Source: Lacunisphaera sp. | GTDB taxonomy: Bacteria > Verrucomicrobiota > Verrucomicrobiia > Opitutales > Opitutaceae | Direction of reading: 5' to 3' | DNA length: 64,000 bases | Assembly (NCBI GenBank): GCA_009695095.1 | Contig: SIBQ01000001.1 | Location: 2,501-66,500, forward strand | Program-made: the position numbers and the translations under genes | Notes under the pieces: generated by a model | What the model was told of the DNA's origin: nothing | The model's database searches: none | Seen by the model: only the letters and a program-made list of their open reading frames with translations | Shown here: piece by piece, positions 1-64,000 of the stretch | Position numbering within the stretch: position 1 is the first letter of the stretch | How the letters are laid out: the number at the start of each line of letters is the position of its first letter

Positions 1-771
1 TACATCGAGAAATACATCGAAAAACCGCGCCACATCGAGTTCCAGATCCTCGCCGACAGCCACGGCAAGGTTCTCCATTTGGGCGAACGTGATTGCTCTG
101 TGCAGCGCCGCCATCAAAAGCTGATCGAAGAATCTCCCTCCCCGTTCCTGAACGCCGATCTGCGCAAGAAAATGGGCAAGGCCGCCGTCAAGGCCGCCGA
201 GGCCGCCGAATACCAAAATGCCGGCACGATCGAGTTCCTGGTCGATGCGAAAGGTGATTACTTTTTCATCGAGATGAACACGCGCATCCAGGTCGAGCAT
301 CCTGTCACCGAGGAAGTGACTGGCATCGACCTGATCAAGCAGCAGATCAACGTGGCGAATGGCGAAAAACTCGGCTTCGACCAGGGCGATATTAAGTTCG
401 AGAAACACGCCATAGAGTGCCGAATCAATGCTGAGGATCCCGCCCGCAACTTTACTCCCTCCCCCGGCACGATCAGCCTCTACTACGCGCCGGGCGGCCA
501 CGGGGTGCGCGTCGACTCGCACGCATATAGCGGCTACGTAATTCCGCCTTTTTACGACAGCATGATTGGCAAGCTCATCTGTTTTGGTTCCACCCGAAAG
601 GTCGCCCTGCAGCGCTCTTACCGCGCCCTGAGTGAATACCTCGTGCGCGGCATCAAGACCACCATCCCGCTCCATAAGGCGATCATGAGCGACCCGGTCT
701 TTATCGAAGGCAAAGCCACTACGGCTTACATGGAAGACTTCATGTCCCGCACCCCGACCGACCTTTTCTGA
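1..771 (+). CDS. accC: Biotin carboxylase subunit of acetyl-CoA carboxylase, 3' part
   Basis: The reading frame is open from the first base of the window, so about the first 200 residues lie upstream; 256 residues are visible. Biotin carboxylase uses ATP and bicarbonate to carboxylate the biotin on AccB, the first step of fatty acid synthesis. The visible part carries the family hallmarks: [11 protein letters not shown] near residue 30, [16 protein letters not shown] with the conserved Glu, Asn, Arg and His near residues 90-105, ECRINAEDP, and [12 protein letters not shown] in the C-terminal domain. The end matches the usual end of AccC. Its accB partner would be upstream, outside the window. 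Identity is very secure. Confidence 0.96.
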
Positions 772-800
772 GTCCCGCAAAGCACAGCCCCAACTCTCAA

Positions 801-831
801 TTTAACCGCGATGCCTCGTGTCGCAGTTAAA
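801..831 (+). other. Inverted repeat after accC
   Basis: TTTAACCGCG and CGCAGTTAAA form a 10-base stem with one mismatch around an 11-base loop. It sits 30 bases after the accC stop and ends exactly where the first possible ATG of the next gene (831) begins. It could be a weak terminator for accC or a control hairpin; there is no U tract. Its overlap with 831 is one reason to prefer the later start at 849. Confidence 0.35.
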
Positions 832-848
832 TGCTTATAGCCCCGCGC

Positions 849-1967
849 ATGAGCCGACACGCCTTCTGGATCGCCTCGATGTTTTTTGGGGTGTTGGTGC
901 TAGCCAAATTCGACCCCCAATCCGGCTTCACCAGTCTGATTCGTTTCGGGGAGAAGTGGCAGTACCGCCGTTCTGGCGCTCTGCAAAATCTCCCGATCAC
1001 CATGGTGCCTGAGTCCAGCGGTTACGATGGGCAATTTTACGCTCAGATCGCCCTCGATCCTCTGCTGCGCAGTCCTGAGTTCACCCAAGTCATCGATTTG
1101 CCCGCTTACCGCGCCCGGCGCATCCTGACCCCCGCCACAGCCGCCCTCCTCGGCTTGGGCAATCCCTGGTGGACGCTCCAAGCCTATGCCTTGCTCAATG
1201 TGCTCTGCTGGTTCGCGCTCGGCTGGCTGCTGCGCCGGCACATTGGCGGCAGCAACTGGCTGGCATTTGCCCGCTGGGCCGGCTGCATGTTCAGCATGGG
1301 GGTGCTGGACAGTGTCCGTCAATCCCTAGTTGATTTGCCTGCACTGCTATTATTGGTCCTGGCGATCCACTCATGGTCGAAGCCTCAATCAGGCCGTTCG
1401 GTTCTTTGGCTGACCCTCGCCAATTTAGCCAAAGAAACCAGCCTGCTTAGTGCGCTCGCATTGCACTGCGATAAATCCCTTGGCCCGTTCCCTTGGCGAC
1501 GTGTGGGCTTAAGTTTGTTGATCGTCATGCTGCCGCTCGCCCTTTGGTCGCTCTACGTGCAGCAGCGTTTCGCCAATAACCCGGGCACAGGCGGCCTTGG
1601 TAATTTTTCCTGGCCCCTGCTCGGCCTGTTGACGCAGGCCAAATATTCGCTGCGGGAAATTTCTCTCGGCAATCTTGACGGTCGTTACAGCTTCAGCCTC
1701 ATTGCCATCATCGGCCTCGCGATCCAAGTCGGCTTTTTCTGGCGCAGTCCGCGTTGCGAATCTTCCTGGTGGCGCGTTGGTGGAGCCAACTCGTTGTTGC
1801 TCATCTTTCTCTCTTCGTGGATCTGGTCGGGTTATTGGGCCGTCTGCCGAGCTGTGCTACCAATGACAATTGCCTTCAATCTCCTTCTCCCCGCCACCCG
1901 CAGCTTCTGGTTTCTCTGGATTCTCGGTAATCTGACCGCTCTCCACGCGGTCTGGCGTTTTCTATAG
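849..1967 (+). CDS. Polytopic membrane protein of unknown function
   Basis: A 372-residue hydrophobic protein with about eight to ten predicted membrane segments. After a first membrane segment it has a polar stretch containing SSGYDGQFYAQIALDP near residue 65. Acidic and aromatic motifs of this kind in the first outer loop are seen in GT-C-like membrane glycosyltransferases and related uncharacterised proteins, so a lipid- or sugar-handling role is possible but not shown. The start is placed at ATG 849; an upstream in-frame ATG at 831 would add six residues but overlaps an inverted repeat. No clear ribosome binding site is visible for either. It stands alone between accC and an oxidoreductase gene. 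Confidence 0.75.
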   Translation: MSRHAFWIASMFFGVLVLAKFDPQSGFTSLIRFGEKWQYRRSGALQNLPITMVPESSGYDGQFYAQIALDPLLRSPEFTQVIDLPAYRARRILTPATAALLGLGNPWWTLQAYALLNVLCWFALGWLLRRHIGGSNWLAFARWAGCMFSMGVLDSVRQSLVDLPALLLLVLAIHSWSKPQSGRSVLWLTLANLAKETSLLSALALHCDKSLGPFPWRRVGLSLLIVMLPLALWSLYVQQRFANNPGTGGLGNFSWPLLGLLTQAKYSLREISLGNLDGRYSFSLIAIIGLAIQVGFFWRSPRCESSWWRVGGANSLLLIFLSSWIWSGYWAVCRAVLPMTIAFNLLLPATRSFWFLWILGNLTALHAVWRFL

Positions 1968-2142
1968 ATCATCAAGAAGACCGCGCGAGCGTTAGATCCG
2001 CCCATTCGCCGAGCGTGCGCGACTCAACGCGCCAAGCTGAACCACCTGACGACGAACCGGTGTTCGCCTGCTCTTCTGCCGGGCTGGCAATCAGGCAAGT
2101 CCACCGTCGCTTCTTCCCGCGCAAGCCCCTCTATTGGCGGAC

Positions 2143-3102
2143 ATGAGGGCTGTCACCTACACTCAATTCGGCGGGACGGAAGTGTTGCGGATATCCGATG
2201 TGGCGGATCCGGTGGCGGGACGGGGTGAACTGGTGGCGCGGGTGCGGGCGGCATCGATGAACCCGCTGGATTGGAAGATCCGGGCCGGCACGATGAACCT
2301 GCTCGCCGGGAAAAGATTTCCCAAGGGCACGGGATTTGATTTTTCCGGCGTCGTCGAATCCTGCGGACCGGAGGTCGTCGGGTTAAAGCCGGGCGACGAA
2401 ATCTTCGGTCAACTTAGTCCATTTGCGCTCGGAAGCGGCACTTTTGCGGAGAAGTGTATCGCCCGGACGACACAGGTGGTCCTCAAGCCGGCCGCACTGT
2501 CGTTTGCGGAGGCGGCGGCAGCTCCCTGCGCGGGCATGTCCGCTCTGCAGTCGCTGCGGCACTGCCAGATCGGCCAAGGCTCGCGCGTGCTTCTGATCGG
2601 GGCCTCCGGCGGGCTCGGTCTTTTTGCGATCCCGATGGCCAAGAGACTCGGCGCACAAGTGACGGCTGTTTGCAGCGGACAGGGCATCGATCTGGTGCGA
2701 CGGCTCGGGGCTGACGTCGTGATCGATCGCCAGAAAGCCAACCCCCTTGCCCTCGGTCAGGAATACGACGCGGTCCTCGACCTCGCGGCGGTCTCCACCT
2801 TCTTCGCGTGCCGCCACCTGCTGGCCCCCCGCGGAATCTACCTCAACACCATGCCGGGTGCCGGAACGCTGTGGAGCCAGTGCTGGACAGCGCTTTTCAG
2901 CGCCCGGAAAGCCCGCGTGCTCATGCTGAAGCCCTCGGCCCGCGCTCTCGAGGAACTAGGCGCCATGATGGCCATCGGCGAGGTCAGGCCCAGGGTGGGC
3001 CGGATATTTCCCCTCGACGTTGACTCCGTGCGGGAAATGCACCGGCTTTCCCAGGATGGCCACGTGCTCGGCAAACTCGTGCTGGAACTACCTGCCAACT
3101 AG
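2143..3102 (+). CDS. NAD(P)-dependent zinc-less alcohol dehydrogenase (quinone oxidoreductase-like)
   Basis: A 319-residue medium-chain dehydrogenase/reductase. The N-terminal GroES-like fold begins MRAVTYTQFGG and contains SMNPLDWKIRAG and KGTGFDFSGVVE, typical of the quinone oxidoreductase branch. The NAD(P)-binding Rossmann motif GASGGLGLFAIPMAKRLGA lies near residues 150-170. The Cys and His ligands for catalytic zinc are absent, as is usual in this branch. The substrate cannot be told. ATG 2143 is preferred; a TTG at 2134 would add three residues. The gene appears monocistronic and is followed by a small hairpin with a TTTT run (3108-3126). Confidence 0.88.
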   Translation: MRAVTYTQFGGTEVLRISDVADPVAGRGELVARVRAASMNPLDWKIRAGTMNLLAGKRFPKGTGFDFSGVVESCGPEVVGLKPGDEIFGQLSPFALGSGTFAEKCIARTTQVVLKPAALSFAEAAAAPCAGMSALQSLRHCQIGQGSRVLLIGASGGLGLFAIPMAKRLGAQVTAVCSGQGIDLVRRLGADVVIDRQKANPLALGQEYDAVLDLAAVSTFFACRHLLAPRGIYLNTMPGAGTLWSQCWTALFSARKARVLMLKPSARALEELGAMMAIGEVRPRVGRIFPLDVDSVREMHRLSQDGHVLGKLVLELPAN

Positions 3103-3149
3103 GGCCGGACCAGGTGGTCAGGTTTTAAGTCTTTAAGTCCCCTCGCCGA

Positions 3150-3536
3150 TCAGCGGTCGGGGCGGAACCACTCCTCCAGGAGCGGCAACAGTGGGTCGCG
3201 CTGGCTGAACCCGAGGGCCGAGCGAACGGGGCAACCAAGCTTTATTTTGAAGTTTTTTCCGGGGCATGCGGCCAGCAATTCCCTGTCCGGTCAGCCACGG
3301 CAACTCGGCGCTACGCAGTCCTATGGCGCGAGGTGCAGGTGCGCGAGCGGTTTGAGTTCCAGCGTGAGTTCGAGCAGTTGTTCTCCGGTCCGCCCGCGCG
3401 CGATCAACCGCTGTGGGCCCGGCACCATCGGAAAGAAAAAGCTGCCGGAATAACCTCCGCGGCCGTCAGGCTCTCCCGACCCAGCATCCAGGCCATCAAA
3501 AAGTATCTCCGCCTGGTCAAGATACGGTAATAGCAC
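3150..3536 (-). pseudogene. Decayed minus-strand gene, family not recognised
   Basis: This gap of about 440 bases between two convergent genes is not random sequence. On the minus strand 3150-3290 reads as a convincing protein end (GCPVRSALGFSQRDPLLPLL, then a short acidic-aromatic tail and a stop). Upstream, in another frame, 3321-3536 also looks coding (GQLLELTLELKP-like leucine-rich text after a proline/glycine stretch). The two parts are separated by stops and at least one frame change. I could not assign a family. It may be a relic gene; the evidence is codon-like texture only. Confidence 0.35.
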
Positions 3537-3545
3537 GCAAGCCGG

Positions 3546-4424
3546 TCAGCTGTCCGGAGCCTCGAAAACCAGATCGCTCCATTCGCCCATAAGGCGTGTG
3601 TCAGCAGTCCAGTCCGGTGCGAAGGCGCCAAATGCGTCCCGCACCTGCGCTGATTCAATCGCCAGGATGCCGCTCAAGACCAGCACGCCCGCCGGAGCCA
3701 CCGCTCCCAGCAACCCGCGTGCATGCTTCATCAATACATCCGCCTGGATGTTTGCCAGCACCAGCTCGGCCTTGCGCCCCGCGAGTCCCGACACCAGATC
3801 ACCCACAAAAAACTCCACCCTACCGGCCAAATCGTTCAATGCCGCGTTCTCCTTGCCCACCTGCACCGCCTCCGGATCATTGTCGAAAGCCACGACCTCC
3901 CGGTAACCCAACTTCACCGCCGACAGCGCCAAAATTCCTGAGCCGCACCCTGCATCGATCACCCCGGCGCCCAATTTGCACTGGTCGGAAAACTTTACCA
4001 TCCTTTCTACCACCAACCTGGTGGTCTCATGGTTGCCCGTCCCAAACGCCATGCCGGGATCCAGCCACAACACTTCCTCTCCCACCGGTAGCACAAAAGT
4101 CTCGCGTTCCCATACTGGCACCCAGTTCAACCGCCCGAATTTCCACGCTTTGAAATGCGCCTTGTAACTGTTCTTCCAATCCGCATCGGGCAGTTCGCGC
4201 ACTACTGGTTCAATTTTGGCCCATGCGGTATCCGCCGCTCCGACTAAGTCCCTCCAAGCTGACATCGCGTCGCCCCGTGATTCAAAATACCCCATGAGCC
4301 AGACGCGCCCGGAGATTTGGTCCTCCAGCACTATGAGTCGCAGCTCCTCGCGCTCCGCCAGCAAATCCTCCAGAGCAGGCACGGCCTCCAATGTCACATC
4401 GGCTTTAAGTTCTAAAACGGCCAC
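3546..4424 (-). CDS. prmA: Ribosomal protein L11 methyltransferase
   Basis: PrmA uses S-adenosylmethionine to methylate ribosomal protein L11. The 292-residue protein has the usual N-terminal substrate domain (VAVLELKADVTLEAVPALED...), the linker with NWKNSYKAHFKAWKFG, the WLDPGMAFGTGNHETTRL motif, and the SAM pocket VIDAGCGSGILALSAVKLG, followed by VLANIQADVL. Length matches the family. GTG 4424 is chosen because it lies two bases after the purN stop and is preceded by GCGAGG at correct spacing; a longer frame exists but runs through purN. It is translationally coupled to purN. Confidence 0.93.
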   Translation of the reverse strand: MAVLELKADVTLEAVPALEDLLAEREELRLIVLEDQISGRVWLMGYFESRGDAMSAWRDLVGAADTAWAKIEPVVRELPDADWKNSYKAHFKAWKFGRLNWVPVWERETFVLPVGEEVLWLDPGMAFGTGNHETTRLVVERMVKFSDQCKLGAGVIDAGCGSGILALSAVKLGYREVVAFDNDPEAVQVGKENAALNDLAGRVEFFVGDLVSGLAGRKAELVLANIQADVLMKHARGLLGAVAPAGVLVLSGILAIESAQVRDAFGAFAPDWTADTRLMGEWSDLVFEAPDS

Positions 4425-4426
4425 GG

Positions 4427-5005
4427 TTACCTCGCTGGCTGGCTCAATCGCTCGATGACCGCTGGCAGCAACTGGTGCTCGGCCGCATGCACTCTGGCGG
4501 TCAGCGTCTCGAGGGTGTCGCCGGGCTCCACCGGCACCTGCGTCTGCTCGATGATCCGCCCGGCGTCCACTTCCTGCGTGACGTAGTGCACGGTGCACCC
4601 GGTGACTCTCACGCCGGTCCGAAACGCTTGGCTAATACTGTCCAACCCGGGGAAGGCCGGCAGCAGGCTCGGATGCAGGTTGATGATATTCCCGACAAAG
4701 GCCTCGAGAAAACCCGGCTTCAACACCCGCATGAATCCAGCGAGCACCACCAAATCCGCCCTCGCCGCTTTGATCGTCGCAATGAACCGCTCCTCGCCCG
4801 GCCCCTCGAGCTTCGTCTTGAACGGCGCGGGATCCACAAAAGTTGCTGGCACACCAAAACGAAGCCCAAGGTCGAGGATGCCGGCGTCAGACTTATCCGA
4901 TAAAATCTGCACCACGCGTGCGGCCCCCAACCGGCCGGCAGCCTGCGCCCGAAGTATAGCCTCCGCGTTGCTGCCCCGCCCAGACCCTAGAATCACGACT
5001 CTCAT
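4427..5005 (-). CDS. purN: Phosphoribosylglycinamide formyltransferase
   Basis: PurN transfers a formyl group from 10-formyltetrahydrofolate to GAR in purine synthesis. The 192-residue protein starts MRVVILGSGRGSNAEAIL, shows GVPATFVDP, VVLAGFMRVLKPGFLEAF, and the catalytic NIINLHPSLLPAFPG with the Asn, His and downstream Asp (TVHYVTQEVDAGRIIEQ). Length fits the family. ATG 5005 has GGAG just upstream. It is the first gene of a two-gene unit with prmA and is divergent from the DUF2937 gene. Confidence 0.94.
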   Translation of the reverse strand: MRVVILGSGRGSNAEAILRAQAAGRLGAARVVQILSDKSDAGILDLGLRFGVPATFVDPAPFKTKLEGPGEERFIATIKAARADLVVLAGFMRVLKPGFLEAFVGNIINLHPSLLPAFPGLDSISQAFRTGVRVTGCTVHYVTQEVDAGRIIEQTQVPVEPGDTLETLTARVHAAEHQLLPAVIERLSQPAR

Positions 5006-5119
5006 CGCTCCAATTAGTTCAAGCCCGGACCCGGAAGCACGCATTATTTCCGTCATCGCCGACAATTGGCTCGCGCACCCCGGCTTGCGTTGGAGGGGGG
5101 GCGGCTTCACGCTTGGGGT

Positions 5120-5662
5120 ATGCCATCCGGCCGGAGTTTCCTGGGCGTCTTCGACAGTCTCATTGATCGCATCCTGTGCGTGCTGGGCGCCGTTTTGTTT
5201 TCTCAAGGCCCTGAGTTCATGCAGCAATACTTGCAACGCCTCGGCGGCCACCTCGACGAAGTCCGCCGGCAGCTCGCGATCTTCCAAGATACCGCCGCTA
5301 AGGCGGGCGTCATGCTCGACCATTTCATCCAGCAGACCGGCGCCAATCCCGATCCTGGTGTCGCCCGGCTGGGCGGAGTGATGTCCGATACCATGGAACG
5401 CGTCGGCTCGCTCCAGTCGGCCCACGACGCCCTGATGCACTCCGCCCTCTGGGAACGCCCGTTCGTGTTTCTACGCCATCTTGATCTCGAGATCACCCGC
5501 GCCACCTGCACGATCTACCAACCCGCGGTGCCCACCACCCTGGAGGGCTTGGCCTACGCCATGGCAGGAATGCTGGTGTTTCTCGCTATCTACCATTTCG
5601 CCCTCAAGCGTGTGCCCGCCCTATTCCGGTGGCATCCCGGCCCCGTCAAAGGGCCAGCCTGA
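5120..5662 (+). CDS. DUF2937 family membrane protein
   Basis: A 180-residue protein with a hydrophobic segment near the N-terminus (SLIDRILCVLGAVLFSQ), a central amphipathic, likely helical region (EFMQQYLQRLGGHLDEVRRQ), and a C-terminal membrane segment (LAYAMAGMLVFLAIYHFAL). The order and the QQYxQRLGGHLDE motif are characteristic of DUF2937, whose function is unknown. ATG 5120 is preferred over an in-frame ATG 54 bases upstream because it begins just before the conserved region. It converges on dnaJ with only nine bases between the stops. Confidence 0.8.
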   Translation: MPSGRSFLGVFDSLIDRILCVLGAVLFSQGPEFMQQYLQRLGGHLDEVRRQLAIFQDTAAKAGVMLDHFIQQTGANPDPGVARLGGVMSDTMERVGSLQSAHDALMHSALWERPFVFLRHLDLEITRATCTIYQPAVPTTLEGLAYAMAGMLVFLAIYHFALKRVPALFRWHPGPVKGPA

Positions 5663-5671
5663 CTGCCCAGC

Positions 5672-6829
5672 TCAGAAAAACTTTTTGGCCTTCTCAAAAA
5701 AACTTTTGGCCATCGGTTGGTCGGTACCGCCACTCAGGCGGGCAAATTCCTCCAGGAGTTTTCTCTGTTCGGCGCTGAGATGAGGCGGGACCTCGACCTG
5801 CACCTTGATGTGCTGGTCGCCGTGTGTGCCACCGCGTAGGTGCGGCATGCCGCGGCCCTTCAGCCGAAAGGTCGTGCCTGACTGTGTGCCGGCCGGGATC
5901 TTCAGCGCCGCCTTGCCCTGCAGCGTCGGCACGTGGATGGTGCCGCCGAGGGTTGCGAGCGTGAACTTGATCGGGATTTCGCAAAACAGGTCGTCACCCT
6001 GACGCTCAAACACCTCGTTGTCTTTCACGTGGACGATGATGTAGAGATCGCCCGCCTCTCCGCCCATCGCACCCGCTTCGCCGTTGCCGGTGGAACGCAG
6101 TTTATTGCCCGTATCAACTCCCGGCGGAATACGGATGTTGACCTTGGTGGTCTCATTGACCCGGCCCTCGCCGCCGCATTTGGCACAGGGTTTTTCGATG
6201 CGCTGGCCCGAGCCGTGACAGGTGGGGCAGGCCTGCCGGACATGGAAGAATCCCCGGGATGTCGTCACCTGGCCGGAGCCTTTGCAGGTTGGGCAAGTCG
6301 TGCGATTGGAACCCGGCTCCGCGCCGTTGCCGTGGCAGTGGGCACACTGGCTCAGCTTGCGAAACGAAATCTCCTTTTCGACGCCGTGTGCGGCCTCCTC
6401 AAGCATGATCTCGATGTCATAGCGCAGGTCGGAACCACGCCCGGCCCCGCCGCCATTGCCATCGTCACCGGAAAACTGGTCGAAGATTCCACCCCCCCTG
6501 CCACCGCCCTGACCAAAGACTTCCCGGAAGATGTCGAATGGATCGTGAAACCCTCCACCACCGAAGCCTCCCGCTCCGCGCGGTCCCGCGCTCTGCTGGA
6601 AGGCGGCATGGCCGAAACGGTCATAGGCTGCGCGCTTCTCCGGATCCTTCAACACCTCGTAGGCCTCGGAGATTTTCTTGAACATCTCCTCCGCCTCCTT
6701 GTTGCCGGGATTTTTGTCCGGGTGATGCTGCACCGCCTTCTTACGGTAGGCTTTCTTCAGGTCCTCCTCGCTGGCGTTCTTCGCCACGCCGAGCAGTTCG
6801 TAGTAATCCTGTTTTTGTCCGGTGGCCAT
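5672..6829 (-). CDS. dnaJ: Chaperone protein DnaJ
   Basis: DnaJ is the Hsp40 partner that delivers substrates to DnaK and stimulates its ATPase. The 385-residue protein has a J domain at 1-72 with the HPD motif at 36-38, a long Gly/Phe-rich linker at about 80-130, four CxxCxGxG zinc motifs at about 160-220 ([32 protein letters not shown]), and the C-terminal substrate-binding domains. It is a full type I DnaJ. It lies three bases downstream of grpE in one operon; dnaK is not in this window and no CIRCE-like operator is visible upstream of grpE. Confidence 0.97.
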
Positions 6830-6832
6830 GGA

Positions 6833-7378
6833 TCAGGCTTCCCCTTTCTTGGCCGGGCCGCTGGACACGATCACGGAGGCCGGCCGGAGGAGCCGGCCGT
6901 TCAAGGTGTAGCCGGGGCGCACCACCTGCGTCACATGCTCTTCCGCGACATCGGCGCTGGGCTGATGAGAGATACATTCATGGAAATTCGAATCGAAGCG
7001 CTGACCAGCGGGATTAATCTCCTTCAAGCCGTGGCGGGCGAGCGTGCCCTTGAGTTGCTCCAGCACTGACGTCACGCCGGCGACAATCGCCTTCACGTCT
7101 TTCTGCTGGCACGCGGCGGCCAGGCCGAGGCTGAGGTTGTCGAGGACGGGGATCACATCCTCCATCAGGCCGGAGGCGGCGAATTGCCGCAGCTCCTCCT
7201 TCTCCCGAACAGTGCGTTTGCGGAAATTCTCCAGGTCGGCCACTGCGCGCGTGTAGCGGTCGTAGCTCGCCACCGCCTCCTGCTTGGCAGCCGCCAGCTG
7301 TTCCTCCGGCTTTGGGACCGGATTGGCGGGAGTGACTTGGGACGCGTCTTTGATTTCAGTATCCGAGGGTTCGCTCAT
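6833..7378 (-). CDS. grpE: Nucleotide exchange factor GrpE
   Basis: GrpE releases ADP from DnaK. The 181-residue protein has a polar N-terminus, a long helical region (YDRYTRAVADLENFRKRTVREKE, residues about 40-60) that forms the dimer stalk, and the C-terminal beta domain with QRFDSNFHECISH and VVRPGYTLNGRLLRPASVIVS. Length and motifs fit. It is the first gene of a grpE-dnaJ unit; the gene before it on this strand ends about 20 bases further along and may be co-transcribed. Confidence 0.95.
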   Translation of the reverse strand: MSEPSDTEIKDASQVTPANPVPKPEEQLAAAKQEAVASYDRYTRAVADLENFRKRTVREKEELRQFAASGLMEDVIPVLDNLSLGLAAACQQKDVKAIVAGVTSVLEQLKGTLARHGLKEINPAGQRFDSNFHECISHQPSADVAEEHVTQVVRPGYTLNGRLLRPASVIVSSGPAKKGEA

Positions 7379-7397
7379 GAGAGACGAGCACCATAGC

Positions 7398-8148
7398 CTA
7401 AGGCTTCTTTATATCAAGCGAGTCCAGCAGTCCTTCCAATTTTTCCCCGGTCTTCTTGGTGGCATCCTGCAGGGTGTGGCTGACGTCCTTGAGCAGGTTC
7501 GGATTGTTCTTAAGCAGGTTTCCGATCGATTCAGTGACCAGCCCCAGAGCGGCGCCGTTGAATGGGCTGACAAGCTTCTGCACGCTGTCCACGTCTCGCA
7601 TCTCTGAGTTGATGCGGAGATCATATTCTTTGACGACCGGCTTGCGGCCCGAGTGGTCGGTGAAAACGAGTCTGTCGAATTTGAGGACAGGGTGCTTGAT
7701 TAAAAACTCTTGCTTCGTGCTGCTCTGCGCTGGACCGGCCGCCCCTTCCTTGCCGCTGAAACCCTCCTTGAAGGCGAGGGCATTCAGCACGCCCTTTTGA
7801 TCCCGGACTAGCGTGACCCGGGCGATATCGACCACGACCTCATCGGCTACAAAACGATTGCCAAAGCATGAGAATAAATTCGCGTCGGCCCGAAATTCAC
7901 GCAGATCGATGAAATCCTGCACGGGCCAGCCGGCGAGATTTTTTAGCACCAGGCCCCTGATGATTGCATTCGCCGTGAGCGGATTTACCAAAAGCTGGTC
8001 GATTTGACGGTGAAGCCGTCTTGGACTGAATGGTCGAGGCCACGATGCCGGGCAGCTGCTGCACCCACAGGATTGCACCCAGCACCAAGAGCACCCCGAT
8101 GATCAGCAGCATGCGAACTAGCAAGCCGCCACGCGCCAGGCTGCTCAA
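7398..8148 (-). pseudogene. Membrane-anchored AsmA-like protein, frame broken near the N-terminus
   Basis: The N-terminus, MSSLARGGLLVRMLLIIGVL and on to IQSKT, encodes one membrane anchor in one frame; the remaining about 210 residues follow in another frame (IDQLLVNPLTANAIIRGLVL onward). The frame changes near 8005-8017. The join would read TGFTVKID-QLLVNP, a typical AsmA-like start, if one G and one A had been lost from short runs; 751 bases plus 2 gives exactly 251 codons. The body has the beta-rich, repeated hydrophobic pattern of AsmA/DUF748-like proteins and a C-terminal helix (LLKDVSHTLQDATKKTGEKL). It is either a recent pseudogene or a sequencing error in an intact gene. Function unknown, probably envelope related. 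Confidence 0.7.
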
Positions 8149-8162
8149 ATGGCTGGAACCAT

Positions 8163-9104
8163 TTATGGTGTGGAGAAATTTTCTGTCACGAGAATCGTGG
8201 CGTCAGATTGAGCAACAAGGGCGAAGTTACCTGCATAGGGCAATAAAAGGTTGTCGCCCGGTCTGAATGTTGACCCGCCGGCCAAGGTGCCTTGGATCAA
8301 CGAGAGGATGCGAGGCTGCTGCCCGCCGGCAAAGGACACCCGTTCGCCGGCCCGCAACTCCTGGCAACGGATAGTAAACTCGTGGCACTTGGCCAGCACC
8401 CCCTCACCCCGTGCCAGTTGCGGCGGCTTTGCGGGCTTGGCGTTGAGACATTCGAGTGACTCGTGCACGTGCAATGCGCGCGGCTTGCCATCGAGGCCCG
8501 GGCGGCCCCAGTCGTATACCCGGTAGGTCGTTGCGGAGTTTTGCTGGATTTCGAGAATCAGGTTGCCGGCATCAATGGCGTGCATCGTCCCGCTTTCGAT
8601 CAACAGTGAGTCACCCTTGTGCACCCTCAACCGCTCGAGGCACTGATCAACCGTGCCCGCGGCAATGGCACGTTCAAAACTCTCGCGAGTCACTCCCGCC
8701 CGCAAGCCGGCATATACCGTAGCCCCCGCATCGGTCCGGGCAAAATACCAGTTTTCCGTTTTCGGTTCCCCGCCCAGCCGGGCGGAGATGACGGCCGGCG
8801 GATGCACCTGCACGCTGAGCCGGCCGCGACAATCGAGCCATTTCACCAGAATCGGGAATGGCCGCTTTTTCGGCCAGGCCGGTCCCATGATAGCCGCCGT
8901 GTGGCTCGCCATCAATTGGCGCAGAGTTTTCCCCCCCCACGGCCCGCCTGCCACGACCGATTGGGCCTCGGGCCGATCCACCAACTCCCAACTTTCGCCG
9001 ATCGGTGCGGCCCCGGGCAGTTTTCGCCCCAGAAAAAACTCCAGCCCGCGCCCGCCCCACACCCTTTCCTGATAAATCGGGTTGAATTGGATAAATGGCG
9101 TCAT
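8163..9104 (-). CDS. manA: Mannose-6-phosphate isomerase, class I type
   Basis: ManA interconverts mannose 6-phosphate and fructose 6-phosphate, feeding GDP-mannose synthesis or mannose use. The 313-residue protein matches the short bacterial class: NPIYQERVWGG near residue 10, the metal site LSVQVHPP (Gln, His) followed by KTENWY (Glu), and SGTMHAIDAGNLILEIQQNS with the third ligand His. The C-terminal cupin half is present. It is divergent from ftsK. It could supply mannose for the polysaccharide locus in the second half of the window, but nothing here links them. Confidence 0.92.
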   Translation of the reverse strand: MTPFIQFNPIYQERVWGGRGLEFFLGRKLPGAAPIGESWELVDRPEAQSVVAGGPWGGKTLRQLMASHTAAIMGPAWPKKRPFPILVKWLDCRGRLSVQVHPPAVISARLGGEPKTENWYFARTDAGATVYAGLRAGVTRESFERAIAAGTVDQCLERLRVHKGDSLLIESGTMHAIDAGNLILEIQQNSATTYRVYDWGRPGLDGKPRALHVHESLECLNAKPAKPPQLARGEGVLAKCHEFTIRCQELRAGERVSFAGGQQPRILSLIQGTLAGGSTFRPGDNLLLPYAGNFALVAQSDATILVTENFSTP

Positions 9105-9151
9105 GCGTTGTGAGTAAGTAGCTTGCGCAAATCTTGCCGGGGGATTTTACA

Positions 9152-9180
9152 TTGACCCTCCGACCCGATAGACCTGCAAT
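9152..9180 (+). promoter_or_regulatory. Candidate sigma-70-like promoter of ftsK
   Basis: TTGACC at 9152-9157 and TGCAAT at 9175-9180 are separated by 17 bases in the intergenic region between the divergent manA and ftsK genes. A start of transcription near 9187 would leave a very short leader before ATG 9200. Match to consensus is five of six and four of six; such matches also occur by chance. Confidence 0.3.
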
Positions 9181-9199
9181 TATTCGGACCCCCACTCAA

Positions 9200-11632
9200 A
9201 TGCCCAAAGCGGAGAGTTCAAATCCAAAGGACAAGGACACGCCGTCCTTCGAAGGCCCGCGCTATCGCCCGCACTGGCTGGCGGCCTTCACTTGCCTTGT
9301 CCTGGGCATTCTGCTCGCGGTGGCGCTGATCGATTTCAAGCCCGAGCAAAGCATTCAAACCACCACAAACCCGACGAGTGTGAACCTCGTCGGCGTCATC
9401 GGCGCCGAATTCGCGTGGTGGTCCTACCACCTGCTAGGCTCCTCGACGTGGCTCTTCCCGATTTTTCTATTCTGGATGACCTACATCTACCTGCGCAGTG
9501 CCCGCAGCCTCGCTACTACGCGTCTGATCGCGATGGTCTGCTGTATCGTCTCTTTTTCCGCCCTGGTCGCGATGCAGGGGGCGCTCTTCACCAACAAAAC
9601 CATCTTCACGACCGGCCCCGGCGGCCTGCTCGGCGCTCTGATCTACCAGACCGTCCTCAAGGACAGTCTCGGTGTCTTCGGCTCGGCACTGATTCTCAGC
9701 ACGGTCTACTTGCTCGGCATGCTGTTTATATTCACGCGGGACATCGCCGCCGAGTTTAGCCGCCTGATGCACAATTTTGCTGAGCGGCGGCAGAAACGCG
9801 CCGCCCTTGCCGCCGTCCACGCCGAGGAGTTGCGCAAGCAGCGGGAGGAGGCGGCCCGACACCAGGCGGCCGCAGCGGCCGCGGCCAAGGCGGTTTCACC
9901 GGCGGCGCCCACCAGCGCCCCGGGCACGTCGAAGAGGATGGTCGTGCCCAAGACCAACGATCCCCTGGCCGAGCTGCCGAAGACCGCCACGGTTCCGCCC
10001 ATGACCAAGCCGGCTGCCGAAACCCCCGCGGCCAAGTCGACCACCCGGCCGCCCCTCAAGGCCGGCAAAATTGAACTGAACATCGTCAAGCCCGAGGAGA
10101 CCAAGAAGGCCAAGATCACCCTGCCACAAAGCGACGACAAGGATTACGAGTTTCCTCCGCTCACGCTGCTTCGGGAACAGGTGAAGGCCGAGGGGATCAA
10201 CAGCGAGGAGGAGCACCGCCAGAATGCCGAAAATCTCCTCCGCATTCTCAGCGAATTCGGGGTCGAGGTGACGCTCGGTGAAATCCACGTCGGTCCGGTA
10301 ATCACGCGCTATGAAGTCGTGCCGGCCGCGGGCGTGCGCGTGGAGAAAATCTCGGGCCTCGACAAGAACATCGCCCTTGGCATGCGCGCCCAGTCGGTGC
10401 GCATTCTCGCGCCTATTCCGGGCAAGGCCGCCGTCGGCGTCGAGGTGCCCAACCAGAAATCCGTCCCCGTCGGCATGCGCGAGATCCTGGAGAGCGAGGA
10501 CTGGGTCAACGCCAAGGCCGAGTTGCCCATCGCCCTCGGCAAGGATGTCAGCGGCAAGCCGCTCATCTCCGATCTCACCAAGATGCCCCACTTGCTCATC
10601 GCCGGCGCCACCGGCTCGGGCAAATCGGTCTGCATCAACTCCATCGTCTCCTCCATCCTCTACTCCAAGAGCCCGAAGGATGTGCGGCTCATCATGGTCG
10701 ACCCCAAGGTCATCGAATTAAAGGTCTTCAACACGCTGCCGCACATGCTCATCCCGGTGGTGACCGAGTCGAAGAAGGTGCCGGCGGCGCTCAAGTGGCT
10801 GCTGCGGGAGATGGAGCAGCGCTATCAGATTTTTGCCAAGGTCAATGTTCGCAACGTCACCGGCTTCAACAACCGCAAGAAGGAAGTCCCCGAACCGCTG
10901 CCACCCGAGCAGCAAGCCGAGCTGGACGGCGTCGCGGATGAAATCGAGATTCCCGAGCGCCTGCCCTACATCGTCGCCATCATCGATGAGCTCGCGGACC
11001 TCATGATGATCGCCCCCGCCGAGATCGAAACGAGCATCGCCCGCCTAGCCCAGCTCGCCCGCGCCGCCGGCATTCACATCATCATCGCCACGCAACGCCC
11101 GTCCGTGAATGTCATCACCGGTATCATCAAGGCCAACCTGCCCTCGCGCATCGCCTTCCAGGTCGCCTCGCAGGTCGACTCCCGCACCATCATCGACGGC
11201 AAGGGCGCCGATACGCTGATCGGCCGAGGCGACATGCTCTTCACGCCGCCCGGCACGTCCAAGCTGGTGCGCGCCCAGGGAGCGTATGTCGCAGATGAGG
11301 AGGTCCAGGCCATCGTCGATTTCCTCAAGCGCAACGGCCCGCCGCAATACGCCCAGTCCGTCCAGCAGCAAATCGACCGTGACACGAAGGCGGAGGAAGA
11401 GGACGACGAGGAGGAGGATCTGGGGGACGATGAGGAGCTGTTCGGGCAGGCGCTTGACGTGCTCAAGTCCACCAAGCGCGCCTCCACCTCCATGATGCAG
11501 CGTCGGCTGCGCATCGGCTACAACCGCGCCGCGCGCATCATGGACCTCATGGAGCAAAAGGGCGTCGTCGGCCCGGAAAACGGCTCGTCACCCCGCGAAA
11601 TATTAGTGGACCTTGATACCTATAACCCATGA
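9200..11632 (+). CDS. ftsK: DNA translocase FtsK/SpoIIIE
   Basis: FtsK is a septal DNA pump that clears chromosome ends during division and promotes dimer resolution. The 810-residue protein has four N-terminal membrane segments (to about residue 190), an alanine/proline-rich linker (about 210-310), the alpha domain, the RecA-like motor with Walker A GATGSGKS near 469-476 and Walker B IIDELADLMM near 594, and a C-terminal winged-helix gamma domain (STSMMQRRLRIGYNRAARIM) that reads KOPS-like sites. An acidic insert (EEEDDEEEDLGDDEE) precedes gamma. ATG 9200 is chosen over a TTG 66 bases upstream, whose added residues look unlike the family. Confidence 0.96.
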   Translation: MPKAESSNPKDKDTPSFEGPRYRPHWLAAFTCLVLGILLAVALIDFKPEQSIQTTTNPTSVNLVGVIGAEFAWWSYHLLGSSTWLFPIFLFWMTYIYLRSARSLATTRLIAMVCCIVSFSALVAMQGALFTNKTIFTTGPGGLLGALIYQTVLKDSLGVFGSALILSTVYLLGMLFIFTRDIAAEFSRLMHNFAERRQKRAALAAVHAEELRKQREEAARHQAAAAAAAKAVSPAAPTSAPGTSKRMVVPKTNDPLAELPKTATVPPMTKPAAETPAAKSTTRPPLKAGKIELNIVKPEETKKAKITLPQSDDKDYEFPPLTLLREQVKAEGINSEEEHRQNAENLLRILSEFGVEVTLGEIHVGPVITRYEVVPAAGVRVEKISGLDKNIALGMRAQSVRILAPIPGKAAVGVEVPNQKSVPVGMREILESEDWVNAKAELPIALGKDVSGKPLISDLTKMPHLLIAGATGSGKSVCINSIVSSILYSKSPKDVRLIMVDPKVIELKVFNTLPHMLIPVVTESKKVPAALKWLLREMEQRYQIFAKVNVRNVTGFNNRKKEVPEPLPPEQQAELDGVADEIEIPERLPYIVAIIDELADLMMIAPAEIETSIARLAQLARAAGIHIIIATQRPSVNVITGIIKANLPSRIAFQVASQVDSRTIIDGKGADTLIGRGDMLFTPPGTSKLVRAQGAYVADEEVQAIVDFLKRNGPPQYAQSVQQQIDRDTKAEEEDDEEEDLGDDEELFGQALDVLKSTKRASTSMMQRRLRIGYNRAARIMDLMEQKGVVGPENGSSPREILVDLDTYNP

Positions 11633-11773
11633 GGCTCCTCCTGGAAAACCGGTCGCGCCAATGCTCTTCCCCGAACGAGGGCAAATGCGAGATGCTGGTG
11701 GGCCTCTCCACTTATCAGCTCTGAGTCGCGATTAGACTTTCAAAACAGCACCAAACCCATTTAACAAATCACC

Positions 11774-12502
11774 ATGCAGACCATCGGCGAAAGGCTCGAG
11801 GAGGCGCGAAAGCGCAAGGGCATCTCCATCCGTGAGGCCGCGGAAACCACCAAGATTCGCGGCGACTACCTACAAAAGTTTGAGGCCAACTCCTTCGACA
11901 TCGACCTGCCGCCGCTCTACATCCGTGGCTTCCTGCGCTCCTACGCGCTCTACCTCGACCTTGATCCCGAGCGTTTCGTCAGCGATTTCAATTCCGCCCT
12001 CGCCCACGAAGGCAAATCCCTGCGCCGTGAAACCCGCGAGATTTATGGCCGTGTGGATTTTGGCGATGCTGCTCGCGGTCCGGAAAACGCCGAGCCCTCC
12101 AACTCCGGCGGCCGCTCGGCCCAGGACCAGGCCGTCATGCTCAAATACGGACTGCTCTTCGGCGGCGCAATCGTCGCCATCGTGGTCATCATTCTACTGA
12201 TTAACGTCCTGTTCTCCCGCTCCCCGGCCAAACCGCCGGGGCAGACGGCCCCCATCGTGCAGGCCGAGTCGGCCCAGACCCTCACCCTCACCGTCACCGA
12301 TGCCACGCGCGTCAAGGTCGTGCAGGATCTCGACGGCGTGGCGCTGTTCAACGGCGCCCTCGCCCGTGGCGAGACCAAGTCCCTCAGGAAGCAGGGCAAG
12401 CTGCTCATTACCGTCGAAGCCGGCAAGAATCTCCGCATGGAGGTCAATGGTCGCGCTTACCCCGTGCCGCTCGAAGGCTACGGCCGTTTCGCCCTCGACT
12501 AG
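11774..12502 (+). CDS. RodZ-like helix-turn-helix membrane protein
   Basis: A 242-residue protein with the RodZ architecture: an N-terminal HTH_25 domain at about 5-75 (IGERLEEARKRKGISIREAA, then PPLYIRGFLRSYALYL), one membrane segment at about 125-147 (YGLLFGGAIVAIVVIILLI), and a short periplasmic beta domain (LTVTDATRVKVVQDLDGVAL) like the RodZ C-terminal domain. RodZ links MreB to the envelope and maintains rod shape. The protein is shorter than E. coli RodZ but typical for non-enteric homologues. It follows ftsK by 141 bases. Confidence 0.82.
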   Translation: MQTIGERLEEARKRKGISIREAAETTKIRGDYLQKFEANSFDIDLPPLYIRGFLRSYALYLDLDPERFVSDFNSALAHEGKSLRRETREIYGRVDFGDAARGPENAEPSNSGGRSAQDQAVMLKYGLLFGGAIVAIVVIILLINVLFSRSPAKPPGQTAPIVQAESAQTLTLTVTDATRVKVVQDLDGVALFNGALARGETKSLRKQGKLLITVEAGKNLRMEVNGRAYPVPLEGYGRFALD

Positions 12503-12503
12503 G

Positions 12504-12530
12504 AAAAAGGCCGGCGACCGGCGACCTTTT
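12504..12530. terminator. Bidirectional terminator-like hairpin
   Basis: AAAAAGG at 12504-12510 pairs with CCTTTT at 12525-12530, with a CCGG/CCGG inner stem between. It lies one base after the rodZ-like stop and just before the 3' end of the converging gene, so it has an A-tract on one side and a T-tract on the other and could end both transcripts. Confidence 0.6.
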
Positions 12531-12534
12531 GATC

Positions 12535-13113
12535 TTACCGCCGTAGCGCTACGGGTGGACCGAGAATCTCGCGCAGAATGAACGCCCGCCGCAGGGCATC
12601 GGGATTGCGCAGGTCATCCGCCAAGGCCCCGCGCGAAACAGCCGCCGCGATATCGCCCTTATCACTCGAAATCTGGGTCTCAAACTGGATGCGGCGCGCG
12701 GCCGCAGCTTTCATCTTCTGCGCCTGCCGCAGTTGCTCGGTCAGCGCGGCCTGCTGTTCGAGGATCTCGGCCATGCGCTGGGCCTCCAGATGCGACGCGT
12801 CCCGACGCAGCACCGCTGGCGCCGGTTGCTGCCTTGTCACCACCTCGCGCACGATGGGCGGCGGTTCAGCGGATTGCTGACTGCTCGGCAGTGTCGGCTG
12901 CTCGTTGGCGTAGCCGCGCGCGCGTTGCTCGATCTTGCGCTGGATTTCCTCTCGGATCTTGCGGGTGCGCTCGGCCAGCTCCGGATCCTCAAAAATGGTT
13001 TCCTGGGGCGGAGCCCCTTCCCCGGCCTGGGCCTGCCGGCGCTGGTTCAGCCAATACGCCACCGAGCCGGCGATGACTAACAGCAGCTGAATATGGTCGA
13101 AAATCCATTCCAT
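12535..13113 (-). CDS. Membrane-anchored coiled-coil protein, unknown function
   Basis: A 192-residue protein with one N-terminal membrane segment (MEWIFDHIQLLLVIAGSVAY) followed by a charged, Gln/Arg/Ala-rich body (RTRKIREEIQRKIEQRARG; MAEILEQQAALTEQLRQAQK) that should form helices or coiled coil, ending in a conserved-looking ILREILGPPVALRR. I do not recognise a named family. It lies downstream of floA on the same strand, separated by a 92-base gap that is mostly an inverted repeat, and could function with the FloA/NfeD system at the membrane, but this is only a guess from position. Confidence 0.65.
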   Translation of the reverse strand: MEWIFDHIQLLLVIAGSVAYWLNQRRQAQAGEGAPPQETIFEDPELAERTRKIREEIQRKIEQRARGYANEQPTLPSSQQSAEPPPIVREVVTRQQPAPAVLRRDASHLEAQRMAEILEQQAALTEQLRQAQKMKAAAARRIQFETQISSDKGDIAAAVSRGALADDLRNPDALRRAFILREILGPPVALRR

Positions 13114-13120
13114 GTTAGGT

Positions 13121-13194
13121 TGTCATTCTGAGCGAAGAAATAAATCCATGTCTTTTCGCAATGTGTGGACCCTTCGCTGACGCTCAGGATGACA
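13121..13194. repeat. Palindromic intergenic repeat (GTCATTCTGAGCG type)
   Basis: TGTCATTCTGAGCG at 13121-13134 and CGCTCAGGATGACA at 13181-13194 form a 14-base inverted pair with one mismatch, and GCGAAG/CTTCGC pair inside. It almost fills the gap between the coiled-coil gene and floA. Repeats with these arms occur between genes in many bacterial genomes. It may also act as a terminator or mRNA-stabilising hairpin. Confidence 0.65.
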
Positions 13195-13205
13195 TACTGC
13201 GCGTG

Positions 13206-14204
13206 TTACTTCTTACCCTCGGGGTGCGCGATGGAACCACGCATGGCGGTGTCGGACTGGATGTTTTCCATCCGGTAGTAATCCATCACGCCGAGTTTGC
13301 CGGAGCGGAAGGCCTCGGCCATCGCGAGAGGTACCTGCGCCTGCGCCTCGACGACCTTGGCCTGCATCTCCTGCACGCGGGCCTTCATCTCCTGCTCGAC
13401 CGCCACGGCGGCCGCGCGGCGGATTTCCGCCTGAGCCTGCGCGATGCTCTTGTTCGCCTCGGCCTGGGCTTCCTGCAGCTTGGCGCCGACATTTTCGCCC
13501 ACGTCCACGTCGGCAATGTCAATGGAGAGAATCTCGAACGCACTGCCGACGTCGAGGCCGCGGGCAAGCACGGTCTTGGAAATACTGTCGGGCGACTCGA
13601 GCACCACCTTGTAGCTCTCGGACGAGCCGATGGTGGAGACGATGCCCTCGCCAACGCGCGCGATGATCGTCTCCTCCTTGGCCCCGCCGACGAATCGGTC
13701 AAGGTGCGTTCGCACGGTCACGCGCGCCTTGACTTTTACCTGGATACCGTCCTTCGCCACACCGTCGATGGTCGTGCGGCCGCTCTCGGGATTCGGGCAG
13801 TCGATGACCTTGGGGTCAACCGAGGTGCGCACGGCCTCGACCACAGACTTGCCAGAGCCCTTGGTGGCGAGATCGATCGCGCAGGCGCGGTCCCAGTCGA
13901 GCACAATACCGGCCTTCTGCGCGGCGACAAGCGCCTGCACGGTCGGCACGACATTGCCGCCGGCGAGGTAATGTGCCGAAATCTTGTCGGTCGTGACCTC
14001 GATGCCGGCCTTCACCGCCGTAATGCGGGCGTCCACCACGAGGTTGTAGGGCACACCGCCGAGCTTCATGCCGAGGAGGTTCGCGAAGCCCACGGGTGCC
14101 CCGTTGAGCTTCGCCTTCAGCCAGGTGCTGAAAAAGGAGAAAACAATAAAGAAAACGATCAGCGAGGGGACGCCGATGAGGACCAGAATAACGGTGGAGT
14201 TCAT
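13206..14204 (-). CDS. floA: Flotillin-like protein FloA
   Basis: FloA (YqfA/UPF0365) scaffolds functional membrane microdomains. The 332-residue protein begins with a membrane-embedded hairpin region ([20 protein letters not shown]), followed by [20 protein letters not shown], the SPFH-like domain ([20 protein letters not shown]) and the Ala/Glu-rich coiled coil ([20 protein letters not shown]) near 235-300, ending [18 protein letters not shown]. The length is typical for the family. It is the last gene of an nfeD (long), nfeD (short), floA operon; pairing with NfeD proteins is the known arrangement. Confidence 0.95.
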
Positions 14205-14208
14205 AAGT

Positions 14209-14676
14209 TCAGGGTTTGGTTACGATGAGACGGAAATTATCGAGGCCGGTGACGCGCAACTGCGTGCCCTTGGCCATATGCCCGGATTGGGAAAAAGCCT
14301 CGTAGCGCCGGCCATCGATCAGGACATAGCCGCTTGGCGCCAGCGTGGTGACGGCCTCGGCTGATTTCCCAATCACGCTTTCCTTGTCGGTTAGCGGTGG
14401 CTGGCTAGTGGCATCTACCGTGGCCTGCACGATGAGCTTCTTGCCAAACCTGGTCTTCGGCAGCCAGACTAGTTCAGTGTAGAGGGTAAGCCCAAGCAGC
14501 GCAAGTGCCACGGTCGTGGTGAGAGCCCCGCCTGCCGGCCCGAGCTGGAGAAAAGAAATCATACAACCGGCCAACATGCAAAGCGTTCCAAGTATGCCGA
14601 GCACAGCTCCTGGTACAAAAACTTCGCCCGCCAGCAGCGGGACCCCGAGCAGAAACAAGATCAGGATGGCGTTCAT
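14209..14676 (-). CDS. Short NfeD-like protein
   Basis: A 155-residue protein with two or three N-terminal membrane segments ([35 protein letters not shown]) and a C-terminal OB-fold NfeD domain ([20 protein letters not shown], then [11 protein letters not shown]). It lacks the protease domain of long NfeD. It overlaps the end of the long nfeD gene by four bases (ATGA) and is four bases from floA. Such short NfeD proteins are thought to interact with flotillins in the membrane. Confidence 0.88.
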
Positions 14677-16154
14677 GAATTGGTCCTTTCGACAATCAGC
14701 GCAAAATCCGTGCGCCCGCGGACTATGACCGCATCGCCGGCATCAACTGCGCCGGCCTCAACGATCGCCTCAAAACGTCGCCCGGCGATCTCGATCTGGC
14801 CACTGGGGCGCAGCACGGTCACTGCGATGCCCCGCTGACCAACCAGCGCCCCGACTTCATGCGCCACATCCGGCGCCACCCCGGCCACCTGGGCGGCGGT
14901 GCCAATCGTTGAGCCGACTACCATTTTATCCCACACCCAGCCTTTGGGCATGTAGCGTGCAAGTGCCGCCCCTAGGGCCACGGCCAGCACCAGCCCTAGG
15001 CCGAGATTCTGCATTGGCGCCACAAAGGCGTCGCCCGACCACGCCACGGTCAATGGTTCACCCGGCCAGAGATCTGTCATCGCCCAGACCAATGAGCCCA
15101 GCATCAACACTAGCCCGACCAGTGCCACGACCACAACTCCGGGGAAGAAAAATATCTCCAGCGCCACCAGAAGCAGGCCGACGGCAAAGACGAGCTGCGG
15201 TTCATGGCCGGAAAATCCCGCCACATAGCTCCCAAGAAACACGACACCCAGGCAAAAGATGCCGATGATGCCGATGATGCCGAAGCCCGGTGTCTTGAAT
15301 TCGATAAACAGCGCCAGCAGGCCCAGCCCCATCAAAACGGGCGACCACGCCGTGAGATATTGCGCCAGCTCCTCCGACCATGTGACCTTGAAATTCCGCA
15401 CCTCGTAGTTGCCGGCGCCATATTTGGCCGTGAGCAGCGCCGGGATGTCGGCCGCCTTGCCGGCACCGAGCAATGCCTGGGGCGGATCGCCATATTTTTC
15501 CAGCGCCTCGGTGGCGGTCAGCGAGAGCAGCTCGCCCTTGGGCTTTAACACCTTGTCGCCAATTTTGAGCTCATAGTCCTCGTCAATCATCGCCGAGATG
15601 ACCTGGCCGCGGTAGCCTTTGCCCTCCGAACTGGCCCGCATGCGGGCGCGCATGTAGCTGACGATCTTTTGCTTCATGGTCTTGTCCACGTCCCCACCGG
15701 TCGCCAGCACCGGGGCGGCTGCGCCGATCACCCCGTTGGGCACAAAATAAATCTCATCGGTCACCGCGGAGATGAACGCTCCGGCGGACATGGCCTCTCG
15801 GTCCACAAATGTGAGTTTCTGGCCGGGAAATTTTTCGAGCGCCTCCATGATGTCGAACGTCACATCCAACGCGCCGCCCGGGGTGTTCATGTCGAGCAGC
15901 ACCACGTCGGTTTTTTGCTCAATCGCCTCCTTGAGGCCCCGCCGGAGGATATAAAGGGTCGGCCGGTTGATCTCGTTCTGGATCGGGATGACGTAGACCA
16001 CCGGCTTTCCCCCTGTTCCCACCACAGCGGGTGCCGTCGAAACTCCAGCTGGAACCGCAGCTGGTGCAGCCGCCGGAGCCGCCACCGGCCCGGCGGCCAG
16101 ACCGCCCAGGGCACTGGCAAAGAGAGTGAAAAGAAGACTGGCCGGCCTGAACAT
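14673..16154 (-). CDS. Long NfeD protein with ClpP-class serine protease domain
   Basis: A 493-residue protein with a signal peptide and Ala/Pro-rich start, a ClpP/SppA-class protease domain at about 50-235 (LLDMNTPGGALDVTFDIMEA, with the nucleophile Ser in AMSAGAFIS, and the candidate general-base Lys in DKTMKQKIVSYM), five membrane segments at about 250-400, and a C-terminal NfeD OB fold. This is the NfeD1b type, known to cleave membrane proteins such as stomatin-like partners. It heads the nfeD-nfeD-floA operon. Upstream is a 379-base gap with REP-like repeats. Confidence 0.9.
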   Translation of the reverse strand: MFRPASLLFTLFASALGGLAAGPVAAPAAAPAAVPAGVSTAPAVVGTGGKPVVYVIPIQNEINRPTLYILRRGLKEAIEQKTDVVLLDMNTPGGALDVTFDIMEALEKFPGQKLTFVDREAMSAGAFISAVTDEIYFVPNGVIGAAAPVLATGGDVDKTMKQKIVSYMRARMRASSEGKGYRGQVISAMIDEDYELKIGDKVLKPKGELLSLTATEALEKYGDPPQALLGAGKAADIPALLTAKYGAGNYEVRNFKVTWSEELAQYLTAWSPVLMGLGLLALFIEFKTPGFGIIGIIGIFCLGVVFLGSYVAGFSGHEPQLVFAVGLLLVALEIFFFPGVVVVALVGLVLMLGSLVWAMTDLWPGEPLTVAWSGDAFVAPMQNLGLGLVLAVALGAALARYMPKGWVWDKMVVGSTIGTAAQVAGVAPDVAHEVGALVGQRGIAVTVLRPSGQIEIAGRRFEAIVEAGAVDAGDAVIVRGRTDFALIVERTNS

Positions 16155-16263
16155 CAGGCGGGGAGCCTACGGTTTCACCACCGGCACGCAAGCGCGCAGA
16201 ACTTATAATCAGGTCCGTTCTTTCAACTCCAGTCTGACCGCAACCGTGCGCAGCTTGAGTAAT

Positions 16264-16294
16264 GATCCCCGGGGGCTAGCCCCGAGGCATTTGC
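16264..16294 (+). repeat. REP-like palindromic repeat, copy 1
   Basis: The core GGGGCTAGCCCC is a perfect palindrome flanked by ATCCC on one side and GAGGC on the other. The same pattern recurs at 26376-26400 and, inverted and more diverged, at 16416-16440. Confidence 0.55.
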
Positions 16295-16415
16295 CGAGTG
16301 GCGGCGGGGCCACCTGCCCGCAAGACGCTCGGGGAGGGCCTGTCCACCGATGGGCCGCAGGCTGGTCCGATGACCAACCCTCCAATGCGGGGCTGATGGT
16401 CACGCCACCAATCAA

Positions 16416-16440
16416 GCCGAGGCAAGCTTCGGGGTATTAA
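16416..16440 (-). repeat. REP-like palindromic repeat, copy 2 (inverted)
   Basis: On the minus strand this reads TTAATACCCCGAAGCTTGCC and on to TCGGC, matching the pattern of copies 1 and 3 (CCCCGxxGCTTGCCxCG). It faces copy 1 across about 120 bases. Paired inverted REP units of this kind are often moved by REP-associated transposases; none is seen here. Confidence 0.45.
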
Positions 16441-16533
16441 ATTGACCGCGAAAGAGAAGCAGGCGGGACGGCGCTGATATTTTAACTGACTTTGTATTGG
16501 AACGTGCCGTCATTTTGCTTTACCAAGTAACCC

Positions 16534-17454
16534 ATGGAACGAATCCCGTATCTCGGGCACACAATTTTCAAGTGGCAGGTGGGCGCATCTTCCTTTCTGG
16601 CCCTGCCAGAAATGGGCGCGCGATTGATGAACTGGAGCGTCACCCTCGGCGACGGCAGCGTGCGCGACATCATTTACTGGCCGGAAATCGACAACCTCGA
16701 CAACCTCGCCGCCGTGCGCGGCGGCAACCCGATCCTTTTCCCCTTTGGCGGGCGCACCTATGACCGCGGCGAAATTCACCAGTGGCGGGCGGACGACGGC
16801 GAGCGCCGCCCGATGCCGATGCACGGCCTGGCCCGGCAAGGCAAGTTCCGCACGACCCGGCTCGATGAGGGCGGATACTCGGCGCAATTCGTGCCCGATG
16901 ACTTCGCCAAGACCGCCTACCCCTACGATTATGAATTCGTGGTCAGCTACCGCTTCGATCCGCTCGGCATCTTCGTCGAGCTGCAACTGACCAACCTCGG
17001 CACGAGGCCCATGCCCTGGTCGGCCGGCCATCATTTCTATTTCACCCTGCCCTGGAGTGCCGGCCGCACCCGCAAGGATTACTTGCTGGAAACCACCGCC
17101 ACCAAGCATTTCCAGCGGGACGAGAAGGGCGGGCTGGTGGCCGGACCGCGCATCGAGCAGCGCGAAACCCTGGACAACAAAAACCTGATCGACCTCATCC
17201 ACACGGGCCTGCGCCGCGAGGTCTTCGCCGTCACCGAAGTGCCATCGGGCAGCCGCCTGCTCTTTCGCAATGGAATGGCCAACAGCAACGCTCAGGACCT
17301 CGCGGTGGTGACCTGGACCCAGGATGAGAAATCCCCTTACTACTGCATTGAACCATGGATGGGACCGCCCAATGCACCGGAAACCAAGGTCGGCCTGCAT
17401 ACCGTCGCTCCGGGGCAGATGCAGAAATTCTACGTCGAGATCACCCTGGGATGA
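16534..17454 (+). CDS. Aldose 1-epimerase family protein
   Basis: A 306-residue beta-sandwich protein of the galactose mutarotase-like superfamily, closest in style to the hexose-6-phosphate epimerase (YeaD-like) and GalM-type proteins. Catalytic-type residues are visible: His in PMPMHGLARQGKF near residue 96, His in SAGHHFYFTLPW near 165, and the Glu in YYCIEPWMGPPNAPE near 272. It would interconvert anomers of a sugar or sugar phosphate; the exact substrate is not clear. The start is ATG 16534; no strong ribosome binding site is visible. Confidence 0.85.
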   Translation: MERIPYLGHTIFKWQVGASSFLALPEMGARLMNWSVTLGDGSVRDIIYWPEIDNLDNLAAVRGGNPILFPFGGRTYDRGEIHQWRADDGERRPMPMHGLARQGKFRTTRLDEGGYSAQFVPDDFAKTAYPYDYEFVVSYRFDPLGIFVELQLTNLGTRPMPWSAGHHFYFTLPWSAGRTRKDYLLETTATKHFQRDEKGGLVAGPRIEQRETLDNKNLIDLIHTGLRREVFAVTEVPSGSRLLFRNGMANSNAQDLAVVTWTQDEKSPYYCIEPWMGPPNAPETKVGLHTVAPGQMQKFYVEITLG

Positions 17455-17811
17455 TCTGGGGCCATGTGATACCCGCGCGCTGGCCCTGGCGCCCAGCCCC
17501 AGCCTTGCGACTCACGCCGGCGCCCCGGATCCAGCTGAACCGCTGACCGGCGAAACCCGACTCTGCTACAACGCCGACGACGAAGTGGATCCGAACTACG
17601 CCCTGGACGGCAATGTGCTGTTCGACCTGCAATGCTGTGGCGAGAACACGCTGTGACTGGAACTCGGGAAGGATGGCCGGCCGCCGGTTTTCAGAAAAGC
17701 GTCTACCGCGAATACCCGGACGAAACCTTCCCGCAGCTCAAGCCCCACCCGCTAGGAGATCGAGAAATAGGCGTGGGTTTTTCCGTTACTTTCCAGGTCC
17801 AAGCCATTTAA
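17451..17811 (+). pseudogene. Broken gene of unknown family between epimerase and tatA
   Basis: The segment reads as protein in one frame (ETRLCYNADDEVDPNYALDG, NVLFDLQCCGENTL) up to a TGA at 17654-17656, continues as LELGKDGRPPVF, then needs a one-base shift near 17695 to continue QKSVYREYPDETFPQLKPHP and end GVGFSVTFQVQAI with TAA at 17809-17811. The shift is explained by loss of one C from a CC pair and the stop by TGG to TGA. The N-terminal part (17451-17540) is unclear. I cannot name the family. Its end is seven bases before the tatA start. Confidence 0.55.
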
Positions 17812-17818
17812 TCCCATT

Positions 17819-18115
17819 ATGAACCATTCCCTGGCCTTTATCGAGGGCATCGGCGGCCCGGAGCTGATGATGATCATGTTCATCATCCTGCTGCTCTTCG
17901 GCGCCGACCGGCTGCCCGAGCTGGCCCGCGGCATCGGCAAATCGGTGCGCGAATTCAAGAAGGCGGCCAGCGGTGTGGAAAACGAGGTGCGCCGCGCCAT
18001 GGAGGAACCTGACGAGCCGCAGCCCAAGAAATTTCCGGCTTACCCGCCGCCGACCGACACTATCCAGCAGACGGTGCCGGAAAAATTGGCCCCGCCGCAG
18101 TGCGACCGACCCTGA
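17819..18115 (+). CDS. tatA: Sec-independent translocase subunit TatA/TatE
   Basis: A 98-residue TatA-type protein: short N-terminus, one membrane helix (PELMMIMFIILLLFGADRLP, residues about 14-33) with the FG hinge, and an amphipathic helix (ELARGIGKSVREFKKAASGV). The C-terminal tail is charged and proline rich. TatA oligomers form the export pore for folded Tat substrates such as ActB, whose N-terminus carries RRQFMK. No tatC or tatB is nearby, so this is an orphan tatA. Confidence 0.92.
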   Translation: MNHSLAFIEGIGGPELMMIMFIILLLFGADRLPELARGIGKSVREFKKAASGVENEVRRAMEEPDEPQPKKFPAYPPPTDTIQQTVPEKLAPPQCDRP

Positions 18116-18305
18116 TGGCCTCGTGTTTCGCAAATTCGCCGGCGTCACGTTCACGCGCGACATCGCCTTGGTGCGGCACCGGCGCCGCCATCTCGGGCCG
18201 GGGGCAACGCTGTTCGCCGAGGCCGCCCGCGCCGTGGTTGGACCCGCCCCTTTTGCCGGTTCGCCGCTCCCACTCCGGCTCCCGACCAAGCCGCTCTCCA
18301 CTTGA
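18112..18305 (+). pseudogene. 3' stub of a LysR-type regulator
   Basis: Directly after tatA, a frame with no start reads GLVFRKFAGVTFTRDIALVR followed by HRRRHLGPGATLFAEAA. This pattern (residual effector-domain strand, then R-H-R-R-x-L-x-P and a terminal helix) is that of the last 40 residues of LysR-family proteins. The rest of the gene is missing. The call rests on pattern similarity only. Confidence 0.45.
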
Positions 18306-18344
18306 GTTTGCGCCCGGTCAGTTATCATGAATTCGTAACCACTT

Positions 18345-19610
18345 ATGTCCGCTACTGCCCAGCACCACGAGTTAACCAAAAACCGCGAAATCATCACTCT
18401 GATCGCACTCGCGGCGGTGCAGTTCACGCACATCCTTGATTTCATGATCATGATGCCGCTGGGCGCGCAGCTCATGCGGGTATTCCAGATCACCCCGGCG
18501 CAGTTCTCCCATCTCGTCGCCTCTTACGGCCTGGCCGCTGGTGTCAGCGGCCTCGCCGGCGGCTTTGTGCTCGACCGGTTTGATCGCAAGCGAGCCCTGC
18601 TCGTGCTCTACACGTGCTTCGGGCTGGCCACTCTCGCCTGTGGTTTCGCCCCCACCCACCACGCGCTGCTCGCCGCCCGGCTGGCTGCCGGGGCGTTTGG
18701 GGGACTCTCCGGCTCGATGGTGACCGCGATGATCGGTGACATCATTCCGCCCGCCAGGCGCGGCCGGGCCATGAGCCTCGTCATGGCAGCCTTCCCCGTC
18801 GCCTCGGTGCTCGGCATTCCCGCCGGACTTATTCTCGCCGGCAAATTCGGCTGGCATGCGGCCTTCTTTCTACTCGGCGGGTGCGCTGTGCTCAACCTCA
18901 TGATCGCCTCCTTTGCTCTGCCCCACTTGCGCACCGCGGTGCGACACAATCATCCCCTCCGGCAAATGCGCGAGATCGCCACCCACCGCATCCACCTGCG
19001 GGCGTTTGCCCTCAGCGTGGTGCTGGTGATGGGCGGTGGCTGCATCATCCCTTTTCTCGCACCTTCCTTGGTCGCCAATCTGGGCATCGCCGAGTCGGAT
19101 TTGCCCAAGGCCTACGCCGTCGGCGGCTTGGCCACGCTGTTCAGCACTCCGCTGATCGGTCAGATGAGCGACCGGTTCGACCGGCTGCATTTGCTGGGCG
19201 TTGTTTCCCTGCTGGCCGCGATTGTTGTCCTGGTACTGACCAATCTCGGCCCCTCTTCCCTCGGGTTCGCCTGCCTGATCATGGCGCTGTTCATGATGAC
19301 GATGTCCGGCCGCTTCGCCCCGGCGATGGCGATGGTGACCAACGCCGTCGAAGCTCGCTATCGCGGCGGCTTCATGAGCGTGAACTCCGCCGTGCAACAA
19401 ACCGCCAGCGGCTTGGGCAACGTGCTCGCCGGCGTCTTCGTCACCACCAGCCCCGGGGGACATCTGGTCGGTTACCCGGTGCTCGGCTTCATCTCGGTCG
19501 GCTTCTTCGGCCTGACGTTCTTCTTTGCGGCGCGGCTGCGCGCCGCCGCACCGCACGTCTCGCGCTCGGTGCTGGCGGCACCACCATCGCCGGATGTCTC
19601 CGTTGTTTGA
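18345..19610 (+). CDS. Major facilitator superfamily transporter
   Basis: A 421-residue protein with 12 hydrophobic segments and a central loop. The motif after helix 2 (GGFVLDRFDRKRALLVLY, residues about 70-87) is the MFS signature, and the N-half resembles the drug/arabinose efflux (DHA1, AraJ-like) branch, e.g. GLSGSMVTAMIGDIIPPARR near 125. It probably exports a small molecule by proton antiport; the substrate is unknown. It appears to stand alone. Confidence 0.9.
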   Translation: MSATAQHHELTKNREIITLIALAAVQFTHILDFMIMMPLGAQLMRVFQITPAQFSHLVASYGLAAGVSGLAGGFVLDRFDRKRALLVLYTCFGLATLACGFAPTHHALLAARLAAGAFGGLSGSMVTAMIGDIIPPARRGRAMSLVMAAFPVASVLGIPAGLILAGKFGWHAAFFLLGGCAVLNLMIASFALPHLRTAVRHNHPLRQMREIATHRIHLRAFALSVVLVMGGGCIIPFLAPSLVANLGIAESDLPKAYAVGGLATLFSTPLIGQMSDRFDRLHLLGVVSLLAAIVVLVLTNLGPSSLGFACLIMALFMMTMSGRFAPAMAMVTNAVEARYRGGFMSVNSAVQQTASGLGNVLAGVFVTTSPGGHLVGYPVLGFISVGFFGLTFFFAARLRAAAPHVSRSVLAAPPSPDVSVV

Positions 19611-19713
19611 CCTGCCGCCGCGCCACCGTCAGGAACGGCGCCTAATTTTTTGGCCGGCGCCAAATATTGTCGCCTCGGGGGTAACCCGGCCCCTAGGCTC
19701 CGCCCATCCTAGC

Positions 19714-20934
19714 ATGAGCGAGACCCCGAAAAACTCCGTCCCCGCCCAGAATCCGGCCACCCCGGCGACCTTGGATTTGGAAATCAAGGATGCCCGGATC
19801 ATCTTCGAGCCTATCTGGGCCGACCTGGAGTCGCATTTCGGGCACCAGCACCTGCGCTTCCCCAAGGAGATCATCCTCCTCGTCGGCGCGCCGGGCGCCG
19901 GCAAGGGCACCAACGCGGCCTTCATTTCAAAGACCCGCGGCCTGACCTGCCCCCCCATCGTGATGAGCTCCCTGCTCGACACGCCGGAGATGAAAAAAAT
20001 CAAAAGCGACGGCAGCATGGTCGGCGATCGCGAAGTGCTCGCCGTGCTTCTCCGCCGGTTGCTCAAGCCGGAATACCGCGACGGCGTCATCCTCGACGGC
20101 TTTCCCCGCACCATGGTGCAGGTCGAGTGCCTGAAGATGCTTTACGAGCGGATGACCCAGCTCTGGCGCGAATTCTACGGCACGCCCCACGCCATGCATT
20201 TCCGCCAGCCGGTGATGCAGATCGTCGTGCTTTTCGTCGACGAAAAGGAGAGCGTCACCCGCCAGCTTAAGCGCGGCCGGGAGGTAAAGGTGTACAACGA
20301 GGAGGCCCGCCGCTCCCGCCAGGGCCAGTTGCTGGAGGAGCGCGCGACGGACTTCGACGAGAAGCTCGCCCGCCGCCGGTACCGCGTGTTCAAGGAGCAG
20401 ACTTGGGGCGCCCTGCTCTCCCTCAAGGACCTCTTCTACTATCACCTCATCAACGCCGAGGGCACTTTCGCCGAGGTCGAACAGAAAATCGTCGAGGAAT
20501 TGGAGTATCAGAGCTCGCTTGAACTCGACCCGCGCACCTTCGACCGCCTGCGCCTGCTACCCCTCGCCAGCGAGATTGTCATTCACGCCCGGCAGGAGCT
20601 GGTCAAGCGGCTCGATGGCTACGAACAGAGCAACCCCGAGCTCTTCCAGCGCGTGGTCACACTCATCGAGAAAAAGATGATGCCGATCGTCATGCGGCAT
20701 GCGCTCTCCGGCCATTCGAACATCAACAGCGAGGATCCGTGCCTCCATAAGCCGGGGGCGCTCGCCATGCTGATCGATATCTTCTCGGAGCGCGGCTACC
20801 ACGCCGTCGTGGATGTGCACCGCATTGAGATTCCCGAGTCGATGGACCTCGCGACGGGCAAGATTACGTGCCGCGTGAAGAAAGTTTACCGCTCCATCAT
20901 CCGCTTCAAGGGCTCGGAAATCCGCCGCGGCTGA
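19714..20934 (+). CDS. Adenylate-kinase-like nucleoside monophosphate kinase with C-terminal extension
   Basis: A 406-residue protein. Residues about 48-235 are an adenylate-kinase-type domain: P-loop LLVGAPGAGKGTNAAF near 56-70, VILDGFPRTMVQVE near 125-140, and the lid-type RQLKRGREVKVYNEEARRSR. Adenylate kinases are usually near 215 residues; here about 170 further residues follow (EIVIHARQELVKRLDGYEQS to VKKVYRSIIRFKGSEIRR), of no family I recognise, with SGHSNINSEDPCLHKPGALA in the middle. It probably phosphorylates a nucleoside monophosphate with ATP; the extension may bind a regulator or second substrate. ATG 19714 is chosen; a longer frame runs into the MFS gene. Confidence 0.82.
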   Translation: MSETPKNSVPAQNPATPATLDLEIKDARIIFEPIWADLESHFGHQHLRFPKEIILLVGAPGAGKGTNAAFISKTRGLTCPPIVMSSLLDTPEMKKIKSDGSMVGDREVLAVLLRRLLKPEYRDGVILDGFPRTMVQVECLKMLYERMTQLWREFYGTPHAMHFRQPVMQIVVLFVDEKESVTRQLKRGREVKVYNEEARRSRQGQLLEERATDFDEKLARRRYRVFKEQTWGALLSLKDLFYYHLINAEGTFAEVEQKIVEELEYQSSLELDPRTFDRLRLLPLASEIVIHARQELVKRLDGYEQSNPELFQRVVTLIEKKMMPIVMRHALSGHSNINSEDPCLHKPGALAMLIDIFSERGYHAVVDVHRIEIPESMDLATGKITCRVKKVYRSIIRFKGSEIRRG

Positions 20935-20975
20935 TCACGACCCGGGGCTGATCGACTGGGGTGCCTCGGCTTCCT

Positions 20976-21254
20976 TCACGAGCCGAGCGGCGCGAGATTG
21001 AGCCAGAAGAAAAGCGCGGTGGCCGCCAGTAACCAGCCCGCGACGGTGCGCGCTGACAAGGCAATGAGCAGCCTCCGGTGGTAAACTTCTAAGACCCAGA
21101 GCGGATTGGCGCGCACCTCGATGCGCAGGGCGAGCGAACGCAGCAACCAAAGCCGGCGGTCGCCGGGTGCGAGCTCGCGCTTGAGCGGGGGATTGAATTT
21201 ATACTGCGCCTGCACCAGCCCGCAATGAGGCGCCACCGGTCCGTCCCCCCGCAA
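20976..21254 (-). CDS. Small membrane protein at the end of the export operon
   Basis: A short protein of up to 92 residues with a basic, aromatic body (RRLWLLRSLALRIEVRANPL; LEVYHRRLLIALSARTVAG) and one membrane segment at the C-terminus (WLLAATALFFWLNLAPLGS). It begins about 12 bases after the stop of the last permease gene, most likely at TTG 21254 or one of the GTG codons just inside. I do not recognise a family. It may be an accessory part of the exporter or an orphan reading frame. Confidence 0.5.
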   Translation of the reverse strand: MRGDGPVAPHCGLVQAQYKFNPPLKRELAPGDRRLWLLRSLALRIEVRANPLWVLEVYHRRLLIALSARTVAGWLLAATALFFWLNLAPLGS

Positions 21255-21266
21255 GCCGCAATTAGG

Positions 21267-22508
<1,242 letters not shown>

Positions 22509-22514
22509 GGCGGA

Positions 22515-23765
22515 TCATTCGTAGCGCAGGGCGACCACCGGATCGAGACGCGAGGCGCCGAACGCCGGGGCGAAACCGGAAACAATGCCGGTGACCACGG
22601 ACACCAGCATGCTGAGCAACACGAGATCGGGGGGAAACTCCACCGGAAAGCTGGGGGTCTGGATCTGGACGCCGATGAACATGAGGTAAGACACCACCAT
22701 GCCGACCACCCCGCCGATGAGGCAGATGGAGACGGCCTCGATGAGGAACTGCATCAAAATGCTGCGGCGGCGGGCACCGAGGGCCTTGCGCGTGCCGATC
22801 TCCTTGGTGCGCTCCTTCACGCTGACGAAGGTGATGTTCATGATGCCAATGGCGCCGACGAAGAGGGACAGGCCGGTGATGAACAGGCCCGCCATGCCGA
22901 TGCCGGATTTGATCGGATCGAGCTGGGCCTTGAAGGCTTGCTGTTCGTTTATGGAAAAGTTGTCTCGTTCACCCGGCAGCTGCCCGCGCACCAGGCGCAT
23001 GGCCCCGACGAGCTCCTCCTTGGCGGCGGCCAGCTGGTTCTTGTCCTTGGCCTTGACGCGGATCTGACCGTCGCGACGCGTGCCATAATATTTCCGGTAG
23101 ACGGACAGCGGCACAATCAACTGGTTGTCGAAGCTGAAGAGGCCGAGAAATTCGCCCTGTTTGGCAAACACCCCCACCACCTGGAAGGGATGACTGCCGA
23201 TCAGCACCTTCTGGTCGAGGGGCGACCGGCCGGGAAAAAGCGCCTCCGCCACGTCGTAGCCCAGCACGACCACCTCGCGGCCGGCATTGGCCTCGGTCTC
23301 ATTGAACAGGCGGCCTTCCTTGTATTCGACGCTGTTGATGCGCACATAGTCGGCCGTGGTGCCGATCGCGAACACGTTGCTGATCTTGTTTTCCTCAAAT
23401 TTCACGGGAGTGCCGCGCCCGACCACCGGCACGGCAATCTCGAGCAGGCTGTTGGGAGTGGAGGCGATGATGCGGTTCAGCTTGTCGGCGTCCTGCGCCT
23501 TGATGTTGGGCCGGTTGGCGTAATTCCACCAGTCCTCCACCCCACCCCACGGCCATTTCTGGACGTAGAGCACGTCCTCGCCGAGCATGGCGAGGCTGTT
23601 CTGAAACCCGGTGTCGATGCCGCGAATGGCCGTGCCCATGAGGGTGACGGCCACAATGCCGATGGTGACACCCAGCGCGGTGAGGACGGAACGCATCTTG
23701 TTCGCCCTGATTTGTTCGACCGCGATGCGAAAGGACTCGATGAATTCGTTGCAGAGGCCTTGCAT
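22515..23765 (-). CDS. ABC transporter permease, MacB/FtsX type (first)
   Basis: A 416-residue MacB-like permease with the same layout as the next gene: N-terminal segment (TALGVTIGIVAVTLMGTAI), periplasmic domain, and three C-terminal segments (VGAIGIMNITFVSVKERTKE followed by IGTRKALGARRRSILMQ). Unlike E. coli MacB the ATPase is a separate protein. It is eight bases downstream of the ATPase gene, inside one operon with the adaptor protein. Confidence 0.93.
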   Translation of the reverse strand: MQGLCNEFIESFRIAVEQIRANKMRSVLTALGVTIGIVAVTLMGTAIRGIDTGFQNSLAMLGEDVLYVQKWPWGGVEDWWNYANRPNIKAQDADKLNRIIASTPNSLLEIAVPVVGRGTPVKFEENKISNVFAIGTTADYVRINSVEYKEGRLFNETEANAGREVVVLGYDVAEALFPGRSPLDQKVLIGSHPFQVVGVFAKQGEFLGLFSFDNQLIVPLSVYRKYYGTRRDGQIRVKAKDKNQLAAAKEELVGAMRLVRGQLPGERDNFSINEQQAFKAQLDPIKSGIGMAGLFITGLSLFVGAIGIMNITFVSVKERTKEIGTRKALGARRRSILMQFLIEAVSICLIGGVVGMVVSYLMFIGVQIQTPSFPVEFPPDLVLLSMLVSVVTGIVSGFAPAFGASRLDPVVALRYE

Positions 23766-23773
23766 GGTTAGGA

Positions 23774-24541
23774 TTAGTTCTGCCGAACGTCGCTCTCGAT
23801 GAGGCCGTCACGCAAGCGCACAATGCGGCGGGCGTGCTGGGCGATGTTCTCCTCGTGGGTGACGACAATGATGGTGTTGCCTTGCCCGTAAAGTTTATCG
23901 AGCAGCTGCATGATTTCCTCGCCGGTTTTGGTATCGAGGTTGCCGGTCGGCTCATCAGCGAGAATGATGGAGGGGTTGTTCACGAGCGCCCGGGCGATGG
24001 CCACGCGCTGACGCTGGCCGCCGGAGAGTTCGTTGGGCTTGTGCAACATGCGGTCACCGAGGCCGACGCTGCGCAGGGTTTCCATGGCCTTCTCGCGGCG
24101 GCGCGCCGGGGAGAGGCCGGCATAAATCAGGGGCAGCTCCACGTTTTGGAGCGAGGTGGAGCGCGGGAGCAGGTTGAAAGTCTGGAAAACGAAACCAATC
24201 TCGCGGTTGCGGATGTCGGCGAGTTCGTCGTCGGACATGTGTGAAACGTTCCGGCCGCTGAACTGGTAGTGGCCGCTGCTGGGCGTGTCGAGGCAGCCGA
24301 GCATGTTCATCAGGGTGGACTTGCCCGAGCCGGATGGGCCCATGATAGCGAGGTATTCGTTGCGGTGGACCTTGATCGTTACGCCGAGCAGGGCGTGGAC
24401 GGTCTCCTCGCCCATGCGGTAGAGCTTGGTGACCCCCTCGATCTCAATGACGAGCGCGCCGGGAGGGTGGGAGATGCGCGGGACGGCAGTGTGAGCCTGC
24501 TCGACATGCGCGGGGCTGGCGGAAGCGGAGGAGGAGCTCAT
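23774..24541 (-). CDS. ABC transporter ATP-binding protein, MacB/LolD family
   Basis: A 255-residue ATPase with all expected motifs: Walker [10 protein letters not shown] near 68-76, Q-loop [11 protein letters not shown], signature [15 protein letters not shown], Walker [13 protein letters not shown], and H-loop IIVVTHE. The first 25 residues are a poorly conserved leader. This family powers mechanotransmission-type export (MacAB, LolCDE) rather than classical transport through the membrane pore. It belongs to the adaptor-ATPase-permease-permease operon. Confidence 0.95.
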
Positions 24542-24591
24542 GACGGGTCGGTGTGGCAGGGCGGCGCGGAACGGTATCCGCGCCCTGCCCT

Positions 24592-25965
24592 TTACTTGTT
24601 TTCCTCTTTCTTGGGTTTCTCGAGCATGACATTGCTGCCGTCCTTGAGGCGGCGGCTGATGGCGGCGTAGCTGCCGGAGACGACCTCCTCGCCGGACTTC
24701 ACGCCGCTCTTCACCTCGATCGAAGTATTGTCGGCGATGCCGGTCTCCACCTTGCGTTGTTTCACAGTGTTGCCGGTCTTGATGAAGACCACGCGTTGCA
24801 ACTGGTCGCGCATGCGCCGGGCATCATCCCGCTCGCTGGAGAGCTCAAGGTCATTGCCGGAACGTTCCTTGGCCTCCTCGGCCTTGGCCTGCTGAAGTTC
24901 CTCGGCGCTCTTGCCGCCGGCCGCCCGGACGGTGACGCTCTGGATCGGTACCGCCACGACGTTTTCGACCGTCTGAGTCTCGATGTCCACAGTGGCGCTC
25001 ATGCCGGGGCGCAACTTGACGTCGCGATCCTTGACGCTGATCTTGACCAGAAAATTGGTGACTTCATCGGACGCGGACTGGGCGGCGGATTGCGCGCCCG
25101 CAGTGATGGCCGAGCTGCTGATTTCATTCACGGTGCCGGTGAATTTGCGGCCGGGGAAGGCGTCGACCGTCACGAGGGTATTGTCACCCTGCTTGACGTT
25201 GATGATGTCGTTCTCGTTCACCTTCACGCGCACTTCCATCTTGTCGAGATTGGCCAGGCGCATGATCTCGGTGCCGGCGAACGAGCCGGTGCCGACCACC
25301 CGCTCGCCCACTTCGCTGGTGAGGGAGCTGATGCTGCCTTCCATCGGCGAGTAAATGGTGGTCTTGGCCAACGAGTCGCGGGCCTGGCTGAGCGAGCCCT
25401 CGGTGCGGCGGATTTGCGCCAGCGAGGAATCATAGTCGGCCTTGGCGACATCGTAATTGGTCTTGGCCGCGATGTAGTCGGCATCGGAGACCAGTTTCTT
25501 GCCGTAAAGCTCCTGGGATTGCTTGAAGTCCTGCTCGGCCTTGGTGAGACGGGCCTGGCTCAGCACGCTGCTGGCCCTGGCGGAAGCGAGCGCGGCCTCC
25601 TGCTGCTCCAGCTGGGCCTGGTAGAAGTCCGGCTTGATGCGGACGAGCAGGTCGCCCTTCTTCACGCTCTGGCCCTCCACCACGGGAATCTCGATCAGCT
25701 CGCCTGCGACCTCCGGGGAAATCTTGACCTCGACCTCCGGCTGGACCTTACCCGTAGCGGTGACGAGGTGCGTGATGGTTTTCACGACCGCTTTTTCCGT
25801 GGTCACCTGGATGGGGGCCTTCTTGTTCCGGGAGCTCGCGATCGCGGCGCCAATGACGACGACCACGACCAGGGAAACGAGCACGATAATAAGCGTGCGC
25901 CCGGATTTTTTTTGGGGGGGAACGGCGGAGGCCGCCGGGGCAGTTGGGTTCGTAGGAGCAGACAT
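24592..25965 (-). CDS. Periplasmic adaptor (MacA/HlyD-type membrane fusion protein)
   Basis: A 457-residue adaptor: one N-terminal membrane anchor ([20 protein letters not shown]), lipoyl halves around [20 protein letters not shown] and [20 protein letters not shown], a helical hairpin at about 115-190, and beta-barrel plus membrane-proximal domains. It would join the MacB-like permeases to an outer-membrane channel; no TolC gene is adjacent. ATG 25965 is preferred to a TTG 21 bases upstream. It is the first gene of the operon that runs to about 20976. Confidence 0.92.
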
Positions 25966-26375
25966 GGGAATCAATTGGTCAGGCAAATTAAGTGGAAAGC
26001 CCGGAGGTTGGCCAGCGCCTAGTTACCCGCCCGAATCAGGCCCCAAAAACACAGAGAAGCCCCGATGGACTCCTCTGCAACACCACTGATAACTGCGGAC
26101 ATGCGCAGCGAAGCCGGGGTCGGGGTGGAGGAAAATGTCATAGCGATGAGGCGGGGAATTCTTGCAGTAAACCATCCGGACGCAGAGACGAAAAGCGGCG
26201 GGTGGTGCTCGGCATGGGGCTAAAACACCAGTTTTTAGCCAAAAGTTGCAGTCAGTTTTGATGACCGGACGCAGAACCCGGATGAATGGTAGAACATACC
26301 CCGCAAATTGCTGCGGGATTTTCAAGCGGAGATTGGAACGCCGCCTGGCACCGCGGCCGATAGCCACCGCTGGGA

Positions 26376-26400
26376 GAATCCCCGGGGCTTGCCCCGAGGC
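26376..26400 (+). repeat. REP-like palindromic repeat, copy 3
   Basis: The core CGGGGCTTGCCCCG forms a 6-base perfect stem with a TT loop and shares its flanks (AATCCC and GAGGC) with copy 1 near 16.3 kb. Confidence 0.55.
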
Positions 26401-26442
26401 GTGGCACAAACAAGGAGGCGGCGTTCAAGGGCCCCCCGGGAG

Positions 26443-26494
26443 GTGCAGCGACCCGCTGCACTTCGGACACCTATCGCGGGCGGGGTCGCCCGCG
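26443..26494. terminator. Tandem GC hairpins after the ROK kinase gene
   Basis: Two perfect 8-base stems (GTGCAGCG with CGCTGCAC around a 3-base loop; CGCGGGCG with CGCCCGCG around GGGT) lie 12-60 bases beyond the kinase stop on its strand. No U tract follows, so they may stabilise the mRNA end or act as a factor-dependent stop. Confidence 0.35.
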
Positions 26495-26505
26495 CTTCAG
26501 CATTC

Positions 26506-27246
26506 TCACCCGCCGGCGTGTTCCCAGGCCAGCGCGGCTCCGACGATGCCCGCATCATTGCGCAGCCGGGCCGGCACCACCCGCGCGTGCGTCTTGAGAT
26601 ACTTGAACCATTTGTCCGATTTCTTGCTCACGCCTCCGCCGATGATGATCAGTTCCGGGGAGAAAAGCCGCTCCATCACGCCCAGGTAGACATTCACCCG
26701 GAGCGCCCAATCATGCCAGCTCAGCCCACGACGCTTGCGCACAGCCGCGGCGGCGAACCGCTCGAAGGGTTTGCCGCGCCAAGGCACGTGGCCCAGTTCC
26801 GCATTGGGAAACAGCCTTCCCCGGTAAAACAGGGCCGAGCCGATGCCGGTGCCAAATGTCAGCATCAGCACCGAGCCTTGCTGCCCGCAGCCGGCCCCGA
26901 ATTTCATCTCCGCCAGTCCGGCGGCATCGGCATCGTTGGCCAATCTCACCCGGCCGCCCGTCGCCCGGCCAAAAAGCGCGGCGCCGTTCTTGTTCTCCCA
27001 ATTGTGGCCCAGATTTCCCACCGCACCGATCCGGTCACCCAGAATAACACTCGGAAACCCGACGCCCACCGGCCCGCGCCAGTTGAAATGTCGCGCAATC
27101 TCCCGGGCCGCCGCCAGCCCCTGGGCGGTCGGACATGGTGAGTCGACCTTCACGCGGTGCCTTTCCGCCAGAAGCTTTCCCGTCCTGGTGTCGACGGGCG
27201 CACCTTTGAACGCCGACCCGCCGACATCGATGCCGAGGATTTTCAT
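26506..27246 (-). CDS. ppgK: Polyphosphate glucokinase-like ROK family kinase
   Basis: A 246-residue ROK-type sugar kinase. The N-terminus [20 protein letters not shown], the [18 protein letters not shown] motif with the catalytic Asp, [16 protein letters not shown] and [10 protein letters not shown] match the polyphosphate/ATP glucokinase branch, which lacks the zinc-binding cysteine cluster of other ROK kinases. It phosphorylates glucose to glucose 6-phosphate, probably with polyphosphate. Length fits. Just upstream is the stub of a SlyD-like gene on the same strand, 15 bases away, suggesting the two were once neighbours in one operon. Confidence 0.85.
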
Positions 27247-27261
27247 GATTACTCCGTCCGA

Positions 27262-27360
27262 TTACGCCAGGTTCGGGTTCTGTTGCAACTCCTCGTGCGT
27301 GGCAGCGCGCAGCGTCACAATCTCCACTTCAAAGTGCAGTTTCTGCCCGGCCCTCCCTAC
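27262..27360 (-). pseudogene. 3' stub of a SlyD/FKBP-type peptidyl-prolyl isomerase
   Basis: The last about 30 codons read [18 protein letters not shown] followed by a short acidic tail and stop. This is the standard end of SlyD-like isomerases (AGQxLxFxVEIxxVRxATxEEL). The rest of the gene is absent: at about 27355 the sequence passes directly into a cyclase fragment on the other strand. Confidence 0.6.
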
Positions 27361-27697
27361 GCTCAACCGGGAACTCACCGCCGAGGGCAAGCCCGCCCTG
27401 GCCTTTGGCATTGGCATCAACACCGCCCGCGTTGTCGCCGGCAACATGGGCTCCAAGACCCGGCTCAACTACACCGTCATCGGCGATGGGGTGAATCTCG
27501 CGTCGCGCCTCGAGGCCCTGACCAAGGACCCCGCCTACGCCACGCCCATCATCGTCAGTGAAGCCACCCTCCGTGCGATGAAGAACCCGCCCCCCGTGCG
27601 CGCCCTCGGCAACGTGAGGGTCAAGGGTAAGGCCGAGTCCGTGAAGATTTTCGCCCTGTCCGCGGAGGGAGAATCCCAGCCGCCTTACGCCAGGTAG
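27357..27697 (+). pseudogene. 3' part of a class III adenylate/guanylate cyclase gene
   Basis: The frame reads [40 protein letters not shown] and [13 protein letters not shown], then a C-terminal region ending at 27697. These are the second half of a class III cyclase catalytic domain (G-x-G-I-x-x-G, the Asn/Arg-type catalytic region NLASRLE). The N-terminal catalytic aspartates and any sensor or CHASE2 domain are missing and there is no plausible start, so this is a truncated gene. Its end overlaps the converging thioesterase gene by 13 bases. Confidence 0.75.
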
Positions 27698-28119
27698 GCT
27701 GATGCGGGCGCTTCCTGCATTTGGGCTCGGACGTCCGCTGGAATGGGTTGCGCGACCATCCCGCATTGGAGATCGCCAGTTACGCACACCGCTGTCACCT
27801 CGCCGGTGGCGCAGAGGATCCCCTCCTTGCGGAATTGGAAAACATAGGTGACCGAGCGCGTGCCGAGTTTTTTCACGAAAAGCTTCACTTCGGCCGTGTC
27901 GTTGAAACGCAGCGGCGCGCGATAGGTGCAGCTGACGTTGACCCGCGGCCAACCGACCACCGGCCCGGGCACGAACGAGATGAGGGGCAGCCCGAGCGAG
28001 CGATAGAAGTCGGCCTCGCAGGTTTCCATCCAGCGGAAAAAATTGGCGAAGTGCATGATGCCGGCCATGTCGGTCTCATGAAACTCCACCCGGCGCGTGA
28101 TGCTGAACTCGGAGGGCAT
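27685..28119 (-). CDS. Acyl-CoA thioesterase, hotdog fold (YbgC/FadM type)
   Basis: A 144-residue 4-hydroxybenzoyl-CoA thioesterase-like protein: [20 protein letters not shown] at 8-27 with the catalytic-type Asp, then [19 protein letters not shown], and a typical five-stranded remainder. It would hydrolyse an acyl-CoA thioester; the acyl group is unknown. ATG 28119 is favoured since the family starts near the first strand; an ATG at 28164 would add 15 residues. Confidence 0.85.
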
Positions 28120-28206
28120 GGCGGGAGGATTTAGCCGCGACCCGCCCGTAGCAATGCCGTTCAATGACGGCCTGAATCGGGGACCGTGACCGCTATGCTG
28201 GTCGGC

Positions 28207-28914
28207 ATGAACCTACTCCTCCGGATTCTCGCCGTGGGCGGCCTGCTGACCGCCGCCCACACCTTCGCCGACAACGCCTTCCAAGGCAAGGTGAGCCTCG
28301 CCATGACCGCCTAAAAAGGCCGCATCCAGGTCATGAATTACTCCATGAAAGGGCCCATGCTGCGCATGGACATCGACGCCGAAGGGCACCAGGTCGCGTC
28401 AATCATGGACATGGCCAAGCTGGAGATGCTGATGCCCGAGCAGAAGATGTATATGGTGTTGCCGATGAAGAAGCCGGTCGAGAAAGCCATGGAGAAGCAA
28501 GCCGAGAGCACCGTGGACATCGAGGTCACGGGCAAGACCGAGACCATCCTCGGCTATAAGTGCAGCCAGATCCTCGTGAAGGACAAGGGCACGGTCACGG
28601 AGATGTAGGTCGCCGATGGGCTGGGCACTTTTATGGGCATGGGGAGCGGCGGAGGCGGCGGCGGTCTGTTCGGCGGCGGACGCAAAGGTGGCGGCCCCGC
28701 AGCGGCGAAGTGGGAAGAGGTGCTCAAGGGCAAGGGTGGCTTCCCCCTGCGGGTGATTTCGCGGGATGCCAAGGGCAAGGAATCATTCAAGATGGAGGCC
28801 ACCAAAATCGAACCCGGCTCGCTGCCGGATTCACTTTCCCTGCCGCCGGCCGGCTACGAGAAGTTCTCGATGCCCGATTTCGGCGGCCTGAATCCGTTCA
28901 AACGGGGCGGCTGA
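28207..28914 (+). pseudogene. DUF4412-like exported protein gene with two in-frame stops
   Basis: A single frame of 236 codons runs from ATG 28207 to TGA 28914 but has TAA at 28312-28314 and TAG at 28606-28608. The text is coherent throughout: a signal peptide (LLLRILAVGGLLTAAHTFAD), then QVMNYSMKGPMLRMDIDA, MLMPEQKMYMVLPMK, GKTETILGYKCSQILVKD, a glycine-rich loop and FKMEATKIEPGSLPDSL. That order matches periplasmic DUF4412-type proteins. The TAG falls where a Trp (TGG) would fit before VADGLGTFMG. There is no frameshift, so the damage is only two point changes. Confidence 0.65.
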
Positions 28915-28922
28915 GGCACTTG

Positions 28923-28988
28923 TGTCAGGGCTAAACCCCGACCTACCAAAAGGCGGTTTCCCCTGTAGGTCGGGCTTTATGCCCGACA
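28923..28988. repeat. Imperfect inverted repeat with GTAGGTCGGGC arms
   Basis: A left arm at 28923-28946 and a right arm at 28965-28988, each 24 bases, pair with four or five mismatches; the outermost TGTC/GACA and innermost CGACCTAC/GTAGGTCG are exact. The right arm itself contains the small hairpin GTCGGGC-TTTAT-GCCCGAC. It lies between two converging genes and could end both transcripts. The form suggests a mobile palindromic unit. Confidence 0.6.
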
Positions 28989-29004
28989 CTCGAGCTTGGA
29001 GGCC

Positions 29005-29658
29005 TCAATTACCGATCGTAAGCAGCTCGGGGGCAGTCCAGAAGGCCTTGCGGCCGGCGGTCTCGGCGCGGACCCTGGCGACGGTCTCAGGCTGAACCTC
29101 GGGGGCGGCATTGCCCCAAGTGCCGCGCACATAAGACAGGACATTGGCGATCTGCTCGTCTTTCAACGTCTCGCCCAAAGGCGCCATGACATTGTTGAAT
29201 TCGGTGCCCTTGACCTTGATCAGGCCGTTGAGGCCGTGGAGCACGATGCGGATGATGCGCTCTTCGCTGCCCAGCGCCCACTCGGAGTCGACCAGCGGGG
29301 GATAAAGGCCGGCTTGGCCCAGGCCGCTGGCTTGGTGGCAGGTGACGCAGGTCAGATCGAAAACCTTCTTGCCGAGTTGGACGCGAGTGAGCGGGACGAT
29401 CTTCACGGCGCCGGGCTTCTCCCGACTGGCGTGCTCGTTGTAAACCAACGGGTCGAAGCGCAGGGAATAATGCGCCAGGTAGATTGAACCGAAGAACACG
29501 GCCGTGCACATCAGGCCAAGCAGCACCAGCGGAAACATCGAGTAGCCGTCGGTCTTCTCGGGTTTGGTCTTCAGCAACTGGGCGTGGACCTGCTGGATGC
29601 TGTCGTCGCTGGCGCAGGCCTGCTCCAGGCGGAAATTGCTGTCGGGAGGCGCGCTCAT
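29005..29658 (-). CDS. Membrane-anchored monoheme cytochrome c (CcoP-like)
   Basis: A 217-residue protein with a cytoplasmic N-terminus, one membrane helix (FPLVLLGLMCTAVFFGSIYL, about 42-61) and a cytochrome c domain with one haem site CVTCH near residue 106, and VMAPLGETLKDEQIANVLSYV supplying the Met ligand. The layout resembles a CcoP cut down to one haem. It is the last gene of the respiratory operon and starts one base after the stop of the CcoO-like gene, so it probably passes electrons from that complex to an oxidase or soluble carrier. Confidence 0.85.
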   Translation of the reverse strand: MSAPPDSNFRLEQACASDDSIQQVHAQLLKTKPEKTDGYSMFPLVLLGLMCTAVFFGSIYLAHYSLRFDPLVYNEHASREKPGAVKIVPLTRVQLGKKVFDLTCVTCHQASGLGQAGLYPPLVDSEWALGSEERIIRIVLHGLNGLIKVKGTEFNNVMAPLGETLKDEQIANVLSYVRGTWGNAAPEVQPETVARVRAETAGRKAFWTAPELLTIGN

Positions 29659-29659
29659 G

Positions 29660-30319
29660 CTAGTGGCCGCCCTCCTTGGGCTTTTCCGCCGGGGTGTTCC
29701 GGCTGCGCTCAATCGGATAATCGTAGGTGTCCTTCAAGCCGAGCAGGTAGGCGACGAGGGCCTCGGCGCGGCGGGTGGGCACGACCTCCAGGCCGGCGCC
29801 CGGGGCAAACTTGCTGGGCAACGTGAGGGCATGCGCCGAGGGCTGGCGGCCAGCGACCGGGTGAACGTCGAACAGGAAGGTGTGCGCCGGCATGTTGGTG
29901 CCGGGGGCCTTGGACTGCGGGGCGTAGAGAATGCTGTAGAAGAAATCCGCATCGGCATAGGTGCGGGCGCCGACGTTGCGCAGGTCGGGCCCGATCCGGC
30001 TTTGCCCGATGAAGACGGTCGTATCTCGGATGTAGTCGCGGGCATAGCTGCCGCGCTCGCCCCACTTGCGGGCAAGGTCGCCTCCGCTGCCTTCCTGGCG
30101 GACCTGCTGGGTGTGGCAGGTGACGCAACCGAGATCCTGGTAAACGAGCCGGCCCTGGTCGGCGAGGCCGGAGAGCGGCTGCGGATGGAGGACATCATCC
30201 ACCGGATCCTTGAACTGGCTGAGGCTGCCGAGCTGCCGGTGTGCGGTCAGCAGCAGGCCGGCCCATGAGAGCGCGAGGGTGGCGAAGACGCCGAGGAAGA
30301 GGGCGAGTCCGTTTTTCAT
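29660..30319 (-). CDS. CcoO-like monoheme cytochrome c
   Basis: A 219-residue protein with one N-terminal membrane helix (GLALFLGVFATLALSWAGLLL) and a cytochrome c domain with DQGRLVYQDLGCVTCHTQQV near 55-74, GQSRIGPDLRNVGAR, and the Met ligand region KAPGTNMPAHTFLF. This matches subunit II of cbb3 oxidases (FixO/CcoO). It overlaps the CcoN-like gene by four bases. Because the CcoN-like partner lacks cofactor ligands, the CcoO-like protein here may act as a haem relay rather than as part of a working oxidase. Confidence 0.85.
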   Translation of the reverse strand: MKNGLALFLGVFATLALSWAGLLLTAHRQLGSLSQFKDPVDDVLHPQPLSGLADQGRLVYQDLGCVTCHTQQVRQEGSGGDLARKWGERGSYARDYIRDTTVFIGQSRIGPDLRNVGARTYADADFFYSILYAPQSKAPGTNMPAHTFLFDVHPVAGRQPSAHALTLPSKFAPGAGLEVVPTRRAEALVAYLLGLKDTYDYPIERSRNTPAEKPKEGGH

Positions 30320-31791
30320 GGGCCGACACCTTTCAGGCTATGGCCCACAGGTGGCTGGGGCCCGAGAGACATGTTGGGTGGATCACGAAACACCGCGACG
30401 GCCGTGTTTTTAGAGTTAATCGGGCAGGCGAGGAAGACGAAGTTGATGAAAAAGGCGACGTGGCCGGTGAACAGGAGCACCAGCCCGGCCGTGCGGAAGG
30501 CGAACCAAGGCAGCATGGCCTTGGTGACATCCACGAACTCCACCGCGGAATTGTTGAGCAGGTGGCCCTGGTGCCAGCCGGCGTAGGCCAGGCCGGCGGT
30601 CAGCAGCAGCCCGCCGAGCACCGTGGCGCCGATGTGCGCCTTGACCAGCAGGGGCGAGCGCCATTCGCGCTCCGTCAGGCGCGGCAGGATGAAATACGCG
30701 GCCCCGAACATGGCTGTCGAGAAGCAGGCGTAGAAGATCAGCCAGTCGCGCAGCTCGGTGAACAGAGTGAACTGGACGATCTGCACAAAGCCGCGCATTG
30801 AGAGCGCGAGGTTGAGTACCGAGGCGAGCACGAAGCCCACCATGCTCACCAGGATAAAGCGGAGGGTGAGGCTGCCGCCCAGGGCGCGGTAGCGGCCGGA
30901 GACCGTGCCGAAGAGGTTGAGCGCGATGATGACGATTGGCACCACCAGCATGTAATTGCCGACCGCGCCGAGAGTCGGTATCCAAACCGGAACCGGGGCG
31001 CCGATCAGGCGGCTGCCGCCGGCAAAGGCGGTCGTGACCACCAGCCACCAGAACGCGAGCGGGGCCAGATAGTAGTTGACGATGGGCTTGCCGAGAATCT
31101 TGGGCAGGAAGTAATAGGCCGCGGCCAGCGCCACCGGCATGAACCACAGACCGTAGAGCCCGTGCACATACCAGGCGTTGACGACGGGCTGCAGCGCACC
31201 GCGCACGGGCGCCTTCAGGAGCATCACCTGCGCGAGGGCGTAAAGCCAGGGGAACCAGAACGCGGCGCCGAACAGATACCATTGTGAGGCGAATACATTC
31301 TCGGTGTTGCGGATGCTAAAGGTTGTAACCGACCAGGCCCCGATGAGGGCGTAGGACGCGAGGAGGATGAGCGTCACGAAACGCGGCATCTCCAGCAATT
31401 CGAAGGACGTCGAGTAACCGCCGAGAATGCCGAGCACACCGAGCGTGACGCCGATGTTCCAGAACTTCAGGGCGACAAACAGCCAGCCGCCGTGGCGGAG
31501 GGTCGTCGCGGACAGGCGGGCCATCAGCCAGAGGCCAAAACCAAACGCGGCATTCATGCCCCAGCCGTAGACGAGGGCGTTCTGTGCGGCGGGGGCCACG
31601 CGGCCGTAGGTGGACCACTCACATGTCGAGAGAAAACCGGGCAGGTGGAGCTTGAGGGCGGCAATCAGCTGGAGCGCACCGCCGAGCAGGAGCCACAGCA
31701 ACGCCGAGCCGAAGAAGAAGAGCACCGGCCATTTGGCGGAGGTGTCGATCTCCATCTGTTCCGTGCGGTCGCTGTGATCGGGGGATGTCAT
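30316..31791 (-). CDS. CcoN-like membrane protein lacking most haem and copper ligands
   Basis: A 491-residue protein with about 12 membrane helices that aligns along its length with subunit I of cbb3 oxidase. Landmarks: CEWSTYGRVAPAAQNALVYG (CcoN has P-L-H), AWYVHGLYGLWF (CcoN W-Y-G-H-N), FAGGSRLIGAPVPVW (CcoN A-G-P-H-H-L-H-Y), FTELRDWLIFYACFS (CcoN W-T-I-G-H-V-H). By this reading only the first copper-ligand position keeps its His; the low-spin haem, haem b3 and two other copper ligands are Ala, Ser/Arg, and Arg/Trp. It should not bind the usual haems or reduce oxygen. ATG 31791 follows the previous gene by four bases; it overlaps the CcoO-like gene. It may anchor the cytochromes to complex III. 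Confidence 0.88.
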   Translation of the reverse strand: MTSPDHSDRTEQMEIDTSAKWPVLFFFGSALLWLLLGGALQLIAALKLHLPGFLSTCEWSTYGRVAPAAQNALVYGWGMNAAFGFGLWLMARLSATTLRHGGWLFVALKFWNIGVTLGVLGILGGYSTSFELLEMPRFVTLILLASYALIGAWSVTTFSIRNTENVFASQWYLFGAAFWFPWLYALAQVMLLKAPVRGALQPVVNAWYVHGLYGLWFMPVALAAAYYFLPKILGKPIVNYYLAPLAFWWLVVTTAFAGGSRLIGAPVPVWIPTLGAVGNYMLVVPIVIIALNLFGTVSGRYRALGGSLTLRFILVSMVGFVLASVLNLALSMRGFVQIVQFTLFTELRDWLIFYACFSTAMFGAAYFILPRLTEREWRSPLLVKAHIGATVLGGLLLTAGLAYAGWHQGHLLNNSAVEFVDVTKAMLPWFAFRTAGLVLLFTGHVAFFINFVFLACPINSKNTAVAVFRDPPNMSLGPQPPVGHSLKGVGP

Positions 31792-31795
31792 CGGG

Positions 31796-32101
31796 TTACT
31801 TCTTCGCGTGCTCCCGGGCGGTGAGTTTAATGGCCTCCTCAACGGGAATCCGGGCCACGCCGGCTTTCTGGTCGACCCAGCCGTAGGTGGTGGCTTCGGC
31901 CTGATCCTTGGCGTGGTGCTCCATGAAAAGCGCCTGGCGTTCGGCCGGGGTTCTCACGCCCTCGATCTTGTCCACCGTGTAGGCGTGCGGCGCGTAGATC
32001 TTCAGCGCGAGCCAGCCGAAGAGGGCGAAGCAGACCAGCACGATGACCGTGGTGAACACGGGTGTGCGGTGCGGGAAGGAAAATTGGGAGGAATCGCTCA
32101 T
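31796..32101 (-). CDS. Small single-span membrane protein of the act operon
   Basis: A 101-residue protein with one membrane helix (PVFTTVIVLVCFALFGWLAL, about 14-33) and an extracytoplasmic tail ending TTYGWVDQKAGVARIPVEEA plus a basic end. The motif YGWVDxxAGVxRIPxxxA recurs in small proteins encoded near respiratory gene clusters, but its role is unknown to me. It overlaps the end of actF by four bases and precedes the CcoN-like gene, so it probably links or assembles the two parts. Confidence 0.78.
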   Translation of the reverse strand: MSDSSQFSFPHRTPVFTTVIVLVCFALFGWLALKIYAPHAYTVDKIEGVRTPAERQALFMEHHAKDQAEATTYGWVDQKAGVARIPVEEAIKLTAREHAKK

Positions 32102-33354
32102 GGGGCGGTGGCCTCGTGGTGCGTGAGGGACTCGACGATACGCGGGTCGCGAATGGGGATGATCCGGGCGGTGGGAAAGCTCTTCAGGTAGGCCCAGACG
32201 CAGACACCGCCGACCCCGACGACGGAGGTGAGCACCCAGAGGAGGTTGAGCGAGAGGAACGGCAGCGGGTCGTCGTGCGCATCCTTGAGGGCCGGCAGAA
32301 TGTTGTAGCAGAGATCGACGAGGATGATGAAGGCCACCCAGATGCTGATGCCCAGGGCGGGGCCGAGGGTGGACTTGCGACGGTAGGACAACCACAGCAG
32401 GAAGGGCACGAAGAAGTGGCCGAAAAGGAGAAGCATGCCCACCCAGACCCAGTCGCCGTGCTCGCGGATGTTATACCAGAATGTTTCCTCGGGGACGTTG
32501 GCGTTCCAGATGAGGAAATACTGCGAGAAAGTAATGTAGGCCCAGAACACCACGAACGCGAAGGCCAGCGCGATGAGGCAATGCAGCTGGTTGGTGTTGA
32601 AGATGCCCCGGTAGTCACCGCGGGCGCAGAGCCAAAAGGTGATCATCATGCCGAAGGCCAGGCCGGCGCGGATGCAATTGGCGAAGAACCACACGCCATA
32701 CATCGTGGAGAACCAGTGATACTCAAGGCTCTTCATCCAGTAGATGGCGGCGAAGCTCAGCGCGAGGGCGGTGAGCGGGATGCCAAAAGCCGCGGTCGTC
32801 CGGTTCATGAACGTCCACTTGATGTCGCCGTCGGCGTCCTGCCGGAACGAGGCTTTGCGCAGCCGCGCCGAGAGCCAGACCCACACCACAAAGAAGCCTA
32901 CGGTCATACCGGTAAACATGTTCAGGTTCAGGAAACTGGCCTTCTTCTGGTAGAGCACGTCGCTGCCGACCGTGCCGTGGCCGCCGTGCAACACGTGCGT
33001 GAGATCCATCCACGGCCAGACCAGGCCCGGGTTCAACCAAGCGGAAATGAGCAGCGGCAGAAAGAGCACGAAGAGCCACTTGAAGGCGGACAGGCCGTGC
33101 TCGAACTGGCGGCGGATGACGGTGGACCAGCCCGCGTCGACAATGTGATGGATGAGCACCAGCAGCAGCATGCCGATGCACACGGCGGTCCAGTAGGCGA
33201 TGCCCACGAGATAGGAAAGCGCGACGCCCTGATGATTTCCGGTCAGGAAATAACCGAGCGCGGTGAGCGCGAGACCGGCGACACCGGCGACGAGGAACTT
33301 GACCGCCAAGCTGGCGGTCGTGGGGGACGGGGAGGTGGCGGCAGGCGCGCTCAT
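32098..33354 (-). CDS. actF: Alternative complex III subunit ActF (quinol-side membrane subunit)
   Basis: A 418-residue polytopic protein with ten membrane helices, related to ActC and the NrfD family. Typical text: SYLVGIAYWTAVCIGMLLLV, LIHHIVDAGWSTVIRRQFEH, and WVAFIILVDLCYNILPALKD. In solved complexes ActC and ActF face the membrane; ActC bears the quinol site and ActF a likely proton path. It starts one base after the actE stop region and overlaps the next gene by four bases. Confidence 0.9.
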   Translation of the reverse strand: MSAPAATSPSPTTASLAVKFLVAGVAGLALTALGYFLTGNHQGVALSYLVGIAYWTAVCIGMLLLVLIHHIVDAGWSTVIRRQFEHGLSAFKWLFVLFLPLLISAWLNPGLVWPWMDLTHVLHGGHGTVGSDVLYQKKASFLNLNMFTGMTVGFFVVWVWLSARLRKASFRQDADGDIKWTFMNRTTAAFGIPLTALALSFAAIYWMKSLEYHWFSTMYGVWFFANCIRAGLAFGMMITFWLCARGDYRGIFNTNQLHCLIALAFAFVVFWAYITFSQYFLIWNANVPEETFWYNIREHGDWVWVGMLLLFGHFFVPFLLWLSYRRKSTLGPALGISIWVAFIILVDLCYNILPALKDAHDDPLPFLSLNLLWVLTSVVGVGGVCVWAYLKSFPTARIIPIRDPRIVESLTHHEATAP

Positions 33355-33355
33355 G

Positions 33356-33988
33356 TTACTTCAGCCATCCCCTTTGGTCGGCCGGCACATCGGCCAGTGT
33401 GGCGTGCCGCGCGCGCTGGAGGGCCCGCACATACGCGACCACGGCCCAGCGATCATCGGGCGAGAGTTTGTCCGCGTAGGAAAACATCGTGTTCTTGCCG
33501 TGGGTGATGGTGTTGAAAATCTCCCCCTCGGCTATCGCGCGCAGGCGGTCGTCGTGGTAGGTCGGGGTGACGAGCATGCCGTAGGACTTGGTGATGCCGT
33601 TGCCGTCGCCGAGCACGCCGTGGCAGGGAGCGCAGTAAATCAGGTAGTGGTTCTGGCCGCGCTTGATGAAAGCCTCGGTGACCTCGACCGGGAAGCCGCG
33701 GCCGAAGGAGCCGTCGACGAGCTTGCCCTCGTAGTGGAAGTCATCGGCGCGGAGGAAGGCAGGGTCGGCCGCGGCGCTGCGGCCGCGCGGCACGGTGCCA
33801 CCGGGAATCGGCCGGTCGGCGCGGCCGTCGGTGAAGAACTTGGACGTCGCCTGGGGCTTGTATTTGCCCTGGTGGTCCATGTCGGGGAAGACCTCGATCG
33901 GGGGCAAAGGCGAGCGCAGGCCGCGGAAGCCCATGACGGAGATCAGGAGCACCACGAGGAAGGCGAGCGTGTAGTAGGCGAAGCGCAT
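33356..33988 (-). CDS. actE: Alternative complex III subunit ActE (monoheme cytochrome c)
   Basis: A 210-residue protein with an N-terminal membrane or lipid anchor (FAYYTLAFLVVLLISVMGFRG) and a cytochrome c domain carrying one CAPCH at about residue 127, with the Met ligand in the segment YGMLVTPTYHDD or TMFSYADKL. The start PLPPIEVFPDMDHQGKYKPQ after the anchor is typical of ActE. It would carry electrons from ActA to a soluble or oxidase-bound cytochrome. ATG 33988 is adjacent to the actD stop. Confidence 0.9.
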   Translation of the reverse strand: MRFAYYTLAFLVVLLISVMGFRGLRSPLPPIEVFPDMDHQGKYKPQATSKFFTDGRADRPIPGGTVPRGRSAAADPAFLRADDFHYEGKLVDGSFGRGFPVEVTEAFIKRGQNHYLIYCAPCHGVLGDGNGITKSYGMLVTPTYHDDRLRAIAEGEIFNTITHGKNTMFSYADKLSPDDRWAVVAYVRALQRARHATLADVPADQRGWLK

Positions 33989-33989
33989 C

Positions 33990-34520
33990 TTATTCTTCCA
34001 GTTCGGCGATGTCCTTGCCGCCGGATTGCTCGAGCAGGGCGCGGGTCCGGGCGGCGTCGAATTTCGGGTCACGGGCCTCGATCACTATGTAGAAGCGGTC
34101 GTCGGTGGCGCGGACGAACTGCGGCGCCTTCAAAACGGGGTGGTAGTGCATCGGCAGGCCGTTGAGGAGGAACATGCCGATGATGGTGGCGAAGGCGGTG
34201 AAGAGAATCGTCAGCTCGTAAGCCACGGGGAAAGCGTACATCGGGCTGAAGTAGGGCTTGCCGCCGACGACCAGAGCATACTCGTAGGCGCTGGCCCACC
34301 AGATGAACGACATGCCGGTGACAAACCCGGTGATGCCGCCGGCGAGCGAGAAGCGCGGCACCTTGGAGCGGCGCACGCCCATGGCGGCGTCGAGCCCGTG
34401 GATGGGGAACGGCGTGAGGGCATCCCACTGCGAGTAGCCGGCGTCGCGCACCTTTTCGCACGCCGAGTAAAAGCGGGGGGTGGTGTCGAAGGTGGCGATG
34501 AGCCCGTAGGTTTCTTTCAT
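33990..34520 (-). CDS. actD: Alternative complex III subunit ActD (DUF3341)
   Basis: A 176-residue DUF3341 protein. It starts with a small cytoplasmic domain (GLIATFDTTPRFYSACEKVR, then PFPIHGLDAAMGVRRSKVP) and has two membrane helices (LAGGITGFVTGMSFIWWASA; YELTILFTAFATIIGMFLLN). It is a structural subunit binding beside ActC. Position between actC and actE is canonical. Confidence 0.92.
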   Translation of the reverse strand: MKETYGLIATFDTTPRFYSACEKVRDAGYSQWDALTPFPIHGLDAAMGVRRSKVPRFSLAGGITGFVTGMSFIWWASAYEYALVVGGKPYFSPMYAFPVAYELTILFTAFATIIGMFLLNGLPMHYHPVLKAPQFVRATDDRFYIVIEARDPKFDAARTRALLEQSGGKDIAELEE

Positions 34521-34532
34521 GGCCGGGCCTCC

Positions 34533-35965
<1,433 letters not shown>

Positions 35966-35966
<1 letters not shown>

Positions 35967-38900
35967 CAGCCCTGCCCTTCGTGTTTGGCGGGTTCAGCCG
36001 CCGGCTTCGCCGCGTGGCCCGGGGCGGCACCGTGCGCTGAGTGGCCGTTCTTCTGGTTGTATTCGACGCGACTGAGGGGGAGCGCGCCGTAGTCGGGCAT
36101 CGCGGGATTCGGATTGCGCAGCTTGCCGAGATAGGTCGTGCGCGGCCGGACGTTGAGATAACCGAGGACGGCGTAGTCGCGATCCTGCCGTTTGGCGGTG
36201 GAGACGGCGCTGTGCTCGTCGAGGATGTTGCCGAAGATGATGGCCTCGACCGGGCACACCTGCTCGCAGGCGGTTTTGATCGTGCCGTCGGGAATCTCGA
36301 CATTGCCGGTGGCGCCTGCCTTGCGCTTCTGGGCGATCTTGGCCTGCTGCACGCGCTGGACGCAATAGGTGCACTTCTCCATGACGCCACGCATGCGCAC
36401 GGTGACATCGGGATTCTTCACCATCTTCACCAACTCGGGCACCTCGTCCTGGTGGCCAAGCGGTCCCATATAGAGGGCGTCGAGCGACCGTTTGTTGAAG
36501 TCGAAGAAATTGAAACGCCGGACCTTGTAGGGGCAGTTGTTCGCGCAATAGCGGGTGCCGATGCAGCGATTGTAGGCCATGACGTTGACTCCTTCGTCAT
36601 CGTGTACCGTGGCGTTGACGGGGCACACTGTCTCGCAGGGCGCAAGCTCGCAGTGCTGGCAGGTCATGGGCTGCATCGAGACCTGGGGGGAGACGGTGGG
36701 GTCATCCGAGTCGCCCGGCAGCGCCTTGTTGCCCTCGGCACCGAAGGCCTGCACGTCGGCGTGGCCGTCGGAGTAGTAGCGATCGAGGCGGATCCATTGC
36801 ATCTCGCGGCCGCGCATGACCTGTTCCTTGCCGACGATGGGAATGTTGTTCTCCGCCTGACAGGCGATGATGCAGGCATTGCAGCCGATGCAGGTGTTAA
36901 GGTCGATCGACATGCCCCACTGGTGCGGGCCGTCGAGGTTGGGTGACTCGTAAAGCGAATTGCCGCGCGGCGTCGTGGTGGCGATGAAGGCCGGCGACTT
37001 GTCTTTGTCCGCGCCAAGCACGGCGGGGGTGTGCGACTCCATGCCGATGCCGTTCACGAAATCTGGGTTTTTCAAGTAGCCCTCTTCACCGTCGAAATTG
37101 GCCTCGCGCACGATGTCGCGGCCCTCCATCGACCAGTGCTCCTGCGTGTTGGCGAGCTTGAGGCGCTCGGTGGTCTTGGCCAGCTTCGCGCCGGTGGCGA
37201 AGCCCAGCGCATCCGTCGAACGGACCGCATAGGCGCTGAAACCCGCCCCGGTGCCGATGTGGCCGGACTTGGTGCGGCCATAACCGAGCGGGAGCACAAT
37301 GGTGTAATTCGAAAGACCGGGCTGGATGTGCACGGGGCCGCGCACCGTGCGCCCATTGAGAGTCACTTCGAAAACAAAGGCGTTCTCCTTGCCCTGGGAA
37401 AACTCCGCCTCTTCCTTGCGCGCGACCTGCAGCATGCTGCCGCCGGGCACCACGCCGAGCTCCTTGGCGAGTCGCGGGCTGACGAGGATGGCATTGTCCC
37501 AAGAAATCTTGGTCATGGGATCCGGGCATTCCTGCAGCCAGCCGTTGTTGGCGAAACGGCCGTCGTCCATCTTGTGGTCGGTGACGAAGCGCACCTCGAG
37601 GTTGTCCTTCGAGAGCGCGGCAAAAGCCGGGCTCTGGGCAAAGGCTGAGCCGGAGCGCTGCGGGTCGAAGGCGACCGGCACCGCCTTGTAGGCCGAGCCC
37701 GCGAGCAGCCCGTCGTGGAGGAATTTCTCGAACGCCTTCTTGCTGTCGCCGCTGGTGAGCCGGCCGATGGTGGTGAAAACCTGGGCGTAGGCGTCGGGGT
37801 TCTCCTCCCCTGCCACCCGGGCGAGCAGTTCGACCTCGGAGAGGCCGTTGAAGAGCGGCAGGATCATCGGCTGGACCGGCACAATCGTGCCGTCGACCGT
37901 GCGGGCGTCGCCCCACGACTCGAGGTAATGCGTCGCGCCGATGTGCGTGCCGGCCTGGGCGGAAGTTTCGTCAACGTAGTAACCGAAACGGATGACCTCC
38001 GGCACCGAGCCCAGCAGCCTGGCAAAATCGAGTTCCGCCGGCGCGTTATAGGCCGGGTTGCCCCCGAGCACGAGAAGGGTCTTGACCGAGCCGGCCTTGA
38101 TGGCGGTGGCGAGCGAGAGAATACCGGAAGCCAACGACGGCTCGATTTCGACAAAGTCCACCGTCGAGCCGAGGTTGCCGAGCCGGGCGTTGATGGCGTT
38201 GGCCAGCACGTGGACGGCCACAGGCAGGTGAGCGCCGGCGACCACCAGGCTCGCACCGCTGTGTGCCAGCAAGTCCTTTGCGCACTCCTCGATCCATTTC
38301 GAGTTCAGGTCGAGGCCCGACGCGCGCGCGGCGAACACCTTGGTCCCAAGCACCTCGTTGGCTAGGGCGGCGGCTAGGCCGAGCATGTGGCTGCTGGCCA
38401 GGCGCAGGCGATGGTCGGCCATGCTGCCGGTGAGCGAGAAACCGCTCTCGGCGACATAAAGCCGGTTCATCTCGTCAGTCGTCTTGGTCACGCGGCGGCC
38501 CTTGGCAAAATCGCGGGCGTAATACAGTGCGCCGGCCTCGGCGTGGAAGAAATCGGCATCGAGGCTGACGATGCGCCTGGCCTTGGCGAAGCGATAGACC
38601 GGCTTCACATTCTTGCCGAACGAAGCCTGCGCGGCAGCCACCGGCGGCTCGTCCTGCACGGGCTCGTATTCGGCCCAGATGGCGCGCGGGAATTTCTGCT
38701 TCAGTTTCGCCACAAGCCGGGCACGGGTCGGCGAAGCCGACTCATCGGCCAGGAATGCCAGCCCCGCGCCGTTGCCGCCGTAGGCCTTGGTGATGCCCGC
38801 GAGGATGTCGTTCACCTGGGCGTTGGTCAGCGTGGTGCCGCCCTTGGTGTGGGCCGTGGCGCGCTCCGGGTCGTACAGATCAAGCACCGAGGCCTGGGCG

Positions 38901-39319
38901 AGGAGCGAGCTGGCGCCGCCGTGCGGCAGGTAGCTCGGGTTGCCCTCGAGCTTGGTCGGGCGGCCCTGGTGCGTCTCGGCGATCAGCGGGATGGCCGACT
39001 TGCGCTGAGGCATCGCCGTGGCGAAATAAAGCGGGAGGCCGGGGACGGTGTATTCGACGGACTTGCCGTAGGGCAGGATGTGCGCCTCCGGGCGACGGCA
39101 GCCGGCCAGGCCCAGCCCGCCAAACGCGAACGATGCCGCCATCAGCTTCATGAACTGCCGGCGATCCACCCCGTCCATCGAGGACGCGCCCTCGGGGAAT
39201 TCGCGGGCAAGGTGCTCGCGGAAACCGGGTGTGTCCGCCAGCTCGTCGAGGCTGCGCCAGTATTTCGGGCCGGAAAGCTCGCGCGGCGAGGTGGCGGGAT
39301 GGTCAAATTTGCGTTTCAT
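35966..39319 (-). CDS. actB: Alternative complex III subunit ActB (MopB-like plus iron-sulphur fusion)
   Basis: A 1117-residue fusion. The N-terminus has a delayed Tat motif ([19 protein letters not shown]) followed by LAGC, a lipobox-like site. Residues about 80-750 are a molybdopterin-oxidoreductase-like domain that in this family carries no molybdenum. The C-terminal third holds the ferredoxin motifs for four clusters: [64 protein letters not shown] and [10 protein letters not shown]. It relays electrons from ActC to ActA on the periplasmic face. It overlaps actA and actC by one base each. Confidence 0.95.
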
Positions 39320-39972
39320 CAGCGATGGCAGCCGGAGCAGCTTTGCGGCGGTTTGACCTTCCAGTCGTGGACGAACTTCTCGGCGTCAGTGAGTTTGCCC
39401 TGCGCCGCGAGCGTCGAGGAATTGAGATTGAAGACGTCCTCGGGATTGCGGAGGCGGGAGGCGGGGTTGCGGTGGCAGTCGAGGCACCAGCTCATGCTGT
39501 GGGGCTGGTCGTGGTAGACGACGCTCATCTCGTTCACCTTACCGTGACACTCGACGCAGCTGACGCCGCGGTTCACGTGGACGGAGTGGTTGAAGTAGAC
39601 GTAGTCGGGCGTCTGATGGATCTTGACCCACGGCACGGGCTCGCCGGTCGCGTAGCTCTGGCGCACGATCTCGAGCAGCGGGCTGGTGGGTTTGATGATG
39701 CTGTGGCAATTCATGCAGGTCTGGGCGGCGGGGACGCTCGACGTGCCGGACTTCTCGACCCCGGCATGGCAGTACCGGCAGTCGAGACCGAGCTGGCCGG
39801 CGTGCAGGCTGTGGTCAAAGGGGACGGGCTGCACCGGCTGGTAGCCGACGCGCAGGTAGGCTGGCGTGGCGTAGTAGGTGATGCCCGCCGTCGTGACTCC
39901 GCCCAGGATGAAAAGAAAAATCACGATCTGCAGCGGCAGAGCGTTGGCGGCCTTGGGGAAAATCTTCGACAT
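39319..39972 (-). CDS. actA: Alternative complex III subunit ActA (pentaheme cytochrome c)
   Basis: A 217-residue protein with one N-terminal membrane helix (LPLQIVIFLFILGGVTTAGI) and five CxxCH haem sites in order: CRYCH, CMNCH, CVECH, CLDCH and CSGCH, the last at the C-terminus. It receives electrons from ActB. It is the first gene of a ten-gene minus-strand unit (actA to the monoheme cytochrome at 29005). The 300 bases upstream should hold the promoter, but I cannot place it. Confidence 0.95.
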   Translation of the reverse strand: MSKIFPKAANALPLQIVIFLFILGGVTTAGITYYATPAYLRVGYQPVQPVPFDHSLHAGQLGLDCRYCHAGVEKSGTSSVPAAQTCMNCHSIIKPTSPLLEIVRQSYATGEPVPWVKIHQTPDYVYFNHSVHVNRGVSCVECHGKVNEMSVVYHDQPHSMSWCLDCHRNPASRLRNPEDVFNLNSSTLAAQGKLTDAEKFVHDWKVKPPQSCSGCHR

Positions 39973-40269
39973 GAGCCCGGGTTAGTTCGTGTTGTCCGCC
40001 GGTCGGGCGGTCAGTAACTCCCTGCCTGGCGCCGCATGGCGCGTGACTCAGGTCGAAGGGCCACTGCGGCCAGCAAGCCGCCCAGCTGGGGCAAGAATGA
40101 ATTGCTCGAATTATGCGGAATCACGTTGGGTGTGCGTTTCTAATTCCTGCCGAGGGAATGAATCCCTCTCTCCAATGTAAAACAAAATTTCCGCCCAAGC
40201 CGGCCCGGGGGAGATTAATAGCAAAGTCCCCGGCCTGATTTTTCGGGCTAATTTCTGAAATTTCCGATA
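39973..40269. other. Upstream region of the act operon
   Basis: No gene is visible. The stretch lies between actA and a minus-strand sulfotransferase gene. It includes a likely transcript-end hairpin at 40202-40243 and should include the promoter of the ten-gene respiratory operon. There is no clear -35/-10 pair that I would trust. Confidence 0.45.
40202..40243. terminator. Terminator-like hairpin
   Basis: GGCC-C-GGGG-G-A on the left pairs with TCCCCGGCC on the right around a 14-base loop, followed by TGATTTTT at 40236-40243. It lies just past the 3' end of the sulfotransferase gene. The T-run is on the plus side while the gene is on the minus side, where a weaker T-rich segment follows at a distance. 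Confidence 0.4.
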
Positions 40270-40922
40270 CTAGTCCCGGTTCGTTGGGTCTCCCCACTGA
40301 TACAGGCAGGCTTCATAGAGGGCCGCGTCCTTCCTGTTCAATTCCAGAATCTCCGCGCGAACCCCCGGGTCGAGTTTGTAGCGGCCGGCCGGTTTTCCGG
40401 ATTGAGGTTGCCCCGGCGCAGCGGCGCCGCCGTGATGCCGAGCATCTGCGCCATGCGGGCCAGCGATCGGTCGAACTCCTCCACGATGCCGATGAAGAAG
40501 AAATCCTCGGGGAGTTTGCTGCCGAAGAAATGGGACATCTCATTTCGCACCAGGGGCAGCGCGGCGTATCCGGTCAGGGACAGCTTTCGGCGGTGCAACT
40601 CCTCACACACGGGGTGCTGCCAATCCGGATCCCGCAGCCGGTGATAATAGGACGAGACCACCCTTTCGGCTGGATCCCGCACCCAGGTGATCAGAGCGGA
40701 GTCCGGAAAAGTGTTCGCAAGCTGGTCCGCCTGATAATGACCGTGAACGCAGGTCGCATCGGATGGCACTTCCGCGAGGACTTGTCCCCAGGCATCGGTT
40801 ATCTGCCAGTAATACAGGACGAAACCCGGGCCGAAATGCTCCTTGGGGATGTTACGGATGCTGACCCCCGCCGTCTTGGGAATGTGGATGCTGAGATATT
40901 TTTGCTGCAGGCTGGGTTTCAT
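40270..40922 (-). pseudogene. Sulfotransferase family 2-like gene, frame broken near the 3' end
   Basis: The protein starts MKPSLQQKYLSIHIPKTAGV, with the 5'-phosphosulfate-binding loop HIPKTAG, and VTWVRDPAERVVSSYYHRL holding the 3'-phosphate site (as ITWVRDPAERVVSSYYH). The main frame stops early with ARRFWN, but the adjoining frame continues RYKLDPGVRAEILELNRKDA and ends in an intact tail at 40270. Restoring one G in the run at about 40395 gives a full frame (653 plus 1 equals 218 codons). It would transfer sulphate from PAPS to a sugar. ATG 40922 is the likeliest start; others at 40931 and 40961 are possible. Confidence 0.72.
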
Positions 40923-41056
40923 GCTTATCATTGATTTAATCTGAATGACCATCGGCGACACTTAACCCGCTACTCGATTGGCCCGTAATTTGAGCAAGGG
41001 CGGATTCCTATCCAAGACTCGGATACCTTGAATCCGGTTACAGGCGATTTATCGGT

Positions 41057-41582
41057 TCAGCTCAACCGGCGCCAGCAAAAGGCTTCCAGCTCCGGGCACA
41101 ATTCGGCCGGCGAGCGCTGGTTCGTCCGCACCTGCAGGTCATGGCTGGTTGACTCTTCAAAAACTGAATCAATCCCGTGAACTGTGGAAGATTTCCTGCT
41201 GCTGCCCGCTGGTAGAGGCCCTTGGGGTCGCGCTGCTGACAGATCGCGAGCGGGGTGTCCACCCAGACAAGGTCAAGTTTGTCCCGTCCGACGATTTCCC
41301 GTGCCAGACGCCTCAGGCTTTCCGGGGCGTGATAAACGCGGTGATCGCCACCTGACCCTGCATCATCGCGAGTTTGGCCAGTTCTGCCGCGCGTCGGATA
41401 TTCTCGGTGCGTGCCTCGTCTTAATATTCCAAGTCCCGGCACAGACCCCCTCGCAGCACATCGCCATCCAGCAGCAGCACCGGTCGGCCCTGTGCCCTCA
41501 ACTTCTCCGCAAGGCCCGAGGCCAGAGTGGTCTTGCCCGCCCCACTCAGGCCGAAAAACTAGAATACTCGGCCCGGGCTCAT
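41057..41582 (-). pseudogene. cysC: Adenylylsulfate (APS) kinase, disrupted
   Basis: The reading MSPGRVF-stop-FFGLSGAGKTTLASGLA carries the P-loop GLSGAGKTT, followed by VLLLDGDVLRGGLC, DEARTENIRRAAELAKLA, QGQVAITAFITPR, LVWVDTPLAICQQRDPKGLY and LQVRTNQRSPAELC. These are APS kinase motifs in full order. There are two nonsense codons (TAG for an expected Trp; TAA in the ...LEY-stop-DEAR stretch) and two one-base losses, both explainable by a missing G in GGG or GGGG runs (near 41329 and 41172). With these restored, the length is exactly 176 codons. It lies eight bases after the LolD-like gene on the same strand. Confidence 0.8.
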
Positions 41583-41590
41583 GCGTTCCT

Positions 41591-42337
41591 TCAACCGACG
41601 AATTCTCCGTCCCGCATCGGCTTGATCTCGTCGCAGCGGCTGGCGATGTCGGGATTGTGGGTCACGAGCACAACCGCCTGGTTGTTTTCCTTGGCCAGCC
41701 GGGTCAGAAGGTCGAAAACCAGGGCGGAATTCCTGACGTCGAGGTTGCCCGTGGGTTCGTCGGCCAAGATGATGGCTGGCTGGTTGGCCAGCGCCCGGGC
41801 GACGGCCACGCGCTGTTGCTCGCCACCCGAAAGCTGGGTCGCCAGCCGGTGGGTTTTGTCGGCAAGGCCCACGCCCGCCAGCAGGGACCGGGCGCGTCCG
41901 GCCATCTGCTCCTCCCCCATGGTACCCAGCTTGCGCATGGGCATCATGACATTTTCGAGCGCGGAGAATTCCTGCATCAGGAAGTGGAACTGGAAGACAA
42001 AGCCGATGTGCGCGCAACGCGCGGCCGTGCGGTCGAGGTCGCTGCTGTTCGACATGAGCTGGTCGCGGATCCAGATCGACCCGTTTTCCGGCTGGTCGAG
42101 CAACCCGAGCAGGTAGAGCAGCGTGCTCTTGCCGCAACCCGACGGGCCGACGATGGCGGTGACATGCCCGCGCCGGGCCTCGAACGAGACACCCCGCAGC
42201 ACATGCACCCGGCCCTCCCCCACGCCCAAATGGCGGTGGAGGTTTTCGCACCGCAACGCGAGGGCGGCTTTGCCGCCCTGCGCGGGGAGACCGGAGGCGG
42301 GAGGCCGGAGACCGGAAGAATCAGGGGGTGCGGACAT
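41591..42337 (-). CDS. ABC transporter ATP-binding protein, LolD/MacB family
   Basis: A 248-residue ATPase: Walker A GPSGCGKST near 63-71, Q-loop FVFQFHFLMQEFSALENVMM, signature LSGGEQQRVAVARAL, Walker [13 protein letters not shown] and H-loop VLVTHN. The first about 25 residues are encoded by a GGAGACCGG-type repeat and look unrelated to the family, so the functional start may be elsewhere or the N-terminus was replaced by the neighbouring insertion. It would drive the FtsX-type permease encoded upstream. Confidence 0.92.
   Translation of the reverse strand: MSAPPDSSGLRPPASGLPAQGGKAALALRCENLHRHLGVGEGRVHVLRGVSFEARRGHVTAIVGPSGCGKSTLLYLLGLLDQPENGSIWIRDQLMSNSSDLDRTAARCAHIGFVFQFHFLMQEFSALENVMMPMRKLGTMGEEQMAGRARSLLAGVGLADKTHRLATQLSGGEQQRVAVARALANQPAIILADEPTGNLDVRNSALVFDLLTRLAKENNQAVVLVTHNPDIASRCDEIKPMRDGEFVG
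42285..42316 (+). repeat. Purine-rich flank repeat, left copy
   Basis: The stretch contains GACCGGAGGCGGGAGGCCGG. Its counterpart at 42760-42789 holds GACCGGAGACGGGAGACCGG on the other strand, so the two are inverted copies, 18 of 20 identical, bracketing the four-helix-bundle gene. This copy also forms part of the N-terminal coding region of the LolD-like gene. Confidence 0.6.
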
Positions 42338-42699
42338 CAGAAATCGCGTTTCCTGACCTGCACATACTTGTGCAACATGGCGGATACCTTGCGGCTTTTC
42401 CCCAGCAGCTCGCGCGCGGACGGTTGGTCTAGCTGCCCCAGTTTTGCCGCCAGGTAAATCTGCGTGCGCAGCTCGCCGCCCGATCCCCGGGAATAATTGA
42501 GAAACTGCACAAACTCACGGTTGGATTCGCGTTCATAACCCTCGGCGATGTTCGAGGGAACGGACACGGCTGCGCGCCGCATCTGGTCCTTCAAGCCAAA
42601 ATCCCGCGAGTGCTCCATGGCTTGATAAATGCCCACCGCCAGTTGCATGCCTTCCTTCCAGACTTCCAGGTCCTCGAATCGCTTGATCGTGGATTTCAT
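42337..42699 (-). CDS. Four-helix bundle protein (S23/IVP family)
   Basis: A 120-residue protein of the family first seen in 23S rRNA intervening sequences: FEDLEVWKEGMQLAVGIYQA, DQMRRAAVSVPSNIAEGYER and REFVQFLNYSRGSGGELRTQ are its signatures. It forms a four-helix bundle, and the biochemical role is unknown. Here it lies between an ABC permease and its ATPase, overlapping the ATPase start by one base, and is bracketed by inverted GGAGACCGG-type repeats, which suggests insertion as a unit. Confidence 0.93.
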   Translation of the reverse strand: MKSTIKRFEDLEVWKEGMQLAVGIYQAMEHSRDFGLKDQMRRAAVSVPSNIAEGYERESNREFVQFLNYSRGSGGELRTQIYLAAKLGQLDQPSARELLGKSRKVSAMLHKYVQVRKRDF

Positions 42700-42759
42700 G
42701 ACTGCATCTCCATTATTGTTTTGGGTGTTTGGTGCTGGCCCGCCATGAAATTCCAGTGT

Positions 42760-42789
42760 CCGGTCTCCCGTCTCCGGTCTCCTGCCTCC
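42760..42789 (-). repeat. Purine-rich flank repeat, right copy
   Basis: This is the inverted partner of the repeat at 42285-42316. It lies between the start of the four-helix-bundle gene and the end of the permease gene. Confidence 0.6.
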
Positions 42790-42805
42790 ATTTTCCGTTC
42801 CGGGC

Positions 42806-44068
42806 TCATTGCGAAGTCCCGCGGATGATGTCGCCCGGCTCCAGGCGCGCGGCGCGCCGGGCGGGGATGACCGCGGCGGTCATCACCACCACAGTGGCGG
42901 TGATCGTCGCCACCACATAGTGCCAGATATTCCAGGAAACCTGAAAACTGTCCGCGGAAAAGATGCCGCGGATCCGGATGGGCATCTTGGACACCCCGTA
43001 GGTCACGCCGGCGCCGAGCCCCCACCCGCCAATGGTGCCGATCACGAGAACGATGGCGCCGAGCCAGAGAAAAATCCGCGAAATGTCGCGCCGCATGTAG
43101 CCCATGGAGCGTAGAATCGCGATCTCCTTGGTCTTTTCGATGACGATCATCGCGAGGGTATTGAACATGCCGAGCCCGGAAATAAGGATGATGGTCGAGA
43201 CGGTCAGCGCGGCGGAAATCTGCAGGGCCTTGAAGGCCTGGAGCCAGCTTTCCTCCCTTTCCTGCCAGCTTTTGGCGCTGTGGCGGAGCACCTGTTCCAT
43301 TTGCGACGCATCCTGGGGCGCGCGGTCGCGGTCAAACAAGGCCACCTGGATGAAAGAGGCGCCGGCCGTCCTCTTCAGCAGCGAACGCGCCTCGCCGAGG
43401 TGCAGGTAAATGCGCACCCGGTCGATGTCGCTCACGCCCGTGGCATAGAGGGCCGACACCCGGTAGCGGCGCTGCTCGGTCCCCGCCTGCAGGATCAGTG
43501 AATCCCCCGGCTTCAGCTGCAGGCGATCGGCGAGCACCTTGCCCATCAGGACACCTTGTGGCGTGTTGCGGAAATCCTCAAGACTGCCGCTGCCCCGCAG
43601 GACCTGGGCGGCCAGGTCGGACACCGCCAGATGGTCCTCCAGCTTGATGCCGTAAACCTTGGCCGAGTCATTCTTGAACGAGCTGTCGGCGATCACGGAG
43701 CCCTGCACCACCGTGGAAACCCCGGAGACATTCCGGAATTTGCGCAACGCCTCGGTGATGAGCGCGGGATCCTCCACCCCCTCGATGTATTTGCGGCCCG
43801 AGCGGTCGGCGGCGGCCTCGAACTTGCTCGCCCCGGCGCTGTGGCCGGCGGCGACCATCGAAAAGATGGTGTCCTGGAATTTATCCTCGATGCGGATCGC
43901 CCCGTTGGTGCCCAGGATGGTCCGGATGAAGAACTGCTCGAAGCCACTCGTCTGGGCCTGCGTGACGATGAAAAAGCCCACGCCAAACACAATGCCGGCC
44001 AGGCTCATCAGCATGGAGCGCTTGCGGGCCGTCAGGAAACGGAGGGCGATACGAAGATTGGTGGACAC
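42806..44068 (-). CDS. ABC transporter permease, FtsX/LolE-like
   Basis: A 420-residue permease. One N-terminal membrane segment follows NLRIALRFLTARKRSMLMSL; the large periplasmic domain spans about 45-270; three C-terminal segments include ISGLGMFNTLAMIVIEKTKE and the motif AILRSMGYMRRDISRIFLWL. The layout matches LolC/E and related exporters of lipoproteins or lipids. It follows the adaptor gene by 21 bases. Confidence 0.9.
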   Translation of the reverse strand: MSTNLRIALRFLTARKRSMLMSLAGIVFGVGFFIVTQAQTSGFEQFFIRTILGTNGAIRIEDKFQDTIFSMVAAGHSAGASKFEAAADRSGRKYIEGVEDPALITEALRKFRNVSGVSTVVQGSVIADSSFKNDSAKVYGIKLEDHLAVSDLAAQVLRGSGSLEDFRNTPQGVLMGKVLADRLQLKPGDSLILQAGTEQRRYRVSALYATGVSDIDRVRIYLHLGEARSLLKRTAGASFIQVALFDRDRAPQDASQMEQVLRHSAKSWQEREESWLQAFKALQISAALTVSTIILISGLGMFNTLAMIVIEKTKEIAILRSMGYMRRDISRIFLWLGAIVLVIGTIGGWGLGAGVTYGVSKMPIRIRGIFSADSFQVSWNIWHYVVATITATVVVMTAAVIPARRAARLEPGDIIRGTSQ

Positions 44069-44089
44069 GGCGCGCGGGCCCGGCGGCGG

Positions 44090-45226
44090 CTAGTTCGTCA
44101 GGACCTGGGTGCGTACGCGCTCACCCTCGCGAAACCGATCCTGCTGCTCCACAACCACCTCTTCGCCTGCCTGCAGGCCGGTGAGGATCTCCACCTCGTT
44201 CAGGCTGTCGTAGCCCTTCACGACCTTGCGCAGAGCCAGTTTGCCGCCCTCCACAACGTAAACATATTCCCCGACCAAGGCGCGGCGCGGGATGATGACG
44301 GCGTCGTCCCGCTCCGCGATGATGATGCTTACCTCGCCTGTGATGCCGGGCACCAGCGGACGCCCCTCCGGCATGGCCACATCCAGATAAACGGTGTAGC
44401 GCTGCGTGGCCGGGTCGGCTGAGGGCAGGATCTTGGAAACAACCGCATTGTAGTGATCGCCGCCATAGGTCAGGAAACGCACCGTGGCTTTCTGGCCCAG
44501 CTTCACCGCGGCGAAATTCTCCTCACTGAGCTTGGCCTCCACGGTGCGGCCGATCGCCATGATGGTGGCGATGGGGGCGTTGCGGTCGATGAGATCGCCA
44601 ACCCGCGCAAACACCGCGGTCACGACGCCATCGGTGGGCGACGAAATCGTCATTTTGGTCTTCTCGCGCTCCTTGGCCCGCAGGCTGTTTTCGTGGGTTT
44701 CAAGGGCCAGCTTGAGGGTCACCTCGTCGAGCTCCAGGCGCTGCTCAAGTTGCTGGAGCAGACGCTGTTCCTTGTCAAATTCAGCCTGGGGAAACGCCCC
44801 GGCCTTCACTTGTCTTTCCATGTTGGCGACGGTGTCGCGCTTGTTTAGTAAATCGGCGCGAAGCGTGGATCCCAGCTCGACCTTGCGCTTCGCCGCCACG
44901 ATCTCGTTCTTGATGCGCTCGATTTCGAGATCCACGTCCCCCGGATCGATCTGGACCAAAACATCGTTCTTGTAGACACGCTTGCCGATATCGAGATCGT
45001 TGGTGCTGACGCGGCCGCTCACCTCGCTCTTGAGCTCGATGGCATACTCCGCCTTCACATCGACAGTGCCCGGCACAAAGCGCACCGCCTTGCCCTTGGT
45101 TGCCGGCATCACCTGCGCCACGGGGCGCAGGGAGTAGGAAACGCCGAAATAAACCAGCCCCAGGACGCCGGCTGCGATGGCCAGCCGGAGCAGCCAATTA
45201 GGGGAAGAGGCGGCGGCTTTGGTCAT
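44090..45226 (-). CDS. HlyD-family periplasmic adaptor protein
   Basis: A 378-residue membrane fusion protein: N-terminal membrane anchor (LLRLAIAAGVLGLVYFGVSY), lipoyl motif VKAEYAIELKSEVSGRVSTN and KVYKNDVLVQIDPGDVDLEI, a coiled-coil hairpin at about 115-190, second lipoyl half TISSPTDGVVTAVFARVGDL, and a beta barrel. It would bridge the inner-membrane permease and the TolC-like channel. It overlaps the TolC-like gene by four bases. Confidence 0.92.
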   Translation of the reverse strand: MTKAAASSPNWLLRLAIAAGVLGLVYFGVSYSLRPVAQVMPATKGKAVRFVPGTVDVKAEYAIELKSEVSGRVSTNDLDIGKRVYKNDVLVQIDPGDVDLEIERIKNEIVAAKRKVELGSTLRADLLNKRDTVANMERQVKAGAFPQAEFDKEQRLLQQLEQRLELDEVTLKLALETHENSLRAKEREKTKMTISSPTDGVVTAVFARVGDLIDRNAPIATIMAIGRTVEAKLSEENFAAVKLGQKATVRFLTYGGDHYNAVVSKILPSADPATQRYTVYLDVAMPEGRPLVPGITGEVSIIIAERDDAVIIPRRALVGEYVYVVEGGKLALRKVVKGYDSLNEVEILTGLQAGEEVVVEQQDRFREGERVRTQVLTN

Positions 45227-46575
45227 TGGGCGGGCAGGTTGGTGACGACCGGATCCTCCATGACGGTGCCGAGGAAATCACCGATCTTGGCCAGAAAATC
45301 ACTCCGGCCATTGTAGGCGTTGATCTGGGCGTCATACAACGCGAGTTGGGCCAGGCTCACATCGGCCTCGGACATGATCCCGCGGCTGAATTCATCCTGC
45401 TTGGTCTTCAGGTTGCCCTCACTGGAGGTCATGAACCGGTCATTGATGGACATATAGCGAGCGAAAAAATTGACCAGCTTCACCTGCGTCTGGGCCTGCT
45501 GCGCGAGCCGTTCCGTCATTTCCTTGTAGTCGTTTTCCAACTGGCGGCGGCGGGCCAGGGCGTTGCGTTGCGCTGCTCCGGCGGAGAATCCATCGAACAA
45601 AGTCCAGTTGGCGGACACGCCGCCATAGATGGAATTCACCCGAAATTTCTGGGCGACGTTGATGGTGAGGCTTTGCTCGTCCTGGCTCACGCCCAGCACG
45701 GCGTTGAATTTGGGCCGCAGGCGGGTCTTCTGATTGGCGTAATTCAGGTTCTCAATGGCCAGCTGGCGGCGGAGCGTGTCGGCCTCCGTGGTGGGCGGAT
45801 CCTTCTGGTTCAGGAAGCCCGCCAGCAATTGATCGAAGGTTCCGGCCGCATAAGTGACCGTCGGTATCGAATTCGGGATCATGTCGTCCGTCATGACGGC
45901 GAGGCCGGCCAGGCGTGCGAAGGACATCTTGGCGTTTTCGAAGTCAAAGTGCGCCCCTTCCAGTGCAATCTGGGCCTGTTCCGCGGTCAGTCGCACATTG
46001 AAGATCAGGTATTCCGAAATCACTTTTTGCGCGAGACGGATCTCCTCCTGTTTCAGAACGTTCTGGGTGTATTCCGCATAAAACTCCGCGCGCTTAACGC
46101 CGAGTTTCTGCACAATGATGCGCAGGTAGTTGTTGCGCAGAGTCTGGGCCAGCATCCGGTAGCCATCCCGATACTGCCCCTGGGCAATCCGGGCCGAGAT
46201 TTTCCCGATTTCCGCATTATTCCGGCGTTCGCCCCAGTAGAACACGGGCTGGTTCAGCGAGAAATTGTAGGCAATCTTGGTGACTTCGTGCCGGCCGGCA
46301 AGGTCGGCCCGGGCGTCCTGTGCCTCGTAGTAATTGTAGTAGCCGCCGAGACTGGGGAGCAGATTTGACCGGGCTGAGATCCGGTTGTTCTCCGCGATTT
46401 CCAGATCCAGCTCCCGGTTGAGCATGCGGGGAGACTGCTGCACGGCCTTCTGCAGGATCGCCTCCAGCTGAGGGAAGATCCGCTCCGGCAGGACCAGTTC
46501 ATTCGCGGTGGGCGCTGCCGCCCACAGGCTGACAGTGATGAACGGCAGGGCCGCATTAATTTTCCAGACTTTCAT
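45223..46575 (-). CDS. TolC-like outer membrane efflux protein
   Basis: A 450-residue protein with a signal peptide (MKVWKINAALPFITVSLWAA) and the internal repeat of long helices and beta strands of the outer membrane efflux family (LDLEIAENNRISARSNLLPS near 55; TLRRQLAIENLNYANQKTRL near 275, the two repeat starts). It would form the outer membrane tunnel of a tripartite exporter with the next genes. ATG 46575 is preferred to an ATG 42 bases upstream since it begins a good signal peptide. Confidence 0.9.
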   Translation of the reverse strand: MKVWKINAALPFITVSLWAAAPTANELVLPERIFPQLEAILQKAVQQSPRMLNRELDLEIAENNRISARSNLLPSLGGYYNYYEAQDARADLAGRHEVTKIAYNFSLNQPVFYWGERRNNAEIGKISARIAQGQYRDGYRMLAQTLRNNYLRIIVQKLGVKRAEFYAEYTQNVLKQEEIRLAQKVISEYLIFNVRLTAEQAQIALEGAHFDFENAKMSFARLAGLAVMTDDMIPNSIPTVTYAAGTFDQLLAGFLNQKDPPTTEADTLRRQLAIENLNYANQKTRLRPKFNAVLGVSQDEQSLTINVAQKFRVNSIYGGVSANWTLFDGFSAGAAQRNALARRRQLENDYKEMTERLAQQAQTQVKLVNFFARYMSINDRFMTSSEGNLKTKQDEFSRGIMSEADVSLAQLALYDAQINAYNGRSDFLAKIGDFLGTVMEDPVVTNLPAQ

Positions 46576-46610
46576 GGCGTAGGGTGTAAAAGCGCCGCAA
46601 AGCCCTGTCA

Positions 46611-46705
46611 TTGGCAATCAGGAAATTTGCGCCGCCCGCCGGGCAAAGTGCGCCCCGGGCCAGACGGAAATTGCCTTTACTTGTCGTGAGGCCCAAGGCT
46701 TTAAA
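46611..46705 (+). promoter_or_regulatory. Candidate wzm promoter region sharing elements with wzt
   Basis: TTGGCAATCAGGAAATT at 46611-46627 and TTTACTTGTCG at 46676-46686, then after 13 bases TTTAAACAC at 46700-46708, recur upstream of wzt with one to two differences each and the same 13-base gap. Reading TTTACT as -35 and TTTAAA as -10 gives an 18-base spacer and a 21-base distance to the wzm ATG. The function is inferred from the conservation. Confidence 0.5.
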
Positions 46706-46726
46706 CACCAGCTTGATTCCTCACTG

Positions 46727-47536
46727 ATGCTGCGCCGACTCCTACCCTTTGCCGCCGACCTCTGGGCCCAGCGCGAACTGCTCTGGCAATTCACGTGGCG
46801 CAACGTGGAAGTGCGCCACAAAGGCAGTCACTTAGGCCTTATTTGGTCGTTCCTCAATCCGTTGCTGATGCTTGGATTATACGTCTTGGTTTTTGGTTAC
46901 ATTTTTAACGGCAGCTTTGGGGTCGCGGCAGGAGAAACCCGCGTTGATTATGCGCTAGGAATTTTCCTTGGCCTGACCTTGTTTCATTTCTTTGCCGAAG
47001 TGCTAGCCACGGCACCCAGCCTTATTGTAGGCAACCCCAACTTCGTAAAAAAAGTAGTTTTCCCCTTAGAAATCCTCCCCGCTGCGAGCGTAGGCGGCGC
47101 GATTTTCCATCTCAGTATCAGCCTGGGCCTCGCCTTGTTGAGCCTACTCCTCACCGGTCACGAAATTTCACTCAGTCTCCTCTGGCTGCCTGTCATTATT
47201 GCACCCCTGATTTTGCTGGGCATGGGCACGAGTTGGTTTTTTTCAGCCCTTGGCGTATTTTTCCGAGACATTAGCCAAGTGATGCAATTTTTATCGATGG
47301 CGCTGATGTGGGCTAGCGGCGTTTTCTTCACGGCGCAAAAATATCCAGCTGCCTGGGTTTATCTACGCTTCAACCCCTTGCTGCTGGCGATCGACCTCAC
47401 GCGCGATGCTGCGCTGTGGAATCGGCCCCTTAATTTAAATCACCTCAGCTATCTTTATGCCACCGGCCTAGTCACCTGCTATCTCGGCCACCTCGCCTTT
47501 CGTCGCATGAAGCCCGCGTTCGCGGACGTGCTCTAA
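46727..47536 (+). CDS. wzm: Polysaccharide ABC exporter permease (Wzm/TagG type)
   Basis: A 269-residue ABC-2 type permease with six membrane helices: ELLWQFTWRNVEVRHKGSHL then GLIWSFLNPLLMLGLYVLVF near 20-60 is the family signature, and SALGVFFRDISQVMQFLSMA the second half motif. With Wzt it exports O-antigen or another surface polysaccharide across the inner membrane. By eye its codons and base content are more AT rich than those of the neighbours, which may mark separate ancestry. Its Wzt partner starts 1.7 kb downstream, beyond an antisense gene. Confidence 0.9.
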   Translation: MLRRLLPFAADLWAQRELLWQFTWRNVEVRHKGSHLGLIWSFLNPLLMLGLYVLVFGYIFNGSFGVAAGETRVDYALGIFLGLTLFHFFAEVLATAPSLIVGNPNFVKKVVFPLEILPAASVGGAIFHLSISLGLALLSLLLTGHEISLSLLWLPVIIAPLILLGMGTSWFFSALGVFFRDISQVMQFLSMALMWASGVFFTAQKYPAAWVYLRFNPLLLAIDLTRDAALWNRPLNLNHLSYLYATGLVTCYLGHLAFRRMKPAFADVL

Positions 47537-47683
47537 CTCTGCTTCAAACAGTTTCTGGATCTGCGGCCTCTCGGGTGCCGGCAAATCAACGCCCGCCGTC
47601 GCATTTTATCAATGAGCCTAGTCTGTAACGACCCCAAGCATCAGCGGCCGTCCAATTGCAAGTTGTGGCCAGCAGCGGCGGAA

Positions 47684-49015
47684 TCATCGTTCGCACACCA
47701 ACAACACACGGGGCGCAGGATCCGAGGCCACAGTGCTGATCCGTGGGAAATGCCGGCGCAACGCCGCGGTAAAATTCTCGACGGTATACCACGCATGGCC
47801 GTCCGTGATCCATTGGCACACGTGGACGTCATCTCGCGGAGGAAACTCGACGATAAGGGTCTTCTCCGCGTAGGCCGCCAGCCCGGCCGCGATTTGCTCG
47901 AAGTTTAGATACATCTTGAAAACCATGTGGTGGACCAGCGCCAGAGCCAGCACGAGTTCGCAGGTTAGCCGTTCGCTGGCGGACTCCATCACACCGTCGC
48001 CCAGACCGAGGCGCGGCGAGGGATTGAGACAGCTCATCACCAGGGGCTGCACGTCCAGTCCCCGGGCCACGGCATCGGCAAACAGCTCATTGATGCAGGC
48101 GGCGTCATTGTCGAAAGCCACGACGCGCGCCCCGCCCGCGGCAGCCAGCAGCGCATACCAACCGCGATTAGAACCGATATCCAGCACGCTGCTTGGTCGG
48201 TGCTGCTGCAACAGCTGCTGCAACGCATGGTGCTTTGCCGTCCACGCCGGGTCGGGCGTCAGCGCCGGAAACGCATCCTTATAGTATCCCGACCACCGCG
48301 TGACGCCAGACCTGAAGTCGTAGCGGCTGATCAACTGGCGATACCAGGCGAAGGGCTCGGCCTCGGCCGGCCGCTGCGGAATGCCTAGACCGACGATAGA
48401 AGCGCAGAGCTGCAAGCTGATCCCTTCATCAAAATCCCGCAGGAGCGCGCGGGCGATGCGATCATGGCCGGCGCCCATCATCGCCAGCGGATGCAGCAGG
48501 CATTCCTGAAATTCGCGCTCGGCGAGCCAGGGTCCGCCCGGCGTTGCCTCAATGATCGAGCCCAGATCGACGAAAATCGGCCGGCAGCCCTCGAAGACCA
48601 CGTTCCAGCCATGGGCATCCTTGAGCGTCAGACCGTGCTTCGCCAAGGCCTCGAGTAAAGCCAGCGTGTGCAGCGCAGCGGCCCGCATCATCTCGGATGA
48701 CCATTCATATGGATAGGAAACATGCGGCACCATCTCGTGCTCCAGCACGAGCGGATAACCCTCCACTTTCAGCATCGCGCGCTGCGTCGGCACCAGCAGT
48801 CGCTGCTGCACCAACTCCGCAATCACGCCGGACTCCAGCAGGCGCACGACCGGCGCGACGCCTGCCGCAGACACCCCGCGGTAGAGTCGCCCTTGGTGGA
48901 AAAAAACCCGGCCATGCGGATCCGCGTAGGAGGAAGGATGATAACGGATGCCATCCGAGGAGCCAAAAGCTCCCACCCAGAGGGCCTTGGCCTTATTGCG
49001 CAGAGATTTGATCAT
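47684..49015 (-). CDS. Kinase-like and SAM-methyltransferase fusion protein
   Basis: A 443-residue two-domain protein. The N-terminal half resembles aminoglycoside-phosphotransferase-type kinases: HGLTLKDAHGWNVVFEG (catalytic loop with Asp and Asn) followed by PIFVDLGSI (DFG-like). The C-terminal half is a class I methyltransferase: VLDIGSNRGWYALLAAAGGA near 275 and VVAFDNDAACI. O-antigen chain length in several exporters is set by kinase-methyltransferase caps such as WbdD, and its place between wzm and wzt makes a chain-terminator role attractive, though the fold order differs. It is antisense to its neighbours. ATG 49015 is chosen. Confidence 0.82.
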   Translation of the reverse strand: MIKSLRNKAKALWVGAFGSSDGIRYHPSSYADPHGRVFFHQGRLYRGVSAAGVAPVVRLLESGVIAELVQQRLLVPTQRAMLKVEGYPLVLEHEMVPHVSYPYEWSSEMMRAAALHTLALLEALAKHGLTLKDAHGWNVVFEGCRPIFVDLGSIIEATPGGPWLAEREFQECLLHPLAMMGAGHDRIARALLRDFDEGISLQLCASIVGLGIPQRPAEAEPFAWYRQLISRYDFRSGVTRWSGYYKDAFPALTPDPAWTAKHHALQQLLQQHRPSSVLDIGSNRGWYALLAAAGGARVVAFDNDAACINELFADAVARGLDVQPLVMSCLNPSPRLGLGDGVMESASERLTCELVLALALVHHMVFKMYLNFEQIAAGLAAYAEKTLIVEFPPRDDVHVCQWITDGHAWYTVENFTAALRRHFPRISTVASDPAPRVLLVCER

Positions 49016-49122
49016 GAGGTTACTTCTTCTCCGGTCGGGCCGCCGGCCCCCCGAAAAAAGGAACGGGCTGCGTGACGAAATCGGATCCGGATGTTGGTCA
49101 AGCCGTCGCAAAAGCCCACGAA

Positions 49123-49208
49123 TTGGCAATCCGGAAATTGTTTCTCCCTACGCAACCGGACACCCAGCGGCATTAGCTTTTACTTGCCGAAGCATCCGTA
49201 ATTTTGAA
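49123..49208 (+). promoter_or_regulatory. Candidate wzt promoter region sharing elements with wzm
   Basis: TTGGCAATCCGGAAATT at 49123-49139 and TTTACTTGCCG at 49179-49189, then after 13 bases TTTGAACAC at 49203-49211, mirror the block before wzm. The -35-like and -10-like parts have an 18-base spacer and the ATG lies 19 bases further on. The upstream block is 9 bases closer than in the wzm copy. Confidence 0.5.
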
Positions 49209-49227
49209 CACTGCCGACCTGTCTGTC

Positions 49228-50706
49228 ATGCCTTTCCTTTCATTCCCTTTGTCGTCCTCCTTCCCCGGCCACCACATAAACGACGCTCCGGTGATTTCGG
49301 TGCAAAATGTGTCCAAGGCTTATCGGATCTGGGACACCCCGTCTTCGCGCCTGACTACACCGCTGCTTGAATCCATGGGACAGCTGCTTCCCAAGGAATC
49401 CGGCGCCCGACACTGGATGCAGGCGCGCGCCCAGGCGCGCTATCGTGATTTTTGGGCGCTGCGGGATGTCTCCTTTGAGGTTCGGCCCGGAGAGAGCATG
49501 GGCATCATCGGGCGCAACGGTTCCGGCAAATCGACGCTGCTTCAGATCATCACCGGTACACTCCAGCCCACACAGGGCTCCGTCAGTGTAAACGGCCGCG
49601 TGGCGGCGCTTCTGGAACTCGGCAGCGGTTTTAACATGGATTTCACCGGCCGGGAGAACGTCTATCTCAACGGTACGGTGCTCGGCCTGACCCGGCGCGA
49701 GGTGGACGAACGCTTTGACCAGATCGCGGCCTTCGCTGACATCGGCGATTTCATCGAACAGCCGGTCAAAACCTATTCCAGCGGCATGTTTGTGCGCCTA
49801 GCTTTCGCCGTCCAGACCGCCGTGGAGCCAAAAATCCTCATCGTCGACGAGGCGCTGTCGGTCGGTGACATCTTTTTCCAGCAGCGCTGCTACGAACGAA
49901 TGGGGCAGCTGATCGACAGCGGCGTCTGCATCATCCTAGCCTCCCATGATCTCGCCTCCGTGCAACGGTTCTGCCAGAAAACCGTGGTGCTCCAGCGCGG
50001 AACCCTGAAGTATCACGGCCCCGCCACTGAGGGCACCAAGGTCTATATGCATTTAGAGCAGGAGGAAAAAATCGCCGCCTATTCCCGCAGCGCCGCCGGC
50101 GCATCCGTCCCGACCGGAGTCGGCGCCGCCGGCGCGGAGATTCCGGACTGGCCCGCAACCGCGCTCCCGTCCGTGCCAGCCGGGGTCAAGACGTTGGGTA
50201 ACGGCTGGGCCCGGTGCGTCGGTATTTCGGTGGGCTACGCCAACGGTGAGCCGGCCACTCATTTCCGGCAGGGCGAGACTCTGACAGTTTTCTACGAGTT
50301 CGAGATCTTGCACGACATGGAATTCTGCGTAGGCTGCATCACCCTACGCGACAAGACCGCCCAAGCGGTGTATTCCAAGATCACCCTGCAGGATGGAATC
50401 CGCGACCCTGCGCGCGTGGCGCGGGGCGCGCGCCTGCGGTTTCGCCAGGACACTGTCCTCAACGTCCACTGCGCGGATTATACTCTGGATGTTTCCCTCG
50501 ATATGATCACGACCAACCTGCTCAATGAGCCGGGCATCAGTTACGAGGAATACATGGCGGCGCAACTGCGCATCAGCGAACTGCATGCCGTCTCCAGCAT
50601 CTCCATCCGCCTGCGCGAAGAGACCACACCGTTCCAGCTGCTGCACTTCGGCATGGCGGACTTGCCCAGCCGGTCCGCGATCGAAATCCTGCCGCCAGTT
50701 TCTTGA
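49228..50706 (+). CDS. wzt: Polysaccharide ABC exporter ATPase (Wzt type)
   Basis: A 492-residue protein. The N-terminal ATPase (about 20-270) has RDFWALRDVSFEVRPGES, Walker A GRNGSGKST, TYSSGMFVRLAFAVQ as the signature region of this family, and Walker B ILIVDEALSVGD. The C-terminal part (about 315-485) is a Wzt_C beta-sandwich (VGISVGYANGEPATHFRQGE, FCVGCITLRDKTAQAVYSKI), which in O-antigen exporters recognises the capped end of the glycan. This suggests a capped polymer. ATG 49228 is chosen; a TTG lies 24 bases upstream. Confidence 0.93.
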   Translation: MPFLSFPLSSSFPGHHINDAPVISVQNVSKAYRIWDTPSSRLTTPLLESMGQLLPKESGARHWMQARAQARYRDFWALRDVSFEVRPGESMGIIGRNGSGKSTLLQIITGTLQPTQGSVSVNGRVAALLELGSGFNMDFTGRENVYLNGTVLGLTRREVDERFDQIAAFADIGDFIEQPVKTYSSGMFVRLAFAVQTAVEPKILIVDEALSVGDIFFQQRCYERMGQLIDSGVCIILASHDLASVQRFCQKTVVLQRGTLKYHGPATEGTKVYMHLEQEEKIAAYSRSAAGASVPTGVGAAGAEIPDWPATALPSVPAGVKTLGNGWARCVGISVGYANGEPATHFRQGETLTVFYEFEILHDMEFCVGCITLRDKTAQAVYSKITLQDGIRDPARVARGARLRFRQDTVLNVHCADYTLDVSLDMITTNLLNEPGISYEEYMAAQLRISELHAVSSISIRLREETTPFQLLHFGMADLPSRSAIEILPPVS

Positions 50707-50709
50707 TCC

Positions 50710-51540
50710 ATGCCGACAACGCTTCCGCCTAATTCCTTCTATCTCGTCTCCTACCCCCGCTCGGGTAACACGTGGCTGATCAACTGCCTGACCACGCTAG
50801 TCGACGGAGTGCCCGGCGAGGCCTATACAGCCTATAAACTGTATACAGAGCACCATGGCCGGCCCGGAGAGAGCTTTACTTTTTGGTGTATGCCGCGCAG
50901 GCGACCTGACCAGCCGATCTGCGTCAAATCACACGACGCGCTGCCTTTGTTCCGCTCCAGACACCCTGCCGGCCCACTAGTCTATATCGCGCGCGACGCA
51001 CGCGACAGCTTGATTAGCTATTATTTTTTTAAGCAGGCCTACCCCACCATTGATGCGGAGAAGCTCACTTTCACCCAAATCAAGGGACAGGAAGTCGTCC
51101 TCTCCCGCAGCGGACAGGACCCGGTATTCCAAGCTGAAGCTTTTACGCAATTCCTCCGCACCGAAGCGCCACTGTGGGCCGCCCATGTGCGCGAGGCCAA
51201 GGCTGATCACAGCATGTGCTTCGTCACTTACGAGGAACTAAAACACCGGTTCATACCCACCTTGACCCGCATCGGAGATTATCTCCAGCTGCCTTTGGTG
51301 AAATCCTACGTCGAGGTGGATGGTGTCTACAACTCGGATTTTAAAAAAATGTTCTCCGGCAGCAACCGCGATTTCTTCCGCCGTGGCGAGATCGGGGACT
51401 GGAAGAACTGGTTCACGCGCGAGCACGCCCGGCTGCTGGAGGAGCTGATCGGGCCGGACTTGCGCGCGCTTGGTTTCGAGACAGACCCGGCATGGGCGCA
51501 GCACTATGTCCCCGCTCGCGGGGCCGCCGCCGGCGCATGA
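50710..51540 (+). CDS. Sulfotransferase
   Basis: A 276-residue sulfotransferase domain protein: YLVSYPRSGNTWLINCLT near 11-28 is the 5'-phosphosulfate loop, VKSHDALPLFRSRHPA the region with the catalytic His, and YIARDARDSLISYYFFKQAY the 3'-phosphate site. It transfers sulphate from PAPS, here probably to a sugar of the exported polymer. It starts three bases after the wzt stop. PAPS supply would need an intact APS kinase; the cysC at 41 kb is broken. Confidence 0.88.
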   Translation: MPTTLPPNSFYLVSYPRSGNTWLINCLTTLVDGVPGEAYTAYKLYTEHHGRPGESFTFWCMPRRRPDQPICVKSHDALPLFRSRHPAGPLVYIARDARDSLISYYFFKQAYPTIDAEKLTFTQIKGQEVVLSRSGQDPVFQAEAFTQFLRTEAPLWAAHVREAKADHSMCFVTYEELKHRFIPTLTRIGDYLQLPLVKSYVEVDGVYNSDFKKMFSGSNRDFFRRGEIGDWKNWFTREHARLLEELIGPDLRALGFETDPAWAQHYVPARGAAAGA

Positions 51541-52310
51541 CCCCGCTTACGGCAGATCCCAACGGCCCGGACGTGGCTTACGTGGGCGACTTTCCCGACT
51601 TCGCCTCGGCCAAGACCCGCTCCACCGGCTATGAGGCCGCCGCGATCCTCGAGCGCACCCGCGCCGCGCTGCACAAGGTGCTGCGGGGCGAGGCGGCCTA
51701 CGAGCGGGACTCCGTCACCTTCGCCACGCTGGAGCTCCCGCACCGCCTGCTCGCGCTCCTGCACCGGATCGCCGCCGAAAACCAAGGCACCCTCTCGGTG
51801 CTCGATTTCGGCAGCTCGCTGGGCAGCACCTACTTCCAGTGCCGCGGCGCGCTGGCCACATTGGCCCGGCTGGAATGGAGCATCGTCGAACAGCCAGCCC
51901 ATGTCGCCTGTGGCGAGCGCGAGTTCGCCGACGGCAAGCTGCGTTTCTTTCCAACTATCGCGGCCTGCCTGGCCGCGCGCCGGCCGTCGGTGCTGCTGCT
52001 CTCGAGCGTGCTCCAATATCTGCCCGAACCATGGGCCTTCCTGCGCGAGGCGGCCGTCCAGGGTTTCGATCGGATCATCCTCGACCGCACGCCGTTCATC
52101 GAGGCACCACGCGACCGGCTCACGGTGGAGGTTGTCTCACCGCGCATCTATCCCGCCTCCTACCCCGCCTGGTTCTTCAGTCGTCCGCGGCTGGCGGAAA
52201 ACCTCCCGCCGGGCTGGCACGTGGAGGAGGAATTCGACGCGCTGGATCGGCAGTTGCTCGACGGCCGGGAGATCATATTCAAGGGCATGGCGCTCCGGCG
52301 TTCGCGATGA
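51537..52310 (+). CDS. Putative methyltransferase, TIGR04325 family
   Basis: A 257-residue protein with an N-terminal segment VAYVGDFPDFASAKTRSTGY typical of TIGR04325, a SAM-like motif LSVLDFGSSLGSTYFQCRGA near 85, VLLLSSVLQYLPEPWAFLRE, and an end reading EEFDALDRQLLDGREIIFKG. This family is found in sugar polymer loci and is thought to methylate glycans; activity has not been shown to my knowledge. ATGA overlaps join it to both neighbours. A stub of a second copy lies at 54307-54432. Confidence 0.85.
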   Translation: MTPLTADPNGPDVAYVGDFPDFASAKTRSTGYEAAAILERTRAALHKVLRGEAAYERDSVTFATLELPHRLLALLHRIAAENQGTLSVLDFGSSLGSTYFQCRGALATLARLEWSIVEQPAHVACGEREFADGKLRFFPTIAACLAARRPSVLLLSSVLQYLPEPWAFLREAAVQGFDRIILDRTPFIEAPRDRLTVEVVSPRIYPASYPAWFFSRPRLAENLPPGWHVEEEFDALDRQLLDGREIIFKGMALRRSR

Positions 52311-53746
52311 CACACTATTGCACCTATTTCGACGGCCACTACCTGACCCGCGGCCTGGCACTGCACGACTCGCTCATGCGGCATGGCGGCGAGTTCGAAC
52401 TCATTGTGCTGTGCATGGACGAGGCGGCCGCAAGCGGCCTGCACCAGCGCGCCCTGCCGTGTGTCCGTCTCCTGCCGCTCGCGGAGCTGGTCGCGCAATA
52501 CCCAGCGCTCGCTGCGGCTCGCGGTAATCGCACCAACCTCGAGTTCTACTTCACCTGCACCGCGTGGTTCATGCAACACCTGCTTCCAAGCATCCCCGCG
52601 GGCGAGCTACTCACCTACCTCGACGCCGACCTGTATTTCTTCGCCTCGCCGCAGGCTGTCTACGACGAGATCGGTGCCGCCTCTGTCGCGATCACCCCGC
52701 ACCGCTTTCCGGCGTCGCTCTCCCACCTCAAGTACTACGGCCGCTTCAATGTCGGCTGGGTCTCGTTCCGGCATGACCCCACCGGGCTGGCTTGTGCGGC
52801 CGATTGGGCGGACAAATGCGCAGCCTGGTGTTTCAACCGGCTCGAGCCCGAACGCTACGCCGATCAGAAGTATCTCGATGCTTGGGAGGAACGCTTCCCC
52901 GGCACCGTCAGCCTCCAGCACCCCGGGGTCAACGCGGCGCCCTGGAACGTCAAGGACTGCACCTTCGCCGCGGGCCCGGCCGGCCCCACCGTCAACGGCC
53001 GGCCGTTGGTCTTCTATCATTTTCACGCCCTCGTGCATCTCGGCCGACAGCTGTACGACCCGGGCTTGCACAGGTATGACGCCGTGATGAGCGTCGGTCT
53101 GCGCGAGCAGGTCTACCTGCCCTACCTCCGCCAGCTGGTCAGCTACGAATCACCCGCGCCCGGCGACCAGCCCGAGTTGCTGCCGCCGGTGCGCCTGGAT
53201 GATCCGCGCTGCGGCCTGGCCGTGCCCCACCTGCTCGCGCGCATCCAGGCCTCCGAACTCGACAGCGCCGAGCGCCTCGCCTCCATCCAGCGCTACGAGG
53301 CAAAGCTGAAGCAGGCCTACGCCGACCACGCGCACAACGTAGACTACCTGAAGCAAGTCCAGGAGGACAACGTAGACTACCTGAAGCAAGTCCAGGAGGA
53401 CAACGCAGACTGCCTGAAGCAAGTCCAGGAGGACAGCGCCGAGCGCCTCGCCACCATCCAGCGCTACGAGGCAAAGCTGAAGCAGGCCTACGCCGACCAC
53501 GCGCTCAACGTAGACTACCTGAAGCAAGTCCAGGAGGACAGCGCCGAGCGCCTCGCCACCATCCAGCGCTACGAGGCAAAGCTGAAGCAGGCCTACGCCG
53601 ACCACGCGCACAACGTGGCCTATATCGAGCGGCTCCACGCCGAGATCGCCGCCCATGTGAAGGTGGCGGAGGAGCACGGCCGGATCATCGCCGCGCTGAG
53701 CGTCCAATTGAATGCAACCGAAAAATCGCGCCCCGATGAATCCTGA
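52307..53746 (+). CDS. Glycosyltransferase with repeated coiled-coil tail
   Basis: A 479-residue protein. The first about 310 residues form a GT-A-type sugar-nucleotide transferase (GT8-like): [20 protein letters not shown], the metal-binding LTYLDADLYFFASPQ near 102-112, and [20 protein letters not shown]. The last about 160 residues are a charged helical tail of near-identical repeats (DSAERLATIQRYEAKLKQAY). The enzyme domain is about half identical by eye to the N-terminus of the 906-residue protein at 54429. It probably adds a sugar to the lipid-linked chain; the tail may form a coiled-coil measuring or docking arm. Confidence 0.85.
   Translation: MTHYCTYFDGHYLTRGLALHDSLMRHGGEFELIVLCMDEAAASGLHQRALPCVRLLPLAELVAQYPALAAARGNRTNLEFYFTCTAWFMQHLLPSIPAGELLTYLDADLYFFASPQAVYDEIGAASVAITPHRFPASLSHLKYYGRFNVGWVSFRHDPTGLACAADWADKCAAWCFNRLEPERYADQKYLDAWEERFPGTVSLQHPGVNAAPWNVKDCTFAAGPAGPTVNGRPLVFYHFHALVHLGRQLYDPGLHRYDAVMSVGLREQVYLPYLRQLVSYESPAPGDQPELLPPVRLDDPRCGLAVPHLLARIQASELDSAERLASIQRYEAKLKQAYADHAHNVDYLKQVQEDNVDYLKQVQEDNADCLKQVQEDSAERLATIQRYEAKLKQAYADHALNVDYLKQVQEDSAERLATIQRYEAKLKQAYADHAHNVAYIERLHAEIAAHVKVAEEHGRIIAALSVQLNATEKSRPDES
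53261..53632 (+). repeat. In-frame tandem repeat in the glycosyltransferase tail
   Basis: Units of 105 bases (A: 53261-53365, 53432-53536, and a partial third from 53537) alternate with two 33-base units (B: 53366-53398 and 53399-53431). All are multiples of three and nearly identical in DNA, and unit B repeats the end of unit A. The pattern points to recent slippage or recombination and so to a tail whose length can vary between strains. Confidence 0.85.
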
Positions 53747-53752
53747 AATCAC

Positions 53753-54454
53753 ATGAAGCTGCTGGCACTCTTCCGGCGGGAGATCCTGAGAATCCTGAGC
53801 GACATGGAGTTCCGGTATCACAAGAACAACGTTAATGTCTTCTTTCGCGAAAAATATCTCCGCGCCTTGGGAGTTGAATTCACGCCGCCAATTTCCATCG
53901 GCCTGCAATTCTACCTCCGAGACCAGAGCCTGCTTAAAGTGGGCCGGAATTGCTCGTTCGGGAGTTTCACCAAGATCTGGAATTATGTGCCCATTGAAAT
54001 CGGCGACCATTTCCTCAGCGCGGGATGCCTGACCATGAATTGCGGATCGCACGATCCGCGAACCCTGCAACCCCAGACGGCCGCCATTAAAATCGGCGAT
54101 CGGGTTTGGGCTGGCTTGAATGTCACCATCCTTGGTGGCGTGACGATCGGGGATGATGTGGTAATCGGTGCAGGCAGCCTGGTGATGACGGACATTCCCG
54201 CCCACACGGTGTATGCCGGGGTGCCGGCCAGGAAGATCGGGGATTTGGACCGGACGGCATTGTCGGCAATTTGGGGGCATGGGGAGAGGTGCCGCGCAAG
54301 ACATGATTGTTTTGGGGACGGAGCGGGGCCGCAGGTTGGGAAATTGTGGTTGAGTTTAACACGCTTGAACGGCAATTGCTCCAAGAGGTTGAGTCCCTGC
54401 CCAAGGGCTTGGCTCTCCGGCGTTTCTCATGAGATATTTCTGCACCACTTTTGA
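53753..54454 (+). CDS. Hexapeptide-repeat acyltransferase
   Basis: A 233-residue frame whose first about 165 residues are a left-handed beta-helix acyltransferase of the maltose/colanic-acid O-acetyltransferase kind: [26 protein letters not shown] with the catalytic His, [20 protein letters not shown] and [15 protein letters not shown], the usual domain end. The following about 70 residues have no resemblance to the family and are read out of frame over a methyltransferase stub, so the C-terminus is an accident of truncation or insertion. It would O-acetylate the glycan. It overlaps the next gene by 26 bases. Confidence 0.8.
54307..54432 (+). pseudogene. 3' stub of a second TIGR04325 methyltransferase gene
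   Basis: In the frame ending TGA at 54430-54432 the text reads [20 protein letters not shown] and [12 protein letters not shown]. This matches the end of the intact TIGR04325 protein upstream (GWHVEEEFDALDRQLLDGRE, IIFKGMALRRSR). Its stop overlaps the following glycosyltransferase ATG as ATGA, just as in the intact pair. Most of the gene has been lost or replaced by the acyltransferase gene. Confidence 0.7.
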
Positions 54455-57149
54455 CACCAACCACCTGACTCGCGGCCTGGCGCTGCATCAATCCCTGCTG
54501 GCCCACGCCGGGGACTTTGAGCTGGTGGTGCTGTGCCTGGATGCCGCGGTGGAAACCGCCCTCCGGCAGAAAAAGCTGGCGCAGGTCCGCCTGCTGCCGG
54601 TGGCGGAATTAACCGGCCTCCACCCCGCCCTCGCGGCCGCCGGGACCGATCGGACCGAGCCCGAATTTCAACTCACCTGCAAACCCTGGTTGCTGCAGCA
54701 CCTGCTGCCGCAGATCCCCGCGGGAGAACTCCTCACCTACCTCGACGCCGGTTTGTATTTCTTCGGTTCGCCGCAGCCCCTCTACGACGAAATCGGCGCT
54801 GCTTCCGTGGCCATCACCCCCTTTCGCCATCCGACCTCCCTCATCCATCTGGAGCGCTACGGCAAATTCAACCCGGGCTGGGTGACCTTCCGGCACGACG
54901 CCACGGGCCGCGCCTGCGCCGCGGATTGGGCCGGAAAGTGCGCGGCCTGGTGCTTCAAGCTCCTCGAAATCGACCGGTATGCCGAGCAGAAGTATCTCGA
55001 TGCCTGGAGCACGCAGTTTCCTGGTACGGTCTCCCTCGCGCATCCCGGGGCCAATGTCGCGCCCTGGAATATCAAGGGCTGCACCATCACCACCGGCAAG
55101 CAGGGGGCTCGGATCAACAAGCGTCCGCTGATTTCCTATCACTTCCACGGCCTGATCCACCTTGGCCGGCAGCTCTACGATCCCGGCCTGCAGGTGTATG
55201 AGGTCGCACCCTCACCCGCGTTGCGCGAGCACGTTTATCTGCCTTACCTGCGGCAACTGGGCAGCCTGAAAGCCGCGGCCGGCGACGAACCGGACATCAT
55301 CCCGCCGGACCGCCCCGATGATCCTCGCAGCGGCCTGGCCACCACCCACCTGCTGGAAAATCTGCGTACCACCGCGGCACTGCGCGGGAAACAAATGCTC
55401 GCAACCGACCTGACCCGCGTGGCCGCGCTCAAGGCCATCAAGGAATCACGCGCGGAAGCCGCGGAGGCCCGGAAATCCACCAGGCGGACCCTCGGTCATC
55501 TGCACGAGGTCGAGAAAGAGCGCGACGATTACTTGAAGGAGGTTGAGAAGGACAGTGCGGACCGGCTCAAGTCCATCATCATCTACCAAGAAAAACTCAA
55601 GGAGGCCTACTCCGATCTCGATCGGAACGTGGCCTACCTGAAGACTCTGGAGGCCGAGATCCAAAAGCATGTCGCCATCGGCACCGAGCGTGATGCCCGG
55701 ATTGCCGCCCTGAGCGGGCAGCTGGCGCAGCTGCAGGCTGCCCAACACCCCCTGGATCACGAACGCGTCGGGGAGGCGTTGGCGCCCTATGCCAGTCACT
55801 TGCGGAAAGTCGCCGTCCTGAAATATCATCCGCGGCTCCTCCCGCAGATCCTGTGGCTCTCCGCCCTCGGTGCCCAAGTGGAGGTCTTTGAATGCCCCGC
55901 GGACTACGCCCAAGGCCGTCGTGGCCTGATTTGCTTCTGGTCGGAGTCCTTCTGGGAATGGCTGGCCCAGATCGACAGTTTCTTCAACGAGCAGGCCTAC
56001 CTGGCGGCCAATCCGGATGTCGGCGACGCCGTCACCAAGGGTCTGCTGCCGGGCGCGTGGGATCATTATCAGCTGTTTGGCCAGCGGGAGGGCCGGAGCC
56101 CCGGCACCCCCACCTATTGCGCCGGCCTCGCGGAGTTCGACGCGATCGCCTTCGACGGGGCCGATGCCGATCACGTGCTGCCGTGCCTCATCGGCCGACT
56201 GCAGCCCCACCACAAGCTTTTCATCAGCGGCTTCGATCCGGCCGGCACCTGGCTGCCGGCTGATCCGGCCCGCACCACCATAATGTGCGACACTCTGGTC
56301 TGTTACCGTCCGCCCCAGAACTGGCTGGGGCCGCGCCTGCCCATCCACCAACCGGCTGCCAACTGGCCGCTGGTCCGGCCGCAAGATGTTTATCCCCCGC
56401 GTTCTGCCCAGAATGCCGAGTGGCCCAGGATCTCCGTCGTCACGGTCAGTTACAACCAGGCCGCTTTTCTCGAGGAGACCATCCGGTCCGTTCTGGACCA
56501 GAATTATCCGACTCTGGAATACATCATCGTCGATGGCGGCTCGACCGACGGGTCGGTCGAAATCATCAAGAAATATTCGGATCGCCTGGCCTGGTGGGTC
56601 TGTGAAAAGGATGCGGGGCAGTCTCAGGCGCTGAACAAGGGTTTCGCCCGCGCCACCGGCAGTATTCTCACCTGGTTGAACAGTGACGATCGGCTGGCCC
56701 CGGGCAGTCTCTATACTGTCGGCCAGACCTTCCTCCTCCACGAGATTGACATGCTCGCCGGCCGTTGTGCAAGAATCCTAGATCAGGAACCGCAGCCCTA
56801 TCACATCCATCGTTCCTCCCTGCCCCTCGGCAGCATCCAGCCGTTGCGGCTGGATCTCCTGCTCGACCTCGACGGCTGCTGGCTGAAGGGGAAATTCTTT
56901 CACCAGCCCGAAGTCTTCTTCAGCCGGGAAATCTTCGACCGGGCGGGCGGACAGGTCCGCGAGGATCTCTATTACAGCATGGATTACGACCTGTGGGTGC
57001 GTCTGGCGCGGGCTGGCGCCCGCATAATCGGTCTGCCTGAGATCCTGGCGATCTTCCGCCAGCACAAGGAGCAGAAGACCGGCGGAGATCACCTGCCCTA
57101 CCTGCCGGAATTGCGCGAAGTCAACGCAGCCCACCGGGCCTCGGTCTAG
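54429..57149 (+). CDS. Large two-domain glycosyltransferase (GT8-like plus GT2)
   Basis: A 906-residue protein. Residues 1-310 match the previous glycosyltransferase ([20 protein letters not shown]), but the metal motif is [11 protein letters not shown], so the second Asp of DxD is lost. A coiled coil spans about 335-440. At about 445-640 is a region with [20 protein letters not shown] and [14 protein letters not shown]. Residues about 660-900 are a GT2 domain: [47 protein letters not shown] and the [20 protein letters not shown] acceptor region. It probably adds sugar with the GT2 domain; the first domain may be structural. Confidence 0.87.
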
Positions 57150-57161
57150 CCCCCACTGCCT

Positions 57162-58160
57162 ATGCCGCCTGCCTCCAAATCATTCCAAGCATGGATCGAC
57201 CGCCTGCCCAAGTGGCACGGCTGGCTCCAGCTTTCGCCGGAGCGCCCTTACGCGCACGCCGAGGCGGAATATGACAACCAATACGGCGTGACCGCCGGCG
57301 AGCCCGAGGAGGGTCAGGGTCTGTGCGCGCTGCTCAAGACGCACGAGATCAACACAACCGGTCCCGCCCTCGAGATCGGCTGCGGCACCGGCCGGCTGAC
57401 CTTCGGCCTCGCGAAGCACTACCCGGGCCGGGACTTTCTCATCTCGGATCCCTCCCAGATTTTTCTCCGCCTGACCCAAAGCCAGTTCGGCAGCGGGGCG
57501 GGTTTCCCTCCCCGGCTGCACTATGCAGTGCTGAATGCGGATGACTTGGATCAGCTGCCACCGGACATGTTCTCCCTCATTGCCATGCGGTCCACCCTGC
57601 ACCACATTCTCGGAGTCGACGCTTTCATTGCCGCCTGTGCGCGAACGCTCCGGTCCGGTGGTGCGTTGATCATGGGCGCCGAACCCTGCGAAAGCGGCTA
57701 CATCCTGATGGCGGTCGCGGCCCAGGCCATTGCCCCGGTGCTGCATGCCGCCGGGGTCGAGCTGCTGCCGGAGTGGCAAAAGCAACTCAACGTCTTCGCC
57801 GAGACCGTGAAATTCTACTGCCGCCGCGACCTGGACAAGTCGGCCGCCGAGGACAAGCACCTCTTCCGTGTCCACGAGCTGTCTGACCTGGGTTACGAGT
57901 ACGGGCTGCACCTGCGATACTTCCCCAACGCGACCTTCAGCGACTATGCACCGCCCTATTTGCCCGCGTTCGAAAACTTCAGCGTGTTTTTCCTGAACTA
58001 CCTGAAGTATTGCATGATGTTCGATGAGAAATTCCTGAAGCTGATCAAGCGGCACCTCAAACCGCAGTTCAAGTATATCAATGACTGTTACTGCAGGCAT
58101 GTCGGGCCGGCGATCACCGGGGTGTTCCTCTTGAAAAAGACCACGGCCCGCACCAAGTGA
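57162..58160 (+). CDS. SAM-dependent methyltransferase
   Basis: A 332-residue class I methyltransferase: GPALEIGCGTGRLTFGLAKH near 67-86, then LNADDLDQLPPDMFSLIAMR and LRSGGALIMGAEPCESGYIL. The C-terminal third (FSDYAPPYLPAFENFSVFFL) is a family-specific addition. Its target is likely a sugar or glycosyl-lipid of this locus. It ends in a TGA sharing its last A with the start of the next gene. Confidence 0.85.
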   Translation: MPPASKSFQAWIDRLPKWHGWLQLSPERPYAHAEAEYDNQYGVTAGEPEEGQGLCALLKTHEINTTGPALEIGCGTGRLTFGLAKHYPGRDFLISDPSQIFLRLTQSQFGSGAGFPPRLHYAVLNADDLDQLPPDMFSLIAMRSTLHHILGVDAFIAACARTLRSGGALIMGAEPCESGYILMAVAAQAIAPVLHAAGVELLPEWQKQLNVFAETVKFYCRRDLDKSAAEDKHLFRVHELSDLGYEYGLHLRYFPNATFSDYAPPYLPAFENFSVFFLNYLKYCMMFDEKFLKLIKRHLKPQFKYINDCYCRHVGPAITGVFLLKKTTARTK

Positions 58161-60097
58161 TGAAACCAGTCCCCGACAAACGGCGCTCCTCCGACCTGCC
58201 CAAGCGCCTCCTCTTTCTCAACGATGTAAGCTTCCAATACGGCGCGGGCATCGCCCAAGCCCGGCAGGTCGAGTGCATGCTGGCCCTCGGCATCGAAACG
58301 GGCGTGCTGGCCTGGTCCCCCGGGGGTATCCGGCTGGAGGATGTGGCCACCCGCCCCATTGATCCCGACCTGTGGCTCGGCATCCGCGAGGTCAATCACC
58401 TTGAGGGCGGCAAGGCTCTGTCGGACGACGCCGTTATCAAGGGTCTCCTGCTGGAGGTCGCCCGGTTCCATCCGTCCGTCATCATCGTGGGCAACCTGCA
58501 CGCGGCGCACTGGCCCCTCCGCCTGCTGACCGCGCTCCGGGACATGGGATGCCGAGTGCTCACCTTTCTGCACGATGCCTACCTGTTCACCGGCCGCTGC
58601 GCCTACCCCGGCATCTGCCGGCTCTACCTGACCGGCTGCAACGAGACCTGCCCCACCGCGGACCATTACCCCAAGCTGGCGCCGGCCCTGATTGCGGGCG
58701 CCTGGCAGCTTCGACGCGAGATTTTCGGCGGCCCGCGCGACATCGAGGTGGTCGCCAACAGCCATTGGAGCAAAAAAATGTTCCAGACCGCCCTGCCCGC
58801 CTGCCACGCCGTCGAGCCCATCCACCTCGGCGCCGATGAGTTCGTCTTCCAGCCCGGCGACAGGCACGCCGCCCGGAAATTGCTCGGACTGCCGGCTGAC
58901 AAGCCCGTCGTGTTGTGCGCCGCCGTCAATTTCCAAGAAGAGCGCAAAGGCTGCCGGTATCTGCGGGAGATTATCGAGGCCTTGAAGGATGACGTGACCT
59001 TTGCCGCCTTCGGCCATAACGCCCAGGAGATCCCCGGCCTGATCGGCCTAGGCTATCATGTGCGCGCGGACAAGCTCGCGACTATCTACCAGACCGCTGA
59101 CCTCTTTCTCGGCGCGGCCACTGAAGAGGCCTTTGGCCAGACGGTGATGGAGGCCCAGCTCTGCGGCCTGCCGGTCGTGGCCTTCCAGGCCGGCGGGGTG
59201 GTGGAAATCGTGCGGAATGAAATCACCGGCCGGCTCATCCCCATCGGCGACTCGGCCGGGGTGGTCGACGCCATCCGGAGCCTGTTGGCGGATCCGTTGT
59301 CTCTGGCTAACGCCTCCACCTGGGCACGGCAGTTTGCGGTCAGCCGCTTTGCCATGTGGGCGCAGGAGGAACGCTGGCACCGCTATCTTATCGGCTGCCG
59401 GCAGACCGGCACCGGCCACAATCCCCCGACCATCGCCTATCCGCTGGACGAGACCGAGAACAGCCAGCAGGCCGGCCGCCACCGCCCCTCCTGGCCGGGC
59501 GCAGAGACCTTCATCTCGGAAGAGCACGCGCAGATCTTCGAGAAAACATCCCGGCTGCCCGGCTGGCAGACGCCAGCGGATTCCTTCAAGCTCTACGAGA
59601 TGGCCTATTATGCGGGGGACGTGATCTTGGAGATCGGCACCTTCGGCGGCCGGTCGGCGACCATCGAGTTGCGCGGCGCCCTGGCCAATCCCGCCCGCAC
59701 CCGACGGCCCCAGTTTTACGGCATCGATATCCAGGACGCCTCGATCACCCGCACCCGCCAAATTCTCGCCGATGAAAAGCTCGGTGGCCACTGCCACCTG
59801 TTTCACGGCAACCTGCAAGGCTTCTTGGAGCGCTGGAGCATCACCCCGACCATGGTGTTCCTGGATGGCGACCACACCTACGAGGGGGTAGTGGCGGATC
59901 TGAAAGCCCTGAGCGCCTACCTCAAAACCGGCACTCCGATCCTCGTGCACGATTTCGTGAATCACGACAACGCGGCCGGCAAGCTGGGGGTGAAGAAGGC
60001 CGCGCTGGAATGGGAGGGCGCCGGCCACGGCCGGTTCATGGGTTGCTTCGGCTGCAGCGCGCTCTATACCACGCTGATCCCTCCCCCCATCCGTTAG
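58160..60097 (+). CDS. Glycosyltransferase family 4 fused to a methyltransferase
   Basis: A 645-residue protein. Residues about 15-420 are a GT4 (GT-B) enzyme: LFLNDVSFQYGAGIAQARQV, FLHDAYLFTGRCAYPGICR, VANSHWSKKMF, and the donor-site EX7E-like EEAFGQTVMEAQLCGLPVVA near 325. Residues about 465-645 are a class I methyltransferase (VILEIGTFGGRSATIELRGA, MVFLDGDHTYEGVVADLKAL) of the Methyltransf_24 type. One chain could thus add and then methylate a sugar. ATG 58160 is chosen; the GTG just before it gives one more residue. Confidence 0.86.
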   Translation: MKPVPDKRRSSDLPKRLLFLNDVSFQYGAGIAQARQVECMLALGIETGVLAWSPGGIRLEDVATRPIDPDLWLGIREVNHLEGGKALSDDAVIKGLLLEVARFHPSVIIVGNLHAAHWPLRLLTALRDMGCRVLTFLHDAYLFTGRCAYPGICRLYLTGCNETCPTADHYPKLAPALIAGAWQLRREIFGGPRDIEVVANSHWSKKMFQTALPACHAVEPIHLGADEFVFQPGDRHAARKLLGLPADKPVVLCAAVNFQEERKGCRYLREIIEALKDDVTFAAFGHNAQEIPGLIGLGYHVRADKLATIYQTADLFLGAATEEAFGQTVMEAQLCGLPVVAFQAGGVVEIVRNEITGRLIPIGDSAGVVDAIRSLLADPLSLANASTWARQFAVSRFAMWAQEERWHRYLIGCRQTGTGHNPPTIAYPLDETENSQQAGRHRPSWPGAETFISEEHAQIFEKTSRLPGWQTPADSFKLYEMAYYAGDVILEIGTFGGRSATIELRGALANPARTRRPQFYGIDIQDASITRTRQILADEKLGGHCHLFHGNLQGFLERWSITPTMVFLDGDHTYEGVVADLKALSAYLKTGTPILVHDFVNHDNAAGKLGVKKAALEWEGAGHGRFMGCFGCSALYTTLIPPPIR

Positions 60098-60098
60098 C

Positions 60099-62960
60099 AT
60101 GGCCCTGTTTATTGCCCACTCCGCCCTTTTGCTTTGGGCCTCCTACGCGGCGGCGGGACGACTTTTTTCTTCACTGCTCGAGCGGCTCCTCGCCGCGGGC
60201 CTGCTGGCTTGGGGCAATCTCGTGGCCACCAGCCTGCTGCTCGCGAGCGTGCGTGAACTCGGTGCACCGGCGTGGTTTTTCCGCACGTCTCTCGCGCTCG
60301 CCCTCGTGACCTGGCTGGTGCTGCGCAAAGCCGGCCCGGAACCTGCCGCCAATTTCGCTCTCCCCGGTGCCTGCGGGGGAAAACCAAATCCCTGGTTGCT
60401 GGGCGCCGGCATCCTGACGCTTGGGCCGATCGCCTACGCCGGCATCCGGATCGCCTGCACCTACGTGCCCAACAATTACGACACGCTCGCCTATCATCTG
60501 CCCCGGGCGATGTATTATCTCGGCCAGGACACGCTCGCCCACTTCGACACCGGCAACCCCCGGCAGACCTACTTTCCCTTTAACTACAATCTGCTCCAGC
60601 TGTTCGGGCTCATCTACAGCCCGCCGCTGCAGGTGCTCAATATCTTCAACCTAGCGACTTGGGTCGCCGCCGGCCTGGCGATCTACCGCCTTTGCCGGCT
60701 CTGCGCCTTTGGCGCCAACTCCGCCCTCGTCGCCGCGTGGCTGGCGCTCACGTCGACGCAGGTGCTCGCCCAGGCCACCGCGACCACAAACGACCTGCCG
60801 ACCGGCGCCGGGCTCCTGTGCGCGCTGGTGTTTGCCCTGCGGTGGCGGCAATCCCGGCAGGCGCGGGATGCACTGCTGGGCGGACTCGCCGCCGGTTTGA
60901 CGGCCGGCTCCAAGCTCACCGTCTTGTTCTTCGGCCCGGCGGCTGGGCTGATCGTGCTGGCCTGGGGCTGGCAACACTGGCGGCGGTCAGAATCCCGCGC
61001 GTTTCTTCACAGCGTGCGCGCTTGGCTCGTGCCGGGATTGCTGGCCTTCGCCCTCGCCTCTCCCTTTGCCCTGATCAACCTGGCCGAAAAGGGCGAGTGG
61101 ATCAACAAGACCTACGACTTCACCCTCAACCGGCCCTTCTCCTGGGCGTGCCTCGCCCAGACGAGCGAGGCCTATCTGGTGCAGTTGTTCATCGAGCCGT
61201 TGCACCGCTTCACGTTCGATCTGAAATTCACCGGCCAGTTGAATGCGTGGGGGCAGCAGACGTTCTTTCCCCACTGGAACGAAGCCTTTGCGTTCTCCCC
61301 GCTCTATCTCTTTCCGCCCGACCTGAACGAGGACCATGTGTGGTATGGTTTCGCCGGCCCCTTCATCCTGCTTTGCGCCGTGTTCTGCCTCGTGCGCTGG
61401 CGCCAGCTCCCGGCCCCGGTTGTCTGGCTGGCCGGACTGGGGCTCGGCTGGTTCGGGACTTACTTTCTGCTGAACAAATGGTCGCTCTACAACCAGCGGT
61501 ATTTTGTGCCGGTGATCCTGGTCATGAGCCCCTGCATCGCCGCCTGCGTCGAGGTGGCCTGGGCCCGCCTTTCTTTCCGGCGGAGCACTCGTTACCTCCT
61601 CACAGCCCTGGCGTTCAGCGCCGTCTGGCTGGCGGGGATTTATTTATTCCAGAACACCAGCCGGCCCTATGGCCCGCTCTGGGCGGGCGACCTCGCACCG
61701 CCGGCCCTGCCCGCGCTACCCACGCTGATGGCAGAGCGACTGCCTGAGCAACCGCGGATCAACATCGACTCCACCGACGGCAACGAACGCATCTTTCTCC
61801 TCATGGCACTAGGCCGGCACCAGCGCTTCACGTCCTTCGAAAAAACCGATCCGACCTCCTACAACGTTTTTTCTGAATGGGGGTTTGTACGGAAGGTCGC
61901 CTACAGCAACATTGAACAGTTGTCCTCCTACACGATCGTCGAGATTCCGACCAAGCGGACCGCCGGCATCGAATTTCTCGGCACCATTGGCACCGGCCAG
62001 TCGGCCCTGGACTACTACGGATTGATGCCCCACGCCGATAAGGTCACCTCGACCGAAGGTAACCGCAATGTGCTGGTGACCCTGTATTATGCGCCGAAAG
62101 ATCCCCGCCGCTATACCTACATGCGCATCAAGGTGGCGGGACTCAACGCGCCCGACCAGGCCCGCCTCGTGGTCGGCGTCGAATATGAAGACCGCACGAC
62201 CGAAACCCTGGCGACTTTCACGGCCGCGGGCGAAGCCCCCGCCTCGGTCACCAGGCCATTCCGCCGCTTCACCGTCAGGGTCGAGGACCCGGCCAGCAGG
62301 CGGGAAATCGGGGCCATCGATATTCCCTACCTGTTCCGGGACCAACCGCCTGACTTTGAGGCGCCGGCCAATCCCGCTTCACTTTTTGCGGATGAGCTGA
62401 TCGGCACGGAGCCGCCCAACACCCTCGTTGCCACCGAGGGGTTGGCGCCCGCGGAAGGGCCCTATGCCCAGTGGGACTTGCCCGTCATTCGCTGGGCAAA
62501 AAGCCCGGTGCTGCTGCTGGAAATACCTGTGACGAAAGATCTGGGGCGACTGGAATTGTCCTTCGCTCTCCGCCTCCAGGCGCGGGAGGCCGCCGCCATC
62601 GACGTCGTGTTTAACGGCGGATTGGTGAAGAATTACAAATGGGAGGGCCTCACGTCCTGGCTTATTCAGACTCTCCAGCTGGCCCCGCAGGCGGGCAAGA
62701 ACGTGCTGGAGTTCAGGAACGTATCCGTCAGCGCCGAGCCCGACTGGCTGGATTACCTGGAGCGCTATCCCGACGTGAAGGCCTATTTGGTCGCGCAGAG
62801 CATTCCCTTCGAGAAGGGAGCCCAGGAACACTACGAAACCTTTGGCCGGAACGAGCATCGCATCCTCAATCTCAAGCGGCGCATCGAAACGCTCGACGGG
62901 CAGGCGCAACTCTACTACGTCTTCCGCAGCCTTCGCCTGGAGGGCTTTCGCACCCCATGA
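60099..62960 (+). CDS. Membrane glycosyltransferase (GT-C, ArnT/PMT-like) with large C-terminal domain
   Basis: A 953-residue protein. The first about 525 residues hold about 12 membrane helices; the first outer loop has YVPNNYDTLAYHLPRAMYYL, which carries the acidic residue expected of GT-C enzymes that use polyprenyl-phosphate sugars. The soluble part (about 530-953) has two beta-rich regions and ends with a PDWLDYLERYPDVKAYLVAQ / HYETFGRNEHRILNL motif like that in the 906-residue protein. It probably adds a sugar on the outer face of the inner membrane. It starts one base after the previous stop. Confidence 0.82.
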   Translation: MALFIAHSALLLWASYAAAGRLFSSLLERLLAAGLLAWGNLVATSLLLASVRELGAPAWFFRTSLALALVTWLVLRKAGPEPAANFALPGACGGKPNPWLLGAGILTLGPIAYAGIRIACTYVPNNYDTLAYHLPRAMYYLGQDTLAHFDTGNPRQTYFPFNYNLLQLFGLIYSPPLQVLNIFNLATWVAAGLAIYRLCRLCAFGANSALVAAWLALTSTQVLAQATATTNDLPTGAGLLCALVFALRWRQSRQARDALLGGLAAGLTAGSKLTVLFFGPAAGLIVLAWGWQHWRRSESRAFLHSVRAWLVPGLLAFALASPFALINLAEKGEWINKTYDFTLNRPFSWACLAQTSEAYLVQLFIEPLHRFTFDLKFTGQLNAWGQQTFFPHWNEAFAFSPLYLFPPDLNEDHVWYGFAGPFILLCAVFCLVRWRQLPAPVVWLAGLGLGWFGTYFLLNKWSLYNQRYFVPVILVMSPCIAACVEVAWARLSFRRSTRYLLTALAFSAVWLAGIYLFQNTSRPYGPLWAGDLAPPALPALPTLMAERLPEQPRINIDSTDGNERIFLLMALGRHQRFTSFEKTDPTSYNVFSEWGFVRKVAYSNIEQLSSYTIVEIPTKRTAGIEFLGTIGTGQSALDYYGLMPHADKVTSTEGNRNVLVTLYYAPKDPRRYTYMRIKVAGLNAPDQARLVVGVEYEDRTTETLATFTAAGEAPASVTRPFRRFTVRVEDPASRREIGAIDIPYLFRDQPPDFEAPANPASLFADELIGTEPPNTLVATEGLAPAEGPYAQWDLPVIRWAKSPVLLLEIPVTKDLGRLELSFALRLQAREAAAIDVVFNGGLVKNYKWEGLTSWLIQTLQLAPQAGKNVLEFRNVSVSAEPDWLDYLERYPDVKAYLVAQSIPFEKGAQEHYETFGRNEHRILNLKRRIETLDGQAQLYYVFRSLRLEGFRTP

Positions 62961-64000
62961 GCGTCGCGACTCAACCGGCCCAGACTGAGTTGCCCCCCGC
63001 GGCAGGCCGCAACGCCTACATCGATGCGCTCCGTGGCTGGAGTATTTTCGGGGTCGTCTGCGTGCACTTTGCCGGCAGCTTTGTGACGACTGACAGTCAC
63101 GTCTGGAGCCCATCCTTCTACCTCGGGCTTACCCTGAACCAGGTCTTCGGCTTCGCTGTCCCGCTTTTCATTTTTCTTTCCGGGTTGCTGGCCGGATCCT
63201 CCAGCAAAACCGTTACGCTCGGGGACTACTATCGCGGCCGCCTCTGGCGAATCGGTTTCCCCTACCTGCTCGCAAGCATCGCCTCGTTCTTCCTGCTCAG
63301 CCACTATGCGGCCTGGCAGGCCCTGCCCGATTATGGGGCGCGCTTCTCCTGGCTGGCCCAGCGCCTGTTTTTTTATGGCGTCGAGCCCACGCTCTATTTC
63401 ATCCCCCTCATCCTCCAGCTGTATTTCCTGCAACCGGCGCTGAAGGCGCTGCCCCGCTGGCTCAACCGCGTCATCCCCGTCCTCAGCCCCGAGCGTTTCA
63501 CCCTCATTCTCACCGGCCTGCTGCTGGTCCTCCATGTCACGCTCGGCCTGATGTGCTCCCGGGGCACCTTGAACTATTACGTGTGGGGCCGGCCGAATTC
63601 ACTGTTCTGGATATTCTATTTTTTCAGCGGGTTGCACTTCCGGAGCCTGGCGGGCTTGGTGTCGCGGCGCGGACTGGTGGCCGGCTGTTGGCTCACATTG
63701 ACTGTCGCTGCCGGGGCCATGGCTTGGAACGGGCTGCATCTGCTCGACCGCGCAGTGGTGGGGACGAACTTTGAGTTGAACCGGCTCGACCATGCCTATG
63801 TCCGGCCGGAAATGCTCGTCTATGATCTGGCGATGGTGGTCGGCCTGGCTGCCGGCATCGCCTTGGGTTGGGTCCCTCGGGCTGGCATCATTTCCTATCT
63901 CGGCCGCTACACGCTGGAAATTTATATCTGGCACATCCTGGTCCTCTATTATGCTGTCTGGCGATACCCCGCGGCGCTGGCGTCGTGCCGGCAGCTGCCC
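62957..64000 (+). CDS. Acyltransferase family 3 membrane protein, 5' part
   Basis: The gene starts with ATGA overlapping the previous stop and is open to the window end (348 codons). AAGRNAYIDALRGWSIFGVV with the His of VCVHFAGSF is the AcylT_3 signature, followed by about nine membrane helices (FAVPLFIFLSGLLAGSSS; YFIPLILQLYFLQPALKAL). Such enzymes O-acetylate or succinylate surface polysaccharides. The gene probably ends shortly beyond the window. Confidence 0.88.
   Translation, partial: MSVATQPAQTELPPAAGRNAYIDALRGWSIFGVVCVHFAGSFVTTDSHVWSPSFYLGLTLNQVFGFAVPLFIFLSGLLAGSSSKTVTLGDYYRGRLWRIGFPYLLASIASFFLLSHYAAWQALPDYGARFSWLAQRLFFYGVEPTLYFIPLILQLYFLQPALKALPRWLNRVIPVLSPERFTLILTGLLLVLHVTLGLMCSRGTLNYYVWGRPNSLFWIFYFFSGLHFRSLAGLVSRRGLVAGCWLTLTVAAGAMAWNGLHLLDRAVVGTNFELNRLDHAYVRPEMLVYDLAMVVGLAAGIALGWVPRAGIISYLGRYTLEIYIWHILVLYYAVWRYPAALASCRQLP

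Follow-up and report, generated by a model that had tools for sequence, protein, structure and literature searches.

Haem-copper subunit I is normally treated as a protein defined by its cofactor ligands. The published HCO classifier discarded sequences without six His, and it requires these six residues for NORs also (PMC3084760). The co-location of the genes for alternative complex III (ACIII) and a "cbb3" oxidase in verrucomicrobial methanotrophs has been published (PMC6688271, PMC8498564); according to PMC8498564, ACIII is paired with a C-type oxidase only in verrucomicrobial methanotrophs and Opitutaceae, and the cbb3 type is listed among the oxidases of the former (PMC10205796). In Flavobacterium johnsoniae and Rhodothermus marinus, ACIII forms supercomplexes with an aa3 or caa3 oxidase, in which it hands electrons directly to the A-type enzyme and needs no soluble carrier (PMC8552683, PMC5928083).

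Here we analysed a 64,000-nucleotide stretch of DNA from Lacunisphaera sp. (hereafter called the window), in which an ACIII operon encodes a CcoN-like subunit with only one ligand histidine. Large in number and conserved, a group of such ligandless subunits sits in the respiratory operon of many Verrucomicrobiota.

Operon and fold of the window protein

The operon, which is nearly gapless, is arranged in the order actA-B-C-D-E-F, a small one-TM protein, ccoN, ccoO and ccoP. Its genes are as follows.

39319..39972, minus strand: actA, pentahaem cytochrome c (five CxxCH)
35966..39319, minus strand: actB, molybdopterin-like and iron-sulfur domains
34533..35966, minus strand: actC, NrfD family (PF03916, 1.5e-21)
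33990..34520, minus strand: actD (PF11821, 1.2e-63)
33356..33988, minus strand: actE, monohaem cytochrome c (haem motif read directly)
32098..33354, minus strand: actF, NrfD/PsrC-like membrane subunit (position and cross-match to the ActC profile; alone without a Pfam match)
31796..32101, minus strand: small single-TM protein between actF and ccoN, 101 aa, C-terminal motif YGWVDQKAGVARIPVEEAIKLT (no Pfam match)
30316..31791, minus strand: ligandless CcoN-like protein of 491 aa (from an ATG at 31791 to a stop codon that ends at 30316)
29660..30319, minus strand: CcoO/FixO-like monohaem cytochrome c (FixO, 4.9e-15; one CxxCH, invariant in relatives)
29005..29658, minus strand: CcoP-like monohaem cytochrome c (Cytochrom_C, 1e-12; one CxxCH; CxxCH and Met ligand conserved)

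The ccoN gene lies at the coordinates given in the original prediction; it is encoded on the minus strand, and the start codon of ccoO overlaps its stop codon. The ACIII gene set actA-F is complete, and the monohaem CcoO and the haem c-bearing CcoP of a cbb3 oxidase are both encoded, although CcoP carries one haem c, not two. The operon had been described as one with ACIII, a CcoO-like subunit and a monohaem cytochrome, which is confirmed here, with one CxxCH each in the CcoO- and CcoP-like proteins. There is no ccoS in the gap between actF and ccoN. For the small protein, we found no Pfam family; in intact and ligandless operons alike, it shares the C-terminal motif YGWVDQ..G.VRLPI.RA.ELT. 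Just upstream of actA and outside the operon, positions 40338-40961 of the minus strand encode a protein that by sequence resembles the sulfotransferase type (HIPKTAG near its start).

The 491-aa product matches COX1 in Pfam (PF00115, 1.4e-40, above the 34.8-bit cut-off), and its closest solved relatives by sequence in the PDB are cbb3 CcoN chains. The NCBIfam ccoN equivalog model, TIGR00780, aligns nearly full-length to the protein and scores 106.8 bits, far below its cut-off of 583.15. An AlphaFold model built on a 19-sequence alignment has a mean pLDDT of 79.5 and a pTM of 0.85; its top PDB match is CcoN 3mk7_A (TM 0.82 by query and 0.86 by target), and VIA-align superposes it on 3mk7 with Z ~44 over 442-448 residues. 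As modelled, the window protein retains the haem-copper oxidase superfamily fold. The Pfam match, together with this prediction for the protein alone, bears out the earlier claim that the length and the CcoN-like fold had been kept.

Loss of the cofactor ligands and of ccoS

Which residues occupy the cofactor-binding positions of the window protein? As the ruler for the ligand columns, we used the chain numbering of P. stutzeri CcoN1. In cbb3 oxidases, we take H60 and H347 to be the low-spin haem b ligands, H345 the haem b3 ligand, and H207, H257 and H258 the CuB ligands. In the alignment to P. stutzeri CcoN1, the six columns of the window protein hold A, H, S, R, R and W; the codons were located by alignment and numbering.

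31585..31587, minus strand: Ala69, at the low-spin haem b ligand position H60
31162..31164, minus strand: His210, the sole remaining ligand position (CuB, H207)
31009..31014, minus strand: Ser260-Arg261, at the CuB His-His pair (H257, H258)
30742..30750, minus strand: Arg348-Asp-Trp350, at the haem b3 / haem b His-x-His (H345, H347)

The original prediction, that five of the six ligand histidines are replaced (Ala; Ser-Arg; Arg and Trp) and only the helix-6 His is kept, matches the alignment residue by residue. The alignment with verified CcoN and act-operon homologues also revealed that the cross-linked Tyr251 is gone, since Thr254 occupies its column. In the whole-protein alignment, the window protein has no further His at a ligand position, so it lacks the six His that the classifier demands of NorB too. 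Homologues that retain all six His, with 40-46% identity, bridge the window protein to P. stutzeri CcoN, and the register is therefore independent of any one distant alignment. Moreover, the same replacements occur in nearly all close relatives, which argues against chance. The counterpart of His210 is Asn in four relatives (L017, L057-L059) and Gln in another (L019); because the remaining His varies in this manner, no metal site is under preservation.

A first scan, of genome contigs, yielded 19 loci. We then scanned 388 Verrucomicrobiota genomes, 123 of which had a match, and read 100 loci with their context. In the loci thus read, the actABCDEF-small-ccoN-ccoO-ccoP operon is conserved across the class. 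Among the fully tested act loci, CcoN keeps all six His in 28 and has lost its ligands in 68, where the replacements are specific to lineages and form patterns such as AHSRRW (the window), QQRHQQ, HSQKFI, SESHFV, FEADVQ, LNTYHW, AAVNQQ and HNQRYH. The original prediction had named six-His homologues in the same operon position as evidence against itself. Such homologues exist, at these 28 loci, yet the observation on the window protein stands; what they show is the ancestral state, and hence recurrent loss within one operon. All of the Planctomycetota relatives that we read (n=30) have the six His, and one of them (L020) has a complete act operon, so on this evidence the ancestor was intact. 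Within Verrucomicrobiota, the CcoN relatives not linked to act all keep the six His as well; in these two sets, ligand loss outside the group was sought and none was found.

The ligand columns were counted in 30 intact and 78 ligandless sequences. Among the latter, the number of His left at the six positions is none in 19, one in 52, two in 5 and three in 2. The CuB triad is kept in 0/78, Tyr251 and H257 are each kept in 0%, and the haem b3 ligand H345 is kept in a single sequence (1%). The low-spin pair persists only in two ligandless sequences. In these two (L095 and L097, from G013 and G167), H60 and H347 are kept, while the CuB and haem b3 ligands and ccoS are gone; such a CcoN may be an intermediate that might still bind a single haem b. 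Among the 103 columns that are invariant in the intact set, the ligand and Tyr columns vary more in the ligandless set, with an entropy of 2.42 bits versus 1.30 bits for the others (permutation p 0.001).

How does the loss of the ligands relate to CcoS? In R. capsulatus, according to PMC8267372, which cites Koch 2000 and Kulajta 2006, CcoN needs CcoS for haem b, haem b3 and CuB, and CcoNOQP without CcoS assembles yet is inactive. With a ccoS profile seeded on two short ORFs, we detected a CcoS-like ORF 176-308 bases upstream of ccoN in 28/28 six-His act loci versus 0/68 ligandless act loci (Fisher 7.6e-25, a value inflated by kinship). A whole-genome scan with Pfam FixS, separate from the locus profile, gave matches in 19/80 genomes, all with an intact CcoN and all at the locus; it found no ccoS in the MAG of the window, which is 91.5% complete. 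The act-gene tree yields nine independent pairs with contrasting ligand states, and in every one of them ccoS is missing from the ligandless member (sign test p 0.0039); the CcoN tree offers only three independent pairs, all of which show this contrast too. The link between the ligandless CcoN and the absence of ccoS is a new result. In view of the CcoS requirement, it provides a second, independent line of evidence for a cofactor-free CcoN. In addition, the assembly of CcoNOQP without CcoS is a precedent for a cofactor-free CcoN that still holds CcoO and CcoP. CcoG (TIGR02745), considered as another marker of cofactor insertion, is present in intact and ligandless genomes alike and does not discriminate between them.

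How many times were the ligands lost? Three changes suffice on the CcoN tree, from whose alignment the ligand columns had been excluded, while the ActB+ActC+ActF tree needs ten, nine of them forced by well-supported branches, or 11 if loss is irreversible. Because the two trees differ, the count lies between 3 and about 11: the loss occurred at least three times, and perhaps some 11 times. An AU test on the CcoN data weakly rejects an Opitutaceae clade (p 0.042). The disagreement may be due to long-branch attraction among the fast-evolving ligandless rows, all of which the CcoN tree places together, or to the exchange of ccoN between lineages. In two loci (L096 and L102, from G116 and G208), CcoN groups with the QQRHQQ clade and the Act proteins with those of G045, a conflict that suggests an exchange of genes inside the operon, if it is not an artefact of the trees.

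Selection and the proposed role of the ligandless subunit

Might the gene simply be decaying, and be retained only because its operon neighbours are needed? The loss of the ligands and of ccoS would fit a pseudogene, as would the dN/dS values (pairwise Nei-Gojobori), which are 0.06-0.40 for ligandless pairs and 0.01-0.13 for the intact pairs with a defined dS. Since the former extend up to 0.40, under weaker selection than the intact homologues, part of the ligandless sequence is relaxed. However, these values are well below 1, and the ligandless loci that we read have full-length open frames, with a few in-match stops at the C-terminal end; we rejected the pseudogene on these grounds. Furthermore, many non-ligand columns are more than 95% conserved across 81 ligandless sequences, and the ligandless CcoN persists at genus to order depth, which makes decay very improbable. 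The earlier view of a repurposed fold under selection is thus well supported by the intact frames, the dN/dS values, the conserved operon and fold, and the ligand loss in parallel with ccoS.

As the ligands and ccoS are lost while the gene stays intact under selection, its product is probably a scaffold for two cytochromes c, not an oxidase. We propose that the ancestor would have been a working ACIII-linked cbb3 oxidase with the arrangement actABCDEF-small-ccoS-ccoN-ccoO-ccoP. In lineages possessing a second haem-copper oxidase, ccoS would have been deleted and the ligands would have decayed, repeatedly, producing a catalytically dead cbb3 subunit I into which no haem b, haem b3 or CuB would be inserted. 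The leftover polytopic membrane scaffold of CcoN fold would keep the monohaem CcoO and CcoP beside ACIII, and a c-haem relay would run from menaquinol through ACIII (ActB/ActA/ActE) and CcoO/CcoP to a separate aa3- or caa3-type oxidase. We assign a probability of roughly 0.62 to this reading as a whole. To judge from the sequences, the ligandless CcoN very probably carries neither haem b nor copper; it is likely to form a physical complex with CcoO/CcoP and ACIII, and a relay of electrons to an aa3-type oxidase is somewhat better than an even bet. Whether an oxidase was converted to such a scaffold repeatedly, up to ~11 times in one class and with the loss of ccoS each time, is a more tentative matter, at slightly less than even odds.

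Which oxidase could receive the electrons? Apart from the ligandless CcoN, the Lacunisphaera genome encodes a single COX1 protein, which is of aa3 type and has as its neighbour a coxB with a fused cytochrome c; a canonical cbb3 was not found in this 91.5% complete MAG. These caa3 genes are on a different contig, so in the lineage of the window the relay gains no support from operon proximity. At least one further strong COX1 match is present in every genome searched that has a ligandless CcoN; in two genomes (G001, G146), the act-linked COX1 is the only match, and it keeps all six His. In four families (f10, f11, f14 and f18), an aa3 coxA starts 1.5-2.4 kb behind ccoN, closely after ccoP, and a CuA-bearing coxB is present in four ligandless clusters read further downstream (G252, G042, G281 and G191). 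The small protein is fused to an added cytochrome c domain in 12 ligandless loci versus 0/28 intact ones. That aa3 co-occurs in these genomes is weak evidence, since it is also present in most of the intact ones. Together, the further COX1, the downstream coxA and coxB, and the cytochrome c fusion of the small protein favour a c-haem relay from ACIII to an A-type oxidase, with CcoN as its anchor.

A purely structural role is the main alternative: CcoN, with or without CcoO and CcoP, would serve ACIII as a subunit for docking or stability, or would be the glue of an ACIII-oxidase supercomplex, while electrons would travel via ActE or a soluble cytochrome c. ACIII indeed reduces aa3 or caa3 directly without such a module in F. 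johnsoniae (PMC8552683) and R. marinus (PMC5928083). Residues such as D16, P136, P181, W182, P266 and W377, which act-linked CcoN proteins share whether intact or ligandless, and which P. stutzeri CcoN lacks, would suit docking. In contrast, 69/69 ligandless loci retain the CxxCH motifs of both CcoO and CcoP, and 99% the Met ligand of CcoP, and some lineages have gained the further cytochrome c domain. Both observations point to electron transfer, and the structural role on its own seems unlikely. The electron-transfer or docking module of the original prediction remains the best functional reading, as one that we infer rather than demonstrate.

Could the emptied cavity instead bind a different cofactor or a quinone through lineage-specific ligands, such as Arg/Trp, Gln/Arg or Gln/Lys? 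Within a clade, the former ligand sites have for the most part become fixed for new residues, the majority of them polar, for instance S-R, R, W in the clade of the window or Q, Q, R-H, Q, Q in another. However, the replacements are wholly different between clades, where these columns are no more conserved than average ones, and no common buried acidic residue or His substitutes for the set, so this possibility is improbable. Still harder to credit is the idea that the protein continues to reduce oxygen or NO by means of displaced ligands. The kept fold and length would allow it, but no His elsewhere takes over a ligand position, ccoS is gone, and the low-spin pair is left only in the two species described above.

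Comparison with known systems

The ligandless CcoN bears on the published accounts of methanotroph respiration. In the pmoA-bearing genomes, the six CcoN positions read SESHFV or ADAHQT, and five loci of family f11 with pmoA (L139, L141, L142, L144 and L146) have a ligandless CcoN; in a sixth f11 genome with pmoA (G008), the CcoN query gave no match. Among the COX1 matches read in the pmoA-bearing genomes, there is no intact cbb3, and these genomes also have A-type and B-type oxidases and a NorB-like protein, the latter two typed by sequence motif. The ACIII-linked "cbb3 oxidase" of verrucomicrobial methanotrophs, whose identity as methanotrophs we deduce from pmoA and class, therefore appears to be a ligandless CcoN. 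Accordingly, the cbb3 claim, and the O2-affinity inferences drawn from it, need checking. In the literature searched, which included few subscription papers, we found no prior description of the missing ligands, and the novelty is therefore provisional. An operon that has the active site in one species and lacks it in a sister species offers a natural experiment on the other roles of a terminal oxidase complex.

How does the window module compare with the described systems? It resembles the cbb3 (C-family) CcoN/CcoO/CcoP oxidase of P. stutzeri (3mk7) in the subunit I fold, the N-O-P order and the FixO-family second subunit. It differs in that it lacks the ligands, the Tyr and ccoS, has a CcoP with one haem c, and is located in an act operon. 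The intact ACIII-linked cbb3 operons of other Verrucomicrobiota and Planctomycetota (for example L020, L060 and L072) share the same operon, small protein, CcoO and CcoP, with ~40-46% identity in CcoN, whereas they keep the six His, the Tyr and ccoS. In the ACIII supercomplexes of F. johnsoniae and R. marinus, no CcoNOP-like module has been described between ACIII and the oxidase. Finally, the CcoS-null CcoNOQP of R. capsulatus (PMC8267372, citing Koch 2000 and Kulajta 2006) has a CcoN without haem b, haem b3 and CuB, like that proposed for the window, and assembles with CcoO and CcoP. That protein, however, is a laboratory mutant with its ligands present, while the ligandless state of CcoN described here is evolved and fixed.
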